From Halioglobus sp. (GTDB taxonomy: Bacteria > Pseudomonadota > Gammaproteobacteria > Pseudomonadales > Halieaceae), in assembly GCA_002699145.1 (NCBI GenBank), contig PABK01000033.1, forward strand, positions 41,902-105,901: a stretch of 64,000 nucleotides of DNA, given 5' to 3'. Every line of letters begins with the position of its first letter. Position 1 is the first letter of the stretch. A model generated the notes under the pieces. It was not told where the DNA came from. It saw nothing but the letters and a program-made list of their open reading frames with translations, and searched no databases. Shown piece after piece: positions 1 to 64,000 of this stretch. The translations under genes and the position numbers were made by a program.

Positions 1-584
1 TAGAAATCCGCGGCGCTGACCTCCTCGCCCACCAGGTAGTCGCGACCCTGGGCTTGCTGGGCCGCCAGGCGCGCGTCCAGTTCAGCGCTGATGGCTGCCA
101 TTTGCTGCGGCGCCCGGGCCAGCGCCTGTTCCGACCAGCCATACTTGTGCGCCATGCGCGCGATCATCTGGGGGGGCTCGTCCAGTGCCATCATCGGCGC
201 CAGCATCTGCAGACGACGGTTCCAGGCAAAGCCGTCCACGCCGGCGACCAGCGCCGACAGGCCCAGCACCTGGGCGCGCTCGCCGGCGTCTTCGGGCAAC
301 AGCGCCGGCGCGGGAGCCAGGCGCTCGGCGAGCATGAGCAGGTCCAGCCAGTGGCACACCGGCGGCAGGTCCTCGTACACAGCTACCGGCGCCGAGTTCT
401 GCCCGGTCCACGCCTGCAGGTCGGCGTTCTCGCCCCCGCCCTCCTGGAACACCGGGGTGAAAGGAATGCCCTTGTAGGCAAAGATCGACTTGGCCGACTC
501 CCCCCAGGGCCCGGGCACGCCGGCGGTCAGCACCAGGCGCAGGCCCGGGGCGTCCACGGCGTCGGCTACGCTGACATAATCCAT
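1..584 (-). CDS. Glutathione S-transferase-like protein (partial, runs off window start)
   Basis: Reverse-strand translation from the ATG at 584: MDYVSVADAVDAPGLRLVLTAGVPGPWGESAKSIFAYKGIPFTPVFQEGG..., with a GST-like N-terminal and helical C-terminal pattern. Not in the supplied ORF track because it is open at the edge. Confidence 0.6.
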   Translation of the reverse strand, partial: MDYVSVADAVDAPGLRLVLTAGVPGPWGESAKSIFAYKGIPFTPVFQEGGGENADLQAWTGQNSAPVAVYEDLPPVCHWLDLLMLAERLAPAPALLPEDAGERAQVLGLSALVAGVDGFAWNRRLQMLAPMMALDEPPQMIARMAHKYGWSEQALARAPQQMAAISAELDARLAAQQAQGRDYLVGEEVSAADF

Positions 585-747
585 AGACAGTCCTCTATCG
601 TCCGGTCCGGGAGGCTACGGCACGGTCGCCCGCGCGCCACTGCTCGGGGCGCCCTGTCGCAACCGGGCCGGTCAGGTTATAACCCACAAGTATTAAAGTT
701 AGCTCTAGCACCAGAAAAATACCTCATCTTATTGTTTTAGGTGGTTT

Positions 748-1839
748 TTATACCTGGATTGGCGAGTCGTCGGCGGCGTCGTGAGGGCGCTCCCGGCGGC
801 GCAGGGGCAGGGTCGAATCCACCGAGTGGTAGGTGTAGCGCCCCTCCTCGTCCAGACCGCGGAGCAACTGTCCGCGCTGGCAGAGGAAGTTGAGATGCGC
901 CTGGCACTCGCCCAGTGCCATGTCCAGGTTGTGCCCCTCGAGTTTGCGCCTGAACAGCACCGGCAACAGGTCCATGGCCGTGCGCGGCTGCTGCTCGCAG
1001 GCCTCTTCCAGGGCCAGCAGGTGGTCCTCGTGGTGTTCAATCAGGTAGCGTAACCGCTCGTGCAGGCCGCGAAACGGGGTATTGTGCGCGGGCAGTACCA
1101 GCGTGTCCGCCGGCAGGTCCTCGAGAAAGCGCTCCAGGGAATGGAACCAGTCGCGCAGGGGGTTGGCCTCGGGCTCGGTGCCGGGCACGCTGACGTTGGA
1201 GGTGATGCGCGGGATGACCTGGTCGCCGGAGAGCAGGATGTTCAGTTCCGCACAGTACAGGCAGGCGTGCTCCGGCGAGTGCCCGCGACCGATCATCACC
1301 TGCCAGCGCCGCCCGCCAATGATCAGTCGGCCCCCTTCCGTCAGGCGGCGGTAGGCCGTGGGCATGGGCGTGACAATGGACCCGAATCCCTCGAAGTTTT
1401 CCCTGGCCGAGGCGATCTGCGCGTCGCCGTAACCGGCGCGGCGCATATTCTCCTCCATCGCCCAGCTGTAGTGTTCGCGCGTTGTGCGGCTGTAGGCCAG
1501 GCCGGTCAGGTACTCGGCCTCGGTCATGTAGAACGGCGCCCGCCAGCGCTCGCACAACCAGCCGGCCATACCGATATGGTCCGGGTGATGGTGGGTGGAA
1601 AGTACAGCCTTGACCGGCCTGGAGCCCAGGACATCGCGGAACACCCCCTCCCAGAGCTCCTCGGTGGGCCCCAGGGCGATGCCGGTGTCTATCACCCACC
1701 AGCCGTCCTCGTCCTGTAGCAGGTAGAGGTTGATGTGATCCAGCGCCATGGGCAGCGGCATGCGCAGCCACAGTACGCCCTCGGCGATTTCGCGGGTTTC
1801 CCCCGCCGCCGGCACGTCCTGGAAGGGGTAGTCCAGCAC
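748..1839 (-). CDS. MBL-fold metallo-hydrolase
   Basis: THHHPDHIGMAGWL metal-binding motif and N-terminal beta-lactamase-like fold pattern. Confidence 0.9.
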   Translation of the reverse strand: MLDYPFQDVPAAGETREIAEGVLWLRMPLPMALDHINLYLLQDEDGWWVIDTGIALGPTEELWEGVFRDVLGSRPVKAVLSTHHHPDHIGMAGWLCERWRAPFYMTEAEYLTGLAYSRTTREHYSWAMEENMRRAGYGDAQIASARENFEGFGSIVTPMPTAYRRLTEGGRLIIGGRRWQVMIGRGHSPEHACLYCAELNILLSGDQVIPRITSNVSVPGTEPEANPLRDWFHSLERFLEDLPADTLVLPAHNTPFRGLHERLRYLIEHHEDHLLALEEACEQQPRTAMDLLPVLFRRKLEGHNLDMALGECQAHLNFLCQRGQLLRGLDEEGRYTYHSVDSTLPLRRRERPHDAADDSPIQV

Positions 1840-2316
1840 CTACAGCCCCAGTTCCTTGATCAGAGCGATGACGTCATCGTGATGCGTCTTGGTCTTGACC
1901 TTGTCCATGATGTGCTTGAGGCGCCCGTCCTTGCCAATGATGAAGGTGGTGCGCAGCACGCCCATGAATTCCCGTCCCATGAACTTTTTCAGCCCCCAGG
2001 CGCCGTATTTTTCCGTCACCTTGTGGTCCTCATCCGACAGCAGGGTGAAATTCAGATCCTGCTTGTCGATAAACCTGCCCAGCCGGGCCACCGGGTCGGG
2101 ACTCACGCCCAGCACCACGGTGTCGAGCCTGGCCAGCGCTTTCTTGCTGTCGCGGATACCGCAGGCCTGCACGGTACAGCCGGGGGTCATGGCCTTGGGA
2201 TAAAAGTACAGCACCACGTTTTTCTCGCCGCGGAAATCCTTCAGGGCCACCTTGTTGCCGCCCTGGTCCAACAGGGTGAAGGCCGGCGCCATGTTGCCGA
2301 GCTTGGGAAACGCCAT
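1840..2316 (-). CDS. Peroxiredoxin (AhpC/TSA, BCP type)
   Basis: YFYPKAMTPGCTVQACGIRD motif. Confidence 0.9.
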   Translation of the reverse strand: MAFPKLGNMAPAFTLLDQGGNKVALKDFRGEKNVVLYFYPKAMTPGCTVQACGIRDSKKALARLDTVVLGVSPDPVARLGRFIDKQDLNFTLLSDEDHKVTEKYGAWGLKKFMGREFMGVLRTTFIIGKDGRLKHIMDKVKTKTHHDDVIALIKELGL

Positions 2317-2388
2317 AACAGTTCCTCCTGGTCGATGTGTTGCTTGCCTCTTGGCCGGCGGCGCGACCTGGCCGCGCCCGGGCCGGTA

Positions 2389-2955
2389 TTACCTCGCGCC
2401 CCTGGCGGACAGGTCTATCGCCGATACGCGCACGGGAAATTCGCCGTCGGTAGCGTCGGCGAAGTATTCGCGCAGTGTCTCGTACACCACGGGAAAGGCG
2501 ATATTGTCCCAGGGCAGGTCGTCTTCGCGGTAAAGTTCAGTCTCCAGGCTCTCGGGACCGACCCCGTACTCGCCATCATCCAGGTCGCAGCGGTAGAACA
2601 TGTAGACCTGGCTGATGTGGGGCACGTCGAATACGCGGTAAAGATCCAGGTTGCTCACCCTGGCCCGGGCCTCCTCCCAGGTTTCCCGGGCCGCGCCCTG
2701 CACCGTGGTCTCGCCGTTTTCCATGAACCCCGCGGGCAGTGTCCAGTAATTCCTGCGCGGCTCTATCGCGCGCTTGCACAGCAGCACCCTGCCCTCGTAC
2801 ACGGGCAGGCAGCCGACAATAACCCGGGGGTTGCTGTAGTGAATCAGTTCGCAGCTGGTACAGATGTGCCGCTCGCGGTCGTCGCCCGCGGGAATACGCA
2901 ACACGACCCGGTTGCCGCAACTGGAGCAGAATTTCATCGCTTGGACCGACGACAA
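2389..2955 (-). CDS. NUDIX hydrolase with N-terminal zinc ribbon
   Basis: CSSCG...CTSC zinc ribbon; Nudix box-like GFMENGETTVQGAARETWEEA. Confidence 0.9.
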   Translation of the reverse strand: MSSVQAMKFCSSCGNRVVLRIPAGDDRERHICTSCELIHYSNPRVIVGCLPVYEGRVLLCKRAIEPRRNYWTLPAGFMENGETTVQGAARETWEEARARVSNLDLYRVFDVPHISQVYMFYRCDLDDGEYGVGPESLETELYREDDLPWDNIAFPVVYETLREYFADATDGEFPVRVSAIDLSARGAR

Positions 2956-3010
2956 TACAAGCTGGCCAGTATAAGGCCTGCGCCGTAATTGGAACAGGCC
3001 GGCGCAACGC

Positions 3011-3487
3011 TCAGGAGAGCTCGCGATACCCCCCGGAGTAGAACACCAGCGGCTCGCCGTCGGCGCGGCTGAGCATCTCGTGCACGCGGCCGACGATAAT
3101 CAGGTGGTCACCGCCCTCGTGGGTCGCCTCCAGTTCGCAGTCGAAACTGACCAGGGCGTCGCGGATAATCGGCGCGCCGAACTTGCCAGGACTGAAGTGA
3201 TCCGGCGCCAGCGTGTGCTCGCCTTTCTTCGCGTACTGGTTGGACAGGGCCTGCTGCTCCAGCGACAGTACATTGATGGCGAAGTAGTTCGGCGTGGCGA
3301 AATGCGCGTAGACATCGGAGTTGTTCTGCAGGTTCCACAACACCAGCGGCGGGTCCAGCGACACCGAGGAAAAGGAATTCGCGGTCAGCGCCAGCGGCTC
3401 GCCGTCCTCGGTGACGGTGGTGATCAGGCAGACCCCCGTGGCAAAGCGCCCCAGCGCATTTCTCAGTTCACGTCCATCAAAACTCAT
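3011..3487 (-). CDS. Flavin reductase family protein
   Basis: FATGVCLITTVTEDGEPLALTANSFSSVSLDPPLVLW is typical of flavin reductase-like domains. Confidence 0.9.
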   Translation of the reverse strand: MSFDGRELRNALGRFATGVCLITTVTEDGEPLALTANSFSSVSLDPPLVLWNLQNNSDVYAHFATPNYFAINVLSLEQQALSNQYAKKGEHTLAPDHFSPGKFGAPIIRDALVSFDCELEATHEGGDHLIIVGRVHEMLSRADGEPLVFYSGGYRELS

Positions 3488-3561
3488 AGTGCTATTCTCC
3501 GTTATCGCCAGGCACAGGCTGCGCTATTGGAGCGCAGGTCAATGCCGTACACATCCCCTAT

Positions 3562-4038
3562 TCAGGCTACGCCGCCGCGCCAGCGCCGCGCGCGCGCGTC
3601 ATCCGAGCTGCGCGGCGCCACCCAGTGTTCGCCGGCGGGGCCCGTTTCCTTTTTCCAGAAAGGCGCCCGGGTTTTCAGGTAATCCATAATGAACTCGCAG
3701 GCCTCGAACGCCGCCTCGCGGTGCGCGCTGGCGGCGCCCACCCAGACCACCGGGTCCCCGGGCTGCAGCAGGCCGACGCGGTGCACCACACTGGTGGCGA
3801 GCAGCGGCCAGCGCCGGCAGGCCTCATCCAGTATCTGCTCGATGCTCGACTCGGTCATGCCCGGGTAGTGTTCCAGCCGCATACTGCTCACCGAGCGCTG
3901 CTCGTTGTCGCAGCGCACGTAGCCGGTGAAGGTCGCCACGGCGCCCTCCGCCGCGTCGCCGCGCAACAGCCCGCGCTGCAGTGCGGCGACATCGAACTCC
4001 GCCTCCTGTACCAGTACCGATGTGCGCGCAGCGCCCAC
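3562..4038 (-). CDS. moaE: Molybdopterin synthase catalytic subunit MoaE
   Basis: EGAVATFTGYVR, LEHYPGMTE and APFWKKE motifs; adjacent to moaD and moaC. Confidence 0.93.
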   Translation of the reverse strand: MGAARTSVLVQEAEFDVAALQRGLLRGDAAEGAVATFTGYVRCDNEQRSVSSMRLEHYPGMTESSIEQILDEACRRWPLLATSVVHRVGLLQPGDPVVWVGAASAHREAAFEACEFIMDYLKTRAPFWKKETGPAGEHWVAPRSSDDARARRWRGGVA

Positions 4039-4042
4039 CGCC

Positions 4043-4297
4043 TCAGCCCCCGGTCACCGGCGGGAAGAACGCCACCTCGTCGCCATCGGCCAGCGCGCAG
4101 TCACCCTGTACCACGACCTGGTTCACGGCGCGGATCATGTTGTCCTCTTCGAGCACCTCGCGCCAGCGCGCGCCGTGCTGCGCGCACAGGCTGTCCTGCA
4201 GGGCATCCAGGCGCGCCACCTGCTCGCTCCAGGGCAGTTCCAGTTGTGCGCAGTCCAGGGTCTCGCGCACACGGGCGAAAAACAAAACCTTCAGCAT
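4043..4297 (-). CDS. moaD: Molybdopterin synthase sulfur carrier subunit MoaD
   Basis: Small ubiquitin-like protein ending [12 protein letters not shown]. Confidence 0.92.
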
Positions 4298-4785
4298 GCG
4301 CCGTCCCCGGCCTCGCGCTGCCAGTCACCGGACTTGCCACCGGACTTGCTGCGCAGTTCCACATCCGTGATGCGCATGCCGCGGTCCACGGCCTTGCACA
4401 TGTCGTAGATGGTCAGGGCGGCGACGGAAACGGCCGTCAGCGCCTCCATCTCCACCCCGGTCTTGCCGGAGACCCGACAGCTCGCTTCCACCTGCAGCGC
4501 GCTGGCCTCGTGGTCGAACTCGAAATTGACATCCACGGCGTTGAGCATCAGCGGGTGGCACAGCGGAATCAGCGAGGAGGTCTGCTTGGCGGCCTGGATG
4601 CCGGCGATCCTGGCCACGGCGAGCACATCGCCCTTGGCGTGGCCGCCCTGGTCGATCAGCGCCAGGGTTTGCGGCAGCATGCGCACCGTCGCCCCGGCCA
4701 CGGCGACGCGCTCGGTGACGTTTTTGGCGCCGACATCGACCATGCGCGCGGCCCCTTGTTCGTCCAGGTGGGTAAGTCGGCTCAT
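4291..4785 (-). CDS. moaC: Cyclic pyranopterin monophosphate synthase MoaC
   Basis: [15 protein letters not shown] and [28 protein letters not shown] motifs. Confidence 0.95.
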
Positions 4786-4952
4786 CGCTGTGCGTGTACA
4801 TCCGGTAAAAACTGACGGCTGAGTCTATCCAAACGCGCGCCGGATTGACAGTTGCACGCTGAGCGCTGCGGTCAGGGATTTTGGCCGCGCGAGCCTTTCT
4901 CTGTGTGGCCGGGGTGGCGTAACCTTGGCCGCTCAGCGCGAGGAGGCGGATC

Positions 4953-5969
4953 ATGGCAAAACTATCACTGGGGCTACAGCTCGGCTACTGGGGCGCCCTG
5001 CCCCCGGGGAATGCACACGTGGAGATGGCGCAGGAGGCGGAACGGCTGGGTTTCGACTCGGTGTGGTGCGCGGAATCCTGGGGCAATGACGTGTTCACGC
5101 CGCTGGCCTGGATCGGCGCGCACACGGAAAAAGTGCGCCTGGGAACAGCGGTGGCGCAGCTCTCCGCGCGCACCCCCACCGCCTGCGCCATGGCGACACT
5201 GGCCCTGGACCACCTTTCCGGCGGCCGCATGATCCTCGGCCTGGGCGTGTCCGGCCCGCAGGTCGTGGAGGGCTGGTACGGCCAGCCCTACAGCAAACCC
5301 GTGACGCGGACCCGGGATTACGTCGACATCATCCGCAAGGTGCTGGCGCGCCGTGAGCCGGTGACCAGCGACAGCGAGGCCTATCCCCTGCCGTACAACG
5401 GCCCGGGGGCCTGGGGTATGGGCAAGCCGCTCAAGCCCATCACTCACCCGCTGCGCGCCGACGTGCCCATCTTTATCGGCGCGGAGGGGCCGAAGAACGT
5501 TACCCAGACCGCGGAAATCGCCGACGGCTGGCTGCCCCTGTACTACTCACCGTACCGACAGGAGGTGTACGCGGACCAGATTGCCGGGGCGAAGGACGGC
5601 TTCGAGATCTGCCCGACGGTGATGGTGAGCATCAACGACAACCTGGAGGAGGCGCTGTACCCGGTCAAGGCCATGCTGGGCTTCTATATCGGCGGCATGG
5701 GCTCGGCCAAACGCAACTTCCACAAGGAGCTGATGGCGCGCATGGGCTTCCCCGACGAGGCCGACGAGGTGCAGCGCCTGTTCATGGCCGGCCAGCGCGA
5801 CCGCGCTATCGAGGCGGTGCCGACCCAGTTCGCCGACGAGATTTCCCTGTGCGGCCCGAAGGCGCGTATTCGGGAAAAGCTGGTCGACTGGGAAAACTCG
5901 CCGGTCACCTCGCTGCTCATCAACGGCGAGCCCCAGTTACTGCGCGACATGGCCGAACTCACCCTGTAA
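4953..5969 (+). CDS. LLM class (F420/flavin-dependent luciferase-like) oxidoreductase
   Basis: Luciferase-like fold pattern: HVEMAQEAERLGFDSVWCAE..., TACAMATLALDHLSGGRMILGLGVSGPQVVEGWYG. Confidence 0.88.
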   Translation: MAKLSLGLQLGYWGALPPGNAHVEMAQEAERLGFDSVWCAESWGNDVFTPLAWIGAHTEKVRLGTAVAQLSARTPTACAMATLALDHLSGGRMILGLGVSGPQVVEGWYGQPYSKPVTRTRDYVDIIRKVLARREPVTSDSEAYPLPYNGPGAWGMGKPLKPITHPLRADVPIFIGAEGPKNVTQTAEIADGWLPLYYSPYRQEVYADQIAGAKDGFEICPTVMVSINDNLEEALYPVKAMLGFYIGGMGSAKRNFHKELMARMGFPDEADEVQRLFMAGQRDRAIEAVPTQFADEISLCGPKARIREKLVDWENSPVTSLLINGEPQLLRDMAELTL

Positions 5970-6077
5970 TCCCCGGGGGCCGGCGCGCCCCCTTCCCCCG
6001 GCCTGCGCAAAGGCGCTATGCTGCCGGCACAATAACAGCGCGGCGCCAGACAACGGCCGCCACGGAGGTCCTGCGCC

Positions 6078-8210
6078 ATGTCTCGCCCCGCCGCGGCCGT
6101 TTTCGGCCTGCTCGTCCTCACGCTGCTCCCGTCCCTGTCCGCCTGCAACGCACCCGGCGCCGCCCCGCCCGGCCTGGCGGCGGCCGTGGACGAGCGGCGG
6201 CTGGTTGCCGCCGACGCCGAGCCGGGGCAATGGATGTCCCACGGGCGCAGTTACGCGGAACAACGTTACAGCCCCCTGGACGACATCGACACGGGCAACG
6301 TGCGCGAACTGGGCCTGGCCTGGTCCTTCGACCTGCAGACCGAGCGCGGCATCGAGGCGACCTCCCTGGTGGTGGACGGCGTCATGTATACCACCTCCGC
6401 CTGGAGTATCGTCCACGCCCTGGATGCGAAGACCGGCGCGCCGCTGTGGCGCTACGACCCACAGGTCCCGCGCGCCAAGGCCAAGCACACCTGCTGCGAC
6501 GTGGTGAACCGCGGCGTGGCCGTATGGCGTGGCCAGGTGTTCCTCGGCGCGCTGGACGGGCGCCTTATCGCGCTGGATGCGAAAACCGGCGCGCTCAACT
6601 GGGAGGTGGCCACGGTCGACCCCGCCCTGCCCTACACCATCACCGGGGCGCCGCGCGTGGTCAAGGACAAGGTGCTGATCGGCAACGGCGGCGCCGAGTT
6701 CGGCGTGCGCGGCTTTATCAGCGCCTACAACGTCGACGACGGCACGCTGGCCTGGCGCTTTTACACCGTGCCCGGCGACCCCGCGCTGGGCTTTGAGAAC
6801 GACGCCATGAAAAGGGCGGCGCAGACCTGGAATGGCAACTGGTGGGAACTGGGCGGCGGTGGCGGCACCGTGTGGGATTCCATGGCCTACGACCCGCAGC
6901 TGGACCTGCTCTACTTCGGCGTCGGCAACGGCACACCCTGGAACCGGGAAATCCGCTCGCCCGGCGGCGGCGACAATCTCTTCCTGTCCTCCATCGTGGC
7001 GGTGCGCCCGGACAGCGGCGAGTACGTGTGGCACTACCAGACCACGCCGGGGGAGAGCTGGGACTACACCGCCACCCAGCACATCATCCTGGCCGACCTG
7101 GACATCGACGGGCGCCAGCGCCAGGTGCTGATGCAGGCGCCGAAAAACGGCTTTTTCTACGTGCTGGACCGCGCCACTGGCGAGCTGTTGTCGGCGGAAA
7201 ACTACATCGACATCAACTGGGCCACCCACGTGGACATGGCCAGTGGCCGCCCGGTGGAGGTGCCCGGGGCGCGCTACCGCGAGACGCCCTACCTCACCTA
7301 TCCCTCTTACCTGGGCGGGCACAACTGGCACTCCATGTCCTACAGCCGCGACACCGGCCTGGTGTATATCCCCGTGCTGGATTTCCCCGCCAATTACGGA
7401 CAGCCGGAGCAGTTCCGCTACAACCCGGGCGTGGCCAATACCGGGGCGGACGGCATCGCCGGCAGCCTGCCCGACGCCCAGGCCGAGCGCGACGCCATGC
7501 GTGCCCTGATCAAGGGGCGCCTGCTGGCCTGGGACCCGGTACAACAGCGCGAGGCCTGGCGCGTGGAACACAGCGGTCCCTGGAACGGCGGCGTGCTCTC
7601 CACCGCCGGCAAGCTGCTCTTCCAGGGCACTGCCGACGGCCGCTTCGTCGCCTATCGCACAGACGATGGCAGTGCGTTGTGGTCCTTCCCCACCCAGACC
7701 GGCGTGGTCGCCGCACCCATCACCTACAGCGTGGACGGCGAGCAGTACGTCTCCATCAATGTCGGCTGGGGCGGCGCCTTCGCGCTGGTGTTCGGCGAGT
7801 TCGTGCAGAGCGACAGCCTGCCCAACGTCAGCAGGGTACTCACCTTCAAGCTCGGCGCCACGGGCGAGCTGCCCCCGGTCGAGTGGCAGCCCTCGGTGGT
7901 GTTCAACCCGCCGCCGCAGCAGGCCGACGCGACCACCCTGCGGCGCGGCTACGCGCTGTACCAGGATGTCTGCATGGGCTGCCACGGCCTCAACGCGGTG
8001 TCCGGCCTGCTCATCCCGGACCTGCGCGGCTCGGCCTACCTGTGGGACGAACAGGGCTGGCAGGAGGTGGTGCGCGGCGGCAAACTGGCCGCGCGCGGCA
8101 TGGCCGCCTTTGGCGACAACCTCGGTACGGACGAAGCAGAGGCGATTCGCCAGTACGTGATCCAGCAGGCCCATCGCGGGCGCGAGGTACGGCGGGCGGC
8201 CAGCGAATGA
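6078..8210 (+). CDS. PQQ-dependent alcohol dehydrogenase with C-terminal cytochrome c domain (quinohemoprotein)
   Basis: Lipoprotein-like N-terminus, vicinal CC (KHTCCDVV), ESWDYTATQHIILADL, APKNGFFYVLDRATGELL, and C-terminal CMGCHG heme motif. Confidence 0.92.
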   Translation: MSRPAAAVFGLLVLTLLPSLSACNAPGAAPPGLAAAVDERRLVAADAEPGQWMSHGRSYAEQRYSPLDDIDTGNVRELGLAWSFDLQTERGIEATSLVVDGVMYTTSAWSIVHALDAKTGAPLWRYDPQVPRAKAKHTCCDVVNRGVAVWRGQVFLGALDGRLIALDAKTGALNWEVATVDPALPYTITGAPRVVKDKVLIGNGGAEFGVRGFISAYNVDDGTLAWRFYTVPGDPALGFENDAMKRAAQTWNGNWWELGGGGGTVWDSMAYDPQLDLLYFGVGNGTPWNREIRSPGGGDNLFLSSIVAVRPDSGEYVWHYQTTPGESWDYTATQHIILADLDIDGRQRQVLMQAPKNGFFYVLDRATGELLSAENYIDINWATHVDMASGRPVEVPGARYRETPYLTYPSYLGGHNWHSMSYSRDTGLVYIPVLDFPANYGQPEQFRYNPGVANTGADGIAGSLPDAQAERDAMRALIKGRLLAWDPVQQREAWRVEHSGPWNGGVLSTAGKLLFQGTADGRFVAYRTDDGSALWSFPTQTGVVAAPITYSVDGEQYVSINVGWGGAFALVFGEFVQSDSLPNVSRVLTFKLGATGELPPVEWQPSVVFNPPPQQADATTLRRGYALYQDVCMGCHGLNAVSGLLIPDLRGSAYLWDEQGWQEVVRGGKLAARGMAAFGDNLGTDEAEAIRQYVIQQAHRGREVRRAASE

Positions 8211-8229
8211 CAACAGCCATCCTCCCCAC

Positions 8230-8630
8230 GTCGCTACTGGCTCTGAACCGTATCACGTCCGGGTAACCGGTATTTTTCCCATTTATCTCCAGCACCCGGG
8301 CGTGATCCTGCAAGAGCGCCGCATTGAAGAAGCTCAGGCGAAAAGCGTTGTGAAACGCGCCCATCACCACGATATTCCGGCCGGCATGCAGTTCGCAGGG
8401 ATGCCCCATTTGACGGTTTCCTCCGGGTCCAGTTGAATGCACAGGCGTCGAAACCCGCGCAATCCCTCGGCCCACTGACTGGTGGCGGACCTGCGAACCC
8501 TTCCGCACGCTCTCCGTATTGAGCAGGCTGTAGTGACAGGCCGGTATCCAGCGTTGCCAGTTGGGATAGTCCAGCACCACGTCGAATACCGAAGCCACGG
8601 GCGCCGGGACAATGCTCAGTACCCAAGGAA
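8230..8630 (-). pseudogene. SRPBCC/START-like family gene, apparently frameshifted
   Basis: Similarity-like segments fall in different minus-strand frames: SVFDVVLDYPNWQRWIPACHYSLLNTESVRKGSQV, then GLRGFRRLCIQLDPEETVKWGIP, then NAALLQDHARVLEINGKNTGYPDVIRF. Confidence 0.45.
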
Positions 8631-8748
8631 AGCGATTACTACCTGTGATGGCATTCTACCCAACTCCCCCGGTCGCGCTTGAACCGCCGGGCGACGCCGT
8701 CAGCGATTTTTACAGCTGCGCGTTTTATGACAGCCCTGTAACAATTAA

Positions 8749-8766
8749 GTCTTTGATTTCAAAGAC
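8749..8766. repeat. Perfect palindrome GTCTTTGA-TT-TCAAAGAC
   Basis: 8-bp arms with a 2-bp centre, immediately upstream of a -24/-12 element. Confidence 0.8.
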
Positions 8767-8767
8767 A

Positions 8768-8783
8768 TGGCCCACTTCTTGCT
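8768..8783 (+). promoter_or_regulatory. Candidate sigma54 -24/-12 promoter
   Basis: TGGCCC-ACTTC-TTGCT matches the TGGCAC-N5-TTGCW consensus with correct GG/GC spacing; about 73 nt upstream of the PEP-CTERM CDS. Confidence 0.6.
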
Positions 8784-8855
8784 CATTACCGAGCGCACCC
8801 CGCCGGCTTCAGCAGGTGGCGGCAACGACTCTCGGTAAGAAACGGAACAGGAACC

Positions 8856-9626
8856 ATGACGATACAGGTAACGAAAGCACACATCGCCAGGCACTGGCTG
8901 GCCGCGCTCGCGGTCGCGCTGTGTACCGCACCTTCGCACGCCATGCTGGTAACCACACCTGCGGGCGCCGATGCCACAGAGGGCAACTCCAGCAACTGCA
9001 TACCCGTGACCGGCTGTGTGGACAGCGATCGCTACCAGCAGGTCTACGACAGCTCGCTGTTCACCTCGGTGAGTGGGCCGCAGGACATCACCGAGTTGCT
9101 GTTCCGCCGCGACCTCACCAGCCCGGCGCCCTTCTCCGTCGACTTTTCCAACGTGGTGATCAGCCTGTCCACCACCCAGGCATCCGCCGCCACGCTGAGT
9201 ACAAACTTCGCGAACAATGTGGGAGCCGACGCCGTGGACGTGTACAGCGGCGCACTGACCGTCGCGTCCGCCTCGGCCGGCGGCGTGCCAGCCCCGCTGG
9301 ATATATCGGTGGTGCTGCAGCAGGCGTTCACCTATGACCCCGCCCAGGGCAACCTGCTGCTGGAATGGGTCAATCTCGGCGGCGAGAGCTATTCAGGGTT
9401 TTTTGCCGACAGCGTGTTCGACCACAACGACGGCACCGCGCGGATTATCGGCTTCGCCCCGGGCTCAGCCACCGGCCTGGCGGACACCAGCGGCCTGGTG
9501 ACCGCTTTCCGGCTGGGCGCGGCCGAGGTGGCGTTGCCCTCCACACTGGCATTGTTTGGGATCGGGGTAGCGGGGATGCTGGCGGGGCGTGGGCGCAACA
9601 GCGCTGCACTATCTCAAACACAGTAG
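8856..9626 (+). CDS. Secreted PEP-CTERM-like sorting-domain protein
   Basis: N-terminal signal peptide (WLAALAVALCTAPSHA) and C-terminal ALPSTLALFGIGVAGMLAGRGR, resembling the PEP-CTERM motif, TM helix and basic tail. Confidence 0.75.
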   Translation: MTIQVTKAHIARHWLAALAVALCTAPSHAMLVTTPAGADATEGNSSNCIPVTGCVDSDRYQQVYDSSLFTSVSGPQDITELLFRRDLTSPAPFSVDFSNVVISLSTTQASAATLSTNFANNVGADAVDVYSGALTVASASAGGVPAPLDISVVLQQAFTYDPAQGNLLLEWVNLGGESYSGFFADSVFDHNDGTARIIGFAPGSATGLADTSGLVTAFRLGAAEVALPSTLALFGIGVAGMLAGRGRNSAALSQTQ

Positions 9627-9796
9627 TTTCCCGGTGATCGAACAGACGCTACTGCCTTGCAAACCCATGTACGGAGGTATCTGCCTGGTACCGCCCCCGT
9701 CGTATTCACGAAAGCGGTGATGGCTTCACCCCGGCGTTGCCGGGGGGTATCACATCTTGCAGGTGGGCAGCAGATTGAAATGAAATCGGTTGCAGT

Positions 9797-10234
9797 TCAA
9801 TCGACCCTGACAAAATCTATGATCAGTTCCCCACCCGTTTTCCCCGAATAGAATTCAATGCTATCGGGTGAGTTAAACGACACAAAAACGGTAACTGATC
9901 TGCCGACAGAATTGGTATTTCGCCCGAAGCAGTCAGCCTGTTCATTGTCCTCAAGCACCAGGATTGCCAGTTCATGCCGCTCGCCCCTGGGGACAGTTTC
10001 CTCAAAGGTGTAGGAACCACTGATTACTTCATCCAGGGCCTGGCCGGCGAACTCGCCGTTTTGCGTGAACTGGTTGCTCTCGGTGCACTGTGTGGCAGGA
10101 TAAACGTGCTCCCAGGTGCCGATGATTGAATGTGTCACCCTGTCAGGTAACTGGTTGCCGGATCCGCCACCGCCTCCTCCGCAGCCAGTGGCAAATAACG
10201 AGCACAACAAAACGAAACCCGCTGCAGTCTTCAT
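9797..10234 (-). CDS. Small hypothetical lipoprotein
   Basis: Signal peptide with lipobox LFATGC followed by a Gly-rich stretch. Confidence 0.65.
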   Translation of the reverse strand: MKTAAGFVLLCSLFATGCGGGGGGSGNQLPDRVTHSIIGTWEHVYPATQCTESNQFTQNGEFAGQALDEVISGSYTFEETVPRGERHELAILVLEDNEQADCFGRNTNSVGRSVTVFVSFNSPDSIEFYSGKTGGELIIDFVRVD

Positions 10235-10341
10235 TATTGTCTCCTTTTATTCACCCCGGAGCTTCGGGTCGCCCTCGCTGCACTCAAGGGTGGACTGCCA
10301 GAGCAATTCCACCCAGGCTGGTCGAGAAGCACACAGCAGTC

Positions 10342-11316
10342 TTAGTACGTCGTCACCCGTGAGTCAACCCATTCGATAGCCTCCACGACCTTGCCGGGAG
10401 ATTCCAGCTGAATGTTATGCCCGCTGTGCGGGGCAACCAGGAGCCTCGACCTTGAAGACAAACTGGCCAGTTCGCGCTGCATTGCGTACCACACTGGCTC
10501 GTTGGTCTCGAACAACTGCCTCTGTTCTCCGGCGAGACCCGCGTAGTCTTCAACTTTCTTGCCTCTGCGCACCACCGCCAGCGGGATATCGGCCAGAGGT
10601 TCCGGCTTGCCTGCAGTGCGTAGTTCTCTCTCAATACCCTGCGCCGCGTTCAGCAACCCGGAACAAAACTGGCTACGATTTGCCACGGACAACACCTGCG
10701 CCTGTTGCTCCGCAGAGCTGCCCTTTGGCACGAGCATTTCCATCGTCCCGGATATCCGCAGTACACCACTCCAGGATATCAGGCTACACAGCTCGACCTG
10801 GGAAAAATCCTCCGGCGCGTATGTCATGCGCGCTGGCGCTTCCTCATGAGTCGCATCCAGCAGGACGAGTCCTGCTATCTGTTCCGGATACCTTGCGGCA
10901 AATTTTCTTGCATAGTAGCCGCCCAGGGAATGGCCAACGATAATCAGTTTCTGGTCTATACCCGCGATATGCAGCAGCTTATGCAATTCATCAATGGTCG
11001 TCCCGGAATGTACCGGGCCATGACTTTTTGAACTCCAGCCCAATCCCAGTCGATCATAGGTACAGGCGCGATATTGGGCGGGCAGCAATGGCCAGACTTT
11101 CGTCCAATCCGCATGCCAGCCCCAGCGACCGCTTTCGAACAGCAGCACCCTTTCGCCATCGCCCTTGCAAAGCAGGTAATAGGTATTGTCGCCGACCTGA
11201 ATAAAACTGCCTGGCAATGCTCGCCGATCAGCACGTTCTGCAATGGATTGGTATGCGGCGCCTGCGAGTGACAGGCATACCAATACGCAGAGCAGGTATT
11301 TCATTGGCCGTATCAC
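10342..11316 (-). CDS. Alpha/beta hydrolase
   Basis: IIVGHSLGGYYARKFAARYPEQIAGLVLLDATH nucleophile elbow; N-terminal signal or TM segment. Confidence 0.88.
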   Translation of the reverse strand: MIRPMKYLLCVLVCLSLAGAAYQSIAERADRRALPGSFIQVGDNTYYLLCKGDGERVLLFESGRWGWHADWTKVWPLLPAQYRACTYDRLGLGWSSKSHGPVHSGTTIDELHKLLHIAGIDQKLIIVGHSLGGYYARKFAARYPEQIAGLVLLDATHEEAPARMTYAPEDFSQVELCSLISWSGVLRISGTMEMLVPKGSSAEQQAQVLSVANRSQFCSGLLNAAQGIERELRTAGKPEPLADIPLAVVRRGKKVEDYAGLAGEQRQLFETNEPVWYAMQRELASLSSRSRLLVAPHSGHNIQLESPGKVVEAIEWVDSRVTTY

Positions 11317-11463
11317 GCTATTTCCGGTGATTCCTGGAACCCGCTTTAAGTTACGATCTCAACCGGTAGAAATCTCGGTGAATTTTGACACGCCGCCTGA
11401 TGTGGAGGGTACTCTGGCATCGGCCGGTTCCAACTTTTTTATAGTCTGTTGTCTGGATGCGCA

Positions 11464-11483
11464 ATTTGGCGGTGAGGGAGGGA
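11464..11483. repeat. attL core direct repeat
   Basis: ATTTGGCGGTGAGGGAGGGA, identical to 21347-21366. Confidence 0.85.
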
Positions 11484-11610
11484 ATATAACCTTCCCGTAT
11501 TTACTGGCCTGCCGAACCTTCCAAAACTCTCTAAACGCTATATATACAGCGTATTTCTACGTTTTACCTTCCCTGCCTTTCCGCACGATTCCGGGGGGAA
11601 CCGGCGTTGT

Positions 11611-11632
11611 TTTGTGGGTAGATTGTGGGTAG
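11611..11632 (+). repeat. Tandem arm-type-like repeat near attL
   Basis: TTTGTGGGTAGATTGTGGGTAG, with a near-inverted copy TACCCACAAA at 11671-11680. Confidence 0.65.
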
Positions 11633-11693
11633 AGTCCCGCCAAAGGGTTAGGCGGTAACCCTCGAAACTGTACCCACAAAGGAGTGCCCAGTC

Positions 11694-12962
11694 ATGCCAA
11701 AGCACCTACTGACACAGCCGTATATCAAGGCGGCTAAGAGCGCGTACCACAAACCAGCCGCGAAGACTGATGCGGCCAAGGCCAAGTGCAAGAACTATCA
11801 CAGCGATGGTGGCGGGCTGTACCTGCAAGTCACTGGCAAGCGGAACGCTAAAAGCTGGGTATTCAAGCGGCAGGAGGGCGGCAAGCTCAGGGAGGTAGGA
11901 CTGGGGCCGCTGTCGGAGTTGACGCTGGCACAGGCGCGGGACATTGCTGCGGACATCTGGAAGCTGACCAGTGCCGGTAGTTCCCTGAAGGCTGCGCGTG
12001 ATGCCGTCCAAAAGGAACAAGCCACAGAGGTGCTGGAAGAGGTAGGACTACCCGCCCCGGATGCGATGACGTTTGACCAGTGCGCCGAGAGATTCATTGC
12101 CGAGAAGCTGACCCCAGAGTCCAAGCCGGGAAGCAAGACGGTGCCGCAGTGGGAAGCCAGCTTGAAGCAATACGCATCACCGCACATAGGCAGCATGGAC
12201 GTGGCCGACATCGGCACTGATGACGTTCTGGGCGTTCTCCAGCCGATCTGGCACAAGGTACCTGAGACAGCTTCCCGCGTCCGTATGCGGATTGAGAACG
12301 TGCTGGCGTGGGCAACGGTGAAGGGTTACCGGTCTGGGTTTAACCCGGCTGTCTGGCGCGGCAACCTGTCCCAGTTGCTACCGGCTAAGCAAAAGGTCCG
12401 CCCGGTGAAGCACTTCACTGCCCTGCCCTATCAGGATATGCCCGCCCTGTTCGCTGAGTTGCGTGACAAGGAATCACTCACCAGCTTGGCGCTGCGGTTC
12501 ACGATGCTGACCGCCTGCCGTACTGGTGAAGTGATCGGGGCGCAATGGTCAGAGATAGACGATACAAAAACCGGCATATGGACAATCCCCGCCGAGCGTA
12601 TGAAGGCAGGCAAGCCGCATCTAGTCCCGCTGTCTACTGGTGCCGGGTACGTGCTGGCACAGATCGAGCGCAAGAATGACTGGGTATTCCCCGGCGGCAA
12701 CCACGGCAGGCGCAAAGTCGGTCACATGAGCAACATTGCCCAGCTAAAGCTACTCAAAGAGATGCGCCCTGGTGTCACCGTACACGGCTTCCGTAGCGCG
12801 TTCAGGGACTGGGCAGCGGAAGAGACGGACCACGACAACCACGTAGCGGAGATGGCGCTGGCGCACACTGTGAAGGGCGTAGAAGGTGCTTACCGGCGCG
12901 GTGCCCTGCTAGATAAGCGCGCCGACCTGATGCAAGACTGGTCCAAGTACTTGGGGGCGTAG
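11694..12962 (+). CDS. Tyrosine recombinase / P4-type integrase
   Basis: DUF4102-like N-terminus (HSDGGGLYLQVTGKRNAKSWVFKRQ); catalytic pattern TACRTGEV...HGFRSAFRDWAAEE...HTVKGVEGAYRRG. Confidence 0.95.
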   Translation: MPKHLLTQPYIKAAKSAYHKPAAKTDAAKAKCKNYHSDGGGLYLQVTGKRNAKSWVFKRQEGGKLREVGLGPLSELTLAQARDIAADIWKLTSAGSSLKAARDAVQKEQATEVLEEVGLPAPDAMTFDQCAERFIAEKLTPESKPGSKTVPQWEASLKQYASPHIGSMDVADIGTDDVLGVLQPIWHKVPETASRVRMRIENVLAWATVKGYRSGFNPAVWRGNLSQLLPAKQKVRPVKHFTALPYQDMPALFAELRDKESLTSLALRFTMLTACRTGEVIGAQWSEIDDTKTGIWTIPAERMKAGKPHLVPLSTGAGYVLAQIERKNDWVFPGGNHGRRKVGHMSNIAQLKLLKEMRPGVTVHGFRSAFRDWAAEETDHDNHVAEMALAHTVKGVEGAYRRGALLDKRADLMQDWSKYLGA

Positions 12963-13146
12963 TCCCCCAGTGCAATTTTCGGCACGCAACAAGTTGGCAC
13001 TTTTCTAAAATATTTGCCCCAGGTATTGTGCAACACCGTTTGGAACCCTAGTATTTCCCCATGCCCGTTAGGTAGCGGGCGCACTCTATAGGGATAGGCG
13101 AGTGAACGTAAACCGTTCGCGCAAGGCTGTCCCAGACCCGCCAAGC

Positions 13147-13171
13147 GTGAACCCCAGTACTGGAGGTTCAC
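13147..13171 (+). promoter_or_regulatory. Inverted repeat spanning the alpA-like ribosome-binding site
   Basis: GTGAACCCCAGTACTGGAGGTTCAC directly precedes the ATG at 13173; the GGAGG lies in the 3' arm. Confidence 0.5.
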
Positions 13172-13172
13172 A

Positions 13173-13364
13173 ATGAATACCCCTATCGAAAGAATCCTAC
13201 GCCGCCCTGAAGTTCAGCAGATGACAGGGCTGTGCTGTTCTGCCATTTACGCACGGATGGAACAGGGCACGTTCCCGAAGCCCGTGAAGCTAGGTCCGCA
13301 AGCCGTGGGCTGGAAGCTGTCAGACGTGCAGGCGTGGATTGCAACCCTTGAACAAGTTAGCTGA
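13173..13364 (+). CDS. AlpA-family transcriptional regulator
   Basis: ILRRPEVQQMTGLCCSAIYARMEQGTFPKPVKLGPQAVGWKLSDVQAWI is the classic AlpA/MerR-like HTH. Confidence 0.93.
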   Translation: MNTPIERILRRPEVQQMTGLCCSAIYARMEQGTFPKPVKLGPQAVGWKLSDVQAWIATLEQVS

Positions 13365-13394
13365 AAAAAAGCCCCGGCTTTTTAGGGCCGGGGC
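13363..13394 (-). terminator. Intrinsic terminator-like hairpin, minus orientation
   Basis: Minus strand reads GCCCCGGC-CCTAAAAA-GCCGGGGC-TTTTTTT, immediately after the alpA-like stop. Confidence 0.5.
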
Positions 13395-13544
13395 AATTGA
13401 GCAAAGCAAGTAACGTATGGCGCGGGGTGCGAAGCATAAGGAAGGGAAGCACCGTCACCGTCACCAACACCGTCACCGTGAGGGAATTATACCCCCTTCC
13501 GGTGGCGTCAAAAACAAACTGGGTGACATCACCGGAGGTAACAA

Positions 13545-14324
13545 ATGAACAAGCGGGACTATCGCAAGCAGGTGCCAACCATTGCGGCGTCACGGTGGAT
13601 TGATGGGCTAGACATCACGCCAACCGAGGACCATGTACTACGGGTTTTCTGTGACTTCATTGGAGACGACTACACGGCGTTTCCGTCACAGGTAATACTC
13701 GCCAAGCGGTGCAAGTTCAAAGACCGCGAGACAGCCGGTAAGGCCCTGAAGGGATTGCGTGAAAAGGGACTGATTGAAGATACCGGCAAGCGCCGGGGCC
13801 GCGCCGTTGTCTATCACGTCCCAGTACCGGAAGAATACCGACTAAAAAAGAAGTACCAAAGCGAGTCTGACAATAGTGCGGGTTTTACCGGCACTACGGC
13901 AGATTCCAATAGTGCGGGTTCTACCGAATCTAATGCGGGTTTTACCGGCGTCAATAGTGCGGGTTCTACCGGGCCTAATAGTGCGGGTTTCACCAGCACT
14001 AACCTACATAACCTACAGGAACCCACCAAAGAACCTTCCGAAAATGTTTCGGAAGAAATTCCTCCTGAAAAAAAGAAAAAGAAAAAAGGCCCGCCGGATT
14101 CAGTTTGTCACGGTCCTAGCGGCACGGCGTCTGTGTGCGCCGTTGTACAAGTCAGAGCCAACGGAAAGGATACGGCGACTATCGGCATGAATGACATACA
14201 GCTTCAGAAGCACAAGGCCGACAAGGAAAAGCAACTGGCGCTTAACGATCAGAACGCGGAGGCACCGTTGTCCGATGGTGAGCAAGCACAGCTAGACGCA
14301 CTCAGTAAAAAATTTGGGCTTTAG
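13545..14324 (+). CDS. Winged-helix/HTH replication-initiation-like protein
   Basis: N-terminal wHTH pattern (TPTEDHVLRVFCDFIGDDYTAFPSQVILAKRCKFKDRETAGKALKGLREKGLIEDTGKRRGRAVVYHVP), a repetitive SAGFTG/SAGSTG linker, and a Lys-rich segment. Confidence 0.55.
   Translation: MNKRDYRKQVPTIAASRWIDGLDITPTEDHVLRVFCDFIGDDYTAFPSQVILAKRCKFKDRETAGKALKGLREKGLIEDTGKRRGRAVVYHVPVPEEYRLKKKYQSESDNSAGFTGTTADSNSAGSTESNAGFTGVNSAGSTGPNSAGFTSTNLHNLQEPTKEPSENVSEEIPPEKKKKKKGPPDSVCHGPSGTASVCAVVQVRANGKDTATIGMNDIQLQKHKADKEKQLALNDQNAEAPLSDGEQAQLDALSKKFGL
13872..13995 (+). repeat. Iteron-like in-frame direct repeats
   Basis: Five copies of (AATAGT)GCGGGTTYTACCGG-like units; the GCGGG cores are at 13878, 13914, 13935, 13959 and 13983. 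Confidence 0.75.
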
Positions 14325-14360
14325 CAACATAGCCCCGTTTGAAGGTGAGAGGATAGAACA

Positions 14361-14597
14361 ATGCCATTGTTAAAACGCGCAACATTACGCACCGCCCAGT
14401 TTTTTGCTGATAGATACCGCCAGTATTTCGAGCGTTACATTGCTGCCGGTCTATCACCTACTGCCGCAGACAATCGGGCAGCGGTTCGCATTCGCAATGA
14501 GTTTCGAGTGTTGCCGGTGAGCGAAGCGTTAAAGCTGGTCCCGGCTATTGAGTTAGAGCGGCAAAACTGTATGCGGGCTGTACCGGGGAAATCCTGA
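14361..14597 (+). CDS. Hypothetical protein (78 aa)
   Basis: Intact ORF in the colinear element operon; no recognised family. Confidence 0.5.
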   Translation: MPLLKRATLRTAQFFADRYRQYFERYIAAGLSPTAADNRAAVRIRNEFRVLPVSEALKLVPAIELERQNCMRAVPGKS

Positions 14598-14677
14598 CAA
14601 ACGCAAGGATAACCCTATATTTATAGGCTCAGTGCAATTGTGTTCACTTTGGTAGAACCATTCTCATTTGGGGGGTC

Positions 14678-15178
14678 ATGATGACTGAAGAACTAGGGGC
14701 CGGGTATATCGCGCTATCCGATCTGGCCGAACTGCTAAAGCTACCACCTGATGACACGGCACAGACTTTCCTAGCCGCCAAGGGAACGGGGCGACCAAAA
14801 CTTGAGAGGTGCTACAGCTTGGAAGGCGTTGCCGAGATTGTTAGCGCACAGACAGGGGAACGGTTCACGGCGCACGATATACCGACACTGACCCCCGAAG
14901 AGCAAGCGGCCAACATGCTGGATATGTTGGGTGTGGGTGTCAGCAACCGAGCATGGGAGCGGTGGCGTAAAGCAGGGAAAGGGCCAACCGCTTATCGAAT
15001 CTGTGACCGCTGGTACTACCGCGCAGCACACGTTATCGCACACGCACTGAATCTGGCCGAGGCAGGACCAGAGCCAGAACCGGCTAAAGCGTGGGAGCCG
15101 CCACCGGCACAGGCAGAGATACTCCCCCCGACTTCCACCAACTTGGAACGTAAACCCAGCAAAGGCGGCTGGTACTGA
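14678..15178 (+). CDS. HTH-type hypothetical protein, paralog-like to the next ORF
   Basis: Shares layout with 15188-15766: N-terminal HTH, YSLEGVAEIVSAQ..., a W.RWRKAGKGPTAYRICDRWYYRAAHVIAHA HTH_17-like C-domain, then a Pro-rich tail. Confidence 0.55.
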   Translation: MMTEELGAGYIALSDLAELLKLPPDDTAQTFLAAKGTGRPKLERCYSLEGVAEIVSAQTGERFTAHDIPTLTPEEQAANMLDMLGVGVSNRAWERWRKAGKGPTAYRICDRWYYRAAHVIAHALNLAEAGPEPEPAKAWEPPPAQAEILPPTSTNLERKPSKGGWY

Positions 15179-15187
15179 GGTATAGCG

Positions 15188-15766
15188 ATGGTGACACAAC
15201 AAGACATCTGGGTAGTAGAGCTAGCGGCGTTGCTGCGCGTTCATCCGTACACCGTCAAGAATCTGTCGGTCAGTGCGGCCTGTACTGGCTGGGCAAGGGG
15301 TGACAAGAAATCCCCCCGCAAGGTCTATGACATCGACAACGTGTTGGCAATCCTGTCCGCACAGAGTGACCGACCAGTAAGCCGGGACGATCTGGGCGAA
15401 CTGATTACGTCCGAGGAAGTGGAACAAGTACTGGCAGACGCTGGGGCAGCACGCGGCCAACACACGATAGCGACTTGGCGACACAGGGGCATAGGCCCGA
15501 AGGCAATCAAGTTGAGCCGGTCTTGTAGGCGGTACGTCCGGTCAGAGGTGGAAGCATGGGCAAAGGCTATCCCCCCTGTAGAGGAAGTAGCCAAGCTAAT
15601 CGGCAAGCAGACGTTGCCGCGTGACTGGTCAGCGCCTGCGAGACCGACTGACAAACCCAACCTGGGGCTAGCCAATGGTCCCAATGGTAGCGCCAGCGTA
15701 AGCGTGGGGGGCGCAGGGGGTTGTGTACTTTTCTCAATCTCTAAAGGCGTCTGTAAGCCCCTCTGA
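15188..15766 (+). CDS. HTH-type hypothetical protein; candidate small terminase or regulator
   Basis: ELAALLRVHPYTVKNL, YDIDNVLAILSAQ, and TWRHRGIGPKAIKLSRSCRRYVRSEVEAWAKA; lies in the last position before terL. Confidence 0.5.
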   Translation: MVTQQDIWVVELAALLRVHPYTVKNLSVSAACTGWARGDKKSPRKVYDIDNVLAILSAQSDRPVSRDDLGELITSEEVEQVLADAGAARGQHTIATWRHRGIGPKAIKLSRSCRRYVRSEVEAWAKAIPPVEEVAKLIGKQTLPRDWSAPARPTDKPNLGLANGPNGSASVSVGGAGGCVLFSISKGVCKPL

Positions 15767-15838
15767 GAGGCTCCCAGAGCGGGCCATAAGATGGGACCAA
15801 TATCAGGGTGAATGCGCCCACAGGGGCACAGAGGAGGC

Positions 15839-15937
15839 ATGGCACAGGAAACAGCAACCGGGCAACTGGTGAAGGTGGAAAAGGCAACCGGGCGGCTGGT
15901 CAAAGTCGAACGGGCCGGGGGGCGAGTATGGCGGTGA
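15839..15937 (+). CDS. Putative 32-aa microprotein with internal decapeptide repeats
   Basis: MAQETATGQLVKVEKATGRLVKVERAGGRVWR. The two main repeat copies differ by synonymous changes (gtg/gtc twice, aag/aaa) and conservative Q/R and K/R. The stop overlaps the terL start. Confidence 0.4.
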   Translation: MAQETATGQLVKVEKATGRLVKVERAGGRVWR

Positions 15938-17475
15938 CTCCGTCCAGTCTGGCGAACCCAATTGCGGCGGCGGTGATCGCGCATATTGAATCCAACCTGA
16001 AGATACCGACCGGGAAACTGGCCGGTCAGCCGTTCAAGTTGCTGCCGTTCCAGCGGAAGTGGATTCACGGTGCCTTTGACCCTGATACAGACGTGGCTGT
16101 CCTATGCATTGGCCGGGGGAATGGTAAGACCGCCCTTGTTGCTGCCATCGCTCACGCGGGCCTTGTGGGCGTCTGTGACGATCAGCCGCGCCGGGAAGTG
16201 ATCGTAGCGGCCCGGACACTGGAACAGGGCCGCGTGGCTTACCAGTACGTCACCGCCCTGATTGAGGGACTACCACAGGAAGAGCAGGAAGCGTACACGA
16301 TCAGGAAAGCGCCCCGGCTCGAAATCACCTACCGGGACCCCACCGGGATGGAACACAGCTTGCGGGTTGTCGCCAGTGATGGCCGGTCCCAGTTGGGCGG
16401 CTCCCCTACTCTGGTGATCTTTGATGAGCGCGGGCACTGGGACGGTGACAAAGGCGACCTAGCCGAAAGCGTTCACATGACCGGCGCACAGAAGCGCGGC
16501 GGCAAAACCTTGATGGTGTCCACGTCTGCCAGTGATGACCTGCACACGTTCAGCCGCTGGATTGATGACCCTCCCCCCGGCACGTTTGTACTGGAGTACC
16601 GCCCAAAGCCAAACATGCCCGCTGATGATCTGGACAGCCTGCTAGAAGCGAATCCCGGTGCCGCGCATGGTGTCGGTGCAAGTCCGGAGAACCTTGTCAG
16701 AAACGCAGAGAGAGCGATTAAGCGCGGGGGGTCTGCCCTGTCGCAATTCCGCTGGCTTGTCCGTAACGAACGGGTAGCGGATGAGAACCGCGCCGTATTG
16801 CTGACAACGGACCAGTGGCTGGGCTGTGAGGTACAGGAACTGCCACAGCGGAAAGGCCCGGTGGTGATCGGACTGGATGCTGGCGAGTCTGCGAGCATGT
16901 CAGCGGCTGCGTATTTCTGGCCTGAGTCTGGGCGACTGGAAACGCACGCATGGTTCCCGAGTGAACCCGCCCTGCTAGATCGCGGACAGAATGACCGGGT
17001 AGCAGACCGTTACCACCTGATGCATGAACGTGAAGAGCTATCCCTGATCGGTAACCGTACGGTCCCGATTAAAAACTGGGTACAGCAAGTCATGGCACAG
17101 GTACAGGGCGAACCGATTCACGCACTGGTAGCGGACAAGTTCAAAGAGTCCCAGTTTCTGGAAGGCGTACAGGCGGCGGGCATTACTGCCCCGGTGATCT
17201 GGCGGCGGTTTGGATTCTATGACGGTAACGAAGATATAGACCGATTCAGGACCGCTTGCCTAGACGGTGAGGTAAGGCACCTGATTAGTTTGTTAATGCG
17301 CTCCGCTATCTCTGACTGCGTAGTCCAGCGCGATGACAACGGCAACAACCGACTAGCCAAGGGCCGGTCACTGGGCCGAATTGATGCGGTAGCCGCTGCC
17401 GTGATTGCAGTCGCGGAAGGCAAGCGCCTGACTGCCAGACCGAAAGCGAAAGCGCCCCGCGTTGCATGGGCATGA
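15928..17475 (+). CDS. Phage terminase large subunit (TerL)
   Basis: Walker A-like CIGRGNGKTALVAAIA, VIFDERGHW Walker B region, and nuclease region GLDAGESASMSAAAYFW. Start set at the internal ATG (MAVTPSSLANP). Confidence 0.93.
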   Translation: MAVTPSSLANPIAAAVIAHIESNLKIPTGKLAGQPFKLLPFQRKWIHGAFDPDTDVAVLCIGRGNGKTALVAAIAHAGLVGVCDDQPRREVIVAARTLEQGRVAYQYVTALIEGLPQEEQEAYTIRKAPRLEITYRDPTGMEHSLRVVASDGRSQLGGSPTLVIFDERGHWDGDKGDLAESVHMTGAQKRGGKTLMVSTSASDDLHTFSRWIDDPPPGTFVLEYRPKPNMPADDLDSLLEANPGAAHGVGASPENLVRNAERAIKRGGSALSQFRWLVRNERVADENRAVLLTTDQWLGCEVQELPQRKGPVVIGLDAGESASMSAAAYFWPESGRLETHAWFPSEPALLDRGQNDRVADRYHLMHEREELSLIGNRTVPIKNWVQQVMAQVQGEPIHALVADKFKESQFLEGVQAAGITAPVIWRRFGFYDGNEDIDRFRTACLDGEVRHLISLLMRSAISDCVVQRDDNGNNRLAKGRSLGRIDAVAAAVIAVAEGKRLTARPKAKAPRVAWA

Positions 17476-17753
17476 ATCGGGCCGGAGAGAAGATATACCG
17501 CACAAGCCGTTGGAAGGCTTTAAGATGGCAGGTATTGCAGCGGGATAACTTTCGCTGCGTGGTTTGCAAGGCAAGAAGCCCGCTAGAAGTCGATCATATA
17601 AAAGCGATTCGGGTTGCACCTGAACTGGCATACGAAATCACTAACCTACAGACACTATGTCGTAGGTGTCACAGCCGCAAGACGCGGGAGGAGGTATTAG
17701 GGCCGCTCAATCCTGAACGGGAGAAGTGGCGCGAATTAGTATTAGATACGTGA
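17466..17753 (+). CDS. HNH endonuclease
   Basis: RDNFRCVVCKARSPLEVDHIKAIRVAPELAYEITNLQTLCRRCHSRKT. Confidence 0.95.
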   Translation: MGMNRAGEKIYRTSRWKALRWQVLQRDNFRCVVCKARSPLEVDHIKAIRVAPELAYEITNLQTLCRRCHSRKTREEVLGPLNPEREKWRELVLDT

Positions 17754-17765
17754 GGTATTTAGACC

Positions 17766-19019
17766 ATGTTGGAGTCTGTAAAGATTCAGAAGCGCCAGAG
17801 TGAAATCCGGCAGGAGCTAGCTGTTCTGGCTGGCAAAGAAACCCCCGAGGAAACCGAAGTGCGGTCTATGGCTGACTTGGATTCCGAGTATCAGACGAAC
17901 GAGACCCGCTACCGTGCGGCCTTGATCGCTGAAGATACTGAGCGCCGTGAAGCTGGTGAAGAACTGGAAGAACGCAGCGAAAAGGAATACGCGGAACTGG
18001 TAGACGGTTTCGAGTTGCGCCAAGTCGCTGACTTTCTGGACGATGGTTCCGCGCTGTCTGGGCAGACTGCGGAAGTCGTGCAGGAAATGCGTTCACAGGG
18101 CAGCTATCAGGGTGTGCCGGTTCCGCTGGCAGCACTTGAAGTCCGTGCCGGTGAAACTATCGCGTCTGGGACTCCGGACCCGAAGACTACCCGCAATGTG
18201 ATTGACCAGCTTTTCCCCGCGTCTGTTATGTCTCAGATGGGCGGACAACTGGTGAACATCTCCAGCGGCCTGCACGAATGGCCGGTGGTGACACAAGGCG
18301 CGTCTACTGGCTGGGCTGCAACTGAAACCGGTGACGTAGGTTCCGCGCAAGCGTTCCAGACTACGGACAAGTCCCTGTCACCGGATAACACGCTGGGTTG
18401 CCAAATGACCCTGACCCGTAAGGCAATGAAGCAAAGCGGTCCCGCGATGGAACAGGCTGTGCGCCGTGATATGAACAGCGCAATTTCTGCCGCACTGGAC
18501 CACGCTGCATTCCTTGGCACTGGTGCCAGTGGTGAACCGCTGGGCGTTGTACAGGGTGCCAGCACTTACGGCATCACTGAGACCGCCCTTGATGCGTCTG
18601 TGACCTATGCCCTACTCCGCGCCGTTGCGACTAACTTCATGGTTAGCAACGCGGCGACCAGCTACAAGCAAGTCTCCATGCTGATGCGGCATGAAGTCCT
18701 AGACGATCTGGATGACGCTGTGCTGTCTGGTACAGCCGTTACCGATCTGGACCGGATTGCTAGCAAGCTGGCCAAGGTACTGACTACCAGCAACGCACTG
18801 GCAGCGCCTGCCGGTTCTCCGCTGGAAACCAAAGCGGTAATGACTACCAGTGCTGGTGGTGTTGCGCCGTTCTTTGTGGGTATCTGGGGTGGTGTCGATC
18901 TTATCCGCGACCCGTACACGAAAGCGGCCAGCGGTCAGCTTGCCCTGACTGGTCTGGTAACCGCAGACGTAACGGTAGCGCGTCCGGCACAGCTTCACGT
19001 TATCACTGATATTCAGTGA
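17766..19019 (+). CDS. HK97-fold major capsid protein
   Basis: N-terminal charged coiled-coil delta-like region, then RNVIDQLFPASVMSQMGG..., DMNSAISAALDHAAFLGTGASGEPLGVVQ. Confidence 0.93.
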   Translation: MLESVKIQKRQSEIRQELAVLAGKETPEETEVRSMADLDSEYQTNETRYRAALIAEDTERREAGEELEERSEKEYAELVDGFELRQVADFLDDGSALSGQTAEVVQEMRSQGSYQGVPVPLAALEVRAGETIASGTPDPKTTRNVIDQLFPASVMSQMGGQLVNISSGLHEWPVVTQGASTGWAATETGDVGSAQAFQTTDKSLSPDNTLGCQMTLTRKAMKQSGPAMEQAVRRDMNSAISAALDHAAFLGTGASGEPLGVVQGASTYGITETALDASVTYALLRAVATNFMVSNAATSYKQVSMLMRHEVLDDLDDAVLSGTAVTDLDRIASKLAKVLTTSNALAAPAGSPLETKAVMTTSAGGVAPFFVGIWGGVDLIRDPYTKAASGQLALTGLVTADVTVARPAQLHVITDIQ

Positions 19020-19029
19020 GGCTAGCGCC

Positions 19030-19635
19030 ATGTTGTTTGGTGCGATTGCTGGTGACCTAGAGGTCCGCCGTAAAGGGGGAAGTACTCGCCTGTCTGGGAG
19101 CTTCCCCTATAACTCATTGGCAACACTGAGTGATGGCGGGCGTCGAGGCCGACCACGTAAGGAGCGGTTTGCGCCGGGTGCGTTCCAGTACTCCGTTGAA
19201 TCTGGGGAACTGGATATACACCTACTGGTGGGCCATGACTTTGGGAAACCCCTAGCCAGTAAGGACGCGGGCAGCTTGCTCCTGCGTAGTACTGATGACG
19301 GTCTGTTTTTCAAAGCGACAATTTCTGATGAAGTACTGAATACCAGCCACGGCAAAGACGCTATGTCGATGCTGTCCGCTGGTCTTATCGGTGGCATTAG
19401 TCCGGGCTTCCGGATTCCGCCAGAGCGAACAGTACCGAATGCGGAGACCGTCGAAGATGAAGACCCCAGCGAAGGCACAGCGATTATCAGAACGGTGAAC
19501 GATGCCATTCTGTACGAGCTGTCCCTAGTGACCCGCCCTGCGTATCCAGACACAACCGTAGAAGAGCGGAACTGGCAAACCAGCCCTGACAAACTAACCC
19601 CAGGAATTTCTATTCCTGCGTATCGGTGGCGGTGA
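19030..19635 (+). CDS. HK97-family prohead protease
   Basis: ERFAPGAFQYSV, LVGHDFGKPLASKDAGSLLL, GGISPGFRIP, and ILYELSLVTRPAYPDTTVEER. Confidence 0.93.
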   Translation: MLFGAIAGDLEVRRKGGSTRLSGSFPYNSLATLSDGGRRGRPRKERFAPGAFQYSVESGELDIHLLVGHDFGKPLASKDAGSLLLRSTDDGLFFKATISDEVLNTSHGKDAMSMLSAGLIGGISPGFRIPPERTVPNAETVEDEDPSEGTAIIRTVNDAILYELSLVTRPAYPDTTVEERNWQTSPDKLTPGISIPAYRWR

Positions 19636-20204
19636 TGACTACTGAAGTGATCAAGTTTGAAGAGGCAGAAGCGGCTACGTGGCCAAGCGTAGACGTGCGC
19701 GACGAAGGCGGAACCCTTGAGGAAACGCTGGCCGTTGTGCCGCACGTCTGGCAGCGTATCGAGGACCACATTGCTTACCGGTGGACTGCCCGCCAGTGTG
19801 TCTGGACTGTTCAAGGTCCGGGTGATTGGCGTCCGCACCTGTCGCCAGTATCTGCCGTGACGGTAGAAAGCTGGGACGAAACCACTAAGGCATGGTCTGC
19901 CCTGATTGCCGAGCCTATCCCCGCTGATGGGTTCTACCTGCCCCGTGATAAGACGTACCGAATCACGGCAACCGTGGGCGACACAGAAACCGCTGTACCC
20001 CAGCCGGTAGTCCAAGCGTATCACCGCCTGTCTGGTTACCTGTCAGAAGTCGCGCTAGACGATAAGCCGGTGGGTGCTACTACGCATTCCCTGAAGCTGG
20101 GCGATGGTCTGGACGAATCGACTACCCGCAACCCGAACTATGTTGCCCGCGCTTTGCAGTACTCCGGTGCTGCCGATCTATTGCGGAAATATCGGAGGCT
20201 GTAA
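19626..20204 (+). CDS. Head-tail connector (gp6-like) protein
   Basis: Size, position between protease and portal, and gp6-like pattern (VVQAYHRLSGYLSE... RNPNYVARALQYSGAADLLRKYRRL). Confidence 0.75.
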   Translation: MAVMTTEVIKFEEAEAATWPSVDVRDEGGTLEETLAVVPHVWQRIEDHIAYRWTARQCVWTVQGPGDWRPHLSPVSAVTVESWDETTKAWSALIAEPIPADGFYLPRDKTYRITATVGDTETAVPQPVVQAYHRLSGYLSEVALDDKPVGATTHSLKLGDGLDESTTRNPNYVARALQYSGAADLLRKYRRL

Positions 20205-21259
20205 TGGGCTGGAAATTTTGGGAGAAAGACAAACCGGAAACCCGTGCGGCTGCACAGGGGTTCACTGCTGACCTGATGGCAGCGCGTGAAAGTTACCTGT
20301 CTGGGTCCAGCGGTTCCGGTGAACTGACAGCGACTGTGCAAAGCTGTGTCAGTCTCTGGGAACATGGCCTGTCCATTGCAGACGTACAGGGAACGGATTA
20401 CCTGTCCGCGCATTTGCTGGGCATCATTGCCCGGTCACTGGCGCTACGCGGTGAAGCTGTCCTGTACCTTGCACCTGATCGCCTGCTACCGGCGTCTGAC
20501 TGGGACGTAAGTACACGGGGCGGCATTCCTCGTGCCTATCGTCTGTCAATCTCTGAAGCGGGCGGCGGCACTTCTCAGACCGCCCTTGCAACTGAAGTCC
20601 TGCACTTCCGTATCGGTAGTGATGCGGTAACCCCGTGGGCGGGTACGTCACCGCTGCGCCGGTCTAACCTGACTGCCAGTATGTTGCACTGTATTGAGTC
20701 CGCACTGGGTGAAGTCTATGACCTTGCCCCGCTGGGTTCACAAGTTCTCCCGTTCCCTGAATCACCGTCAACTGACCTAGACAAACTGGGTGCCGGTTTC
20801 AGGGGCAAGCGCGGCAGGATGCTGCTACGGGAGTCTGTGAACGTCACCAGTGCGGGTGGGCCTGCACCTAACACGGACTGGAAACCTAGCGACCTGTCCC
20901 CCGATCTATCCAAAGCGATGACCGCTGAAAGTCTGGAGGCTAGCCGTGCCAGTATCCTATCCGTTTACGGCGTACTGCCTGCTATGTTCGACACCAGCAC
21001 AACGGGACCGCTTGTCAGAGAAGCACAACGCCACCTTGCCCAGTGGGTACTCCAGCCGATTGCGAACTGCATTGCACAGGAAGCGACTGCGAAACTGGAT
21101 ACGCCAATTGCGCTGGACGTTATGCAACCGCTGCAAGCGTTTGACGCGGGCGGACGTGCGCGGACTGTTGGCGCTATTGTGGAAGCACTTTCCAGAGCAA
21201 AGGAGTCTGGGGTTAATCCCGATGATGCCCTGAAGCTGGTGAACTGGGCGGAAGATTAA
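20204..21259 (+). CDS. Phage portal protein (HK97 family)
   Basis: EVLHFRIGSDAVTPWAGTSPLRRSNLTASM, RASILSVYGVLPAMFD, and VREAQRHLAQWVLQPIANCIAQE. Confidence 0.92.
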   Translation: MGWKFWEKDKPETRAAAQGFTADLMAARESYLSGSSGSGELTATVQSCVSLWEHGLSIADVQGTDYLSAHLLGIIARSLALRGEAVLYLAPDRLLPASDWDVSTRGGIPRAYRLSISEAGGGTSQTALATEVLHFRIGSDAVTPWAGTSPLRRSNLTASMLHCIESALGEVYDLAPLGSQVLPFPESPSTDLDKLGAGFRGKRGRMLLRESVNVTSAGGPAPNTDWKPSDLSPDLSKAMTAESLEASRASILSVYGVLPAMFDTSTTGPLVREAQRHLAQWVLQPIANCIAQEATAKLDTPIALDVMQPLQAFDAGGRARTVGAIVEALSRAKESGVNPDDALKLVNWAED

Positions 21260-21272
21260 GGGAATTTTTCAC

Positions 21273-21295
21273 TTTGTGGGTAGCGTTGTGGGTAG
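21273..21295 (+). repeat. Tandem arm-type-like repeat near attR
   Basis: TTTGTGGGTAGCGTTGTGGGTAG, matching the pair near attL at 11611-11632. Confidence 0.65.
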
Positions 21296-21346
21296 ATGCC
21301 CTACGCTATCCTTCAATCCCTTTTAAATCAATCACTTACGATGCCG

Positions 21347-21366
21347 ATTTGGCGGTGAGGGAGGGA
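21347..21366. repeat. attR core direct repeat (within tRNA-Ser 3' end)
   Basis: ATTTGGCGGTGAGGGAGGGA. Confidence 0.85.
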
Positions 21367-21437
21367 TTTGAACCCTCGATACGTTTCCGTATACACACTT
21401 TCCAGGCGTGCGCCTTCGACCACTCGGCCACCTCACC
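21350..21437 (-). tRNA. tRNA-Ser(GGA)
   Basis: GGTGAGGTGGCCGAGTGGTCGAAGGCGCACGCCTGGAAAGTGTG...GGTTCAAATCCCTCCCTCACCGCCA; anticodon loop CTGGAAA, long variable arm, encoded CCA. Confidence 0.95.
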
Positions 21438-21485
21438 GTGAGGGCGCGCATCATACCACAGGCAGCGGCCGCTGCCACCACCGGC

Positions 21486-22310
21486 TTACTGCCGATTGAG
21501 GCGTGGCAGGGGCTTGGAGGCGGGGTCCGTGGCGCGCATGGGGTTGATATCCAGGCCGCCGCGCCGGGTGTAGAACGCCTGTACCCGCAGGTAGCCGGGT
21601 TCGCAGGTCTGCAGCACGTCGCGGAAGATGCGCTCGACACACTGCTCGTGAAAATCCCGGTGCGAGCGGAAAGCCAGCAGGTAGGACAGCAACGACGTCT
21701 GCTCGATACGCGGGCCGCGGTACTCCAGCCACAGGGTGGCCCAGTCCGGCTGGCCGGTAACGGGGCACAGGGAGCGCAGCAGGTGCGTGTACATGGCCTG
21801 CTGGGTCTCGCCCTCGCCGCACTGTAACAACGCGGCATCGGGAGCGGCGCCGGGCGCGGGCACCGGCAGGCCGTCCAGGCACAGGCCCTGCAGCGCGGTG
21901 GCTCCCAGGGCGGCGTCATCCACGGGGAACAGTTCGATCTGCGGCGCCGCGCCGAGCACCGCGCCGAGGTCCTTGACAAGCGTTTCGCGCAGCGCCCGCT
22001 CGGACTCGAAAGACGTATTGTTCAACGAGTTGAGGTACAGCTTGAAAGACTTGGACTCGACCATACAGGGCGAGTCGGCGGGGATATCGAAGCGGCCCAC
22101 ACGCGACAGCGGACAACCGCGCGCGTCCAGCCAGGACAGTTCATAGGCGTGCCAGCGATCCCAGCCGCAGAACGGCAGCGGCTCGTCGAGCCCGAGATCA
22201 CGCCGCCCCGACTCCCGGGGGATCGGATACAGCAACTCCGGCGCGTAACGCTCGACCAGCGGCGTGGGCTTGCCCAGCAGGAGTTCCGGCCTGTCCCCCT
22301 CCCCGGCCAT
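21486..22310 (-). CDS. queF: NADPH-dependent 7-cyano-7-deazaguanine reductase QueF
   Basis: CMVESKSFKLYLNSLNNTSF and long bifunctional-type QueF layout (LEYRGPRIEQTSLLSYLLAFRSHRDFHEQCVERIF). Confidence 0.95.
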   Translation of the reverse strand: MAGEGDRPELLLGKPTPLVERYAPELLYPIPRESGRRDLGLDEPLPFCGWDRWHAYELSWLDARGCPLSRVGRFDIPADSPCMVESKSFKLYLNSLNNTSFESERALRETLVKDLGAVLGAAPQIELFPVDDAALGATALQGLCLDGLPVPAPGAAPDAALLQCGEGETQQAMYTHLLRSLCPVTGQPDWATLWLEYRGPRIEQTSLLSYLLAFRSHRDFHEQCVERIFRDVLQTCEPGYLRVQAFYTRRGGLDINPMRATDPASKPLPRLNRQ

Positions 22311-23084
22311 TTACTGCCGCAGCCGCTTGCCGGTGTTGAGCAGGTACATGCTGTAACCGAAGGCCAGCGCGGTGAACAGGCTGATCATGCCGAAGGCCAC
22401 GGGCAGGCTGACGTCGGAGACTCCGAGCATGCCGTAGCGGAACGCATTCACCACGTAGACCAGCGGGTTCAGCCTGGACACCGCGGCCCAGAAATCCGGC
22501 AACAGGTCCATGGAATAGAACACCCCGCCGAGGTAGATCAGCGGAGTCAGCACGAAGGTGGGCACGATCGAGATATCGTCGAAGCTGTTGGCGAACACCG
22601 CGTTGATGAAACCGGCCAGGGCAAACAGCGTCGCGGTCATCAAAACGATGGTGACCACCACCAGGTAGCTGTGGATATGCAGGTCGGTGAAGAACAGCGA
22701 CACCAGGGTCACCACCACGGCCACGAACAGGCCGCGGGTCACACCGCCGAGGACATAGCCCATCAGGATGATGTAGTTGGGCACCGGCGATACCAGCAGT
22801 TCCTCCACGCTGTGGTTGAACTTGGAGCCGAAGAACGAGGACACCACGTTGGAGTAGGAGTTGGTGACAATCGCCATCATGATCAGGCCCGGCACCACGA
22901 ACTGCATGTAGCTGAAGCCGCCCATCTCGCCGATACGCGAGCCGATCAGCGTGCCGAATATCACGAAGTACAGGGACATGGTGATGGCCGAAGGCAGCAG
23001 GGTTTGCGTCCAGATACGCAGGTAGCGGCGAATCTCCTTGCGCACGATGGTCATGAAGGCGTTCCATTGCTCGGTCGCGTTCAC
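22311..23084 (-). CDS. ABC-2 type transporter permease
   Basis: Six-TM ABC-2 pattern; couples to the downstream ATPase gene. Confidence 0.92.
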   Translation of the reverse strand: MNATEQWNAFMTIVRKEIRRYLRIWTQTLLPSAITMSLYFVIFGTLIGSRIGEMGGFSYMQFVVPGLIMMAIVTNSYSNVVSSFFGSKFNHSVEELLVSPVPNYIILMGYVLGGVTRGLFVAVVVTLVSLFFTDLHIHSYLVVVTIVLMTATLFALAGFINAVFANSFDDISIVPTFVLTPLIYLGGVFYSMDLLPDFWAAVSRLNPLVYVVNAFRYGMLGVSDVSLPVAFGMISLFTALAFGYSMYLLNTGKRLRQ

Positions 23085-23998
23085 GCTTTACCCTCCACCA
23101 GGTTGACGAACATTTCCTCCAGGCGGTTGGCGCGGTTGCGCATGCTGGTGATGTGGATGCCGCCCCGGTCCAGCGCGGCGAAGACCTGGTTGATGTGCTG
23201 CCCCTTCTCGACCTCCACTTCCAGCGTATGCGGGTCCAGCCGCCGTGTCGGGAAACCGTCAATCACCGTGTCTTCACTTACTTGCTCAGCACAGTCGAGA
23301 ATAAATACCTCGCGGTGCAACTGGCGCAGCAGGTCGCGGATGGTCGTATTTTCCACGATCCCTCCCTCGTTGATGATGGCGATGTTGCGGCACAGGGCCT
23401 CCGCCTCTTCGAGGTAGTGGGTGGTGAGAATAATCGTCGTGCCCTCGGCGTTGATCTCCTGCAGGAATTCCCACATGGAGCGACGCATCTCGATATCGAC
23501 GCCGGCGGTGGGCTCGTCGAGAATGAGCAGCTTCGGTTCGTGCACCAGGGCGCGGGCGATCATCAGCCGCCGCTTCATGCCACCGGAGAGCATGCGCGAC
23601 TGCACGTTGCGCTTGTCCCAGATTCCCAGTGCTTTCAGGTACTTTTCCGCGCGCTCGCGGGCCAGGGCCGGCGGCAGGCCATAGTAGCCGGCCTGGTTGA
23701 CCACCACGTCGTAACCCTTTTCAAACTGGTTGAAGTTGAACTCCTGGGGCACGATACCGATGTATTTCTTTGCCGCGGGAAAGTCCTCGTCGATATCCAC
23801 GTCGAACACCGAGACGCGGCCCGCGGTCTTGGCCACCAGGGAACAGATAATGCCTATGGTGGTCGATTTGCCCGCGCCGTTTGGGCCCAGCAGCGCGAAA
23901 AAATCGCCCTGTTGCACCTCCAGGCTGATGCCCTTGAGGGCCTCGAACCCGTCGGCATAGACCTTACGCAGGTTTTCTATACGCAGTGCTGGTATCAT
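23081..23998 (-). CDS. ABC transporter ATP-binding protein
   Basis: Walker A GPNGAGKST, signature MLSGGMKRRLMIARAL, Walker B LLILDEPTAGVD. Start set at MIPALRIENLRKVYADGF. Confidence 0.95.
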   Translation of the reverse strand: MIPALRIENLRKVYADGFEALKGISLEVQQGDFFALLGPNGAGKSTTIGIICSLVAKTAGRVSVFDVDIDEDFPAAKKYIGIVPQEFNFNQFEKGYDVVVNQAGYYGLPPALARERAEKYLKALGIWDKRNVQSRMLSGGMKRRLMIARALVHEPKLLILDEPTAGVDIEMRRSMWEFLQEINAEGTTIILTTHYLEEAEALCRNIAIINEGGIVENTTIRDLLRQLHREVFILDCAEQVSEDTVIDGFPTRRLDPHTLEVEVEKGQHINQVFAALDRGGIHITSMRNRANRLEEMFVNLVEGKA

Positions 23999-24067
23999 CG
24001 CTCCCCGGCGCGCCCTGTAGAAAAACGCGCCATTGTACCCGGATACCGGCCGCCAAACGATAGCGAT

Positions 24068-24451
24068 ATGAACGACGCACAGTACCTGCAACACTGCCGC
24101 GAGCTGCTGGCCGACTTCGCCGGCGACCTCACCGCGCGCACCCGGCACCTGCCCCCGGAGGACCCGCTGCGCGAGCTCGCCCTGGCCTTCCAGGCCGCGA
24201 GCGCGGCGACCGACGACCTGCACGCCCAGGGCACCGCCCTGGCGGTGCGCCTGTTCAACACCTACCCGGACATGGCTCCGCTGTTCCCGCGCCAGCTGCT
24301 GTGGTTCCTCGGCGGCGACTGCCTGCACTACATGCCGGACGAAGAGATCGGCCAGTACCAGGCGCTCGACGAGATGCGCCTTGAGGCCGCCGCCAGGGGC
24401 GACTGCCTGGACCTGCGCCAGGCCAGAGCTAAGCTGCTGAACTTACAATAA
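24068..24451 (+). CDS. Conserved hypothetical (PA2817-like) protein
   Basis: MNDAQYLQHCRELLADFAGDL...FPRQLLWFLGGDCLHYMPDEEIGQYQALDE; divergent from the ABC ATPase gene. Confidence 0.6.
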   Translation: MNDAQYLQHCRELLADFAGDLTARTRHLPPEDPLRELALAFQAASAATDDLHAQGTALAVRLFNTYPDMAPLFPRQLLWFLGGDCLHYMPDEEIGQYQALDEMRLEAAARGDCLDLRQARAKLLNLQ

Positions 24452-24535
24452 AAAGCTGGCGAATTTCCGCCGGTCCGGGGTTGACGCACAGAGCGTGGCT
24501 ACCTACAATGCGCGCCTCTCGAAAGAGAGCCTTGC

Positions 24536-24611
24536 GTCCCCTTCGTCTAGTGGCCTAGGACTCTGCCCTTTCACGGCAGAAACAGGGGTTCGAACCCCCT
24601 AGGGGACGCCA
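24536..24611 (+). tRNA. tRNA-Glu(TTC)
   Basis: GTCCCCTTCGTCTAGTGG...CTGCCCTTTCACGGCAG...AGGGGACGCCA. Confidence 0.97.
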
Positions 24612-24616
24612 TATTT

Positions 24617-24690
24617 GCGGGAATAGCTCAGTTGGTAGAGCGCAACCTTGCCAAGGTTGAGGGGGGGCGCCCAGCCTCGCCGGTTCCGGC
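24617..24690 (+). pseudogene. tRNA-Gly pseudogene (intact 5' half, disrupted 3' half)
   Basis: The first ~45 nt match the tRNA-Gly at 24725, then GGGGGGCGCCCAGCC precedes a displaced TCGCCGGTTC; no acceptor 3' strand. Confidence 0.75.
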
Positions 24691-24724
24691 GACCACGGCG
24701 GTGGTGAGACGCACAGTTTGATTA

Positions 24725-24800
24725 GCGGGAATAGCTCAGTTGGTAGAGCGCAACCTTGCCAAGGTTGAGGTCGCCGGTTCGAACCCGGTTTCCCGCTCCA
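24725..24800 (+). tRNA. tRNA-Gly(GCC)
   Basis: GCGGGAATAGCTCAGTTGGTAGAGCGCAACCTTGCCAAGGTTGAGGTCGCCGGTTCGAACCCGGTTTCCCGCTCCA. Confidence 0.97.
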
Positions 24801-25010
24801 ACCTCTTATTTTTCACCCCAGCCAGCCGCCGCTCCGAAGTCGAACGCGACCCCGGCCGTTTCCCGCTCCAACCTCTTATTTTTCACCCCAGCCAGCCACC
24901 GCTCCGAAGTCGAACGCGACCCCGGCCGTTTCCCGCTCCAACCTCTTATTTTTCACCCCAGCCAGTCGCCGCTCCGAAGTCGAACGCGACCCCGGCCGTT
25001 TCCCGCTATA
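24791..25010 (+). repeat. 70-bp tandem repeats carrying the tRNA-Gly 3' end
   Basis: TCCCGCTCCAACCTCTTATTTTTCACCCCAGCCAG... starts at 24791, 24861 and 24931, with a partial copy at 25001 (TCCCGCTATA). Confidence 0.92.
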
Positions 25011-25026
25011 ACGTTCCCGGGCTGAC

Positions 25027-25416
25027 TCAGCCCGTCGCGTCCTTGTCCAGCCTGAGCGAGAGGCTGTTGATACAGTAGCGCAGGCCGGTGGGCGCCGGGC
25101 CGTCCTCGAACACGTGCCCCAGGTGCGCCCCGCACTTCTTGCACATGACCTCGACCCGCACCATCCCGTGCGTGGTATCGCGCGCCTCCTCGATCACCTC
25201 CGCGTCGGCGGGCTGGTAGAAACTGGGCCAGCCCGAGCCGGAATCGTACTTGGTGCCGGAATCGAACAGCGGCTCGCCGCAACAGCGGCAGAGGTACACG
25301 CCCTGCTCCTTGCAGTCCCAGTACTCGCCGGTGAAGGCGCGCTCGGTGCCTTTCTCGCGACAGACGTGAAACTCCTCGGGGCTGAGCCGCTCGCGCCAGT
25401 GCTCGTCGTCTTTCAT
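25027..25416 (-). CDS. msrB: Peptide-methionine (R)-S-oxide reductase MsrB
   Basis: [27 protein letters not shown] and [22 protein letters not shown]. Confidence 0.96.
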
Positions 25417-25492
25417 GGGGGTCTCCCGCTGGATGCTTTGCCTGGGCATAGCGTACACTAGCGCTCCCCCACGCACTACAGGCCCGGAGCCG

Positions 25493-25978
25493 ATGGCCGA
25501 CCTGCACATCGAAGATTTCTACCGCGACGTGGCGAAAATTTTCCTGCAACTGTTCGCGAGTTTCCCGCGCCGCAGCGTGCTTTACGTCGAGGACATCAGC
25601 GGCCCCGACGAGCCGGACGAATTCGGCCTGCACCATCCGCGTTTCCAGGCCTGTTTCGGCACCATGCTGTGGCTCGCCGAGCACGGTTACCTGGGCTTTG
25701 CGGACACGATCGGGCAGGAGGCCCTGGACCAGGCAGTGTTGACCCGGCGCGGATTCCTGCTGCTCACCGCGCGCTCGGACCTGGAACTGTCTTCACCCCC
25801 CGCCGAACCCGAGCCCAGCCCCAGCGTGTCCGAGCACTCGCGCAGCAACGTGGCGCAGTTGCGCAGTGCCCTGGGCAGCGCGTCCAGCCTGCAGATTCGC
25901 GAATGCGTCAGCTACCTGCTGGCTCAGGCGCCCATCGGCGAAGTCCCGGCCGGGGCGACACCGGTATCCACCCGGTAG
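25493..25978 (+). CDS. Conserved hypothetical protein
   Basis: Start [35 protein letters not shown]; intact ORF, no clear family. Confidence 0.55.
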
Positions 25979-27192
25979 AGCACGCGGTCATCGTAGCCGG
26001 TCAGCACGGCGCGGTAACCGCGCAGGCTGGCGTCGAGCAGCGGGTCATTGGTGTCGACCAGCAGCGGCCGTCCCTGCAGCGCAGCGAGTTTCGACTTTGC
26101 CGCGACGATAACGACCTTGTCCCGCCCCACCGCACGGATCACCGCGGGCGAAAACTGCTGGTTGCCGCGACCGAACACGTGCCCCTGGCCGCCGATCGCC
26201 GTCACCAGGATGTTCGCCTCCCCCCCATGCGCCGCCAGCGCCGCCAGCAGGGCCTCCTCGTCCGCGTCGGCCACCAGGACCTGGCCGTCACGCACCACGT
26301 CCACGCCGAGCAGGGTGTTGGGCAGGCCCAGTTCCTGCATGATCGCCGCGGTGGTGGAGCCAGGTCCCACCAGGTAGAGCCGCTCTGGCTCCATGTTTTC
26401 CACCACCCAGGCGGCGATATCGGCAGCGGCGAGATCCGGGTCCTCGCGCCCGCCCAGCTTGGTGTGTTGCAGAAACTGGCCCTGGGCGGGCACCAGCAGT
26501 TCGCCGTAGAAGCGACTGCGCACGATGTCACGGCGGAACGCCTCCTCGTCGATGTCGCGCACCTCGGCAGTGCGCAGGTCCACCAGGCCGCCGCGGGCGA
26601 GCAGCAGCAACAGTTCGGCGGCGGCCTCCGGTGAGACGGCAAAGACCCCGGAGTGCATTTTCACCCCGGCGGGAATCCCCAGCACCGGGCAGCGCTGGCC
26701 GACCGCGTCCAGTATGTCCCGGGCGGTGCCATCGCCGCCGGCGAAGACGATGATGTCGACGCCCTGTTCGAGCAGGGCGTGAGCGGCTTTACGGGTATCG
26801 CCGGCATCGGTCAGTTCGTCGCACGGCGACCCGGCCAGCGTCACCGGGAAGTCGTAGCCGGCCAGCAGGTCTGCGCCCATGGCGCCGCCCCATGTGCTGA
26901 AACGCAGCTTCACTGGATTCCCGCTTGCGCGGGAATGACCGGCTTTGCCTGCGCCATCGGGGCTGCACTTTGCTGCATTCCCGCTTGCGCGGGAATGACC
27001 GTGCTCGCCGGCTTGCGCTGCGAGGCCGTCGAGTACCCGGCGCACGCGACCGGCGGCGCGTTCACGCTGTTGCTCGGAAAGGTCCGCCAGGCGCCGGCGC
27101 AGCGCCTGGCCATCGCTGCCCTTGAGCCCCAGGCTACCGCCCAGCCCGGCCAGCGGGTTGATTAGCAGCCCGACATGCAGGACAGCGCTCAC
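25924..27192 (-). CDS. ATP-NAD kinase family protein (with in-frame REP-like insertion)
   Basis: GLLINPLAGLGG, FAGGDGTARDI and GIPAGVKMHSGVFA motifs. GTG start overlaps the pdxB stop. Confidence 0.88.
   Translation of the reverse strand: MSAVLHVGLLINPLAGLGGSLGLKGSDGQALRRRLADLSEQQRERAAGRVRRVLDGLAAQAGEHGHSRASGNAAKCSPDGAGKAGHSRASGNPVKLRFSTWGGAMGADLLAGYDFPVTLAGSPCDELTDAGDTRKAAHALLEQGVDIIVFAGGDGTARDILDAVGQRCPVLGIPAGVKMHSGVFAVSPEAAAELLLLLARGGLVDLRTAEVRDIDEEAFRRDIVRSRFYGELLVPAQGQFLQHTKLGGREDPDLAAADIAAWVVENMEPERLYLVGPGSTTAAIMQELGLPNTLLGVDVVRDGQVLVADADEEALLAALAAHGGEANILVTAIGGQGHVFGRGNQQFSPAVIRAVGRDKVVIVAAKSKLAALQGRPLLVDTNDPLLDASLRGYRAVLTGYDDRVLYRVDTGVAPAGTSPMGA
26917..27000. repeat. Two REP-like palindromes inside a CDS
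   Basis: ATTCCCGCTTGCGCGGGAATGACC at 26917-26940 and 26977-27000, exactly 60 bp apart; encodes GHSRASGN twice. Confidence 0.9.
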
Positions 27193-28343
27193 GCCGGCTC
27201 TCCCGGGCGCCGGTAACGACAACCGAGGGCGCGCACCCTTTCGATGTCCGCCTCGTCAGCCACGTCCCCGCGCACCGTGGTGGCGGCCAGCTCACGCCGC
27301 CCCGCGTAGTCACGGCGTAAATCGTCGAAGCGTTCGCGTGCTTCGACGCGGCCCGCGGCGAGCAGCGCCCCGCGCAGCAGGGCATCGTCGCGCAGGATGT
27401 CGTAGCGGCCGCACAGCAGGCGGCGCAACAGCGCGGCTCCGCCCTCCCCGGCCAGGTGCAGTTCGGCGGGGGCTTCCAGGGGGCTGTCGACGGTCGGCTC
27501 GGGCAGGCCCAGGCAGGCCGCCAGGGCGCTGCAGATCATGCGCGTGGCCAGCACCTTGCCGTCGCTGCTGTAGCCGGCAATGTGCGCGGTGCCCAGCGCG
27601 ACCTGCTGCAGCAGGTCGCGGTTGATGTCCGGCTCACCCTCCCACACATCCAGCACCACCGTCGGGCCAGCGCCCTGCTGCAGGTGCCGCAGCAGGGCCG
27701 TGTTGTGCACCACGGCGCCGCGGCTGGCGTTGATCAGCAGGCTGTCGCCGCGCATGCGACGCAACTCGGCGGTGCCGAGCAGGTGCTCGCTGGGCCAGGG
27801 CGCGTCACGCGTCAGTTCACAGTGCAGGCTCACCACGTCGCAGGACAGCACCTCGTCCAGGTCTGCGCCGCGCGGCACCTGCGCCTGGTCCAGCCAGGGA
27901 TCGAAGACGCGGTAGTCGATGCCCAGCGCCTGCAGGCGGCGCACGAGGCTGGCGCCCACGTGCCCGAACCCGACCACGCCACAGCGGCCGCCCTGCAGCA
28001 AGCGTTCAAGGAAATCGTCGAGCACGGCGGTGGCCGCCAGCACATACTCGACCACGGCGTTGGCGTTGGAGCCGGGCGCGTGGGCGAACGCGATATCGGC
28101 GTCCGCCAGCCAGCGCCGGTCGACGTGGTCGAAGCCGCTGGTGGCGGTGCCGACGAAACGCACGCCGCTGTCGGCCAGCAGGCGGCGATCCACCGGCGTC
28201 ACCGAGCGCACCAGCAGGGCGTCCACGCCGGACAACTCGGCGGCGTCCAGGTGGCGGCCGGAAAAATAGCGCACGCTCGCCATTTCGCCCAGGTAGTGCT
28301 CCACCGCGGGGATGTTCTCGTCGGCCAGTACGGACAGACTCAC
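27189..28343 (-). CDS. pdxB: 4-phosphoerythronate dehydrogenase PdxB
   Basis: D-2-hydroxyacid dehydrogenase fold starting ADENIPAVEHYLGEM...; HIAGYSSDGK motif. Confidence 0.93.
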   Translation of the reverse strand: MSLSVLADENIPAVEHYLGEMASVRYFSGRHLDAAELSGVDALLVRSVTPVDRRLLADSGVRFVGTATSGFDHVDRRWLADADIAFAHAPGSNANAVVEYVLAATAVLDDFLERLLQGGRCGVVGFGHVGASLVRRLQALGIDYRVFDPWLDQAQVPRGADLDEVLSCDVVSLHCELTRDAPWPSEHLLGTAELRRMRGDSLLINASRGAVVHNTALLRHLQQGAGPTVVLDVWEGEPDINRDLLQQVALGTAHIAGYSSDGKVLATRMICSALAACLGLPEPTVDSPLEAPAELHLAGEGGAALLRRLLCGRYDILRDDALLRGALLAAGRVEARERFDDLRRDYAGRRELAATTVRGDVADEADIERVRALGCRYRRPGEPA

Positions 28344-29251
28344 GCCGCCTCCAGCTCGCGCGCCAGGTCGCGGCAGCGCTGCAGCAGCGGACCGGCAATG
28401 CCCAGCCCGGCAAGGTCATCGGCTAGGCCGCGCACGGCCGTGTGGCGCAACTCAAAGATCGGGATATCACTCACCCCGGGCACCCGGCTCTCCAGCGTCG
28501 CCAGTTGCCTGGCCAGCAGCACCTGCGCCCAGTGCTCGCGCAGGCGCTCGCCGATGCCACGGGCGCCGCGCAGGGGCAGTTCGGCGACGCTGCCGAGATT
28601 CTTGCCGAGGGTCTCGAGATCGCCATAGGCCTGTAACAGGCGCGCGGCGGTCTTCGCCCCCACCCCGGGCACGCCGGGAATGTCGTCCACCGGATCGCCC
28701 ACCAGGGCCTGATAGTCCGGAAACTGCTGCGGCGCGACGCCGAAGCGCTCGCCGAACGCCTGCGCGTTGATGAGCTCACCCCTGGCAAAATCCCACCAGT
28801 TGTCCTGGGGGCCGCGGAGGATCTGGCCCAGGTCCTTGTCGCGGGTGACGATGGTCACGGCGATCTCGCGCTCGCGAAACAGGCGCGCCAGGCTGGCCAG
28901 GTAATCGTCGGCCTCGTAACGCGGGCCGCCGTAGCAGGGAATGCCCAGGCGCTCGGTGATGGCGCGGCAGGTGCTGAGCTGGAAGGCCAGGTCATCGTCC
29001 GGCAGCTCGCGGCTGCGCTTGTAATCGGGGTAGAAGTCGTTGCGAAAATTACTGCGCAGGCTCTCGTCGAAGGCGGCGCCGCAGTAGGACGCCCTGCCCG
29101 TCTGCTCGATGAAATCCAGCAGGAAGCCGGCGTAACCGTAGACCGCGTGCACGGGACGCCCGTCCGGGGTACGCCAGCGATCCGGCAGGGAGAACCAGGC
29201 GCGGAAGATATAGATACTGGCGTCGATGAGCCAGGCGCGGGTCGTGCTCAT
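28340..29251 (-). CDS. 5'-3' exonuclease / flap endonuclease family (Xni/ExoIX-like)
   Basis: TRDKDLGQIL, GDPVDDIPGVPGVGAKTAARLLQAYG helix-hairpin-helix. Confidence 0.88.
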   Translation of the reverse strand: MSTTRAWLIDASIYIFRAWFSLPDRWRTPDGRPVHAVYGYAGFLLDFIEQTGRASYCGAAFDESLRSNFRNDFYPDYKRSRELPDDDLAFQLSTCRAITERLGIPCYGGPRYEADDYLASLARLFREREIAVTIVTRDKDLGQILRGPQDNWWDFARGELINAQAFGERFGVAPQQFPDYQALVGDPVDDIPGVPGVGAKTAARLLQAYGDLETLGKNLGSVAELPLRGARGIGERLREHWAQVLLARQLATLESRVPGVSDIPIFELRHTAVRGLADDLAGLGIAGPLLQRCRDLARELEAA

Positions 29252-29816
29252 CAGCCGATGTCCGCGGCGTCAAAGCGCAGCCTGTCGGCGGCCGTGTCGG
29301 TGCCGAACGCCGCGCACAGGGCGTCGTAGAACTGCGCGGCGCGCGCGGGCAGGCCCCGCGCCTGCCACTGCAGCGCACAGGCCGCCACCTGGCGACGGAA
29401 GCCGGCGCTGTCCGGCAGTTCACCGGCGCCCTGCAGGTTGTCCAGGCTGACGCGGAAGGGCCAGCCGCAGGCGCGGGAAAAAAACCACTCCAGCGCCTGG
29501 GGGCGCGCCTCCACCGCCTGGAACGCTCGCTGCTGCTGCGGACCGCGGCCGTCGCCCTCGTACCAGTAGCCGAAATCCACCTGGCGGCGGCGCTGCGCGC
29601 CGGCGATGCACCAGTGCGCGGTTTCGTGCAGGGCGCTGGCGAAGTAGTCCGCGCGGTAGAACAGCAGGTTTTCACCCTGGCCGTCGGCGGCGGGCCGGTA
29701 CAGCGGCTCGTCCGCGCCACCGACCAGGCGCGTGTTGAACGCGGCGCCGAAACACGCGTTGAACACTCGCTCCAGGCGGGCACTGTCAAATATTCCGGCA
29801 GACGCCTGCAGGGCAT
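29251..29816 (-). CDS. epmC: Elongation factor P hydroxylase (EpmC)
   Basis: FASALHETAHWCIAGAQRR...DFGYWYEGDGR. Confidence 0.88.
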
Positions 29817-30062
29817 TCACGTGTCCGCCTCCTGTTTGCGCAGCAGGTAGCGGAACTGGTCGTCGAACTGCTCCTGTTCCAGCAGCTCGTGGCCGAGGAA
29901 ACTGCAGAATTTGGGTATGTCGCGGGCGGTGGAGGGGTCCGTCGCCAGTACCTGCACGGTCTCGCCCGCCGCCATGTCGCGAATGGCGTTGTGCAACAAC
30001 ATGACGGGCTCCGGGCAGTACAGCCCCGTGGCGTCGAGAATGTGGTCCGGCCGGGATTTCAT
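29817..30062 (-). CDS. tusA: Sulfurtransferase TusA
   Basis: LDATGLYCPEPVMLLHNAIRDMAAGETVQVLATDPST. Confidence 0.92.
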   Translation of the reverse strand: MKSRPDHILDATGLYCPEPVMLLHNAIRDMAAGETVQVLATDPSTARDIPKFCSFLGHELLEQEQFDDQFRYLLRKQEADT

Positions 30063-30074
30063 CGGCGCATTTTA

Positions 30075-30317
30075 TCAGGTGTCGAGCAGGCTCGCCGCCA
30101 CATCGGCGGCGACGAAATCCCACTGCTCGCCCTCGGACTCGTAGAGGATGCGTACCTCGCCGCGCTGCACCCGCGACAGCAATCCGTCCATCTTCTCCTG
30201 CAGGCTGCGCTCGCGCTCACCGTAGTCGGTGCCGTCGCGGGTGACGAACTCCTCCAGCAGGCCGCGCAGCGCCTGTGGCGAGAGGCGGCTGGCGGGGACC
30301 TCGACATACTCTGGCAT
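30075..30317 (-). CDS. YheU-family protein
   Basis: PASRLSPQALRGLLEEFVTRDGTDYGERERSLQEKMDGLLSRVQRGEVRILYE. Confidence 0.88.
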   Translation of the reverse strand: MPEYVEVPASRLSPQALRGLLEEFVTRDGTDYGERERSLQEKMDGLLSRVQRGEVRILYESEGEQWDFVAADVAASLLDT

Positions 30318-30391
30318 GTGGCTCACTCCTTCTGCCGCGACGGGATGCGCGCTAATATACGGCCTCGACAACGCAATGTGGAGCCCGGGAC

Positions 30392-30907
30392 GTGCACACC
30401 TCATTCATCATTACTTTCATCGGCGACGACCGACCCGGACTCGTGGAACAGCTCTCCGCCGCCATCGAGCAATGTGGCGGCAACTGGCACGAGAGCCGCC
30501 TGGCGCAACTGGAGGGCAAGTTTGCCGGCCTGGTGCACGTGTCGCTACCACAGACCGGCTGCAGGGCGCTGGAAGACGCCGTGGCCAGGCTCTCCGCGGA
30601 GGGCCTGAGCGTGACCATGACGCCGACCGGCGAGGCAGCGGCGCCCGGGGGTGCGCGCAGCGTGTGCCTGTCGGTGATCGGCCCGGACCGCCCTGGCATC
30701 GTGCGCGAGGTTTCGCGCGCCCTGGCGCAGCGGCAGATCAACGTGGTGGAGATGGACAGCGCGGTGAGCAGCGCGCCGATGAGCGCCGAGATGATCTTCA
30801 GCGCCCGCATAGAGGCGCAAATCCCCGACAGCGCGGACCTGGCCGAGTTGCAGGAAAACCTGGAGGAGATCGCCAACAACATGACCCTGGAGATCGACCT
30901 GGAGTAG
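30392..30907 (+). CDS. Glycine cleavage system transcriptional repressor-like (GcvR; double ACT domain)
   Basis: FIGDDRPGLVEQLSAAIEQCGGNW and IGPDRPGIVREVSRALAQRQINV. Confidence 0.85.
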   Translation: MHTSFIITFIGDDRPGLVEQLSAAIEQCGGNWHESRLAQLEGKFAGLVHVSLPQTGCRALEDAVARLSAEGLSVTMTPTGEAAAPGGARSVCLSVIGPDRPGIVREVSRALAQRQINVVEMDSAVSSAPMSAEMIFSARIEAQIPDSADLAELQENLEEIANNMTLEIDLE

Positions 30908-30915
30908 TACCCGGG

Positions 30916-31149
30916 CTAGGGCTCGTCCTCGCGGCGCGGACGCAGCACGCGACGCAAGCCTACCCAGAGCAGGACGCTGAGTCCCGCCAGCAGGATGACC
31001 ACGGCGGTCACCGCCAGGGTCGCCAGCAACAACTCCGACATATCCCGCCAGGACAGGCCGAACTGGTCCACCGCCGCCCACACCAGGGTGGCCATGGCCG
31101 CCAGCCCGAGGAAAATCGTGCGGTAGTAGCGGCGCCGCGCCCGGTTCAC
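30916..31149 (-). CDS. Small hypothetical membrane protein
   Basis: Two predicted hydrophobic helices; GTG start immediately after aroC. Confidence 0.5.
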   Translation of the reverse strand: MNRARRRYYRTIFLGLAAMATLVWAAVDQFGLSWRDMSELLLATLAVTAVVILLAGLSVLLWVGLRRVLRPRREDEP

Positions 31150-31153
31150 GTGC

Positions 31154-32263
31154 CTAGCCGTCGCCGGGCGCCGCGGCGGGAATGACCGGCGTATCGCACT
31201 GCACATCCATGTTCTGCCCGCGGTGGCGCAGCGCGTGGTCCATGAGCACGATAGCGAGCATGGCCTCGGCGATGGGCGTGGCGCGAATGCCGACACAGGG
31301 GTCGTGGCGACCGTGGGTCGCCACCTCGATGGCCGCGCCGGACAGGTCGATAGTGTCACCGGGCTGGCGGATGCTGGAGGTCGGTTTCAGCGCCAGGCTC
31401 ACGGTGATGTCCTGGCCGCTGGAAATCCCGCCGAGCACGCCGCCGGCGTTGTTGCCGCGAAAACCCGCCGGGGTCAGTTCGTCGCGGTGCTCGCTGCCGT
31501 GCTGCGTGACCGCGGCGAAACCCGCGCCAATCTCCACACCCTTGACCGCGTTGATGCCCATCATGGCGCCGGCGATATCGGCGTCCAGGCGATCGAACAC
31601 CGGTTCGCCCAGGCCGGGCGGTACGCCGCTGGCGACCACGTTGATGCGTGCGCCGATGGAATCCCCGCGCTTGTTCAGCTCCGCCATGAAGGTTTCCATG
31701 GCGCCGACCTGGTCCGGGTCGGGACAGAAGAAGGGATTGTTCTCCACCTCCTCCCAGTCGACCCGCTGTGCCGCGATCGGCCCGAGCTGCGCCAGGTAGC
31801 CGCGGATGGACACGCCGTAGCGGCGCGCCAGGTATTTTTTCGCGATGGCGCCGGCGGCCACGCGCATGGCGGTCTCGCGCGCGGAGGAGCGCCCGCCGCC
31901 GCGGTAATCGCGCAGGCCGTATTTCTGCGTGTAGCTGTAGTCCGCGTGGGCGGGACGGAAGCGATCCTTGATGTTGGAGTAGTCCTTGGAACGCTGGTCG
32001 GTGTTCTCGATGAGCAGGCCGATCGGCGTGCCGGTGGTCACGCCCTCGAACACGCCGGACAGGATGCGCACCGCATCGGCCTCGCGGCGCTGCGTGGTGA
32101 AACGCGACTGCCCCGGCTTGCGCCGGTCCAGGTCCGCCTGCAGGTCGCTCTCGTCCAGTGGCAGTCCCGGCGGACAGCCGTCGACGATACAGCCCAGCGC
32201 GGGGCCGTGGCTCTCGCCAAAGCTGGTCACCGTAAACAGTTTACCGATTGTATTGCCCGCCAT
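31154..32263 (-). CDS. aroC: Chorismate synthase AroC
   Basis: [54 protein letters not shown]. Confidence 0.98.
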
Positions 32264-32304
32264 GCCGGCCTCGTGCAGCCTGATTCAGGCGGCCTATTAT
32301 AGGG

Positions 32305-33225
32305 CTATCGACGCCAGCTTGCGCTGTATTCTTGCCATTCCCCGGCGCTCATGGCGAAAACTCCCGCACCGCCGTGCTCAAACTCTATCCAGGTGAAGGG
32401 CACGCGTGGATAGGCCAACTCCAGCGCCGGCCAGCTGTGCCCCACTTCCAGGATGAGCAGGCCATGCGGCTCAAGGTGGTCGCCGGCCGCGGCGAGGATG
32501 CGCCGGGTCAGGTCCAGGCCGTCCTCCCCGGAGCCCAGTGACAGCTCCGGCTCGGCATAAAACTCCGCGGGCATGGCCGCCAGGTCACCGGCGTTGACGT
32601 AGGGCGGGTTGCACAGCACGAGGTCGTAGCGACGCCCGCCCAGCGCGCTGAACAGGTCCGACTGCTGGATTTCCACACGCCCGGACACGCCCAGCAGCTG
32701 CGCATTCTCGCGCGCCAGCGCCAGGGCGTCGTCGTCGAGGTCGACGAGGTCGACGCGCGCCTGGGGATGGTAGTGGGCGGTGGCCAGGCCGATGGCGCCA
32801 CCGCCGCAGCACAGGTCCAGCACGCGCGCCGGCGCCGGCCCGCCGTACCAGGGCTGGAATTCATTGACGATGAGCTCGCCGATGGGCGAGCGCGGCACGA
32901 TGGCGCGCGCGTCACAGCGCAGTTCCAGCCCGGCAAACCACGCCCTGCCCAGCAGGTAGGGCAGCGGCACCCGTTCCTCGATGCGTCGCCGCAGCAGCGC
33001 CTGCACACGCTGCCAGCCCGCGCCGTCCAGTGGCAGCGACAGCACCGTGTCGTCCGAGTGCGCGGGCAATCGCAGCGCGTGCAGCACCAGCTGCACCGCC
33101 TCGTCCCAGGCGTTGTCGGTGCCGTGCCCGAAGTGCAGGCCCGCGGCCGCCAGCGCGTCATTGCAGTACTGCAGCGCCGCGCCCAGTGTGGCCGGGGCGC
33201 CCTGTTTACCGTTACTCACATCCAT
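32305..33225 (-). CDS. prmB: 50S ribosomal protein L3 glutamine methyltransferase PrmB
   Basis: Methyltransferase motif [29 protein letters not shown] (NPPY). Confidence 0.93.
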
Positions 33226-33362
33226 GGCGCCAGTGTAACGGATGCGCGGCGGCCACTGAAAATACGCGGTCGATGCGCCCCCCGTCCTGTTTGCCATGCC
33301 CAGCACGGGTTGCTACTATCCTCGGCCGTTTGCGCGGCGGCCGCGACAGAGGAGAGCAGGCT

Positions 33363-33932
33363 TTGGCAGATAACAGCTTGGACAAGAGCCTGGAAGACAG
33401 CTGGGCCAACATTATCGAGTCGATCGGTGAAGACCTGTCGCGCCCGGGCTTGCTCGACACCCCCAAACGCGCCGCCAGCGCCTTCCAGTTCCTCACCCGC
33501 GGCTACCAGCAGTCCGTCGACGAGGTGGTCAACGAGGCACTCTTTCCCTCCGACTCCAGCGAGATGGTGCTGGTGCAGGACGTCGAATTGTACAGCCTGT
33601 GCGAGCATCACCTGCTGCCGTTCATCGGCAAGTGCCACGTCGCCTATATTCCCACCGGCAAGGTGCTGGGGCTGTCCAAGGTGGCGCGTATCGTCGACGT
33701 GTTCGCCCGGCGCCTGCAGATCCAGGAAGCGCTGACCACGCAGATTGCGCAGACTATCATGGACGTGACCAACGCCCAGGGCGTGGGCGTCATCATCGAG
33801 GCGCAGCACATGTGCATGATGATGCGCGGCGTGGAAAAGCAGAATTCGCTGATGAAAACCTCGGCCATGCTCGGCACTTTCCGCAGCGACCAGAAGACTC
33901 GCGACGAGTTCCTCTCCCTGCTGCAGATGTAA
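33363..33932 (+). CDS. folE: GTP cyclohydrolase I FolE
   Basis: [29 protein letters not shown]. Start codon uncertain (TTG at 33363 proposed). Confidence 0.93.
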
Positions 33933-33954
33933 CGCCGCCGCGGGCGCGAAGGCC

Positions 33955-34515
33955 CTACTGCGGATCTACCGCCAGCAACTCCACATGCAGATACTGTCGC
34001 TGTGCGGTGCGCGCGGCGGTGTAGACCACCAGGCGCAAGTCCTCACCTGCCTCCGCGTGCCGGTACACGCGATAGTGCTGGAACTCCGCGAGCCCGTACA
34101 ACACCCGCTGGCCGAACACGCGGTTGGCCCAGATGGAGCCTGAGCCGCAGGCGCGGCCGTCGCAGCTGAACAGCTGCTGCGCACCCTCCTGTTCCACCCG
34201 TTGCAACAGTGTGCGCATCACTTCCTCTGAGGTGAAACCGTCGACAATCTGCCAGGTGTAGCGCGTGAGCTCCCCGGACAGGCGCACACTGGATTTGAAC
34301 TGCCACAGGCCGCTGATTTTCTGCAGCGCGCCCAGGCCCAACTCGTGGTCCACCACACGCTGCCGGCTGAAACCGACCTGTTGCGCGTGGGGAAACTCGT
34401 CCACCGCCTGTAACTCCTGCAGCAACGATGGTGATTGCTGCGCGGCCGCCGCGGCCGCCGATAGCAGCGCGAGCAACGCCAGCACACGCCAGAGACTGAC
34501 ATCACGCGCATTCAT
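33955..34515 (-). CDS. DUF4892-like secreted protein
   Basis: Signal peptide; DYLF-like C-terminal layout; family name by resemblance only. Confidence 0.5.
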   Translation of the reverse strand: MNARDVSLWRVLALLALLSAAAAAAQQSPSLLQELQAVDEFPHAQQVGFSRQRVVDHELGLGALQKISGLWQFKSSVRLSGELTRYTWQIVDGFTSEEVMRTLLQRVEQEGAQQLFSCDGRACGSGSIWANRVFGQRVLYGLAEFQHYRVYRHAEAGEDLRLVVYTAARTAQRQYLHVELLAVDPQ

Positions 34516-35390
34516 CCGGCTGCCCCCTGTGCCGCGGTCATAAACTCGAGCACATGGCGCGCCACCTCCGCCGCCTGCGCTTCCATGTGGAAATGATGTC
34601 CACCGGGCACCTCTGCGACCTGCAGGCTGGCGATGTGGCGGCGGGCGTGCTCCTGCATCCAGCGCCCGGGCGATGACTCGTCGCCGGCGGCCAGCAGCAA
34701 CAGCGTGGGCATGTCCAGGGCCTGTAGCACGGCCTCGATCTGCGCCTCGGACAGCTTGACCGGCGAGGCGCCGTGCAGGCGCGCATCCGTCGTCCAGCAC
34801 TGCCCGCCGGCACAGGCGCGCAGGCTGCGCGGCACCAGCAACGCGGCGGCGTCCTCGCCGAGACCGCGCGCGGTGCGCGTGGCGATGGCCTGGCCGGTAT
34901 CGGCGAAGACCCGCGCCTGGCGCGCCAGCAGCGCCACCTTGTCGCGCAGGGCGCGGCGCATCTGGCGCGGAAACTCCTCCTGTGGAAGCGCCTGGGGCGA
35001 CACCGCGTCGAGCAGCACCAGCTGCTGCACGCGCTCGGGAAACGCCGACGCGAGCAGGGTCGATATGATGGCGCCGCGGGAGTGGCCCAGCAGGCAGAAA
35101 CTGTCCCAGCCCAGGGCGTCCGCCACACCGAGGATTTCCGGCAGGTCATCCCAGATCTGGTAGCTGGCGTCGGCGGAGCGGTGCGCGCTACGGCCCTGCC
35201 CGGGCAGGTCCAGCGCCACCACCTCACAGCCCTGCAACAGGGGGCCTAGAACGGCAAAGCTCGCCGCGTTGTCCAGCCAGCCGTGCAGGGCCAGTAGCGG
35301 GCAGCCGCCGGGCTCACCCCAGGACAGCCCCGCCAGTTCCAGCCCGTTGACCGTCCAGCGCATCTCGCGCCCCTGCCCCGCCACACTCAT
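34512..35390 (-). CDS. Alpha/beta hydrolase
   Basis: LALHGWLDNAASF, LLGHSRGAIIS. Confidence 0.9.
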   Translation of the reverse strand: MSVAGQGREMRWTVNGLELAGLSWGEPGGCPLLALHGWLDNAASFAVLGPLLQGCEVVALDLPGQGRSAHRSADASYQIWDDLPEILGVADALGWDSFCLLGHSRGAIISTLLASAFPERVQQLVLLDAVSPQALPQEEFPRQMRRALRDKVALLARQARVFADTGQAIATRTARGLGEDAAALLVPRSLRACAGGQCWTTDARLHGASPVKLSEAQIEAVLQALDMPTLLLLAAGDESSPGRWMQEHARRHIASLQVAEVPGGHHFHMEAQAAEVARHVLEFMTAAQGAAG

Positions 35391-35890
35391 CGCGCCACCT
35401 CGTAGGCAGGCGGCAGGGCCCAGAACTGCAGGGAGCCGCAGCCGGGGGCCACGCAATGCAAGGACAGGGTTAGCAGCGCGCCGGGACTGAGCCCCGGCGC
35501 CAGGCCAGGCTCACCGAGGTAGTGGTCCGCCAGTTGCGACACCAGCGGCTGGTGCGACACCAGCAGGCAGTGCTGCGCGGGCGCTTCCGCTTCGCTCTCC
35601 TGGAGCGCGAGGGCCTCGTCCACCTGGAGCGATGTAGCGCCCGGGGCCAGGGCGTCCAGCGGGCGCGCCTCGACCTGCAGGTGTTGCGCGACTATCTGGG
35701 CGGTAGCGCGGGTGCGCTCCCAGGGACTGTGCAGGACCCGCTGTGGCAACGCCAGCGCGCGGGAGCGACACGCCGCGACCAGCACCGGGGCCGCGCGCTC
35801 GATGTCCGTCACCCCGCGCGAGGTGAGGCGGCGTTCGCGGTCGGCGGCGGCCGGCCCCGCTTCTCCGTGTCTGAGAATGGTGACGATCAT
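35387..35890 (-). CDS. sixA: Phosphohistidine phosphatase SixA
   Basis: ILRHGEAGPAAADRERRLTSRG phosphoglycerate mutase-like RHG motif. Confidence 0.92.
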   Translation of the reverse strand: MIVTILRHGEAGPAAADRERRLTSRGVTDIERAAPVLVAACRSRALALPQRVLHSPWERTRATAQIVAQHLQVEARPLDALAPGATSLQVDEALALQESEAEAPAQHCLLVSHQPLVSQLADHYLGEPGLAPGLSPGALLTLSLHCVAPGCGSLQFWALPPAYEVAR

Positions 35891-35959
35891 GGGCGCGGCT
35901 GGCCTGACGAGGTAGCTGACATCCCCGCTATGGTAACACTCCCGGCGCGGGGTAACCCG

Positions 35960-37894
35960 TCAGCCGTCGCTCATCTGCAGTAATAGCGCGTTGAGCTTGC
36001 CGACGAAGGCCGCCGGATCCTCCAGTTGCCCACCCTCGGCCAGGGTGGCCTGGTCCAGCACGACGCTGGACAGGTCGGCGAAGCGCTCCTCGTCCTGTTC
36101 ACTATCGAGCATCCTGCACAGCGGGTGCTCGGGATTGATCTCCAGGATGGGCTTGCTCTCCGGCACCGCCTGCCCGGCGGCTTCCATGATGCGCCGCATC
36201 TGCGAGCCCATGTCGTGCTCGCCCACCACGAGGCAGGCGGCGGAGTCGGTGAGCCGGGCGGTGGCGCGGACCTCGCTGACACGGCTTTCCAGCGCCTTGC
36301 CCATGCGCTCGACCAGGGCCTCGGACTCCTTCTGCAGCTTCTCCTGCTCGGCTTTCTCCTCCTCGGAGTCGGTGGCCAGGTCCAGCGCGCCGCGGGCGAC
36401 ATCCTGGAAGGGCTTGCCATCGAACTCGCGCAGGTGGTTCATCAGCCAGTCGTCAACGCGGTCGCTCAGCAGCAGTACCTCAATGCCCTTCTTGCGGAAC
36501 ACCTCCAGGTGCGGACTGTGCCGTGCGGTATTGAAGTTCTCCGCCACGACGTAATAGATTTTCTCCTGGCCGTCCTGCATTCGTCCAACATAATCGGCCA
36601 GGGACTGGTCCTGCGCCTCCTTGTCAGTGTGGGTGGTGGCGAAGCGTAGCAGGCCGGCGATTTTCTCCTGGTTGGAGATATCCTCCGCGGGCCCCTCCTT
36701 GAGCACCGGGCCGAATTCGCGCCAGAACGTGGCGTACTGTTCCGGCTCTTTCTTCGCCATTTTGTCCAGCATATCCAGCACGCGCTTGGTCAGGGCGCCG
36801 CGCATGGAATCCACCGCCGGGTCCTGTTGCAGGATCTCCCGGGATACGTTCAGCGACAGGTCATTGGAGTCCACCACGCCCCTGACGAAGCGCAGGTACA
36901 GCGGCAGGAACTGCTCCGCGTCGTCCATGATGAAGGTCCGCTGCACATAGAGTTTCAGGCCGCGCGCCATGTCGCGGTTCCACAGATCGAAGGGTGCCCG
37001 GCCAGGAATATAGAGCAGGCTGGTGTATTCCAGTTTGCCCTCCACCTTGTTGTGGCTCCAGGTCAGCGGGTCGTCGAAATCGTGGGAGACGTGCTTGTAG
37101 AAGGCCTTGTACTCATCCTCGCTGACCTCGGAACGGCTGCGCGTCCACAGAGCCGTTGCATCATTGATCGCCTCGAACTCGGGTACGGCGGCGCTCTCTT
37201 CCGCGGCTGCTTCATCGCCGTCCTCTCCCGCGGCCGGCGGCGCCGGGGGTTTGGCCATCATCACCGGCACCGAGATGTGATCGGAGTACTTCTTGATGAC
37301 ACTGCGCACGCGCCAGTCGTCGGCGAACTCCTTGCAGTCGTCCTTGAGGTAGAGGGTGACGCTGGTGCCGCGCTGTTCTCGCGGCTTTGCCTCGACGGAA
37401 AACTCGGACTCGCCGTGGCTCTCCCACAACACGCCCTCGTCGGCCTCCTCACCGGCCTTGCGCGTGTGCACTTCCACGCGGTCGGCGACGATGAAAGACG
37501 AGTAGAAGCCGACGCCGAACTGGCCGATCAACTGCGAGTCTTTCTGCTGGTCGCCGGTGAGGCTCTCCAGGAAGGCCGCGGTGCCGGACTTGGCGATAGT
37601 GCCGAGATGCTCGACCACCTCGTCACGGTTCATGCCGATACCGTTGTCGCTGATACTGATGGTGCCGGCGTCCTTGTCCACGTCGACGCGGATCTCGAAG
37701 TCGCCCTGGCCCTCGAGCAGGCCATCGTCGGACAAGGCCGCGAAACGCAGCTTGTCGATAGCGTCGGACGCGTTGGAAATTAGCTCGCGCAGGAAAATTT
37801 CGCGGTTGCTGTACAGGGAGTGGATCATCAGGTGAAGCAATTGCTTCGCCTCGGTCTGGAAGCCGAGGGTCTCTTTCTTGATTTCAGCGGTCAT
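35960..37894 (-). CDS. htpG: Molecular chaperone HtpG (Hsp90)
   Basis: [38 protein letters not shown]. Confidence 0.98.
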
Positions 37895-38082
37895 GTGAGA
37901 ACCTTCCCGTAAGTTGTTGTTTATTAATTGCTTTTGGCAATGAATGGAGTAACGGGAGATATGGGGTCCGCGGACGGGAATTTCAAGGCCGGAAGCCAAA
38001 ACCCACGCGCCGACGCGTCGTTGCCAGCCCCGCTACCCGGCTGCAACCGTGCAACGGCGACCAGCCGCCAGGCCTCGCCCAG

Positions 38083-38109
38083 AAAAAAAAAGGCCCGCGA
38101 AAGCGGGCC
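38083..38109 (-). terminator. Rho-independent terminator after sucD
   Basis: Minus strand GGCCCGC-TTTC-GCGGGCC-TTTTTTTTT. Confidence 0.9.
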
Positions 38110-38131
38110 TGTCCTGCAGCACAGCGCGACG

Positions 38132-39003
<872 letters not shown>

Positions 39004-39004
<1 letters not shown>

Positions 39005-40173
39005 TACGCCGCGCCTCCCGCTGCTTTAACTGCCTGCTGGGCAGCGTCTGTGAGGCTGGTGGCCGCGATAATGTTGAGCCCGCTGTCAGCCAGTACTTTT
39101 TGTCCCAGTTCCGCGTTGTTGCCTTCCAGGCGCACCACCACGGGCACCTCCACGCCGATCTCCTCCACCGCGCCGATCACGCCTTCGGCGATCAGGTCAC
39201 AGCGCACGATGCCACCGAAAATATTGATCAGCACCGCTTTCACATTGTCATCGGAAAGGATGATCTTGAACGCCTCGGAAACGCGCTCCTTGGTTGCGCC
39301 GCCCCCCACGTCGAGGAAGTTGGCGGGGAAGCCGCCGTGCAGGGCGACGATATCCATGGTGCCCATGGCCAGGCCCGCGCCGTTGACCATACAGCCGATA
39401 TTGCCGTCCAGGGCGACGTAGTTCAGTTCCCACTGCGCCGCGTGCGCCTCGCGCTCGTCTTCCTGCGAGGGGTCGTGCATGTCCGCCAGGCCTTTCTGCC
39501 GGTACAGGGCGTTGCCGTCCACGCCAATTTTCGCATCCAGGCAGTGCAGGTTGCCCTGGTCGGTGATGACCAGCGGGTTGATTTCGATCAGCGCCAGGTC
39601 CTTTTCCATGAACATCTGCGCCAGGCCCATGAAGATTTTCACGAACTGCTTGATCTGATCGCCGGACAGCCCGAGCTTGAACGCCAGTTCACGGCCCTGG
39701 TAGGGCTGCGGCCCGACCAGCGGATCGATGGTAGCGCGCAGGATTTTCTCCGGGGTTTCCTCGGCCACCTTCTCGATCTCGACTCCACCCTCGGTGGAGG
39801 CCATGAACACGATGCGGCGCGAGGAGCGGTCCACCACGGCGCCCAGGTACAGTTCCTCGGCGATATCGGTGCAGGACTCCACCAGGATCTTGCTCACCGG
39901 CTGGCCGTTCTCGTCGGTCTGGTAGGTCACGAGATTCTTGCCCAGCCACTGCTCGGCAAACTCGCGAATCTCTTCCTTGGACTTGACCAGTTTTACGCCA
40001 CCGGCCTTGCCCCGGCCCCCGGCGTGCACCTGGGCCTTGACCACCCACATATCGCCGCCGATCTTGCTCGCAGCCTCTGCCGCTTCCTGGGGGTTGTCGA
40101 CGGCGAAACCCTTGGAGACCGGCAGGCCGTAGTCGGCAAACAGCTGCTTGCCCTGATACTCATGCAGATTCAT
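39004..40173 (-). CDS. sucC: ADP-forming succinyl-CoA ligase beta subunit
   Basis: [43 protein letters not shown]. Confidence 0.98.
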
Positions 40174-40292
40174 GTGTCATCCTGTTTCTGGTTACTGCTC
40201 TGGTTGATTCGGGCGCCGCAGCTGCGTTTGCGCTGCCCTGTGAAGCCCGCGAACGACGACGCCGCTTGTCGTCCCCCGCTCGCGGGCGCATT

Positions 40293-41744
<1,452 letters not shown>

Positions 41745-41806
41745 TCACACTTTGAATTAGCGGGGCCGGCTGCGCCGACCCCCTGGCCTGCCCGCGTCGC
41801 CCCGCG

Positions 41807-43054
41807 TTACAGCTGCAACAGTATCCGCGCCGGATCCTCGATCAGATCCTTGATCGCCACCAAAAACTGCACCGCGGTCTTGCCATCGATCAGCCTGTGG
41901 TCGTAGGACAGCGCCAGGAACATCATCGGCTGGATGACGACCTCGCCGTTCACCGCCATGGGCCGCTCCTGGATCTTGTGCATGCCGAGAATACCGGTCT
42001 GGGGCGGGTTGAGTATCGGTGTCGACAGCAGTGAGCCGAACACCCCGCCGTTGGTCACGGTAAAAGTGCCGCCGCTGATATCGTCGATGGTCAGCTTGTT
42101 GTCACGGGCGCGCTGGCCCAGGTCGGCAACCGCCGCCTCGACGTCCGCCAGGCTCATGAAATCCGCATCGCGCAGCACCGGCACAACCAGGCCGTTCTCC
42201 GTCGACACCGCGACGCCGATGTCCTGGTAGCCGTGATAGACGATATCGTTGCCGTCAATGGACGCGTTGACCGCGGGATAGCGCTTCAGCGCCTCGCAGG
42301 CGGCCTTGACGAAAAACCCCATGAAGCCGAGCCGGGTGCCGTTGTGGGTCTTCTCGAACTGGTCGCGGTACTTGCTGCGCAGCGCCATGACCGGCGCCAT
42401 GTTCACCTCGTTGAAGGTGGTGAGCATGGCCGTTTCCTGCGTTGCGTGCAGCAGGCGCTCGGCGATGCGCGCACGCATCCTGGTCATGGGCACACGCTTT
42501 TCCACGCGTTCGCTGGACGGCCCCGGAGGAGCGTCCCCGCTGGCAGGTGTGGACGCGGCGGGCGCCGGCGCGGGCTTTTTCTCCGCTTGCGACCCGGCCT
42601 CTTTCATGTAGCGCAGGATATCTTCCTTGGTGATACGCCCGTTTTTTCCGCTGCCGGTAATTTTCGACACGTCCAGCTTGTGCTCGTCGACCAGCTGGCG
42701 CGCGGCCGGCCCGAGTTGGGGCGTTGTATCGCCTGCATCCCCTGCATCCCCTGCATCGTCCTGCTGCGGCTCGCCCGACGCCGCTGCTGCGGGCGCAGGC
42801 TCGCCGGCGGCGACCGCACCCGGCTCCAGCGTGGCCAGGAGCTGCTCGCTGGCAATGGTCTCGCCCTGGGCCGCGTGGATGGCGCTGATCACCCCGTCCT
42901 CGGGAGCGACGACTTCCAGCACCACCTTGTCGGTCTCGATCTCGACGATCAGTTCATCGCGGTTGACGGACTCGCCTTCCCCCTTGTGCCAGGCCGCCAC
43001 CTCGCCGTCGGCCACGGATTCCGGAAACACGGGCGCCTTGATTTCAATAGCCAT
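41807..43054 (-). CDS. odhB: 2-oxoglutarate dehydrogenase E2 (dihydrolipoyl succinyltransferase)
   Basis: Lipoyl motif [11 protein letters not shown]; catalytic [13 protein letters not shown]. Confidence 0.97.
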
Positions 43055-43069
43055 ACTGTCCCTACTTCG

Positions 43070-45925
43070 CTAACGGCCCCAGGGCATTTCGCCCAGGGCC
43101 TCGTCGATAAATTTCTCCAGCTGCTCCAGGTGCAGCGCCATGTAGCCGGCCGCCGGCGCCGCCGAGGAGTCACGCCCCACGTAACGCAGGTAGACGTCGA
43201 CCTTGTGCCGGTGAATGACCCGCCGCATATGGTGCTGGCTGGCGTACCAGGCGCCCTGGTTCATGGGTTCTTCCTGGCACCAGACTGCGTCAACAATATT
43301 GGGGTACGCGGCGAGTATCGCCAGCAATTCCTCTTCCGGGAACGGGTAGAGCTGCTCCAGGCGGATGATGGCGATGTTGTCCAGTTCCCGTTCGCGGCGC
43401 GCGGCGCGCAGGTCGTAGTACACCTTGCCCGAGCACAGGATAACCCGCTCCACGGCCGCCGGGTCGAGATCGTCGGTCTCGTCCAGGACATTGTAGAAAC
43501 GTCCCTCGGCCAGTTCCTCGATCGTCGAGATGGCTTCCTTGTGACGCAACAGGCTCTTCGGCGACATCACCACCAGCGGTTTGCGCAGCGGCCTGATGGC
43601 CTGGCGGCGCAGCATGTGGAAGACCTGGGCGGGCGTGGTCGGCACGCACACCTGGATATTGTGCTCCGCGCACAGCTGCATGAAGCGTTCCAGGCGCGCC
43701 GACGAGTGCTCCGGCCCCTGGCCCTCGTACCCGTGGGGCAGCAGCATGGTCAGTCCGCACAGGCGCAGCCACTTGTGCTCCCCACTGGTGATGAACTGGT
43801 CGATCACCACCTGGGCGCCGTTGGCGAAGTCGCCGAACTGGGCTTCCCAGATGACCAGGCCCTGGGGACGGGTCGTGGCGTAGCCGTACTCGAAGGCCAG
43901 CACCGCCTCCTCGGACAGCAGCGAATCGTAAATGACGAAGGACGCCGGGTCGTCGCCCACGTGCTGCAGCGGAATCCACTGTTCGCCGGTCTTCTGGTTG
44001 TGCAGCACCGCGTGGCGGTGCGAGAAAGTGCCGCGGCCCACGTCCTGGCCGGTGATCCGCACGGGGTAGCCCGCCTGCAACAGGCTCGCGTAGGCGAGGT
44101 TTTCCGCGAAGCCCCAGTTCACCGCCATGGCCCCGGCGGCCATCTTGCGCCGGTCCTCAAGAATTTTCGCCACCTGCCGCTGCAGCGGGAAATTGTCCGG
44201 CGGCGTGTTGCTGTCCTGTCCCAGGGCCTGCAGGTCGTGCAGTTCCACGCTGGTGTCGCAGGCCATGTCCCACTGGTGGCCCAGGTAAGGCGACCAGTCC
44301 ACGAACAGGCTTTCGTTGGGCTTGCTGACCAGGCTGCTCACCAGCAGTTCGCCGCGATCCAGGGCATCGCGGTAGCCGTCCACCAGACTGCTGACGGCCT
44401 CCTCCGTGGTGACCCCCTGGGAGACCAGCCGCTCGGTGTACAGCTCGCGCGTGGTCGGGTGCTGGCGAATTTTTTCGTACATCAACGGCTGGGTAACCGA
44501 GGGCTCGTCCGCCTCGTTGTGGCCGCGGCGCCGGTAGCAGATGAGGTCGATGACCACGTCCTTGCGGAACTCGGTGCGATAGTCGATCGCCATCTGGGTG
44601 ACGAACAGCACTGCCTCGGGGTCGTCGGCGTTGACGTGGAAGATCGGCGCCTGGACCATCTTGGCGATGTCCGTGCAGTACTCCGTGGAACGGGCGTCGT
44701 CGCGGCGGTTGGTGGTAAAGCCCACCTGGTTGTTGATCACGATGTGCACCGTGCCGCCCGTCTTGTAGGCGCGGGTCTGGGACATCTGGAAGGTCTCCAT
44801 GACCACGCCCTGGCCGGCGAACGCCGCATCGCCGTGCACCACGATGGGCACCACGCGCTCCCCGGTCTGGTCGTTGCGGCGCTCCTGCCGCGCGCGCACC
44901 GAGCCCTCCACGACGGGGGCGACGATTTCCAGGTGCGAGGGGTTGAACGCCAGCGCCAGGTGCACCTCGCCGCCGGGGGTCATGACATTGGAGGAGAAAC
45001 CCTGGTGATACTTCACGTCACCGGAGCTGGAGTACTCCGCACGACCCTCGAATTCGGCGAACAGCTCCTCGGGATTCTTGCCCAGGATGTTGATGAGCAC
45101 ATTGAGCCGCCCGCGGTGCGCCATGCCGATGACGATTTCCTGCGCCCCGTAGCCCCCGCAGCGCTGCACCATCTCCGACAGCATGGGGATCAGGCTCTCG
45201 CCGCCCTCGAGACCAAAACGCTTGGTGCCCGGGTACTTGCTGCCCAGTGATTTCTCCAGGCCCTCGGCCTTGATCAGGCGGCGCAACAACTGCATGCGGA
45301 TCTCGCGCCCGAAGTCCGGCGCCGAACGCACCGACTCCATGCGCTGCATGATCCAGTGCCGCTGCGAGGTGTCGGTGATGTGCATGAACTCGGCGCCGAT
45401 GGTGCCGCAGTAGGTCTTCTCCAACGCCTCGTGAATCTCGCCCAGCGTGGCGTCGGCCTTGCCGATGTGCAGGCTGCCGGTCTGGAATACCGTGTCGAAG
45501 TCCGCCGGTGACAGCTGGTGGAAGCCCAGTTCCAGATCCGGCACCTCCTCCCGCTCGGCCAGGCGCAACGGGTCGAGGTCGGCTTTCTGGTGGCCGCGCT
45601 GGCGGTAGGCCGAAATCAGCTGCACCACGCGCACCTGCTTGCGCTCGTACTCGGTCGCCTGGGAGTCGTGCTGCACCGTCGCCTCGGTGCGCACGCGCAT
45701 CTTGCTGATCTGCGCGAAGCGCTCGCGGATCACCGAGTGCGGCACATCCTCGATCTGCAGGATGTCCGACTCGACCATCGGCAGCTTGTCAAAGTACTCG
45801 CGCCACTGTTCCGGCACACCGTTGGGGTCTTTCAGGTAGGATTCGTAGAGGTCTTCCACGTAGGTGGCGTTGCCCCCGGCAATGTGGGAACTCTGCCACA
45901 ACGCTTCCATGGAATTTTCTGGCAT
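43070..45925 (-). CDS. sucA: 2-oxoglutarate dehydrogenase E1
   Basis: GMAHRGRLNVL, HGDAAFAGQGVV, CYRRRGHNEADEPS. Start set at MPENSMEALWQSSH. Confidence 0.97.
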   Translation of the reverse strand: MPENSMEALWQSSHIAGGNATYVEDLYESYLKDPNGVPEQWREYFDKLPMVESDILQIEDVPHSVIRERFAQISKMRVRTEATVQHDSQATEYERKQVRVVQLISAYRQRGHQKADLDPLRLAEREEVPDLELGFHQLSPADFDTVFQTGSLHIGKADATLGEIHEALEKTYCGTIGAEFMHITDTSQRHWIMQRMESVRSAPDFGREIRMQLLRRLIKAEGLEKSLGSKYPGTKRFGLEGGESLIPMLSEMVQRCGGYGAQEIVIGMAHRGRLNVLINILGKNPEELFAEFEGRAEYSSSGDVKYHQGFSSNVMTPGGEVHLALAFNPSHLEIVAPVVEGSVRARQERRNDQTGERVVPIVVHGDAAFAGQGVVMETFQMSQTRAYKTGGTVHIVINNQVGFTTNRRDDARSTEYCTDIAKMVQAPIFHVNADDPEAVLFVTQMAIDYRTEFRKDVVIDLICYRRRGHNEADEPSVTQPLMYEKIRQHPTTRELYTERLVSQGVTTEEAVSSLVDGYRDALDRGELLVSSLVSKPNESLFVDWSPYLGHQWDMACDTSVELHDLQALGQDSNTPPDNFPLQRQVAKILEDRRKMAAGAMAVNWGFAENLAYASLLQAGYPVRITGQDVGRGTFSHRHAVLHNQKTGEQWIPLQHVGDDPASFVIYDSLLSEEAVLAFEYGYATTRPQGLVIWEAQFGDFANGAQVVIDQFITSGEHKWLRLCGLTMLLPHGYEGQGPEHSSARLERFMQLCAEHNIQVCVPTTPAQVFHMLRRQAIRPLRKPLVVMSPKSLLRHKEAISTIEELAEGRFYNVLDETDDLDPAAVERVILCSGKVYYDLRAARRERELDNIAIIRLEQLYPFPEEELLAILAAYPNIVDAVWCQEEPMNQGAWYASQHHMRRVIHRHKVDVYLRYVGRDSSAAPAAGYMALHLEQLEKFIDEALGEMPWGR

Positions 45926-46086
45926 GGTGTCCCCTCGGGGCACTGGACGGACCTTCGCTCGCCTGCGAGCGCTCAGGGTAGCAACGGTATGTGACGCCTG
46001 CCTGACACGGACAGCGGGCCGCGTCACGAAGACCGAAAACTACATTAAAACTATGAAATACAATACGTTACTGAATATACCTAATG

Positions 46087-46791
46087 TTACGTGGCACGTG
46101 CCAGCAGCATGTTGCGAATGTGCCCGATAGCGCGCGTCGGGTTCAATCCCTTGGGACATACATTGACACAATTCTGGATGCCATGACAGCGGAAGACGCT
46201 GAACGGGTCATCCAGCTTCGACAGCCGCGCATCGGTAGCCGTATCGCGTGAGTCGGCCAGGAAGCGGTAGGCCTGCAACAGGCCGGCCGGGCCGATGAAG
46301 CGGTCGGGGTTCCACCAGAAGGAGGGGCAGGAAGTGGAACAGCAGGCGCACAGGATGCACTCGTACAGGCCGTCGAGCCTGGCGCGATCCTCGGGGGACT
46401 GCAGGCGCTCGATGGCCGGCGCGGGCGTGTCGTTCTGCAGGTACGGCTCGATTTTCTCGTACTGCGCGTAGAACAGGCTCATGTCGACCACCAGGTCGCG
46501 GATGACCGGCAGTCCCGGCAGGGGCCGCAACACCAGCTTGTTGTCACTGACACGCTCGGACAGGGGCGTGATGCAGGCGAGGCCGTTGACCCCGTTCATG
46601 TTTACGCCGTCGGAGCCACACACGCCCTCACGGCAGGAGCGGCGGTAGGAGAAGGTTGCGTCCTGCGCCTTGATCATCTCCATCACGTCGAGCACCATCA
46701 GGTCCTTGCCGCCGGTGTCGACCTGGACCTCCTGCATGTACGGTTCAGAATCCGTCTCGGGGTTGTAGCGGTAGATACTTACTTGCAACAT
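46087..46791 (-). CDS. sdhB: Succinate dehydrogenase iron-sulfur subunit
   Basis: SCREGVCGSDGVNMNG; CILCACCSTSCPSFWWN; CVNVCPKGLNP. Confidence 0.98.
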   Translation of the reverse strand: MLQVSIYRYNPETDSEPYMQEVQVDTGGKDLMVLDVMEMIKAQDATFSYRRSCREGVCGSDGVNMNGVNGLACITPLSERVSDNKLVLRPLPGLPVIRDLVVDMSLFYAQYEKIEPYLQNDTPAPAIERLQSPEDRARLDGLYECILCACCSTSCPSFWWNPDRFIGPAGLLQAYRFLADSRDTATDARLSKLDDPFSVFRCHGIQNCVNVCPKGLNPTRAIGHIRNMLLARAT

Positions 46792-46803
46792 GTGTCTGGC
46801 CCC

Positions 46804-48576
46804 TTAATAAGTGCGCACTTTAGGCTGGAACGTGTCCACCGTGGTCGGCTCGAAGTTCACATCGCGCTTGCCCACACGCTTGTCGAGCGGAAAATAGACG
46901 GAGTGGCACAGCCAGTTTTCGTCGTCACGCTCCTCGTAGTCCTCCCGCGCATGGGCGCCGCGGCTCTCCTTGCGCTCCTCCGCCGTGATGGCGGTAGCCT
47001 CGGCGACTTCGAGCAGGTTCTGCAGTTCCAGCGCCTCGATACGCGCGGTGTTGAACGCCATGCTCTTGTCGGTCAGGTGCACACCCTTGATGCGCTCGCG
47101 CAGGTCGGCCAGCTTGGTGATGCCCTCCTGCATGAACTCGCCCTTGCGGAATACGCCGAAGTGGTTCTGCATCACGTTTTGCAGTTCCTTGCGCAGCTCC
47201 GCGGTACTCTCGCCCCCGGTGGACTCGTTGAGACGCGTGAGCGTCGCGCTGGCCTGCTCCACATCGGATTCCGACGCGTCGCGCATGTCGATACCCTCGC
47301 GCAGGGCGCGTTCGATGAACAGCCCGGAGGCGCGGCCGAACACCACCAGGTCCAGCAGCGAGTTGCCGCCGAGCCGGTTGGCGCCGTGCACCGAGACGCA
47401 GGCCACCTCGCCGCAGGCGTAGAGGCCGGGAATAATCTGGTCGACGCCGTTTTCGTCCTGGGTCAGCGCCTGGCCGTGTACGTTGGTCGGGATACCTCCC
47501 ATCATGTAGTGGCAGGTGGGCACCACCGGGATGGGCTCCTTGACCGGGTCGGCGTGAGCGAAGGTGCGCGACAGTTCGCAGATGCCCGGCAGGCGGCTCT
47601 CCAGCACTTCCTCACCCAGGTGGTCCAGTTTCAGGTACACGTGGTCGCCTTCCGGCCCGCAGCCGCGGCCCTCGAGTATTTCCAGCACCATCGAGCGCGC
47701 CACGACATCGCGGCCGGCCAGATCCTTCGCGTTGGGCGCATAGCGCTCCATGAAGCGCTCGCCGTCCTTGTTGATCAGGTAACCGCCCTCGCCGCGACAA
47801 CCCTCGGTGACCAGAGTGCCCGCACCGTGAATGCCGGTGGGATGGAACTGCCACATCTCGATATCCTGCACCGGGAAGCCCGCACGCAGCGCCATGCCCA
47901 CGCCGTCACCCGTGTTGATGTGGGCGTTGGTGGTGGAGGCGTAGATGCGACCGGCGCCGCCGGTGGCGAACACGGTGGCCCTGGATTTGACGTACACCGT
48001 CTCGCCGGTCTCGATACAGATGGCGATGACGCCGACCACGGCGCCGTCCTGGTTCTTCACCAGGTCCACGGCGAACCACTCGTTGAAGAATACCGTGTTG
48101 TTCTTCATGTTGCCCTGGTACAGGGTGTGCAGCAGCGCGTGCCCGGTGCGGTCCGCCGCGGCGCAGGTGCGCGCCGCCTGGCCGCCCTCGCCGTAATTTT
48201 TCGACTGTCCGCCGAAGGGCCGCTGGTAGATGCGGCCCTCCTCGGTGCGCGAGAACGGCAGCCCCATGTGTTCGAGTTCGAACACCGCCTCGGGGCCTAC
48301 GGAACACATATATTCGATAGCGTCCTGGTCACCGATATAGTCGGAACCCTTGACCGTGTCGTACATGTGCCAGCGCCAGTCGTCCTGGGGGTCCGCCGAG
48401 GCGATGGCGCAGGTGATGCCGCCCTGGGCCGATACCGTGTGCGAGCGGGTGGGAAATACCTTGGAAATGACCGCAGTCTTGTAGCCGGATTGGGCCAGTT
48501 GCAGTGCGGCGCGCATGCCCGCGCCACCACCGCCGACGATAACGCCGTCAAATGAAAGAGTTCGAAGAGCCGCCAT
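46804..48576 (-). CDS. sdhA: Succinate dehydrogenase flavoprotein subunit
   Basis: [42 protein letters not shown]. Confidence 0.98.
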
Positions 48577-48582
48577 GTGATA

Positions 48583-48948
48583 TTAACCCCAGAGGATCTG
48601 GATGCCCCAGATCACGTAAACAAAAACAACCAGGCTGCAAGCGATCTGGAAAGCCAGGCGCAACACGTTGCCCACAGGCCCCATGAGGCGCTGGGTGAGA
48701 TAGTCGGTGCCTACCGACCACATGCCGATCCAGGCATGCGCCGCCAGGGAGAGAATGGCCAGCAGCGTGAAAATTTTCATGGCGGTGTGTTCGAACATCG
48801 CCTTCCAGCTAGCGTAGTCGACCCCGCCCAGCAGGCTGGCGCCCACGCACAGGAACCAGGCCAGCAGGATGACGCCGCTGACACGCTGCACCAGCCAGTC
48901 GGACAGGCCTGAACGGCCAAAACTCGTAACTGCAGTTACCATATCCAC
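48583..48948 (-). CDS. sdhD: Succinate dehydrogenase membrane anchor
   Basis: SdhD-like three-TM protein in sdhCDAB context. Confidence 0.9.
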   Translation of the reverse strand: MDMVTAVTSFGRSGLSDWLVQRVSGVILLAWFLCVGASLLGGVDYASWKAMFEHTAMKIFTLLAILSLAAHAWIGMWSVGTDYLTQRLMGPVGNVLRLAFQIACSLVVFVYVIWGIQILWG

Positions 48949-49310
48949 ACCCCCGCCAGCAGCACCAGCACCACGGTGAGGCCGATGACCAGTTTCGAGC
49001 CGCGCACACCGCCCTCCATACTCTCACCAATACCGAAATCCATGATCAGGTGCTTGATGCCCGCCAGGGAGTGGTAGATGAGCGCCGCCAGTACACCCCA
49101 GGTTACCAGCTTGGCCAGCGGACTGGAGAGCACGCTCTCCACCTGGTCGAAGCCTTCCGGCCCGCTCAGGCTGGTGTCCAGGGCCCACATGAAGATGAGC
49201 ATGCCGACAAACAGCACCACGCCGGTGGCGCGATGGGTAATGGACGTCCACGCGGTAATCGGGAGCCGCATGGTACCGATGTCCAGATTGACAGGACGAT
49301 TGTCTTTCAC
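48936..49310 (-). CDS. sdhC: Succinate dehydrogenase cytochrome b556 subunit
   Basis: RPVNLDIGTMRLPITAWTSITHRATGVVLF; YHSLAGIKHLIMDFG. GTG start at 49310 proposed. Confidence 0.93.
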   Translation of the reverse strand: MKDNRPVNLDIGTMRLPITAWTSITHRATGVVLFVGMLIFMWALDTSLSGPEGFDQVESVLSSPLAKLVTWGVLAALIYHSLAGIKHLIMDFGIGESMEGGVRGSKLVIGLTVVLVLLAGVWIW

Positions 49311-49598
49311 AGTATGGGTACCACCGTAGTGAATAATAGTGATCCGCCCACCAGGGGCGGTTGATCGGTCGTCGCAGCGCGGCCCGGCCGCCCGGCAATC
49401 GCCAGCAAAATCGCGCGGAATTATAGGCACTTACCACGATAATTACAATCGGGTAACACGCCATGGCCTGCACCGACAAGGTGCGGCGAACGCTATGGCA
49501 GGGCTTTGCAGGGCCACGCTAAGCGCCCGTTTCAATTGACAAAAATCTCCGAAACTTTATAGTGAAACCCCCATTAGAAGTGCTACCCAGGACACCCC

Positions 49599-50888
49599 AT
49601 GAGCGACACCAAGGCCACCCTGACCATTGACGGGCGCGAAGGCGCCATTGAACTGCCAATCTACTCCGGCAGCCTGGGGCCGGACGTCGTCGATGTCGGC
49701 GGTCTCACCGGCCAGGGCATGTTTACCTACGACCCGGGCTTTGTCTCCACCGCCGCCTGCGAATCCCAGATCACCTATATCGACGGCGGCAAGGGCATCC
49801 TGCTGCACCGGGGTTATCCCATCGACCAGCTCGCCGAACAGTCGGATTACCTGGAGACCTGTTACCTGCTCCTGTACGGCGAGCTGCCCAACGCTGCCGA
49901 GAAGGAACGCTTTGTCGGCACCGTACACCGGCACACCATGGTCAACGAACAGATTCGCACCTTCTACAACGGCTTCCGCCGCGACGCCCATCCCATGGCG
50001 ATCATGTGTGGTGTGGTCGGCGCGCTGTCGGCCTTCTACCACGATTCCCTGGATATCTCCGATGAACAGCACCGTCAGGTCGCCGCGTTCCGCCTGATCG
50101 CCAAGATGCCGACCCTGGCCGCCATGAGTTACAAGTTCTCCATCGGTGCGCCTTTCATGTACCCGGACAACAGCCTGAACTACGCAGAAAATTTCCTGCA
50201 CATGATGTTCGGGAATCCCTGTGAACCGAGCCAGGTGAGCCCCGTGCTGGCGCGCGCCATGGACCGCATTTTCCTGTTGCACGCGGATCACGAGCAGAAC
50301 GCCTCCACCTCTACCGTGCGCCTGGCCGGCTCCTCCGGCGCCAACCCGTTCGCCTGTATTGCCGCCGGCATTGCCGCCCTGTGGGGCCCTTCCCACGGCG
50401 GCGCCAACGAGGCCGTACTGGAAATGCTCGAGGAAATCGGCGACGTATCGCGCATTGACGAGTTCGTGGCCAGGGCCAAGGACAAGGACGACCCCTTCCG
50501 CCTGATGGGCTTCGGTCACCGCGTGTACAAAAATTTCGACCCGCGCGCCAAGGTCATGAAGCAGGCTGCCGACGAGGTGCTGGAGGAACTGGGCATAGAC
50601 AGCGATCCGCTGCTGGAGATCGCCAAGCGCCTGGAAGAAATCGCGCTGTCCGACGAGTACTTCATCGAGAAAAAACTCTATCCCAACGTGGATTTCTACT
50701 CCGGCATCATCCTCAAGGCGATCGGCATACCCACCAGTATGTTCACCGTAATTTTCGCCGTTGGCCGCACCGTCGGATGGATCGCACACTGGAACGAGAT
50801 GATCAGCGGCAGTTACCGCATCGGGCGTCCGCGCCAGCTTTACACCGGCTACGCCCAGCGCGACTTCGTGCCGCTGGACAAGCGCTGA
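49599..50888 (+). CDS. gltA: Citrate synthase
   Basis: [48 protein letters not shown]. Confidence 0.98.
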
Positions 50889-50912
50889 TAACAGCAGACC
50901 GATAACCCGAAA

Positions 50913-50934
50913 GGCCGCCACGCGGCCTTTTTTG
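50913..50934 (+). terminator. Rho-independent terminator after gltA
   Basis: GGCCGC-CAC-GCGGCC-TTTTTT. Confidence 0.9.
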
Positions 50935-50972
50935 CTCCTTACCGGGAGCCCAGCAAATGGAAAACCACCAGC

Positions 50973-52094
50973 ATGCCAGATGTCGTCATCAGCGGTACCG
51001 GGCTATACACACCTGCCGAATCTATCAGTAACGAGGAACTGGTCGCCTCGTTCAACGCCTATGTCGAGGCCTACAACGCCGCCAACGCGGACGCCATCGC
51101 CGCCGGAGAGCTGCCCCCGCTGCAACCCTCCTCCGCCGAGTTCATCGAAAAGGCCTCCGGCATAAAATCGCGCTACGTGATGAACAAGTCCGGCATCCTG
51201 GACCCGCAGCGTATGGTGCCGGACCTGCCCGAACGGCCGGACCGCGAACCGTCCATCCAGTGCGAGATGGCGGTCGCCGCGGCGCGCGAAGCCATGCAGC
51301 AGGCACGCAAGAGCGCGACGGATATCGACGCGGTGATCGTCGCCGCCTCCAACATGCAGCGCCCCTACCCCGCCATGGCTGTTGAAATACAGGACGCCCT
51401 GGGCATCGACGGCTACGGCTTCGACATGAACGTGGCCTGCTCCTCGGCCACCTTTGCCATCCAGCAGGCACGGGACGCCGTGTTGACCGGCAGCGCATCC
51501 TGCGTGCTGCTGCTCAACCCCGAGATATGCAGCGGCCATCTCAACTTCCGCGACCGCGACTCGCATTTCATCTTTGGCGACGTGTGCACCGCGGTGATCG
51601 TCGAGCGCGCCGGGACGGCCACCGCCGACGAGCAGTTCCTGCTGGTGGACAGCAAGCTGCGCACCATCTACTCAAACAATATCCGCAACAACTTCGGCTT
51701 TCTCAACCGCGCGGACGAAAGCGGGGTCGGCAAGCCCGACAAGCTCTTTGTGCAGGAGGGGCGCAAGGTCTTCAAGGAAGTCTGCCCGGAGGTCGCCAAG
51801 CAGATTTCCACGCAGCTGGACGCACTGGATATCGAACCATCAAGCCTGAAGCGCATGTGGCTGCACCAGGCCAACCTGAGCATGAACCAGTTGATTTCCC
51901 GGCGGGTTCTCGGGCGTGAGGCGAGGCCGGACGAGGCGCCGACGATCCTCGACGAGTACGCCAATACCAGTTCGGCGGGGTCGGTGATCGCCTTCCACAA
52001 GCACCGCGCCGACTTCGCACCCGGCGACATCGGCGTACTGTGCTCTTTCGGCGCCGGCTACAGCATCGGCAGCGTGGTGCTGCGCCGACTCTAG
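50973..52094 (+). CDS. Beta-ketoacyl-ACP synthase III-like protein
   Basis: [17 protein letters not shown] (Cys nucleophile), [31 protein letters not shown]. Confidence 0.88.
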
Positions 52095-52115
52095 CGCGCC
52101 ACGCTGCGGCGGCGC

Positions 52116-53177
52116 TCAGGCGCCCAGGATCTCGCGCAGCGCGTCGACCAGGATGGCACACTGCTGCGGCGTGCCAATGCTGATACGCAGGTAATCGTCG
52201 ATGCGCGGCCGCGCAAAATAACGCACCAGCACACCTTTTTCACGCAACGCGCCGAACAGTTCCCCCGCCGGCCGGCACGGGTGGTGCACGAAGAGGAAGT
52301 TGGCGGCGGAGGGTAGTACCTCGAAGCCCATTTGCAGCAGGCTGGCGCGCAGGCTTTCGCGGCTGTCCACGACCGCCCGGCAGGTCTGCTGGAAGTAATC
52401 CTCGTCCTCGAAAGCCGCCAGGGCCACCTCCTCCGCCAACAAGTCCAGCGTGTAGGAATTGAAAGAGTTCTTCACCCTCTCCAGGCCCTCGATCAACGCC
52501 GCATCACCGAGCGCGAAGCCGACCCTCAGGCCGGCCAGCGCGCGCGACTTGGACAGCGTCTGCACGACCAACAGGTTGTCGAAGTCCCGCACCAGGGAGA
52601 CGGCCGATTCGCCGCCGAAGTCGATGTACGCCTCATCCACCACGACCACGCAGTCTCGATGGCGCGCCAACAGCTCACGCAGCGCCGGCAGGCCCAGCAA
52701 CAACCCGGTTGGCGCATTGGGATTGGGCAGGATGATGCCGCCACAGTCGGCGGGGAAGGCGGCGGGGTCGATAGCCAGGTCCGAGCTCACCGGCACCTCG
52801 CGGACGTCGATGCCGCACAGTTCACTCCACACCGGGTAGAAACTGTAGGTCACATCGGGAAAGCACAGCGGCCCCGAGTGCTTGAGCAGGCCCAGGAAGG
52901 CGAAGGCCAGCACCTCGTCGGAGCCGTTGCCGACGAACACCTGCTGCGGCTGCAGCCCGTTGCGCGCGGCGATGGCGCGGCGCAGGCGCGCCGAGTCCGG
53001 GTCCGGGTAGAGCCGCAGGCGCTGCACGTCCAGCGCCGCCAGGGCGCGCCCCACCGCCGGCGACGGCGGGTAGGGGTTCTCATTGGTATTGAGCTTGACC
53101 AGGGGCTCGTCCACCGGCTGTTCGCCGGGTACGTAGGGGGTCAGGCCCCGGGCCAGTTCACTCCAGAAACGGCTCAT
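52116..53177 (-). CDS. hisC: Histidinol-phosphate aminotransferase
   Basis: LNTNENPYPPSP; VDEAYIDFGGESAV; VVQTLSKSRALAGLRVGFALG. Confidence 0.95.
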   Translation of the reverse strand: MSRFWSELARGLTPYVPGEQPVDEPLVKLNTNENPYPPSPAVGRALAALDVQRLRLYPDPDSARLRRAIAARNGLQPQQVFVGNGSDEVLAFAFLGLLKHSGPLCFPDVTYSFYPVWSELCGIDVREVPVSSDLAIDPAAFPADCGGIILPNPNAPTGLLLGLPALRELLARHRDCVVVVDEAYIDFGGESAVSLVRDFDNLLVVQTLSKSRALAGLRVGFALGDAALIEGLERVKNSFNSYTLDLLAEEVALAAFEDEDYFQQTCRAVVDSRESLRASLLQMGFEVLPSAANFLFVHHPCRPAGELFGALREKGVLVRYFARPRIDDYLRISIGTPQQCAILVDALREILGA

Positions 53178-53218
53178 TTGTCACCCCATGGGGGCGCGAC
53201 GGGTCCGCCCCGGAAAAG

Positions 53219-53246
53219 GAAAAGCCCGGTACTGGCCCGGGCTTTA
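53219..53246 (-). terminator. Terminator downstream of tRNA-Glu (minus strand)
   Basis: Minus strand AAAGCCCGGGCCAGTACCGGGCTTTT. Confidence 0.75.
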
Positions 53247-53252
53247 CGGTTT

Positions 53253-53328
53253 TGGCGTCCCCTAGGGGGTTCGAACCCCTGTTTCTGCCGTGAAAGGGCA
53301 GAGTCCTGGGCCACTAGACGAAGGGGAC
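53253..53328 (-). tRNA. tRNA-Glu(TTC), second copy
   Basis: Near-identical to 24536-24611 (CCCAGGACT vs CCTAGGACT in the D-arm region). Confidence 0.97.
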
Positions 53329-53410
53329 GGGACACGCTGCCGGCTCGTACCGGGAGCGCGCGCCATTTTACCGGCTCGCCCGCCGGATGCAACAACCGCG
53401 TCGTCGCGCC

Positions 53411-54661
53411 CTAGTAGACGAAGCCGGTATCCAGTTGCAGGCTCTCGTAGTCCACGTCATTGCCGAGGTCCACGCCGCGCCGGGTATCGAAATAGGTGGC
53501 GGCAATATACCACCCCTTGTCCAGTTGGTAGCGCGCGGACAGTTTGTGTCCCTCGCCATCGGTGCCACCGCCGGCGAAGTCAGAATCGCTGAGTAATCCC
53601 AGCGTGGCATCCGCCTCCACGTCCTGGTACTGGTAGCGCAGTTTCCAGCTGTGCCGCTGCCCGCTGCTACCCAGCACGATACCGGCGACATAGCCGCTGT
53701 CCAGATCGTCCGCGGCGTCGTTCTCGATATAGTCCGCGTAGATGCTCAGGGGCATGTCCAGCACCTCGAGCCCCAGTTCCAGCGACAGGTTCATGACCTC
53801 GTAGTCGAAGGCGTAGACCTCTTCCCCGCCGACGATGCGCGAGGAGTTACCGAAAAAGTCAGGGTCATCCGGATCAAAGGCCGTGCGTCCCTCGCTGGGC
53901 ACATCGAGATAACGCGCCGCGCCGGTCAGGGTGGCCATGTCGGCGATGGGCAGGCGCGCGCCCAGCTGAACGCCCCAGATGGCGGCGTCGTCCTCCCGGC
54001 TGTCGCTCTCGAGGAAATTATAGGTCGCGTTGGCGAACAGTTTTCCCGCCGACCAGCGCAGTGCGGCGCCTTCCGGGCGGAAATCGCTATCCCAGATCAA
54101 CTGGCTGCCCCCGGCATGGAAGAAGGGATTGGAAAACTTGCCGGCGATGAGCTTCGTGTTCTCTATGCCCTGCCAGTTGAAATAGGCCAGATCCAGGCGC
54201 AGGTCCTTGGTCGAACCCCCGCCACCCAGGGTCTGGTTGGTGGAGACGGGGGCGTCGCCGCCACTGGCCATACCCAGTCCGACCTCGACGGTATCGGTGG
54301 CGCGGGCGATCAGCGCCGCCCTGGCGCGAATGCGGTTGCGCTCGCGGTCATCCCTGTCCTCCTGCTCGATATCCTCGAAGCGGTAGCGGAAGTCGCCCTT
54401 CCAGCGCACACGCTCCGCCCAGTGGCCCTCGTCCCTGCCCGCGCTCGCCGGGGCCAGGGGCGCCTCCAGGTCCTCGACCACCAGCGGCGTGGACAGCGAC
54501 TCACGCAGTCGCCGGTTCTCTTCCTCCAACGCGCTGAGCCGCGCCTGCATGGCCGTGAATTCCGCCTTGAAACGCGCCCACTCGTCCGCCGGTACGGCGG
54601 CCGCCAGGTGCGGGCTGAGCAACAGCAGCGCCACGGCGAACGCCAACGAAGTTTTCAACAT
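53411..54661 (-). CDS. Putative outer-membrane porin
   Basis: Signal peptide, coiled-coil (MQARLSALEEENRRLRESL), alternating beta-barrel pattern, terminal aromatic (ESLQLDTGFVY). Confidence 0.85.
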   Translation of the reverse strand: MLKTSLAFAVALLLLSPHLAAAVPADEWARFKAEFTAMQARLSALEEENRRLRESLSTPLVVEDLEAPLAPASAGRDEGHWAERVRWKGDFRYRFEDIEQEDRDDRERNRIRARAALIARATDTVEVGLGMASGGDAPVSTNQTLGGGGSTKDLRLDLAYFNWQGIENTKLIAGKFSNPFFHAGGSQLIWDSDFRPEGAALRWSAGKLFANATYNFLESDSREDDAAIWGVQLGARLPIADMATLTGAARYLDVPSEGRTAFDPDDPDFFGNSSRIVGGEEVYAFDYEVMNLSLELGLEVLDMPLSIYADYIENDAADDLDSGYVAGIVLGSSGQRHSWKLRYQYQDVEADATLGLLSDSDFAGGGTDGEGHKLSARYQLDKGWYIAATYFDTRRGVDLGNDVDYESLQLDTGFVY

Positions 54662-54789
54662 TGCTATTTCCCCTCTGCCAGGAGCCCCACTCTGTGGATG
54701 CCCACTGGGATGGGCGGCGGGGCTGGGTAGGCAAAGATACCAGACGCGGGCGGCAATGGGCCCCGCCCCGGCGGGATGGGGAGAAAAAA

Positions 54790-54807
54790 ATGACAGAAAT
54801 GTTACAA
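54790..54807 (-). promoter_or_regulatory. Candidate Pho box upstream of porin
   Basis: Minus strand TTGTAAC-ATTT-CTGTCAT, two 7-bp direct repeats with a 4-bp AT-rich spacer. Confidence 0.6.
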
Positions 54808-54880
54808 AGTTGGACTACAATAGCCAACGGCCCCCGGCTACACGGCTGATGTAGTCCCGGGGACTCGCCTGGACAGGGGC

Positions 54881-55006
54881 TCAGGTGAAGATTTGCACCA
54901 GGAAGATGCTAACGGACACCACGACAAGCACTTCGACTGCCAGCGCCTGTGGTGCTACCTCAGGCGACCTGCCGCGTAGTTCTTTCTCGGCCGCACGTAA
55001 ATTCAT
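54881..55006 (-). CDS. Putative 41-aa single-TM protein
   Basis: MNLRAAEKELRGRSPEVAPQALAVEVLVVVSVSIFLVQIFT; below the length cut-off of the ORF track. Confidence 0.35.
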   Translation of the reverse strand: MNLRAAEKELRGRSPEVAPQALAVEVLVVVSVSIFLVQIFT

Positions 55007-55127
55007 AACCGGATACCACGCCTCTACGTAGCTGTTGTATATACATAAGTTACACGCTGTAATCTAGAGTTACAAGTGAAATACATGTGATAAACTGCCG
55101 AAATTGCAGGAAAATTAACGCTTTATC

Positions 55128-55298
55128 ATGTCCAAGACCAAACTGCTGAACATCCGTATCGACCCGGAGCTGAAAAAGAAAGCCAAGAAGCTGGCCGAGG
55201 CGGACGGGCGCTCCCTGTCCAACTGGGTGACCAAGCTGATCTCCGGCAAGGTCAAGGAGGCCGAAAAGGAGGCCCAGAAAAGCAAGAAGGACGGCTAG
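55128..55298 (+). CDS. Ribbon-helix-helix-like small protein (56 aa)
   Basis: MSKTKLLNIRIDPELKKKAKKLAEADGRSLSNWVTKLISGKVKEAEKEAQKSKKDG; RHH pattern; short, so absent from the ORF track. Confidence 0.7.
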   Translation: MSKTKLLNIRIDPELKKKAKKLAEADGRSLSNWVTKLISGKVKEAEKEAQKSKKDG

Positions 55299-56023
55299 GC
55301 AGGCGTACCGGGGGCGAAACGCGCCTGGATCTCCTCGATACTCAGGTGGCGCACATCGCTGCCGCGGACGAGGAAAATCACCTCCTCGCAGATATTCTCC
55401 GCGTGATCGCCGATGCGCTCCATGGCGCGGGCGCACCAGTTGACCCGCAGCATGTTCTTCACCTGCTGCGGTTCTTCCATGACGTGGGTGAGCATGAGCC
55501 GCGTCACCGATTCGAATTCCTGGTCGATATCCGCATCCCGGGCGGCCACCGCCACCGCCGCTTCCACGTCCAGACGGGCAAACGCATCCAGCGCATCGCG
55601 CAACATGGAGACCACACTGCTGCCCAGGTGCCGGGGCGATGAGACAAAGTCGCTGCGCGTGCGCGAATCGGCCAGGGCCGCAGCCAGGCGGCCAATTTTT
55701 TCCGCCTCGTCACCGACGCGCTCGAGGTCGGCGACCAGGCGGATGACCGAGAGGATCATGCGCAGGTCACTTGCCGCCGGCTGGCGACGCGCCAGGATAT
55801 CCATGCACTCGGCGCTGATTTCAACCTCCAGGGCGTTGATCGGGAGGTCTCCCAGCGCGACGGCTTCGGCCAGGGCGCCGTCGCCCTTCACCAGCGCCTC
55901 GATGGCCTTTTCACACTGGGCCTCGACCAGTCCGCCCATGGTCAAAGCCTTGGTGCGCACCGCCTCCAGTTCGCGGTCGAACTGCTGTGAGGTGTGCTGA
56001 CCCATGGTGAAGGAATCGTCCAC
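55295..56023 (-). CDS. phoU: Phosphate signaling complex protein PhoU (copy 1)
   Basis: QFDRELEAVRTKALTMGGLVEAQCEKA; DLERVGDEAEKI; RAMERIGDHAENI. Confidence 0.95.
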   Translation of the reverse strand: MDDSFTMGQHTSQQFDRELEAVRTKALTMGGLVEAQCEKAIEALVKGDGALAEAVALGDLPINALEVEISAECMDILARRQPAASDLRMILSVIRLVADLERVGDEAEKIGRLAAALADSRTRSDFVSSPRHLGSSVVSMLRDALDAFARLDVEAAVAVAARDADIDQEFESVTRLMLTHVMEEPQQVKNMLRVNWCARAMERIGDHAENICEEVIFLVRGSDVRHLSIEEIQARFAPGTPA

Positions 56024-56041
56024 GCCGCGCCCCGTACCGAA

Positions 56042-56959
56042 TCAGCCGAAACGGCCGGTAATGTAGTTTTCGGTCAGCTGGTGCCTGGGCATGGTGAAGA
56101 CATCCTTGGTCTCGCCCACCTCGATCAGGCGGCCCAGGTGGAAATACGCGGTGCGCTGAGACACCCTGGCCGCCTGCTGCATCGAGTGGGTGACAATGGC
56201 GATGGTGAACTTTTCTTTCAACTCGTCGATCAATTCCTCGATGCGCGCCGTCGCGATCGGGTCCAGCGCGGAGCACGGCTCATCCATCAGGATGACCTCC
56301 GGGCTTACGGCGATGGCCCTGGCGATACACAGGCGCTGTTGCTGCCCCCCGGACAGCCCGGTGCCCGGCTTGTCCAGGTTGTCCTTGACCTCGTCGAACA
56401 GGCTGGCGCGGCGCAGGCTGTTCTCGACGATCTCGTCCATTTCCGCCTTGCTCTGTGCGAGGCCGTGAATTCGGGCGCCGTAGGCGACGTTCTCGTAGAT
56501 CGACTTGGGGAAGGGGTTGGGCTTCTGGAACACCATGCCCACACGCGCCCGCAGCAGTACAGTGTCCTGGCCACTGGTGTAGATGTCCTCCTCGTCCAGC
56601 GTGATATTGCCCTCGACGCGGCAGATAGGGATGATATCGTTCATCCTGTTCAGGGTGCGCAGAAACGTGGACTTGCCGCAGCCGGAGGGGCCGATCATGG
56701 CGATCACCTCGTTCTGGCCGATATCCAGCGACACGTTCATGATCGCGTGCTTTTCACCGTAGTACACGTTGACATTGCGCGCGGACATTTTCGGGTTATC
56801 GACGAAGGGCGTCCCGGTCGTTTCGAAATCCTCCGTGGCCTCGGCGTGTTCGATGTCAAACCCCGCCGACTCCTCGCCCGCCGCTGCCTGCGCGTCGACG
56901 GCTCCCGTTCCGTTGGCTGTCACTGACACTGCACTCATTCTGCTTGATCCCGGGGCCAT
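56042..56959 (-). CDS. pstB: Phosphate ABC transporter ATP-binding protein PstB
   Basis: [52 protein letters not shown]. Confidence 0.97.
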
Positions 56960-56972
56960 TATGCCCGCTGAA

Positions 56973-58262
56973 TTATTTCGATTCGAAGCGTCGGCGCAAA
57001 TAAATGGCCACCGCGTTCATCATGATCAGGAACCCCATCAGCACCATGATCGCAGCCGAGGTTTTCTCCGTAAAGCCGCGCTCCGGGCTGTCGGCCCAGA
57101 GGAAAATTTGCACCGGCAGCACCGTGGACGGGTCCGAGACGCTGCCTGGCACGTCCATGATGAAGGCCACCATGCCGATCATCAGCAGCGGCGCCGTCTC
57201 GCCCAGTGCCTGGGCCATACCGATGATGGAGCCGGTTAGAATGCCCGGCATGGCGACCGGCAACACATGGTGAAACACGGTCTGCAGGCGCGACGCACCG
57301 ACGCCCAGCGCGGCCTCGCGTATGGACGGCGACACCGCCTGGATCGCCGCGCGCGAGGTGATGATGATGGTCGGCAGGGTCATCAGCGACAGCACCATAC
57401 CTCCGACCAGCGGCGCCGAGCGCGGCAGGTCCATGAAATTGATGAACACCGCCAGCCCCAGCAGGCCGAAGACAATCGAGGGCACCGCCGCCAGGTTGTT
57501 GATGTTGATCTCGATGAGGTCCGTCAGGCGGTTGCGCGCCGCGAACTCCTCCAGGTAAACCGCCGCCAACACACCGATGGGGAACGCCAGGCAGAAAGTG
57601 ACCGCCAGCGTGAAGAGAGAGCCGTACAACGCCGCCTTGATACCCGCCAGTTCAGGCTCGCGCGAGTCTCCGGCGGTGAAAAACGTGGTGTTGAAACGCG
57701 ACTCGGTCCTGCCCTGGTCGCGCAACTCGTCGAGCCAGGCGACCTGGTTGTCCTTGACGCGACGGTCGGATTCCGGGAGCTGGGTATCCACCTGCCCCTT
57801 GAGGTAACTGCCCGCCTCCGCGTGCGCCATGAGCCACACCGGCCCGGATGTACCGATCAGGGACGGGTCGGCGATCACCCGATCGCGCAGCTCGTATTCG
57901 GCGCCGGCGCTGACCAGCCGGTACAGGCTGCGCTTCTCCGAGCGCCCGGAGACCTCGGGAAAGGTGTCCCTGAGACCACGCTTGATCACCGCGCCAAAAT
58001 CCGCGGCGAACAGCTCCGTCTCGTCCGGCGTGCTGCTGACGCCCAGGGTGGCGGCGTCCAGCGTCAGGTCGATGCTGATGAAGTGCTGGGTAAACGCCGG
58101 CAGCCCCTTGCCGATGATGTCGGCCAGCAGGACGAACAGGAACAGGAAGCCGGTCATCACCGCGAGGCGGCCGTACCATTTGAAGCGCGTCTCCCGGGCA
58201 TAGCGCTTCTTCAGGGAGGCCTGGATGGCCGCTGTGTTCTTGTAGTGATCCGGCTCAGTCAT
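56973..58262 (-). CDS. pstA: Phosphate ABC transporter permease PstA
   Basis: PstA-like permease with extended N-terminal region; [23 protein letters not shown]. Confidence 0.93.
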
Positions 58263-59643
58263 ATTGCTCACGGTACCTGCGCACCACGTACAGCGCGACG
58301 ACATTCAATAACAGGGTGACGAAGAACAGTACCAGGCCCAGGGCGAAGGCGGCCAGCGTCTTGGGACTGTCAAACTCCTGGTCGCCGACCAGCAGCGTGA
58401 CGATCTGCACGGTGATCGTGGTGACCGCCTCAAGCGGGTTCGCGGTCAGCTTGGCGGAAAGACCCGCGGCCATGACCACGATCATGGTCTCGCCGATTGC
58501 GCGCGAGACCGCCAGCAGGATGCCGCCGACGATACCCGGCAACGCAGCGGGCAGCAACACCTTGCGGATGGTCTCGTTCATGGTCGCGCCCATGCCCAGG
58601 GACGCCTCGCGCAAGCTGTCGGGCACCGCGTTGATGATATCGTCGGACAGGGACATGACGAAGGGGATGATCATGATGCCCATGACCGTGCCCGCTGCCA
58701 GCGCGCTCTCGGAAGCCACTGTCAGGCCAATCGACTCGCCGACATCGCGGATGAAGGGCGCGACCGTGAGCGCGGCGAAAAACCCGTAGACCACGGTCGG
58801 GACACCGGCGAGTATCTCCAGTACCGGTTTGGTCACGGCGCGAAAACGGCGCGATGCGTACTCGGACAGGTAGATCGCGGAGAGCAGGCCGACGGGCACG
58901 GCAATGACCATGGCGACGGCGGAGATCAGCAGCGTCCCCAGCAGTAACGGAATGAAGCCAAAGGACCCCGAGGCCCCCACCTGGTCCGCGCGAATCGCCA
59001 TCTGCGGACTCCACTCCAGACCGAACAGGAAGTCTGACAGGGGTATGATCTGGAAAAACTGCACTGCCTGGAACAGCACCGACAGGACGATGCCCAGGGT
59101 GGTGAGAACTGCCAGGAACGAGCAGGCGAACAGTGTCGCGGTGATGATACCCTCGACGTGGTTGCGGGCGCGGAACGCCGGGGCGATCTTGCGCAGCGCA
59201 AGCGCGCCGCCGCCAAGCCCCACCAGGAACACCAGCGCGGTCTTCAACACGGCCAGCCTGCTCGCGGCCTCGGTGTAGTATTGCGCCGCCGCCAGCTGCG
59301 TCTCGTCCAGGCCGGATGCATCGATGGCGCCGTGCGCGTAGCTCAGCAGCTGGTTGAAATACAGGCTCAGTTCGTCCGCCCCCATCTGCCGCACCGACGC
59401 GGGCAGTTGCGCCAGCACCATTTCGTTGAGCAGGCTCGATTCCAGCCCCGTCCACAGAAGTAGCAGCAGCAGCGCCGGCAGCGCGACCCAGGCTGCGGCC
59501 ATGTATCCGTAATGCTTGGGCAGGGAGTGCAGGGACTGCGGTCCGCCCGCGCCGCTGGCCAGCGCCAGGGAGCGATTGCGTCCCAGGTAAAAGCCGGCGA
59601 CGGCCAGGGTAGCAAGGACCAGGACTAAGGTGGTGGTAGGCAT
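58255..59643 (-). CDS. pstC: Phosphate ABC transporter permease PstC
   Basis: GMGATMNETIRKVLLPAALPGIVGGILLAVSRAIGETMIV. Confidence 0.94.
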   Translation of the reverse strand: MPTTTLVLVLATLAVAGFYLGRNRSLALASGAGGPQSLHSLPKHYGYMAAAWVALPALLLLLLWTGLESSLLNEMVLAQLPASVRQMGADELSLYFNQLLSYAHGAIDASGLDETQLAAAQYYTEAASRLAVLKTALVFLVGLGGGALALRKIAPAFRARNHVEGIITATLFACSFLAVLTTLGIVLSVLFQAVQFFQIIPLSDFLFGLEWSPQMAIRADQVGASGSFGFIPLLLGTLLISAVAMVIAVPVGLLSAIYLSEYASRRFRAVTKPVLEILAGVPTVVYGFFAALTVAPFIRDVGESIGLTVASESALAAGTVMGIMIIPFVMSLSDDIINAVPDSLREASLGMGATMNETIRKVLLPAALPGIVGGILLAVSRAIGETMIVVMAAGLSAKLTANPLEAVTTITVQIVTLLVGDQEFDSPKTLAAFALGLVLFFVTLLLNVVALYVVRRYREQYD

Positions 59644-59741
59644 GAGCGTGTCAATCCTTTCGCCGCCAGGTGGCCCGGCCAGCGCCGGCGTACGTCCCTT
59701 CGATCATGTGTAATTCCTGTGCTCCCGGGGACTGGCGGAGC

Positions 59742-60884
59742 TCACATTTCCAGGCGTTTCAGGCTCTTGACGTCCGCCTGCACCTGGCGCAGTTCCTCAT
59801 CGCTGAGCGGAATCAGGCCTTTTTCCGGCAGGTAGCCGTCCTCACCCATGGCGCGGCTGGAGGTAAACTCCAGGGCGAACTCCTGTATGCCCGGAATCTT
59901 GCCGACGTGGGCGGCCTTGATGTAGAAGTAAAGCGGCCTGGACACCGGGTAGTCGCCATCGGCGATGCTGTCGAAGGTCGGCTCGACACCGTCGATCAGG
60001 GTGCCCTGCACCTTGTCTGCGTTTTCTTCCAGGAAACTGAACCCGAAGATACCCAGCGCGGCCGGGTTCGCCTCCAGTTTCTGCACGATCAGGTTGTCGT
60101 TTTCGCCGGCCTCGATGAAGGCCCCGTCTTCGCGCATGGCATAGGCGATAGTCTTGAAGATATCCTTGCCTTTCGGCGGCGTGCCCTTGTTCGCCGCCAT
60201 GCTGTCGTAGACCGACTGCGGGATGCCCAGTTTCCCCAACAGCGCCCGTATCTCATCGCCCTGCCCTGCGCCCAGGCCGTACAGCGCCTTCAGGTCGGCA
60301 TTGGCTTTGGCGCCGCCCCCCAGGGCGAGTTCCACGAAGGCATCGCGGGTGCCTGACGTCGGCGGCGGGCCCAGCACCTCGATCCGCGTGTTGGGCAGGC
60401 GCGGGTGGATGTCGCTCCAGGTCTTGTTCGGGTTCGGGATCAGCTTGCCGTCGGGGCCCACGACGTCCTTGGCCAGGGCCGCGAAGACCTCCGCCAGGGA
60501 CAGTTCCAGGCGCGGTGACTCCTTGGAGTTGGCGATGGCGATGCCGTCATAGCCCACCAGCACCTCGACCACGTCGGTGACGCCGTTGGCCTGGCAGTCG
60601 TCGTACTCGCTCTTCTTGATACGGCGCGAGCTGTTGGTGATGTCCGGGGTACTGGCGCCCACGCCGCGGCAGAACAGCTTCAGGCCGCCGCCGGAACCCG
60701 TGGACTCGATCTTCGGCGCCTTGAAGCTCGTCGAGCGCCCGAAGCGCTCCGCGACCACCGTGGCGAACGGGTACACGGTGGAGGAGCCAACCACGCTCAC
60801 GTTGTCCCTGGCCTGGGCCAGGCCCGGCGTCAGGACGCCCGTGGCAGCGAGGGTGACCAGGGCTTTAGCAAGTAGGTTTTTCAC
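59742..60884 (-). CDS. pstS: Phosphate ABC transporter substrate-binding protein PstS
   Basis: VVGSSTVYPFATVVAERFG; TGSGGGLKLFCRGVG; pst context. GTG start proposed. Confidence 0.93.
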   Translation of the reverse strand: MKNLLAKALVTLAATGVLTPGLAQARDNVSVVGSSTVYPFATVVAERFGRSTSFKAPKIESTGSGGGLKLFCRGVGASTPDITNSSRRIKKSEYDDCQANGVTDVVEVLVGYDGIAIANSKESPRLELSLAEVFAALAKDVVGPDGKLIPNPNKTWSDIHPRLPNTRIEVLGPPPTSGTRDAFVELALGGGAKANADLKALYGLGAGQGDEIRALLGKLGIPQSVYDSMAANKGTPPKGKDIFKTIAYAMREDGAFIEAGENDNLIVQKLEANPAALGIFGFSFLEENADKVQGTLIDGVEPTFDSIADGDYPVSRPLYFYIKAAHVGKIPGIQEFALEFTSSRAMGEDGYLPEKGLIPLSDEELRQVQADVKSLKRLEM

Positions 60885-60964
60885 GTCGGGAAACTCCGTC
60901 AAGGCGAGTGGATTCAGGGGAAAACGAGAACTGCAGCGGGTCCTGCGCATTCTAGGCAGCGTAT

Positions 60965-60982
60965 GTTACGCTTTTGTGACAT
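60965..60982 (-). promoter_or_regulatory. Weak Pho-box-like sequence upstream of pstS
   Basis: Minus strand ATGTCAC-AAAA-GCGTAAC; the second repeat is degenerate. Confidence 0.35.
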
Positions 60983-60988
60983 CCGCCT

Positions 60989-61720
60989 TCAGTCCCGGGA
61001 TTCCCGCGTCTGCTCGGGCGACGCCAGGTCCTCCAGGTGGCCGTGGCGCACATCGCGTCCACGCACCAGGTAGACCACGTGTTCAGCGATATTACAGGCG
61101 TGATCGCCGATACGCTCGAGGCTGCGCAGGGCCCACATCTCATTGAGGATAGCACCGATAGCGCGGGAGTCCTCCATCATGAAGGTGACCAGGCTGCGCA
61201 TGGCGCTGCCGTACTCCTTGTCCACCTCCTTGTCGGTGTGCACCACCGCCACCGCCTGCTCCACGTCCAGGCGCGCAAAGGCGTCCAGGGCGCGCCTGAG
61301 CATCTGCGCAACCCGGTTTCCTATATGCCTGATTTCTATGAAATTACTGGCGGACACCCCATCCTCGGACATGCGCACGACCTGCTTGGCGACCTTGGCC
61401 GCCTCGTCGCCGATGCGCTCCAGGTCGGTGTTCACCTTGATGATTGCGATGACCAGGCGCAGGTCGCTGGCGGTGGGCTGGCGGCGGGCGATGATGCTGG
61501 CGCACTCGTCGTCAATGGCCATCTCCATCTGGTTGACCTCGCTGTCGCGGCCGACGATCAGCTCGGCCTCGCCGCTGTCCAGCTTCATCACCGCGTCCAG
61601 TGCGGTGTTGAGCTGCTTCTCGACCTTGCCGCCCATCTCCAGCATCTGGTTGCGCAGCTTCTCGAGTTCCACATTGAACTGGCCGGACGTGTGTTGCTGG
61701 TAGTCTTCCTGCTTGAGCAC
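60989..61720 (-). CDS. phoU: Phosphate signaling complex protein PhoU (copy 2)
   Basis: QFNVELEKLRNQMLEMGGKVEKQLNTAL; DLERIGDEAAKVAKQV; RSLERIGDHACNIAEHVVY. Confidence 0.95.
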   Translation of the reverse strand: MLKQEDYQQHTSGQFNVELEKLRNQMLEMGGKVEKQLNTALDAVMKLDSGEAELIVGRDSEVNQMEMAIDDECASIIARRQPTASDLRLVIAIIKVNTDLERIGDEAAKVAKQVVRMSEDGVSASNFIEIRHIGNRVAQMLRRALDAFARLDVEQAVAVVHTDKEVDKEYGSAMRSLVTFMMEDSRAIGAILNEMWALRSLERIGDHACNIAEHVVYLVRGRDVRHGHLEDLASPEQTRESRD

Positions 61721-61724
61721 GCTC

Positions 61725-62993
61725 TCAATCTCCTCCAGGGAAAATCAACGCGAAAGTACTGCCCACCGACGGTTCGCTGTCGATACGCAGTTCCCCCCCA
61801 TGGGCCGCCACCACGTGCTTGACGATGGCCAGGCCCAGACCGGTGCCGCCGGTGGCCGAGTTACGGCTGTCGTCCACACGGTAGAAGCGTTCGGTCAGGC
61901 GAGGTATGTGCACCGAGTCGATGCCGATGCCCCGATCCTCAACTTCCACTATGCATTTGTCGCCCTTCGAATACCAGCGAATCGTCACCGGGCTGTCGTC
62001 CGGGCTGTACTTGATGGCATTGTGGGCGAGGTTGGATACGGCGCTGTACAGTTCACGGTAATCGCCGAGGATTTTCTGCGTGCAGTCCAGTTCCAGCTCG
62101 ACGGGGCGGCCCGGATAAGTGCCGGCGAGTTCCTCGCGCAGTTCCTGCAGCAGGCCGGTCATATCGACCTGTTCCTGGGCTTCCGCGCGCTGCTCGCTCT
62201 CGATACGCGATAGCCACAACAGGTCCTTGAGCAACGTCTCCATGCGCTCGGCCTGCTGGCTCATCTGCCGCAGCGGCTTGCCGTAACGCTCCGTCAGTTC
62301 GCCGCCGGAGGCCACGAAGGTACTCAGGTAGCCGCTGATCACCGTCAACGGCGTGCGCAATTCGTGCGAGACGTTGGCGACGAAATCGCGCCGGATTTGC
62401 TCCATGCGCACGGATTCGCTGACATCGCGCACGAACAGCAGGCGCTCGCCCTCGCCGAAATGGGTGATTTCCACGCGCAGGTGAATGGGCCGCTCCCCCG
62501 CCAGGCTGTACTGCAGGGGCCGCGAGTAGTCGCCGCCGAGGAAGTATTCGTTGAACTCCGGGGCGCGCACGAGGTTGGTCAGCGTCTGCCCCGTGTCGCC
62601 GGGATAACGCAGGCCGAGCAGGGACTCCGCCGCCTGGTTGAACCATTTGATCGCGCCCTGCGCGTCCACCATGACCACCCCGTCGCGCATGGAAGCAAAG
62701 GAATCCTGCAGATATTTCACGCTGCCCTGCAATTGCTTTCGAGCCTCCGCGTTCTTGCGCTGGTGCAGGTAGAGACGCGCCAGCAGTTCGTTCCAGATGC
62801 CGAAAGTGTCCGGCGGTGGCCGATCGGGATCCTGCAGCCAGCGCTGCACGCGGTGTATCTGGTAAAGCCAGAAAGCCACCACGTAGGCCAGGGCGAGGGC
62901 CAGCGCCTGCAGCGGGTAGCCGTACAGCCAGCCGAGGAATACGCACAATGCCGAGAAGAGCAGGACACGGCCGGCAGCAGCGAACCAGGTCAT
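61725..62993 (-). CDS. phoR: Phosphate regulon sensor histidine kinase PhoR
   Basis: PAS region, H-box FVANVSHELRTPLTVISGYL, GGTGLGLAIVKHVVAAHGG. Confidence 0.96.
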   Translation of the reverse strand: MTWFAAAGRVLLFSALCVFLGWLYGYPLQALALALAYVVAFWLYQIHRVQRWLQDPDRPPPDTFGIWNELLARLYLHQRKNAEARKQLQGSVKYLQDSFASMRDGVVMVDAQGAIKWFNQAAESLLGLRYPGDTGQTLTNLVRAPEFNEYFLGGDYSRPLQYSLAGERPIHLRVEITHFGEGERLLFVRDVSESVRMEQIRRDFVANVSHELRTPLTVISGYLSTFVASGGELTERYGKPLRQMSQQAERMETLLKDLLWLSRIESEQRAEAQEQVDMTGLLQELREELAGTYPGRPVELELDCTQKILGDYRELYSAVSNLAHNAIKYSPDDSPVTIRWYSKGDKCIVEVEDRGIGIDSVHIPRLTERFYRVDDSRNSATGGTGLGLAIVKHVVAAHGGELRIDSEPSVGSTFALIFPGGD

Positions 62994-63012
62994 TACCTGC
63001 CGCGGGCCCGCA

Positions 63013-63717
63013 CTACACGACACCCCGCGAGGAGAAGCGGTAGCCGGTGCCGCGCACGGTCTGGATCAGATTGCTGTAGTCACCGCCCGGGGCCTGTAGC
63101 GCCTTGCGCAGCCGGCGAATGTGCACGTCCACGGTGCGCTCCTCCACGTACACGTTGGCGCCCCAGACCCGGTCCAGCAACTGCCCGCGGGTGTAGGCGC
63201 GCTCGGGGTGAGACATGAAAAATTTCAGCAGGTTGAACTCCGTGGGGCCCATGTCCAGCGGCTGGTCGGCGATGAAGATGCGCCGGCTTTCGCCGTCCAG
63301 CACCAGTTCTGCGACCTGGATCTTGTCGCCCTCACTGGCCCCGGTGGCGCGGCGCAAGAGGGCCTTGATACGCGCGACCAACTCGCGCGGCGCAAAGGGC
63401 TTGGTGATGTAGTCGTCGGCGCCCACGTCCAGGCCCTGGATGACGTTGTCCTCGGCGGTCTTGGCAGTGAGCATGATGACCGGCAGGTCGCGGGTCATCT
63501 CGTCGCGCTTCAGCCGACGTAGCAACTCCAGCCCGCTGCCCCCGGGCAGCATCCAGTCCAGCAGCACAATATCGGGGCGCTCGTCCACGATGAGCGTGTA
63601 GGCTTTCTGGATGTCCTCGGCCTCCAGGCAGCGGAATTCAGCCATTTCCAGGGCCATCCGCAACATGTCGCGGATGGCAAATTCGTCGTCGACGATCAGT
63701 ACAGTGCGTGCAGTCAT
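63013..63717 (-). CDS. phoB: Phosphate regulon response regulator PhoB
   Basis: ILIVDDE-type receiver (IVLLDWMLPGGSGLELLRRLK) and winged-helix C-terminus (ERTVDVHIRRLRKAL). Confidence 0.97.
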   Translation of the reverse strand: MTARTVLIVDDEFAIRDMLRMALEMAEFRCLEAEDIQKAYTLIVDERPDIVLLDWMLPGGSGLELLRRLKRDEMTRDLPVIMLTAKTAEDNVIQGLDVGADDYITKPFAPRELVARIKALLRRATGASEGDKIQVAELVLDGESRRIFIADQPLDMGPTEFNLLKFFMSHPERAYTRGQLLDRVWGANVYVEERTVDVHIRRLRKALQAPGGDYSNLIQTVRGTGYRFSSRGVV

Positions 63718-63769
63718 CAGGCCCCCGGGTCCCTCACATTGCCAGTTGGGGGTATTAGATGAGGGAAAT

Positions 63770-63787
63770 GTGACAATTACATGACAT
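63770..63787 (-). promoter_or_regulatory. Pho box upstream of phoB
   Basis: Minus strand ATGTCAT-GTAA-TTGTCAC, two 7-bp direct repeats with a 4-bp spacer. Confidence 0.7.
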
Positions 63788-64000
63788 GGGGTGAGAAAGC
63801 AACGCATGGCGGTGGTTTTGGCTGCCGGACTGGGCTTGTTGGCGGAGTTCTCCTGGCCCGGGGCGCTTATGCTGGCCGATGCGGTTCTCCGGCCCGGGGC
63901 GGAAACGCCTGGCGGCCTCGGAAGGCTGATTTATGGGTTACCTGGCCTGGAGGGTCAACGGGTCCAGGGCTCGGAAGGCCAAGATACTCGCTCTGGACCC

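Follow-up and report, generated by a model that had tools for sequence, protein, structure and literature searches.

A tandem winged-helix protein beside the large terminase of a capsid-encoding satellite: a candidate small terminase and a putative packaging site

The small terminase (TerS) is the component of the packaging machinery that selects the DNA for the motor, and in phage P22 the packaging site lies within the TerS gene itself (pac in gene 3). In lambda and HK97, the TerS gene sits between cos and the gene for the large terminase (TerL). TerS proteins span 15 to 21 kDa (PMC9611059), and cfPICIs, satellites that build capsids of their own, encode one (PMC10690885). A question raised by self-capsid satellites in which no TerS can be recognized is how they direct packaging to their DNA.

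The element described here, found in a 64,000-nucleotide stretch of a Halioglobus contig (the window), resembles the cfPICIs in carrying an integrase, AlpA, a replication gene, TerL, HNH, capsid, protease, adaptor, and portal genes (the adaptor assigned by position and conservation) and in having no tail genes. It differs in lacking a recognizable TerS, the only TerS matches being marginal ones of a homologue of one of its proteins, in its TerL-HNH-MCP-protease-adaptor-portal order, and in the tandem genes P1 and P2 that lie 5' of TerL. Together with its relatives it offers a defined candidate for the DNA site, a candidate for the protein that recognizes it, and natural elements with and without P2, making the question directly testable.

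The satellite element and its paired genes

By gene content, the window element is a capsid-encoding satellite. It is about 9.9 kb long and is bounded by 31-nt near-repeats at a tRNA-Ser gene (Table 1). No tail genes were detected among its ORFs using Pfam and PHROG families, and across all of those ORFs, P1 and P2 included, neither collection returned a TerS match, as an earlier note on this DNA had anticipated when it pointed out that TerL comes next with no recognizable TerS before it. One IMG/VR contig, 3300020466_000337 (L001; 9,566 bases), carries the element, its two ends matching the start of integrase and the stop of portal; P1, P2, TerL, and portal are 100% identical in the two copies. 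Within the O-like replication gene, imperfect spaced repeats of 21 to 36 nt at 13871-14010 may be iterons of an origin like the one within lambda O.

Table 1. Features of the satellite element, in window coordinates
Feature	Coordinates	Strand	Remarks
Putative attL	11464..11494	.	31 nt, 27/31 identical to tRNA-Ser end; direct repeat D4
Tyrosine integrase	11694..12962	+	ORF; 44% identity to integrase of sister element
AlpA	13173..13364	+	Pfam Phage_AlpA E=6e-19; 65% in sister element
Replication initiator, O-like	13545..14324	+	phrog_270/391 E about 1e-10; contains repeats 13871-14010
78-aa ORF	14361..14597	+	No family match (Pfam, PHROG)
P1	14678..15178	+	166 aa; two-domain predicted DNA-binding protein; P2 paralogue; extra copy, this element only
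P2	15188..15766	+	192 aa; tandem winged-helix protein (model pLDDT 88.8); candidate small terminase; L177 homologue E=3e-16
Putative cos/packaging site	15674..15734	+	Within P2 3' end; family-site profile E=0.027
TerL, HK97 type	15928..17475	+	phrog_9 E=2e-57; longer GTG start at 15808 possible
HNH endonuclease	17466..17753	+	Pfam HNH E=5e-11
HK97-fold major capsid protein	17766..19019	+	Phage_capsid E=5e-15
Prohead protease	19030..19635	+	Peptidase_S78 E=6e-21
Putative head-tail adaptor	19626..20204	+	By position; 88 ORFs match it
Portal protein	20204..21259	+	phrog_12 E=1e-6
Putative attR	21347..21377	.	End of tRNA-Ser(GGA) gene (21350-21437, minus strand)

P1 and P2, each preceded by a plausible ribosome-binding site, encode paralogues, judging by their alignment (BLASTP E=2e-8, 25% identity across 122 aa) and by a Smith-Waterman score of 89 that none of 1,000 shuffles reached (mean, 30.4 +/- 4.9). 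The view that these are tandem, architecturally related ORFs of 166 and 192 aa is thus borne out, as is the homology that pairwise alignment was proposed to reveal. The shared motifs quoted earlier are present in both proteins, the central block reading CYSLEGVAEIVSAQ in P1 and VYDIDNVLAILSAQ in P2 and the C-terminal W motif WRKAGKGPTA...WYYR and WRHRGIGPKA...RYVR, respectively; only the W motif needed a small correction, its third residue being K or H rather than R or H. Two small features flank the pair: a CCTATA-tt-TATAGG palindrome just 5' of P1 (14614-14627), a possible operator, and, between P2 and TerL (15839-15937), a 32-aa ORF that contains the internal repeat ATGQLVKVEKATGRLVKVERAGGRVWR.

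A sister element, L177, occurs in the genome of another species of the same genus (G775). It carries a single 165-aa P gene (7445-7942) that is nearer to P2 (33.5% identity, E=3e-16) than to P1 (27%, E=1e-6), making P2 the conserved copy and P1 the extra one. The stop of this gene overlaps the TerL ORF (7923-9425) by about 20 nt, and the order rep-P2-TerL is kept in both elements of this one genus. The replication genes of the two elements do not align, while identity is 76% for portal, 65% for AlpA, 61% for capsid, 59% for protease, 58% for HNH, 51% for adaptor, and 44% for integrase. L177 TerL is only 31% identical to that of the window where HNH, capsid, and portal reach 58 to 76%, a pattern that may reflect TerL replacement or fast divergence.

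P2 and its L177 homologue had no match among phage proteins, nor P2 among plasmid proteins; searches of viral contigs with P1, P2, or their alignments returned only the identical L001 and two unrelated HTH_17-like proteins, and class- and order-wide genome searches gave, outside the host, matches to the second domain only.

Fold and family affinities of P1 and P2

Residues 1 to 135 of P2 are predicted to form a pair of winged helices with the fold seen in MerR, AlpA, and lambda gpNu1, the model (pLDDT 88.8, pTM 0.79) showing two beta-helix-helix-beta-beta-helix domains; its alignment includes AlpA rows, which may bias the second domain. The tail after residue 139 was modeled with low confidence, and no helical-hairpin core was predicted in P2. 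A full-length P2 model built with P1 alone as the added sequence reached a pLDDT of 49.7 and was rejected. The "double HTH" architecture proposed in the earlier note therefore stands for P2, where the model and weak second-domain HTH_17 and phrog_66 matches agree with it, and the model speaks for P2 only.

In Foldseek searches of the PDB with the P2 model, every match had an E above 0.2; the highest-ranked, at probabilities of 0.90 to 0.91, were the TerS DNA-binding domain 7lwr (rank 1, 0.91) and the excisionases RdfS and GIsul2, followed lower down by TerS 7lw0, lambda 1j9i, and BldC. We confirmed that 7lwr, 7lw0, and 1j9i are small terminases (Nu1-family DNA-binding domains). By sequence, the second domain of P1 and P2 has clear remote similarity to AlpA/excisionase proteins (phrog_66), its closest relatives: the P2 domain matches phrog_66 at E=1.3e-5, aligns with the AlpA ORFs of related satellites at hhalign probabilities of 72 to 78% (E about 2e-5), and the profile of AlpA cluster c24 matches P2 at 1.2e-4. 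HTH_17 matches (17 and 18.9 bits) fall below the curated cut-off of 27. P1 and P2 themselves matched no TerS family in Pfam or PHROG, Phage_Nu1 included, while in the L177 homologue the N-terminal domain gave weak matches to DUF1441 (E=0.011-0.026) and to phrog_141, a family labeled "terminase small subunit" (E=0.016-0.032). Proteins with DUF1441 are annotated or proposed as TerS, 5' of TerL, in Ahp2 and phiAxp-2 (PMC8001559, PMC5037462).

These scores have to be read against lambda gpNu1, which as a control gave phrog_66 at 2e-6, phrog_141 at 6e-8, and HTH_17 at 0.011. Because a true TerS scores in this way, neither the fold nor matches to HTH_17 and phrog_66 can tell the two kinds of protein apart, and AlpA-like scores are compatible with a TerS. 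The check suggested earlier, TerS against AlpA/MerR families, gave weak TerS matches for the homologue's N-terminal domain, an AlpA-like second domain, and a fold that regulators share.

P2 resembles gpNu1-type TerS (Phage_Nu1, phrog_57, phrog_141, DUF1441) in its winged-helix fold (from the model, with Foldseek E values that are not significant), in size, P2 and its homologue at 165 to 192 aa suiting the 15- to 21-kDa range, and in a gene that adjoins TerL in the window and L177, near the putative packaging site. It differs in having two tandem winged helices, no predicted dimerization helix, and no Phage_Nu1 match. With AlpA/Xis/HTH_17 regulators (phrog_66), P1 and P2 share the W-R-x-x-G-x-G-P motif and wing of the second domain; unlike the one-domain AlpA ORFs here, of about 60 to 90 aa, they add a further domain at the N terminus and a tail, and their genes lie beside TerL.

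A conserved site upstream of TerL in related elements

Relatives were collected with a two-sequence TerL query, the second sequence coming from a plasmid match (52% TerL identity). The query yielded 44 genome loci, mostly from Rhodobacterales and allied groups, together with 142 viral contigs; retaining 80 of the latter gave about 124 related elements, mostly of Rhodobacterales. Nearly all share the TerL-HNH-capsid-protease-adaptor-portal block, with gp6-like connectors at other positions in some loci, and the TerL of alphaproteobacterial members is 50 to 57% identical to that of the window.

A family site lies 5' of TerL, consisting of TGGTCCCAATGCCCC, then G-rich tracts, then TTCGCGCT. Of the 99 distinct elements whose upstream sequence was long enough, 66 carry it, where first-order shuffles predict 0.0. 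For 39 of 51 cases the GGTCCC-to-TTCGCGC distance is 55 nt, and the estimated TerL start lies no more than 75 bp from 54 of 80 copies. When 2.9 million viral contigs were scanned with the strict pattern, 40 contained it, and 39 of these belong to this element family; the fortieth, L143, looks like a chance occurrence and was rejected as a genuine site. We regard the conserved site as a putative cos.

Scanning the whole window with the site profile placed the top match (runner-up, E=2.5) within the last codons of P2. In L177 the site (7870-7926, E=0.0019) likewise falls in the 3' end of the P gene and in the same reading frame (ANGPNG...GGAG), and nucleotide identity between the two P2 genes is 0.53 at the site versus 0.43 elsewhere. 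Flanking the window site (15676-15799) is an 8-bp inverted repeat, TGGTCCCA (15676) and TGGGACCA (15792), 108 bp apart and each the sole copy in the element; we rejected it as a family feature, as it is not general in related elements.

P1/P2 homologues were not found in the related, mostly alphaproteobacterial elements, where the sole matches were their AlpA ORFs. Nor did a TerS appear among their accessory proteins (121 proteins of about 100 aa or more from 61 near-complete elements), either in the 18 of 18 Pfam families matched or in the best 25 of 49 PHROG families. The PHROG scan is the meaningful test for TerS, since the positive control HK97 gp1 gave a PHROG match of 8e-85 and no TerS match in Pfam. 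The related elements thus likely have no TerS, and because their TerL follows the DNA site with no P1/P2-like gene, an "empty TerS slot" appears to be normal for the family. Some relatives carry extra ORFs between site and TerL; the one in L005 (7562-7993) is on the minus strand and nuclease-like.

Packaging specificity or regulation

Our best single reading, held tentatively and at somewhat under an even chance, is that P2 is a TerS-like packaging-specificity protein and P1 its duplicate. According to this reading, P2 would use its tandem winged helices, members of the gpNu1/AlpA superfamily, to bind the packaging site that its gene carries near the 3' end, site-bound P2 would recruit TerL, and TerL with HNH would cut at the site and pack satellite DNA into satellite capsids; P1, a lineage-specific duplicate, may act as a second specificity subunit or a regulator. 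What points this way is the rep-P2-TerL order in two elements, with the homologue's stop overlapping TerL, the family-wide site in frame at the P2 3' end in both, the fold matches to Nu1-family domains along with the homologue's weak TerS matches, and the lack of any other TerS candidate in the element. Between the window and L177, moreover, P2 (33.5%) and TerL (30.7%) are the most diverged alignable genes, the other shared genes ranging from 44 to 76%; this fits a co-evolving or co-exchanged pair, two elements being too few to separate partnership from plain fast divergence. Arguing against it, relatives with the same site and a 50 to 57% identical TerL have no P1/P2 or TerS match, so that P2 tracks element lineage rather than TerL or site; the second domain is nearest AlpA/phrog_66, with marginal TerS matches in the homologue only; and the site, if it is cos, does not have P1 and P2 on its TerL side, where lambda and HK97 have their TerS genes. 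The suggestion that one copy is a diverged TerS and the other a regulator or second factor is thus partly supported, by the conservation, position, site overlap, and gpNu1-type fold of P2, and is weakened by the relatives with no TerS match and the AlpA-like second domain.

A purely regulatory role follows close behind, chiefly because the wider family lives without P1/P2 and because P2 would lie beyond the putative cos as seen from TerL: there is a sizable chance, about one in three, that both are AlpA/Xis-type regulators of excision or of the packaging/capsid operon, the site merely overlapping the P2 end. AlpA is known to activate PICI induction (PMC6092414), the P2 second domain matches phrog_66 and satellite AlpA ORFs, and Foldseek rates RdfS and GIsul2 about as probable as TerS. 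However, the element already has an AlpA, gpNu1 also matches phrog_66 and HTH_17, weak N-terminal matches of the homologue point to TerS families, and the P2-site overlap is kept in both elements. Adaptors that redirect a helper-phage TerS or TerL to satellite sites, in a role like that of Rpp in proteobacterial PICIs, would fit the lack of a recognizable TerS, and PICIs do encode such factors (PMC10690885), but this is improbable for a satellite that itself encodes TerL, HNH, and capsid proteins. We give similarly little weight to the site being a promoter, operator, or origin whose overlap with P2 has nothing to do with packaging. It does adjoin the TerL start, and contig ends near it are too few for mapping a cut, but the minus-strand ORF that separates it from TerL in L005 argues against a plain TerL promoter, the site is nearly confined to this element family among viral contigs, and its rigid spacing and G tracts would suit a terminase/HNH target.

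A broader scenario, which we consider rather doubtful, is that a widespread, mostly alphaproteobacterial satellite family packages from a rigid site by TerL and HNH without a dedicated TerS, and that the window clade added a two-winged-helix TerS, partly encoded by the site, and then duplicated it.

The genome that holds the window, whose partial 16S sequence shares 84% identity with that of E. coli, also contains part of a second element of the same clade, L172 (G000 contig C20:1-2988). The contig start cuts its capsid gene, and the assembly did not yield the left half; what is present lies beside a tRNA-Ser(TGA), with a protease 86% and a portal 79% identical to those of the window element.
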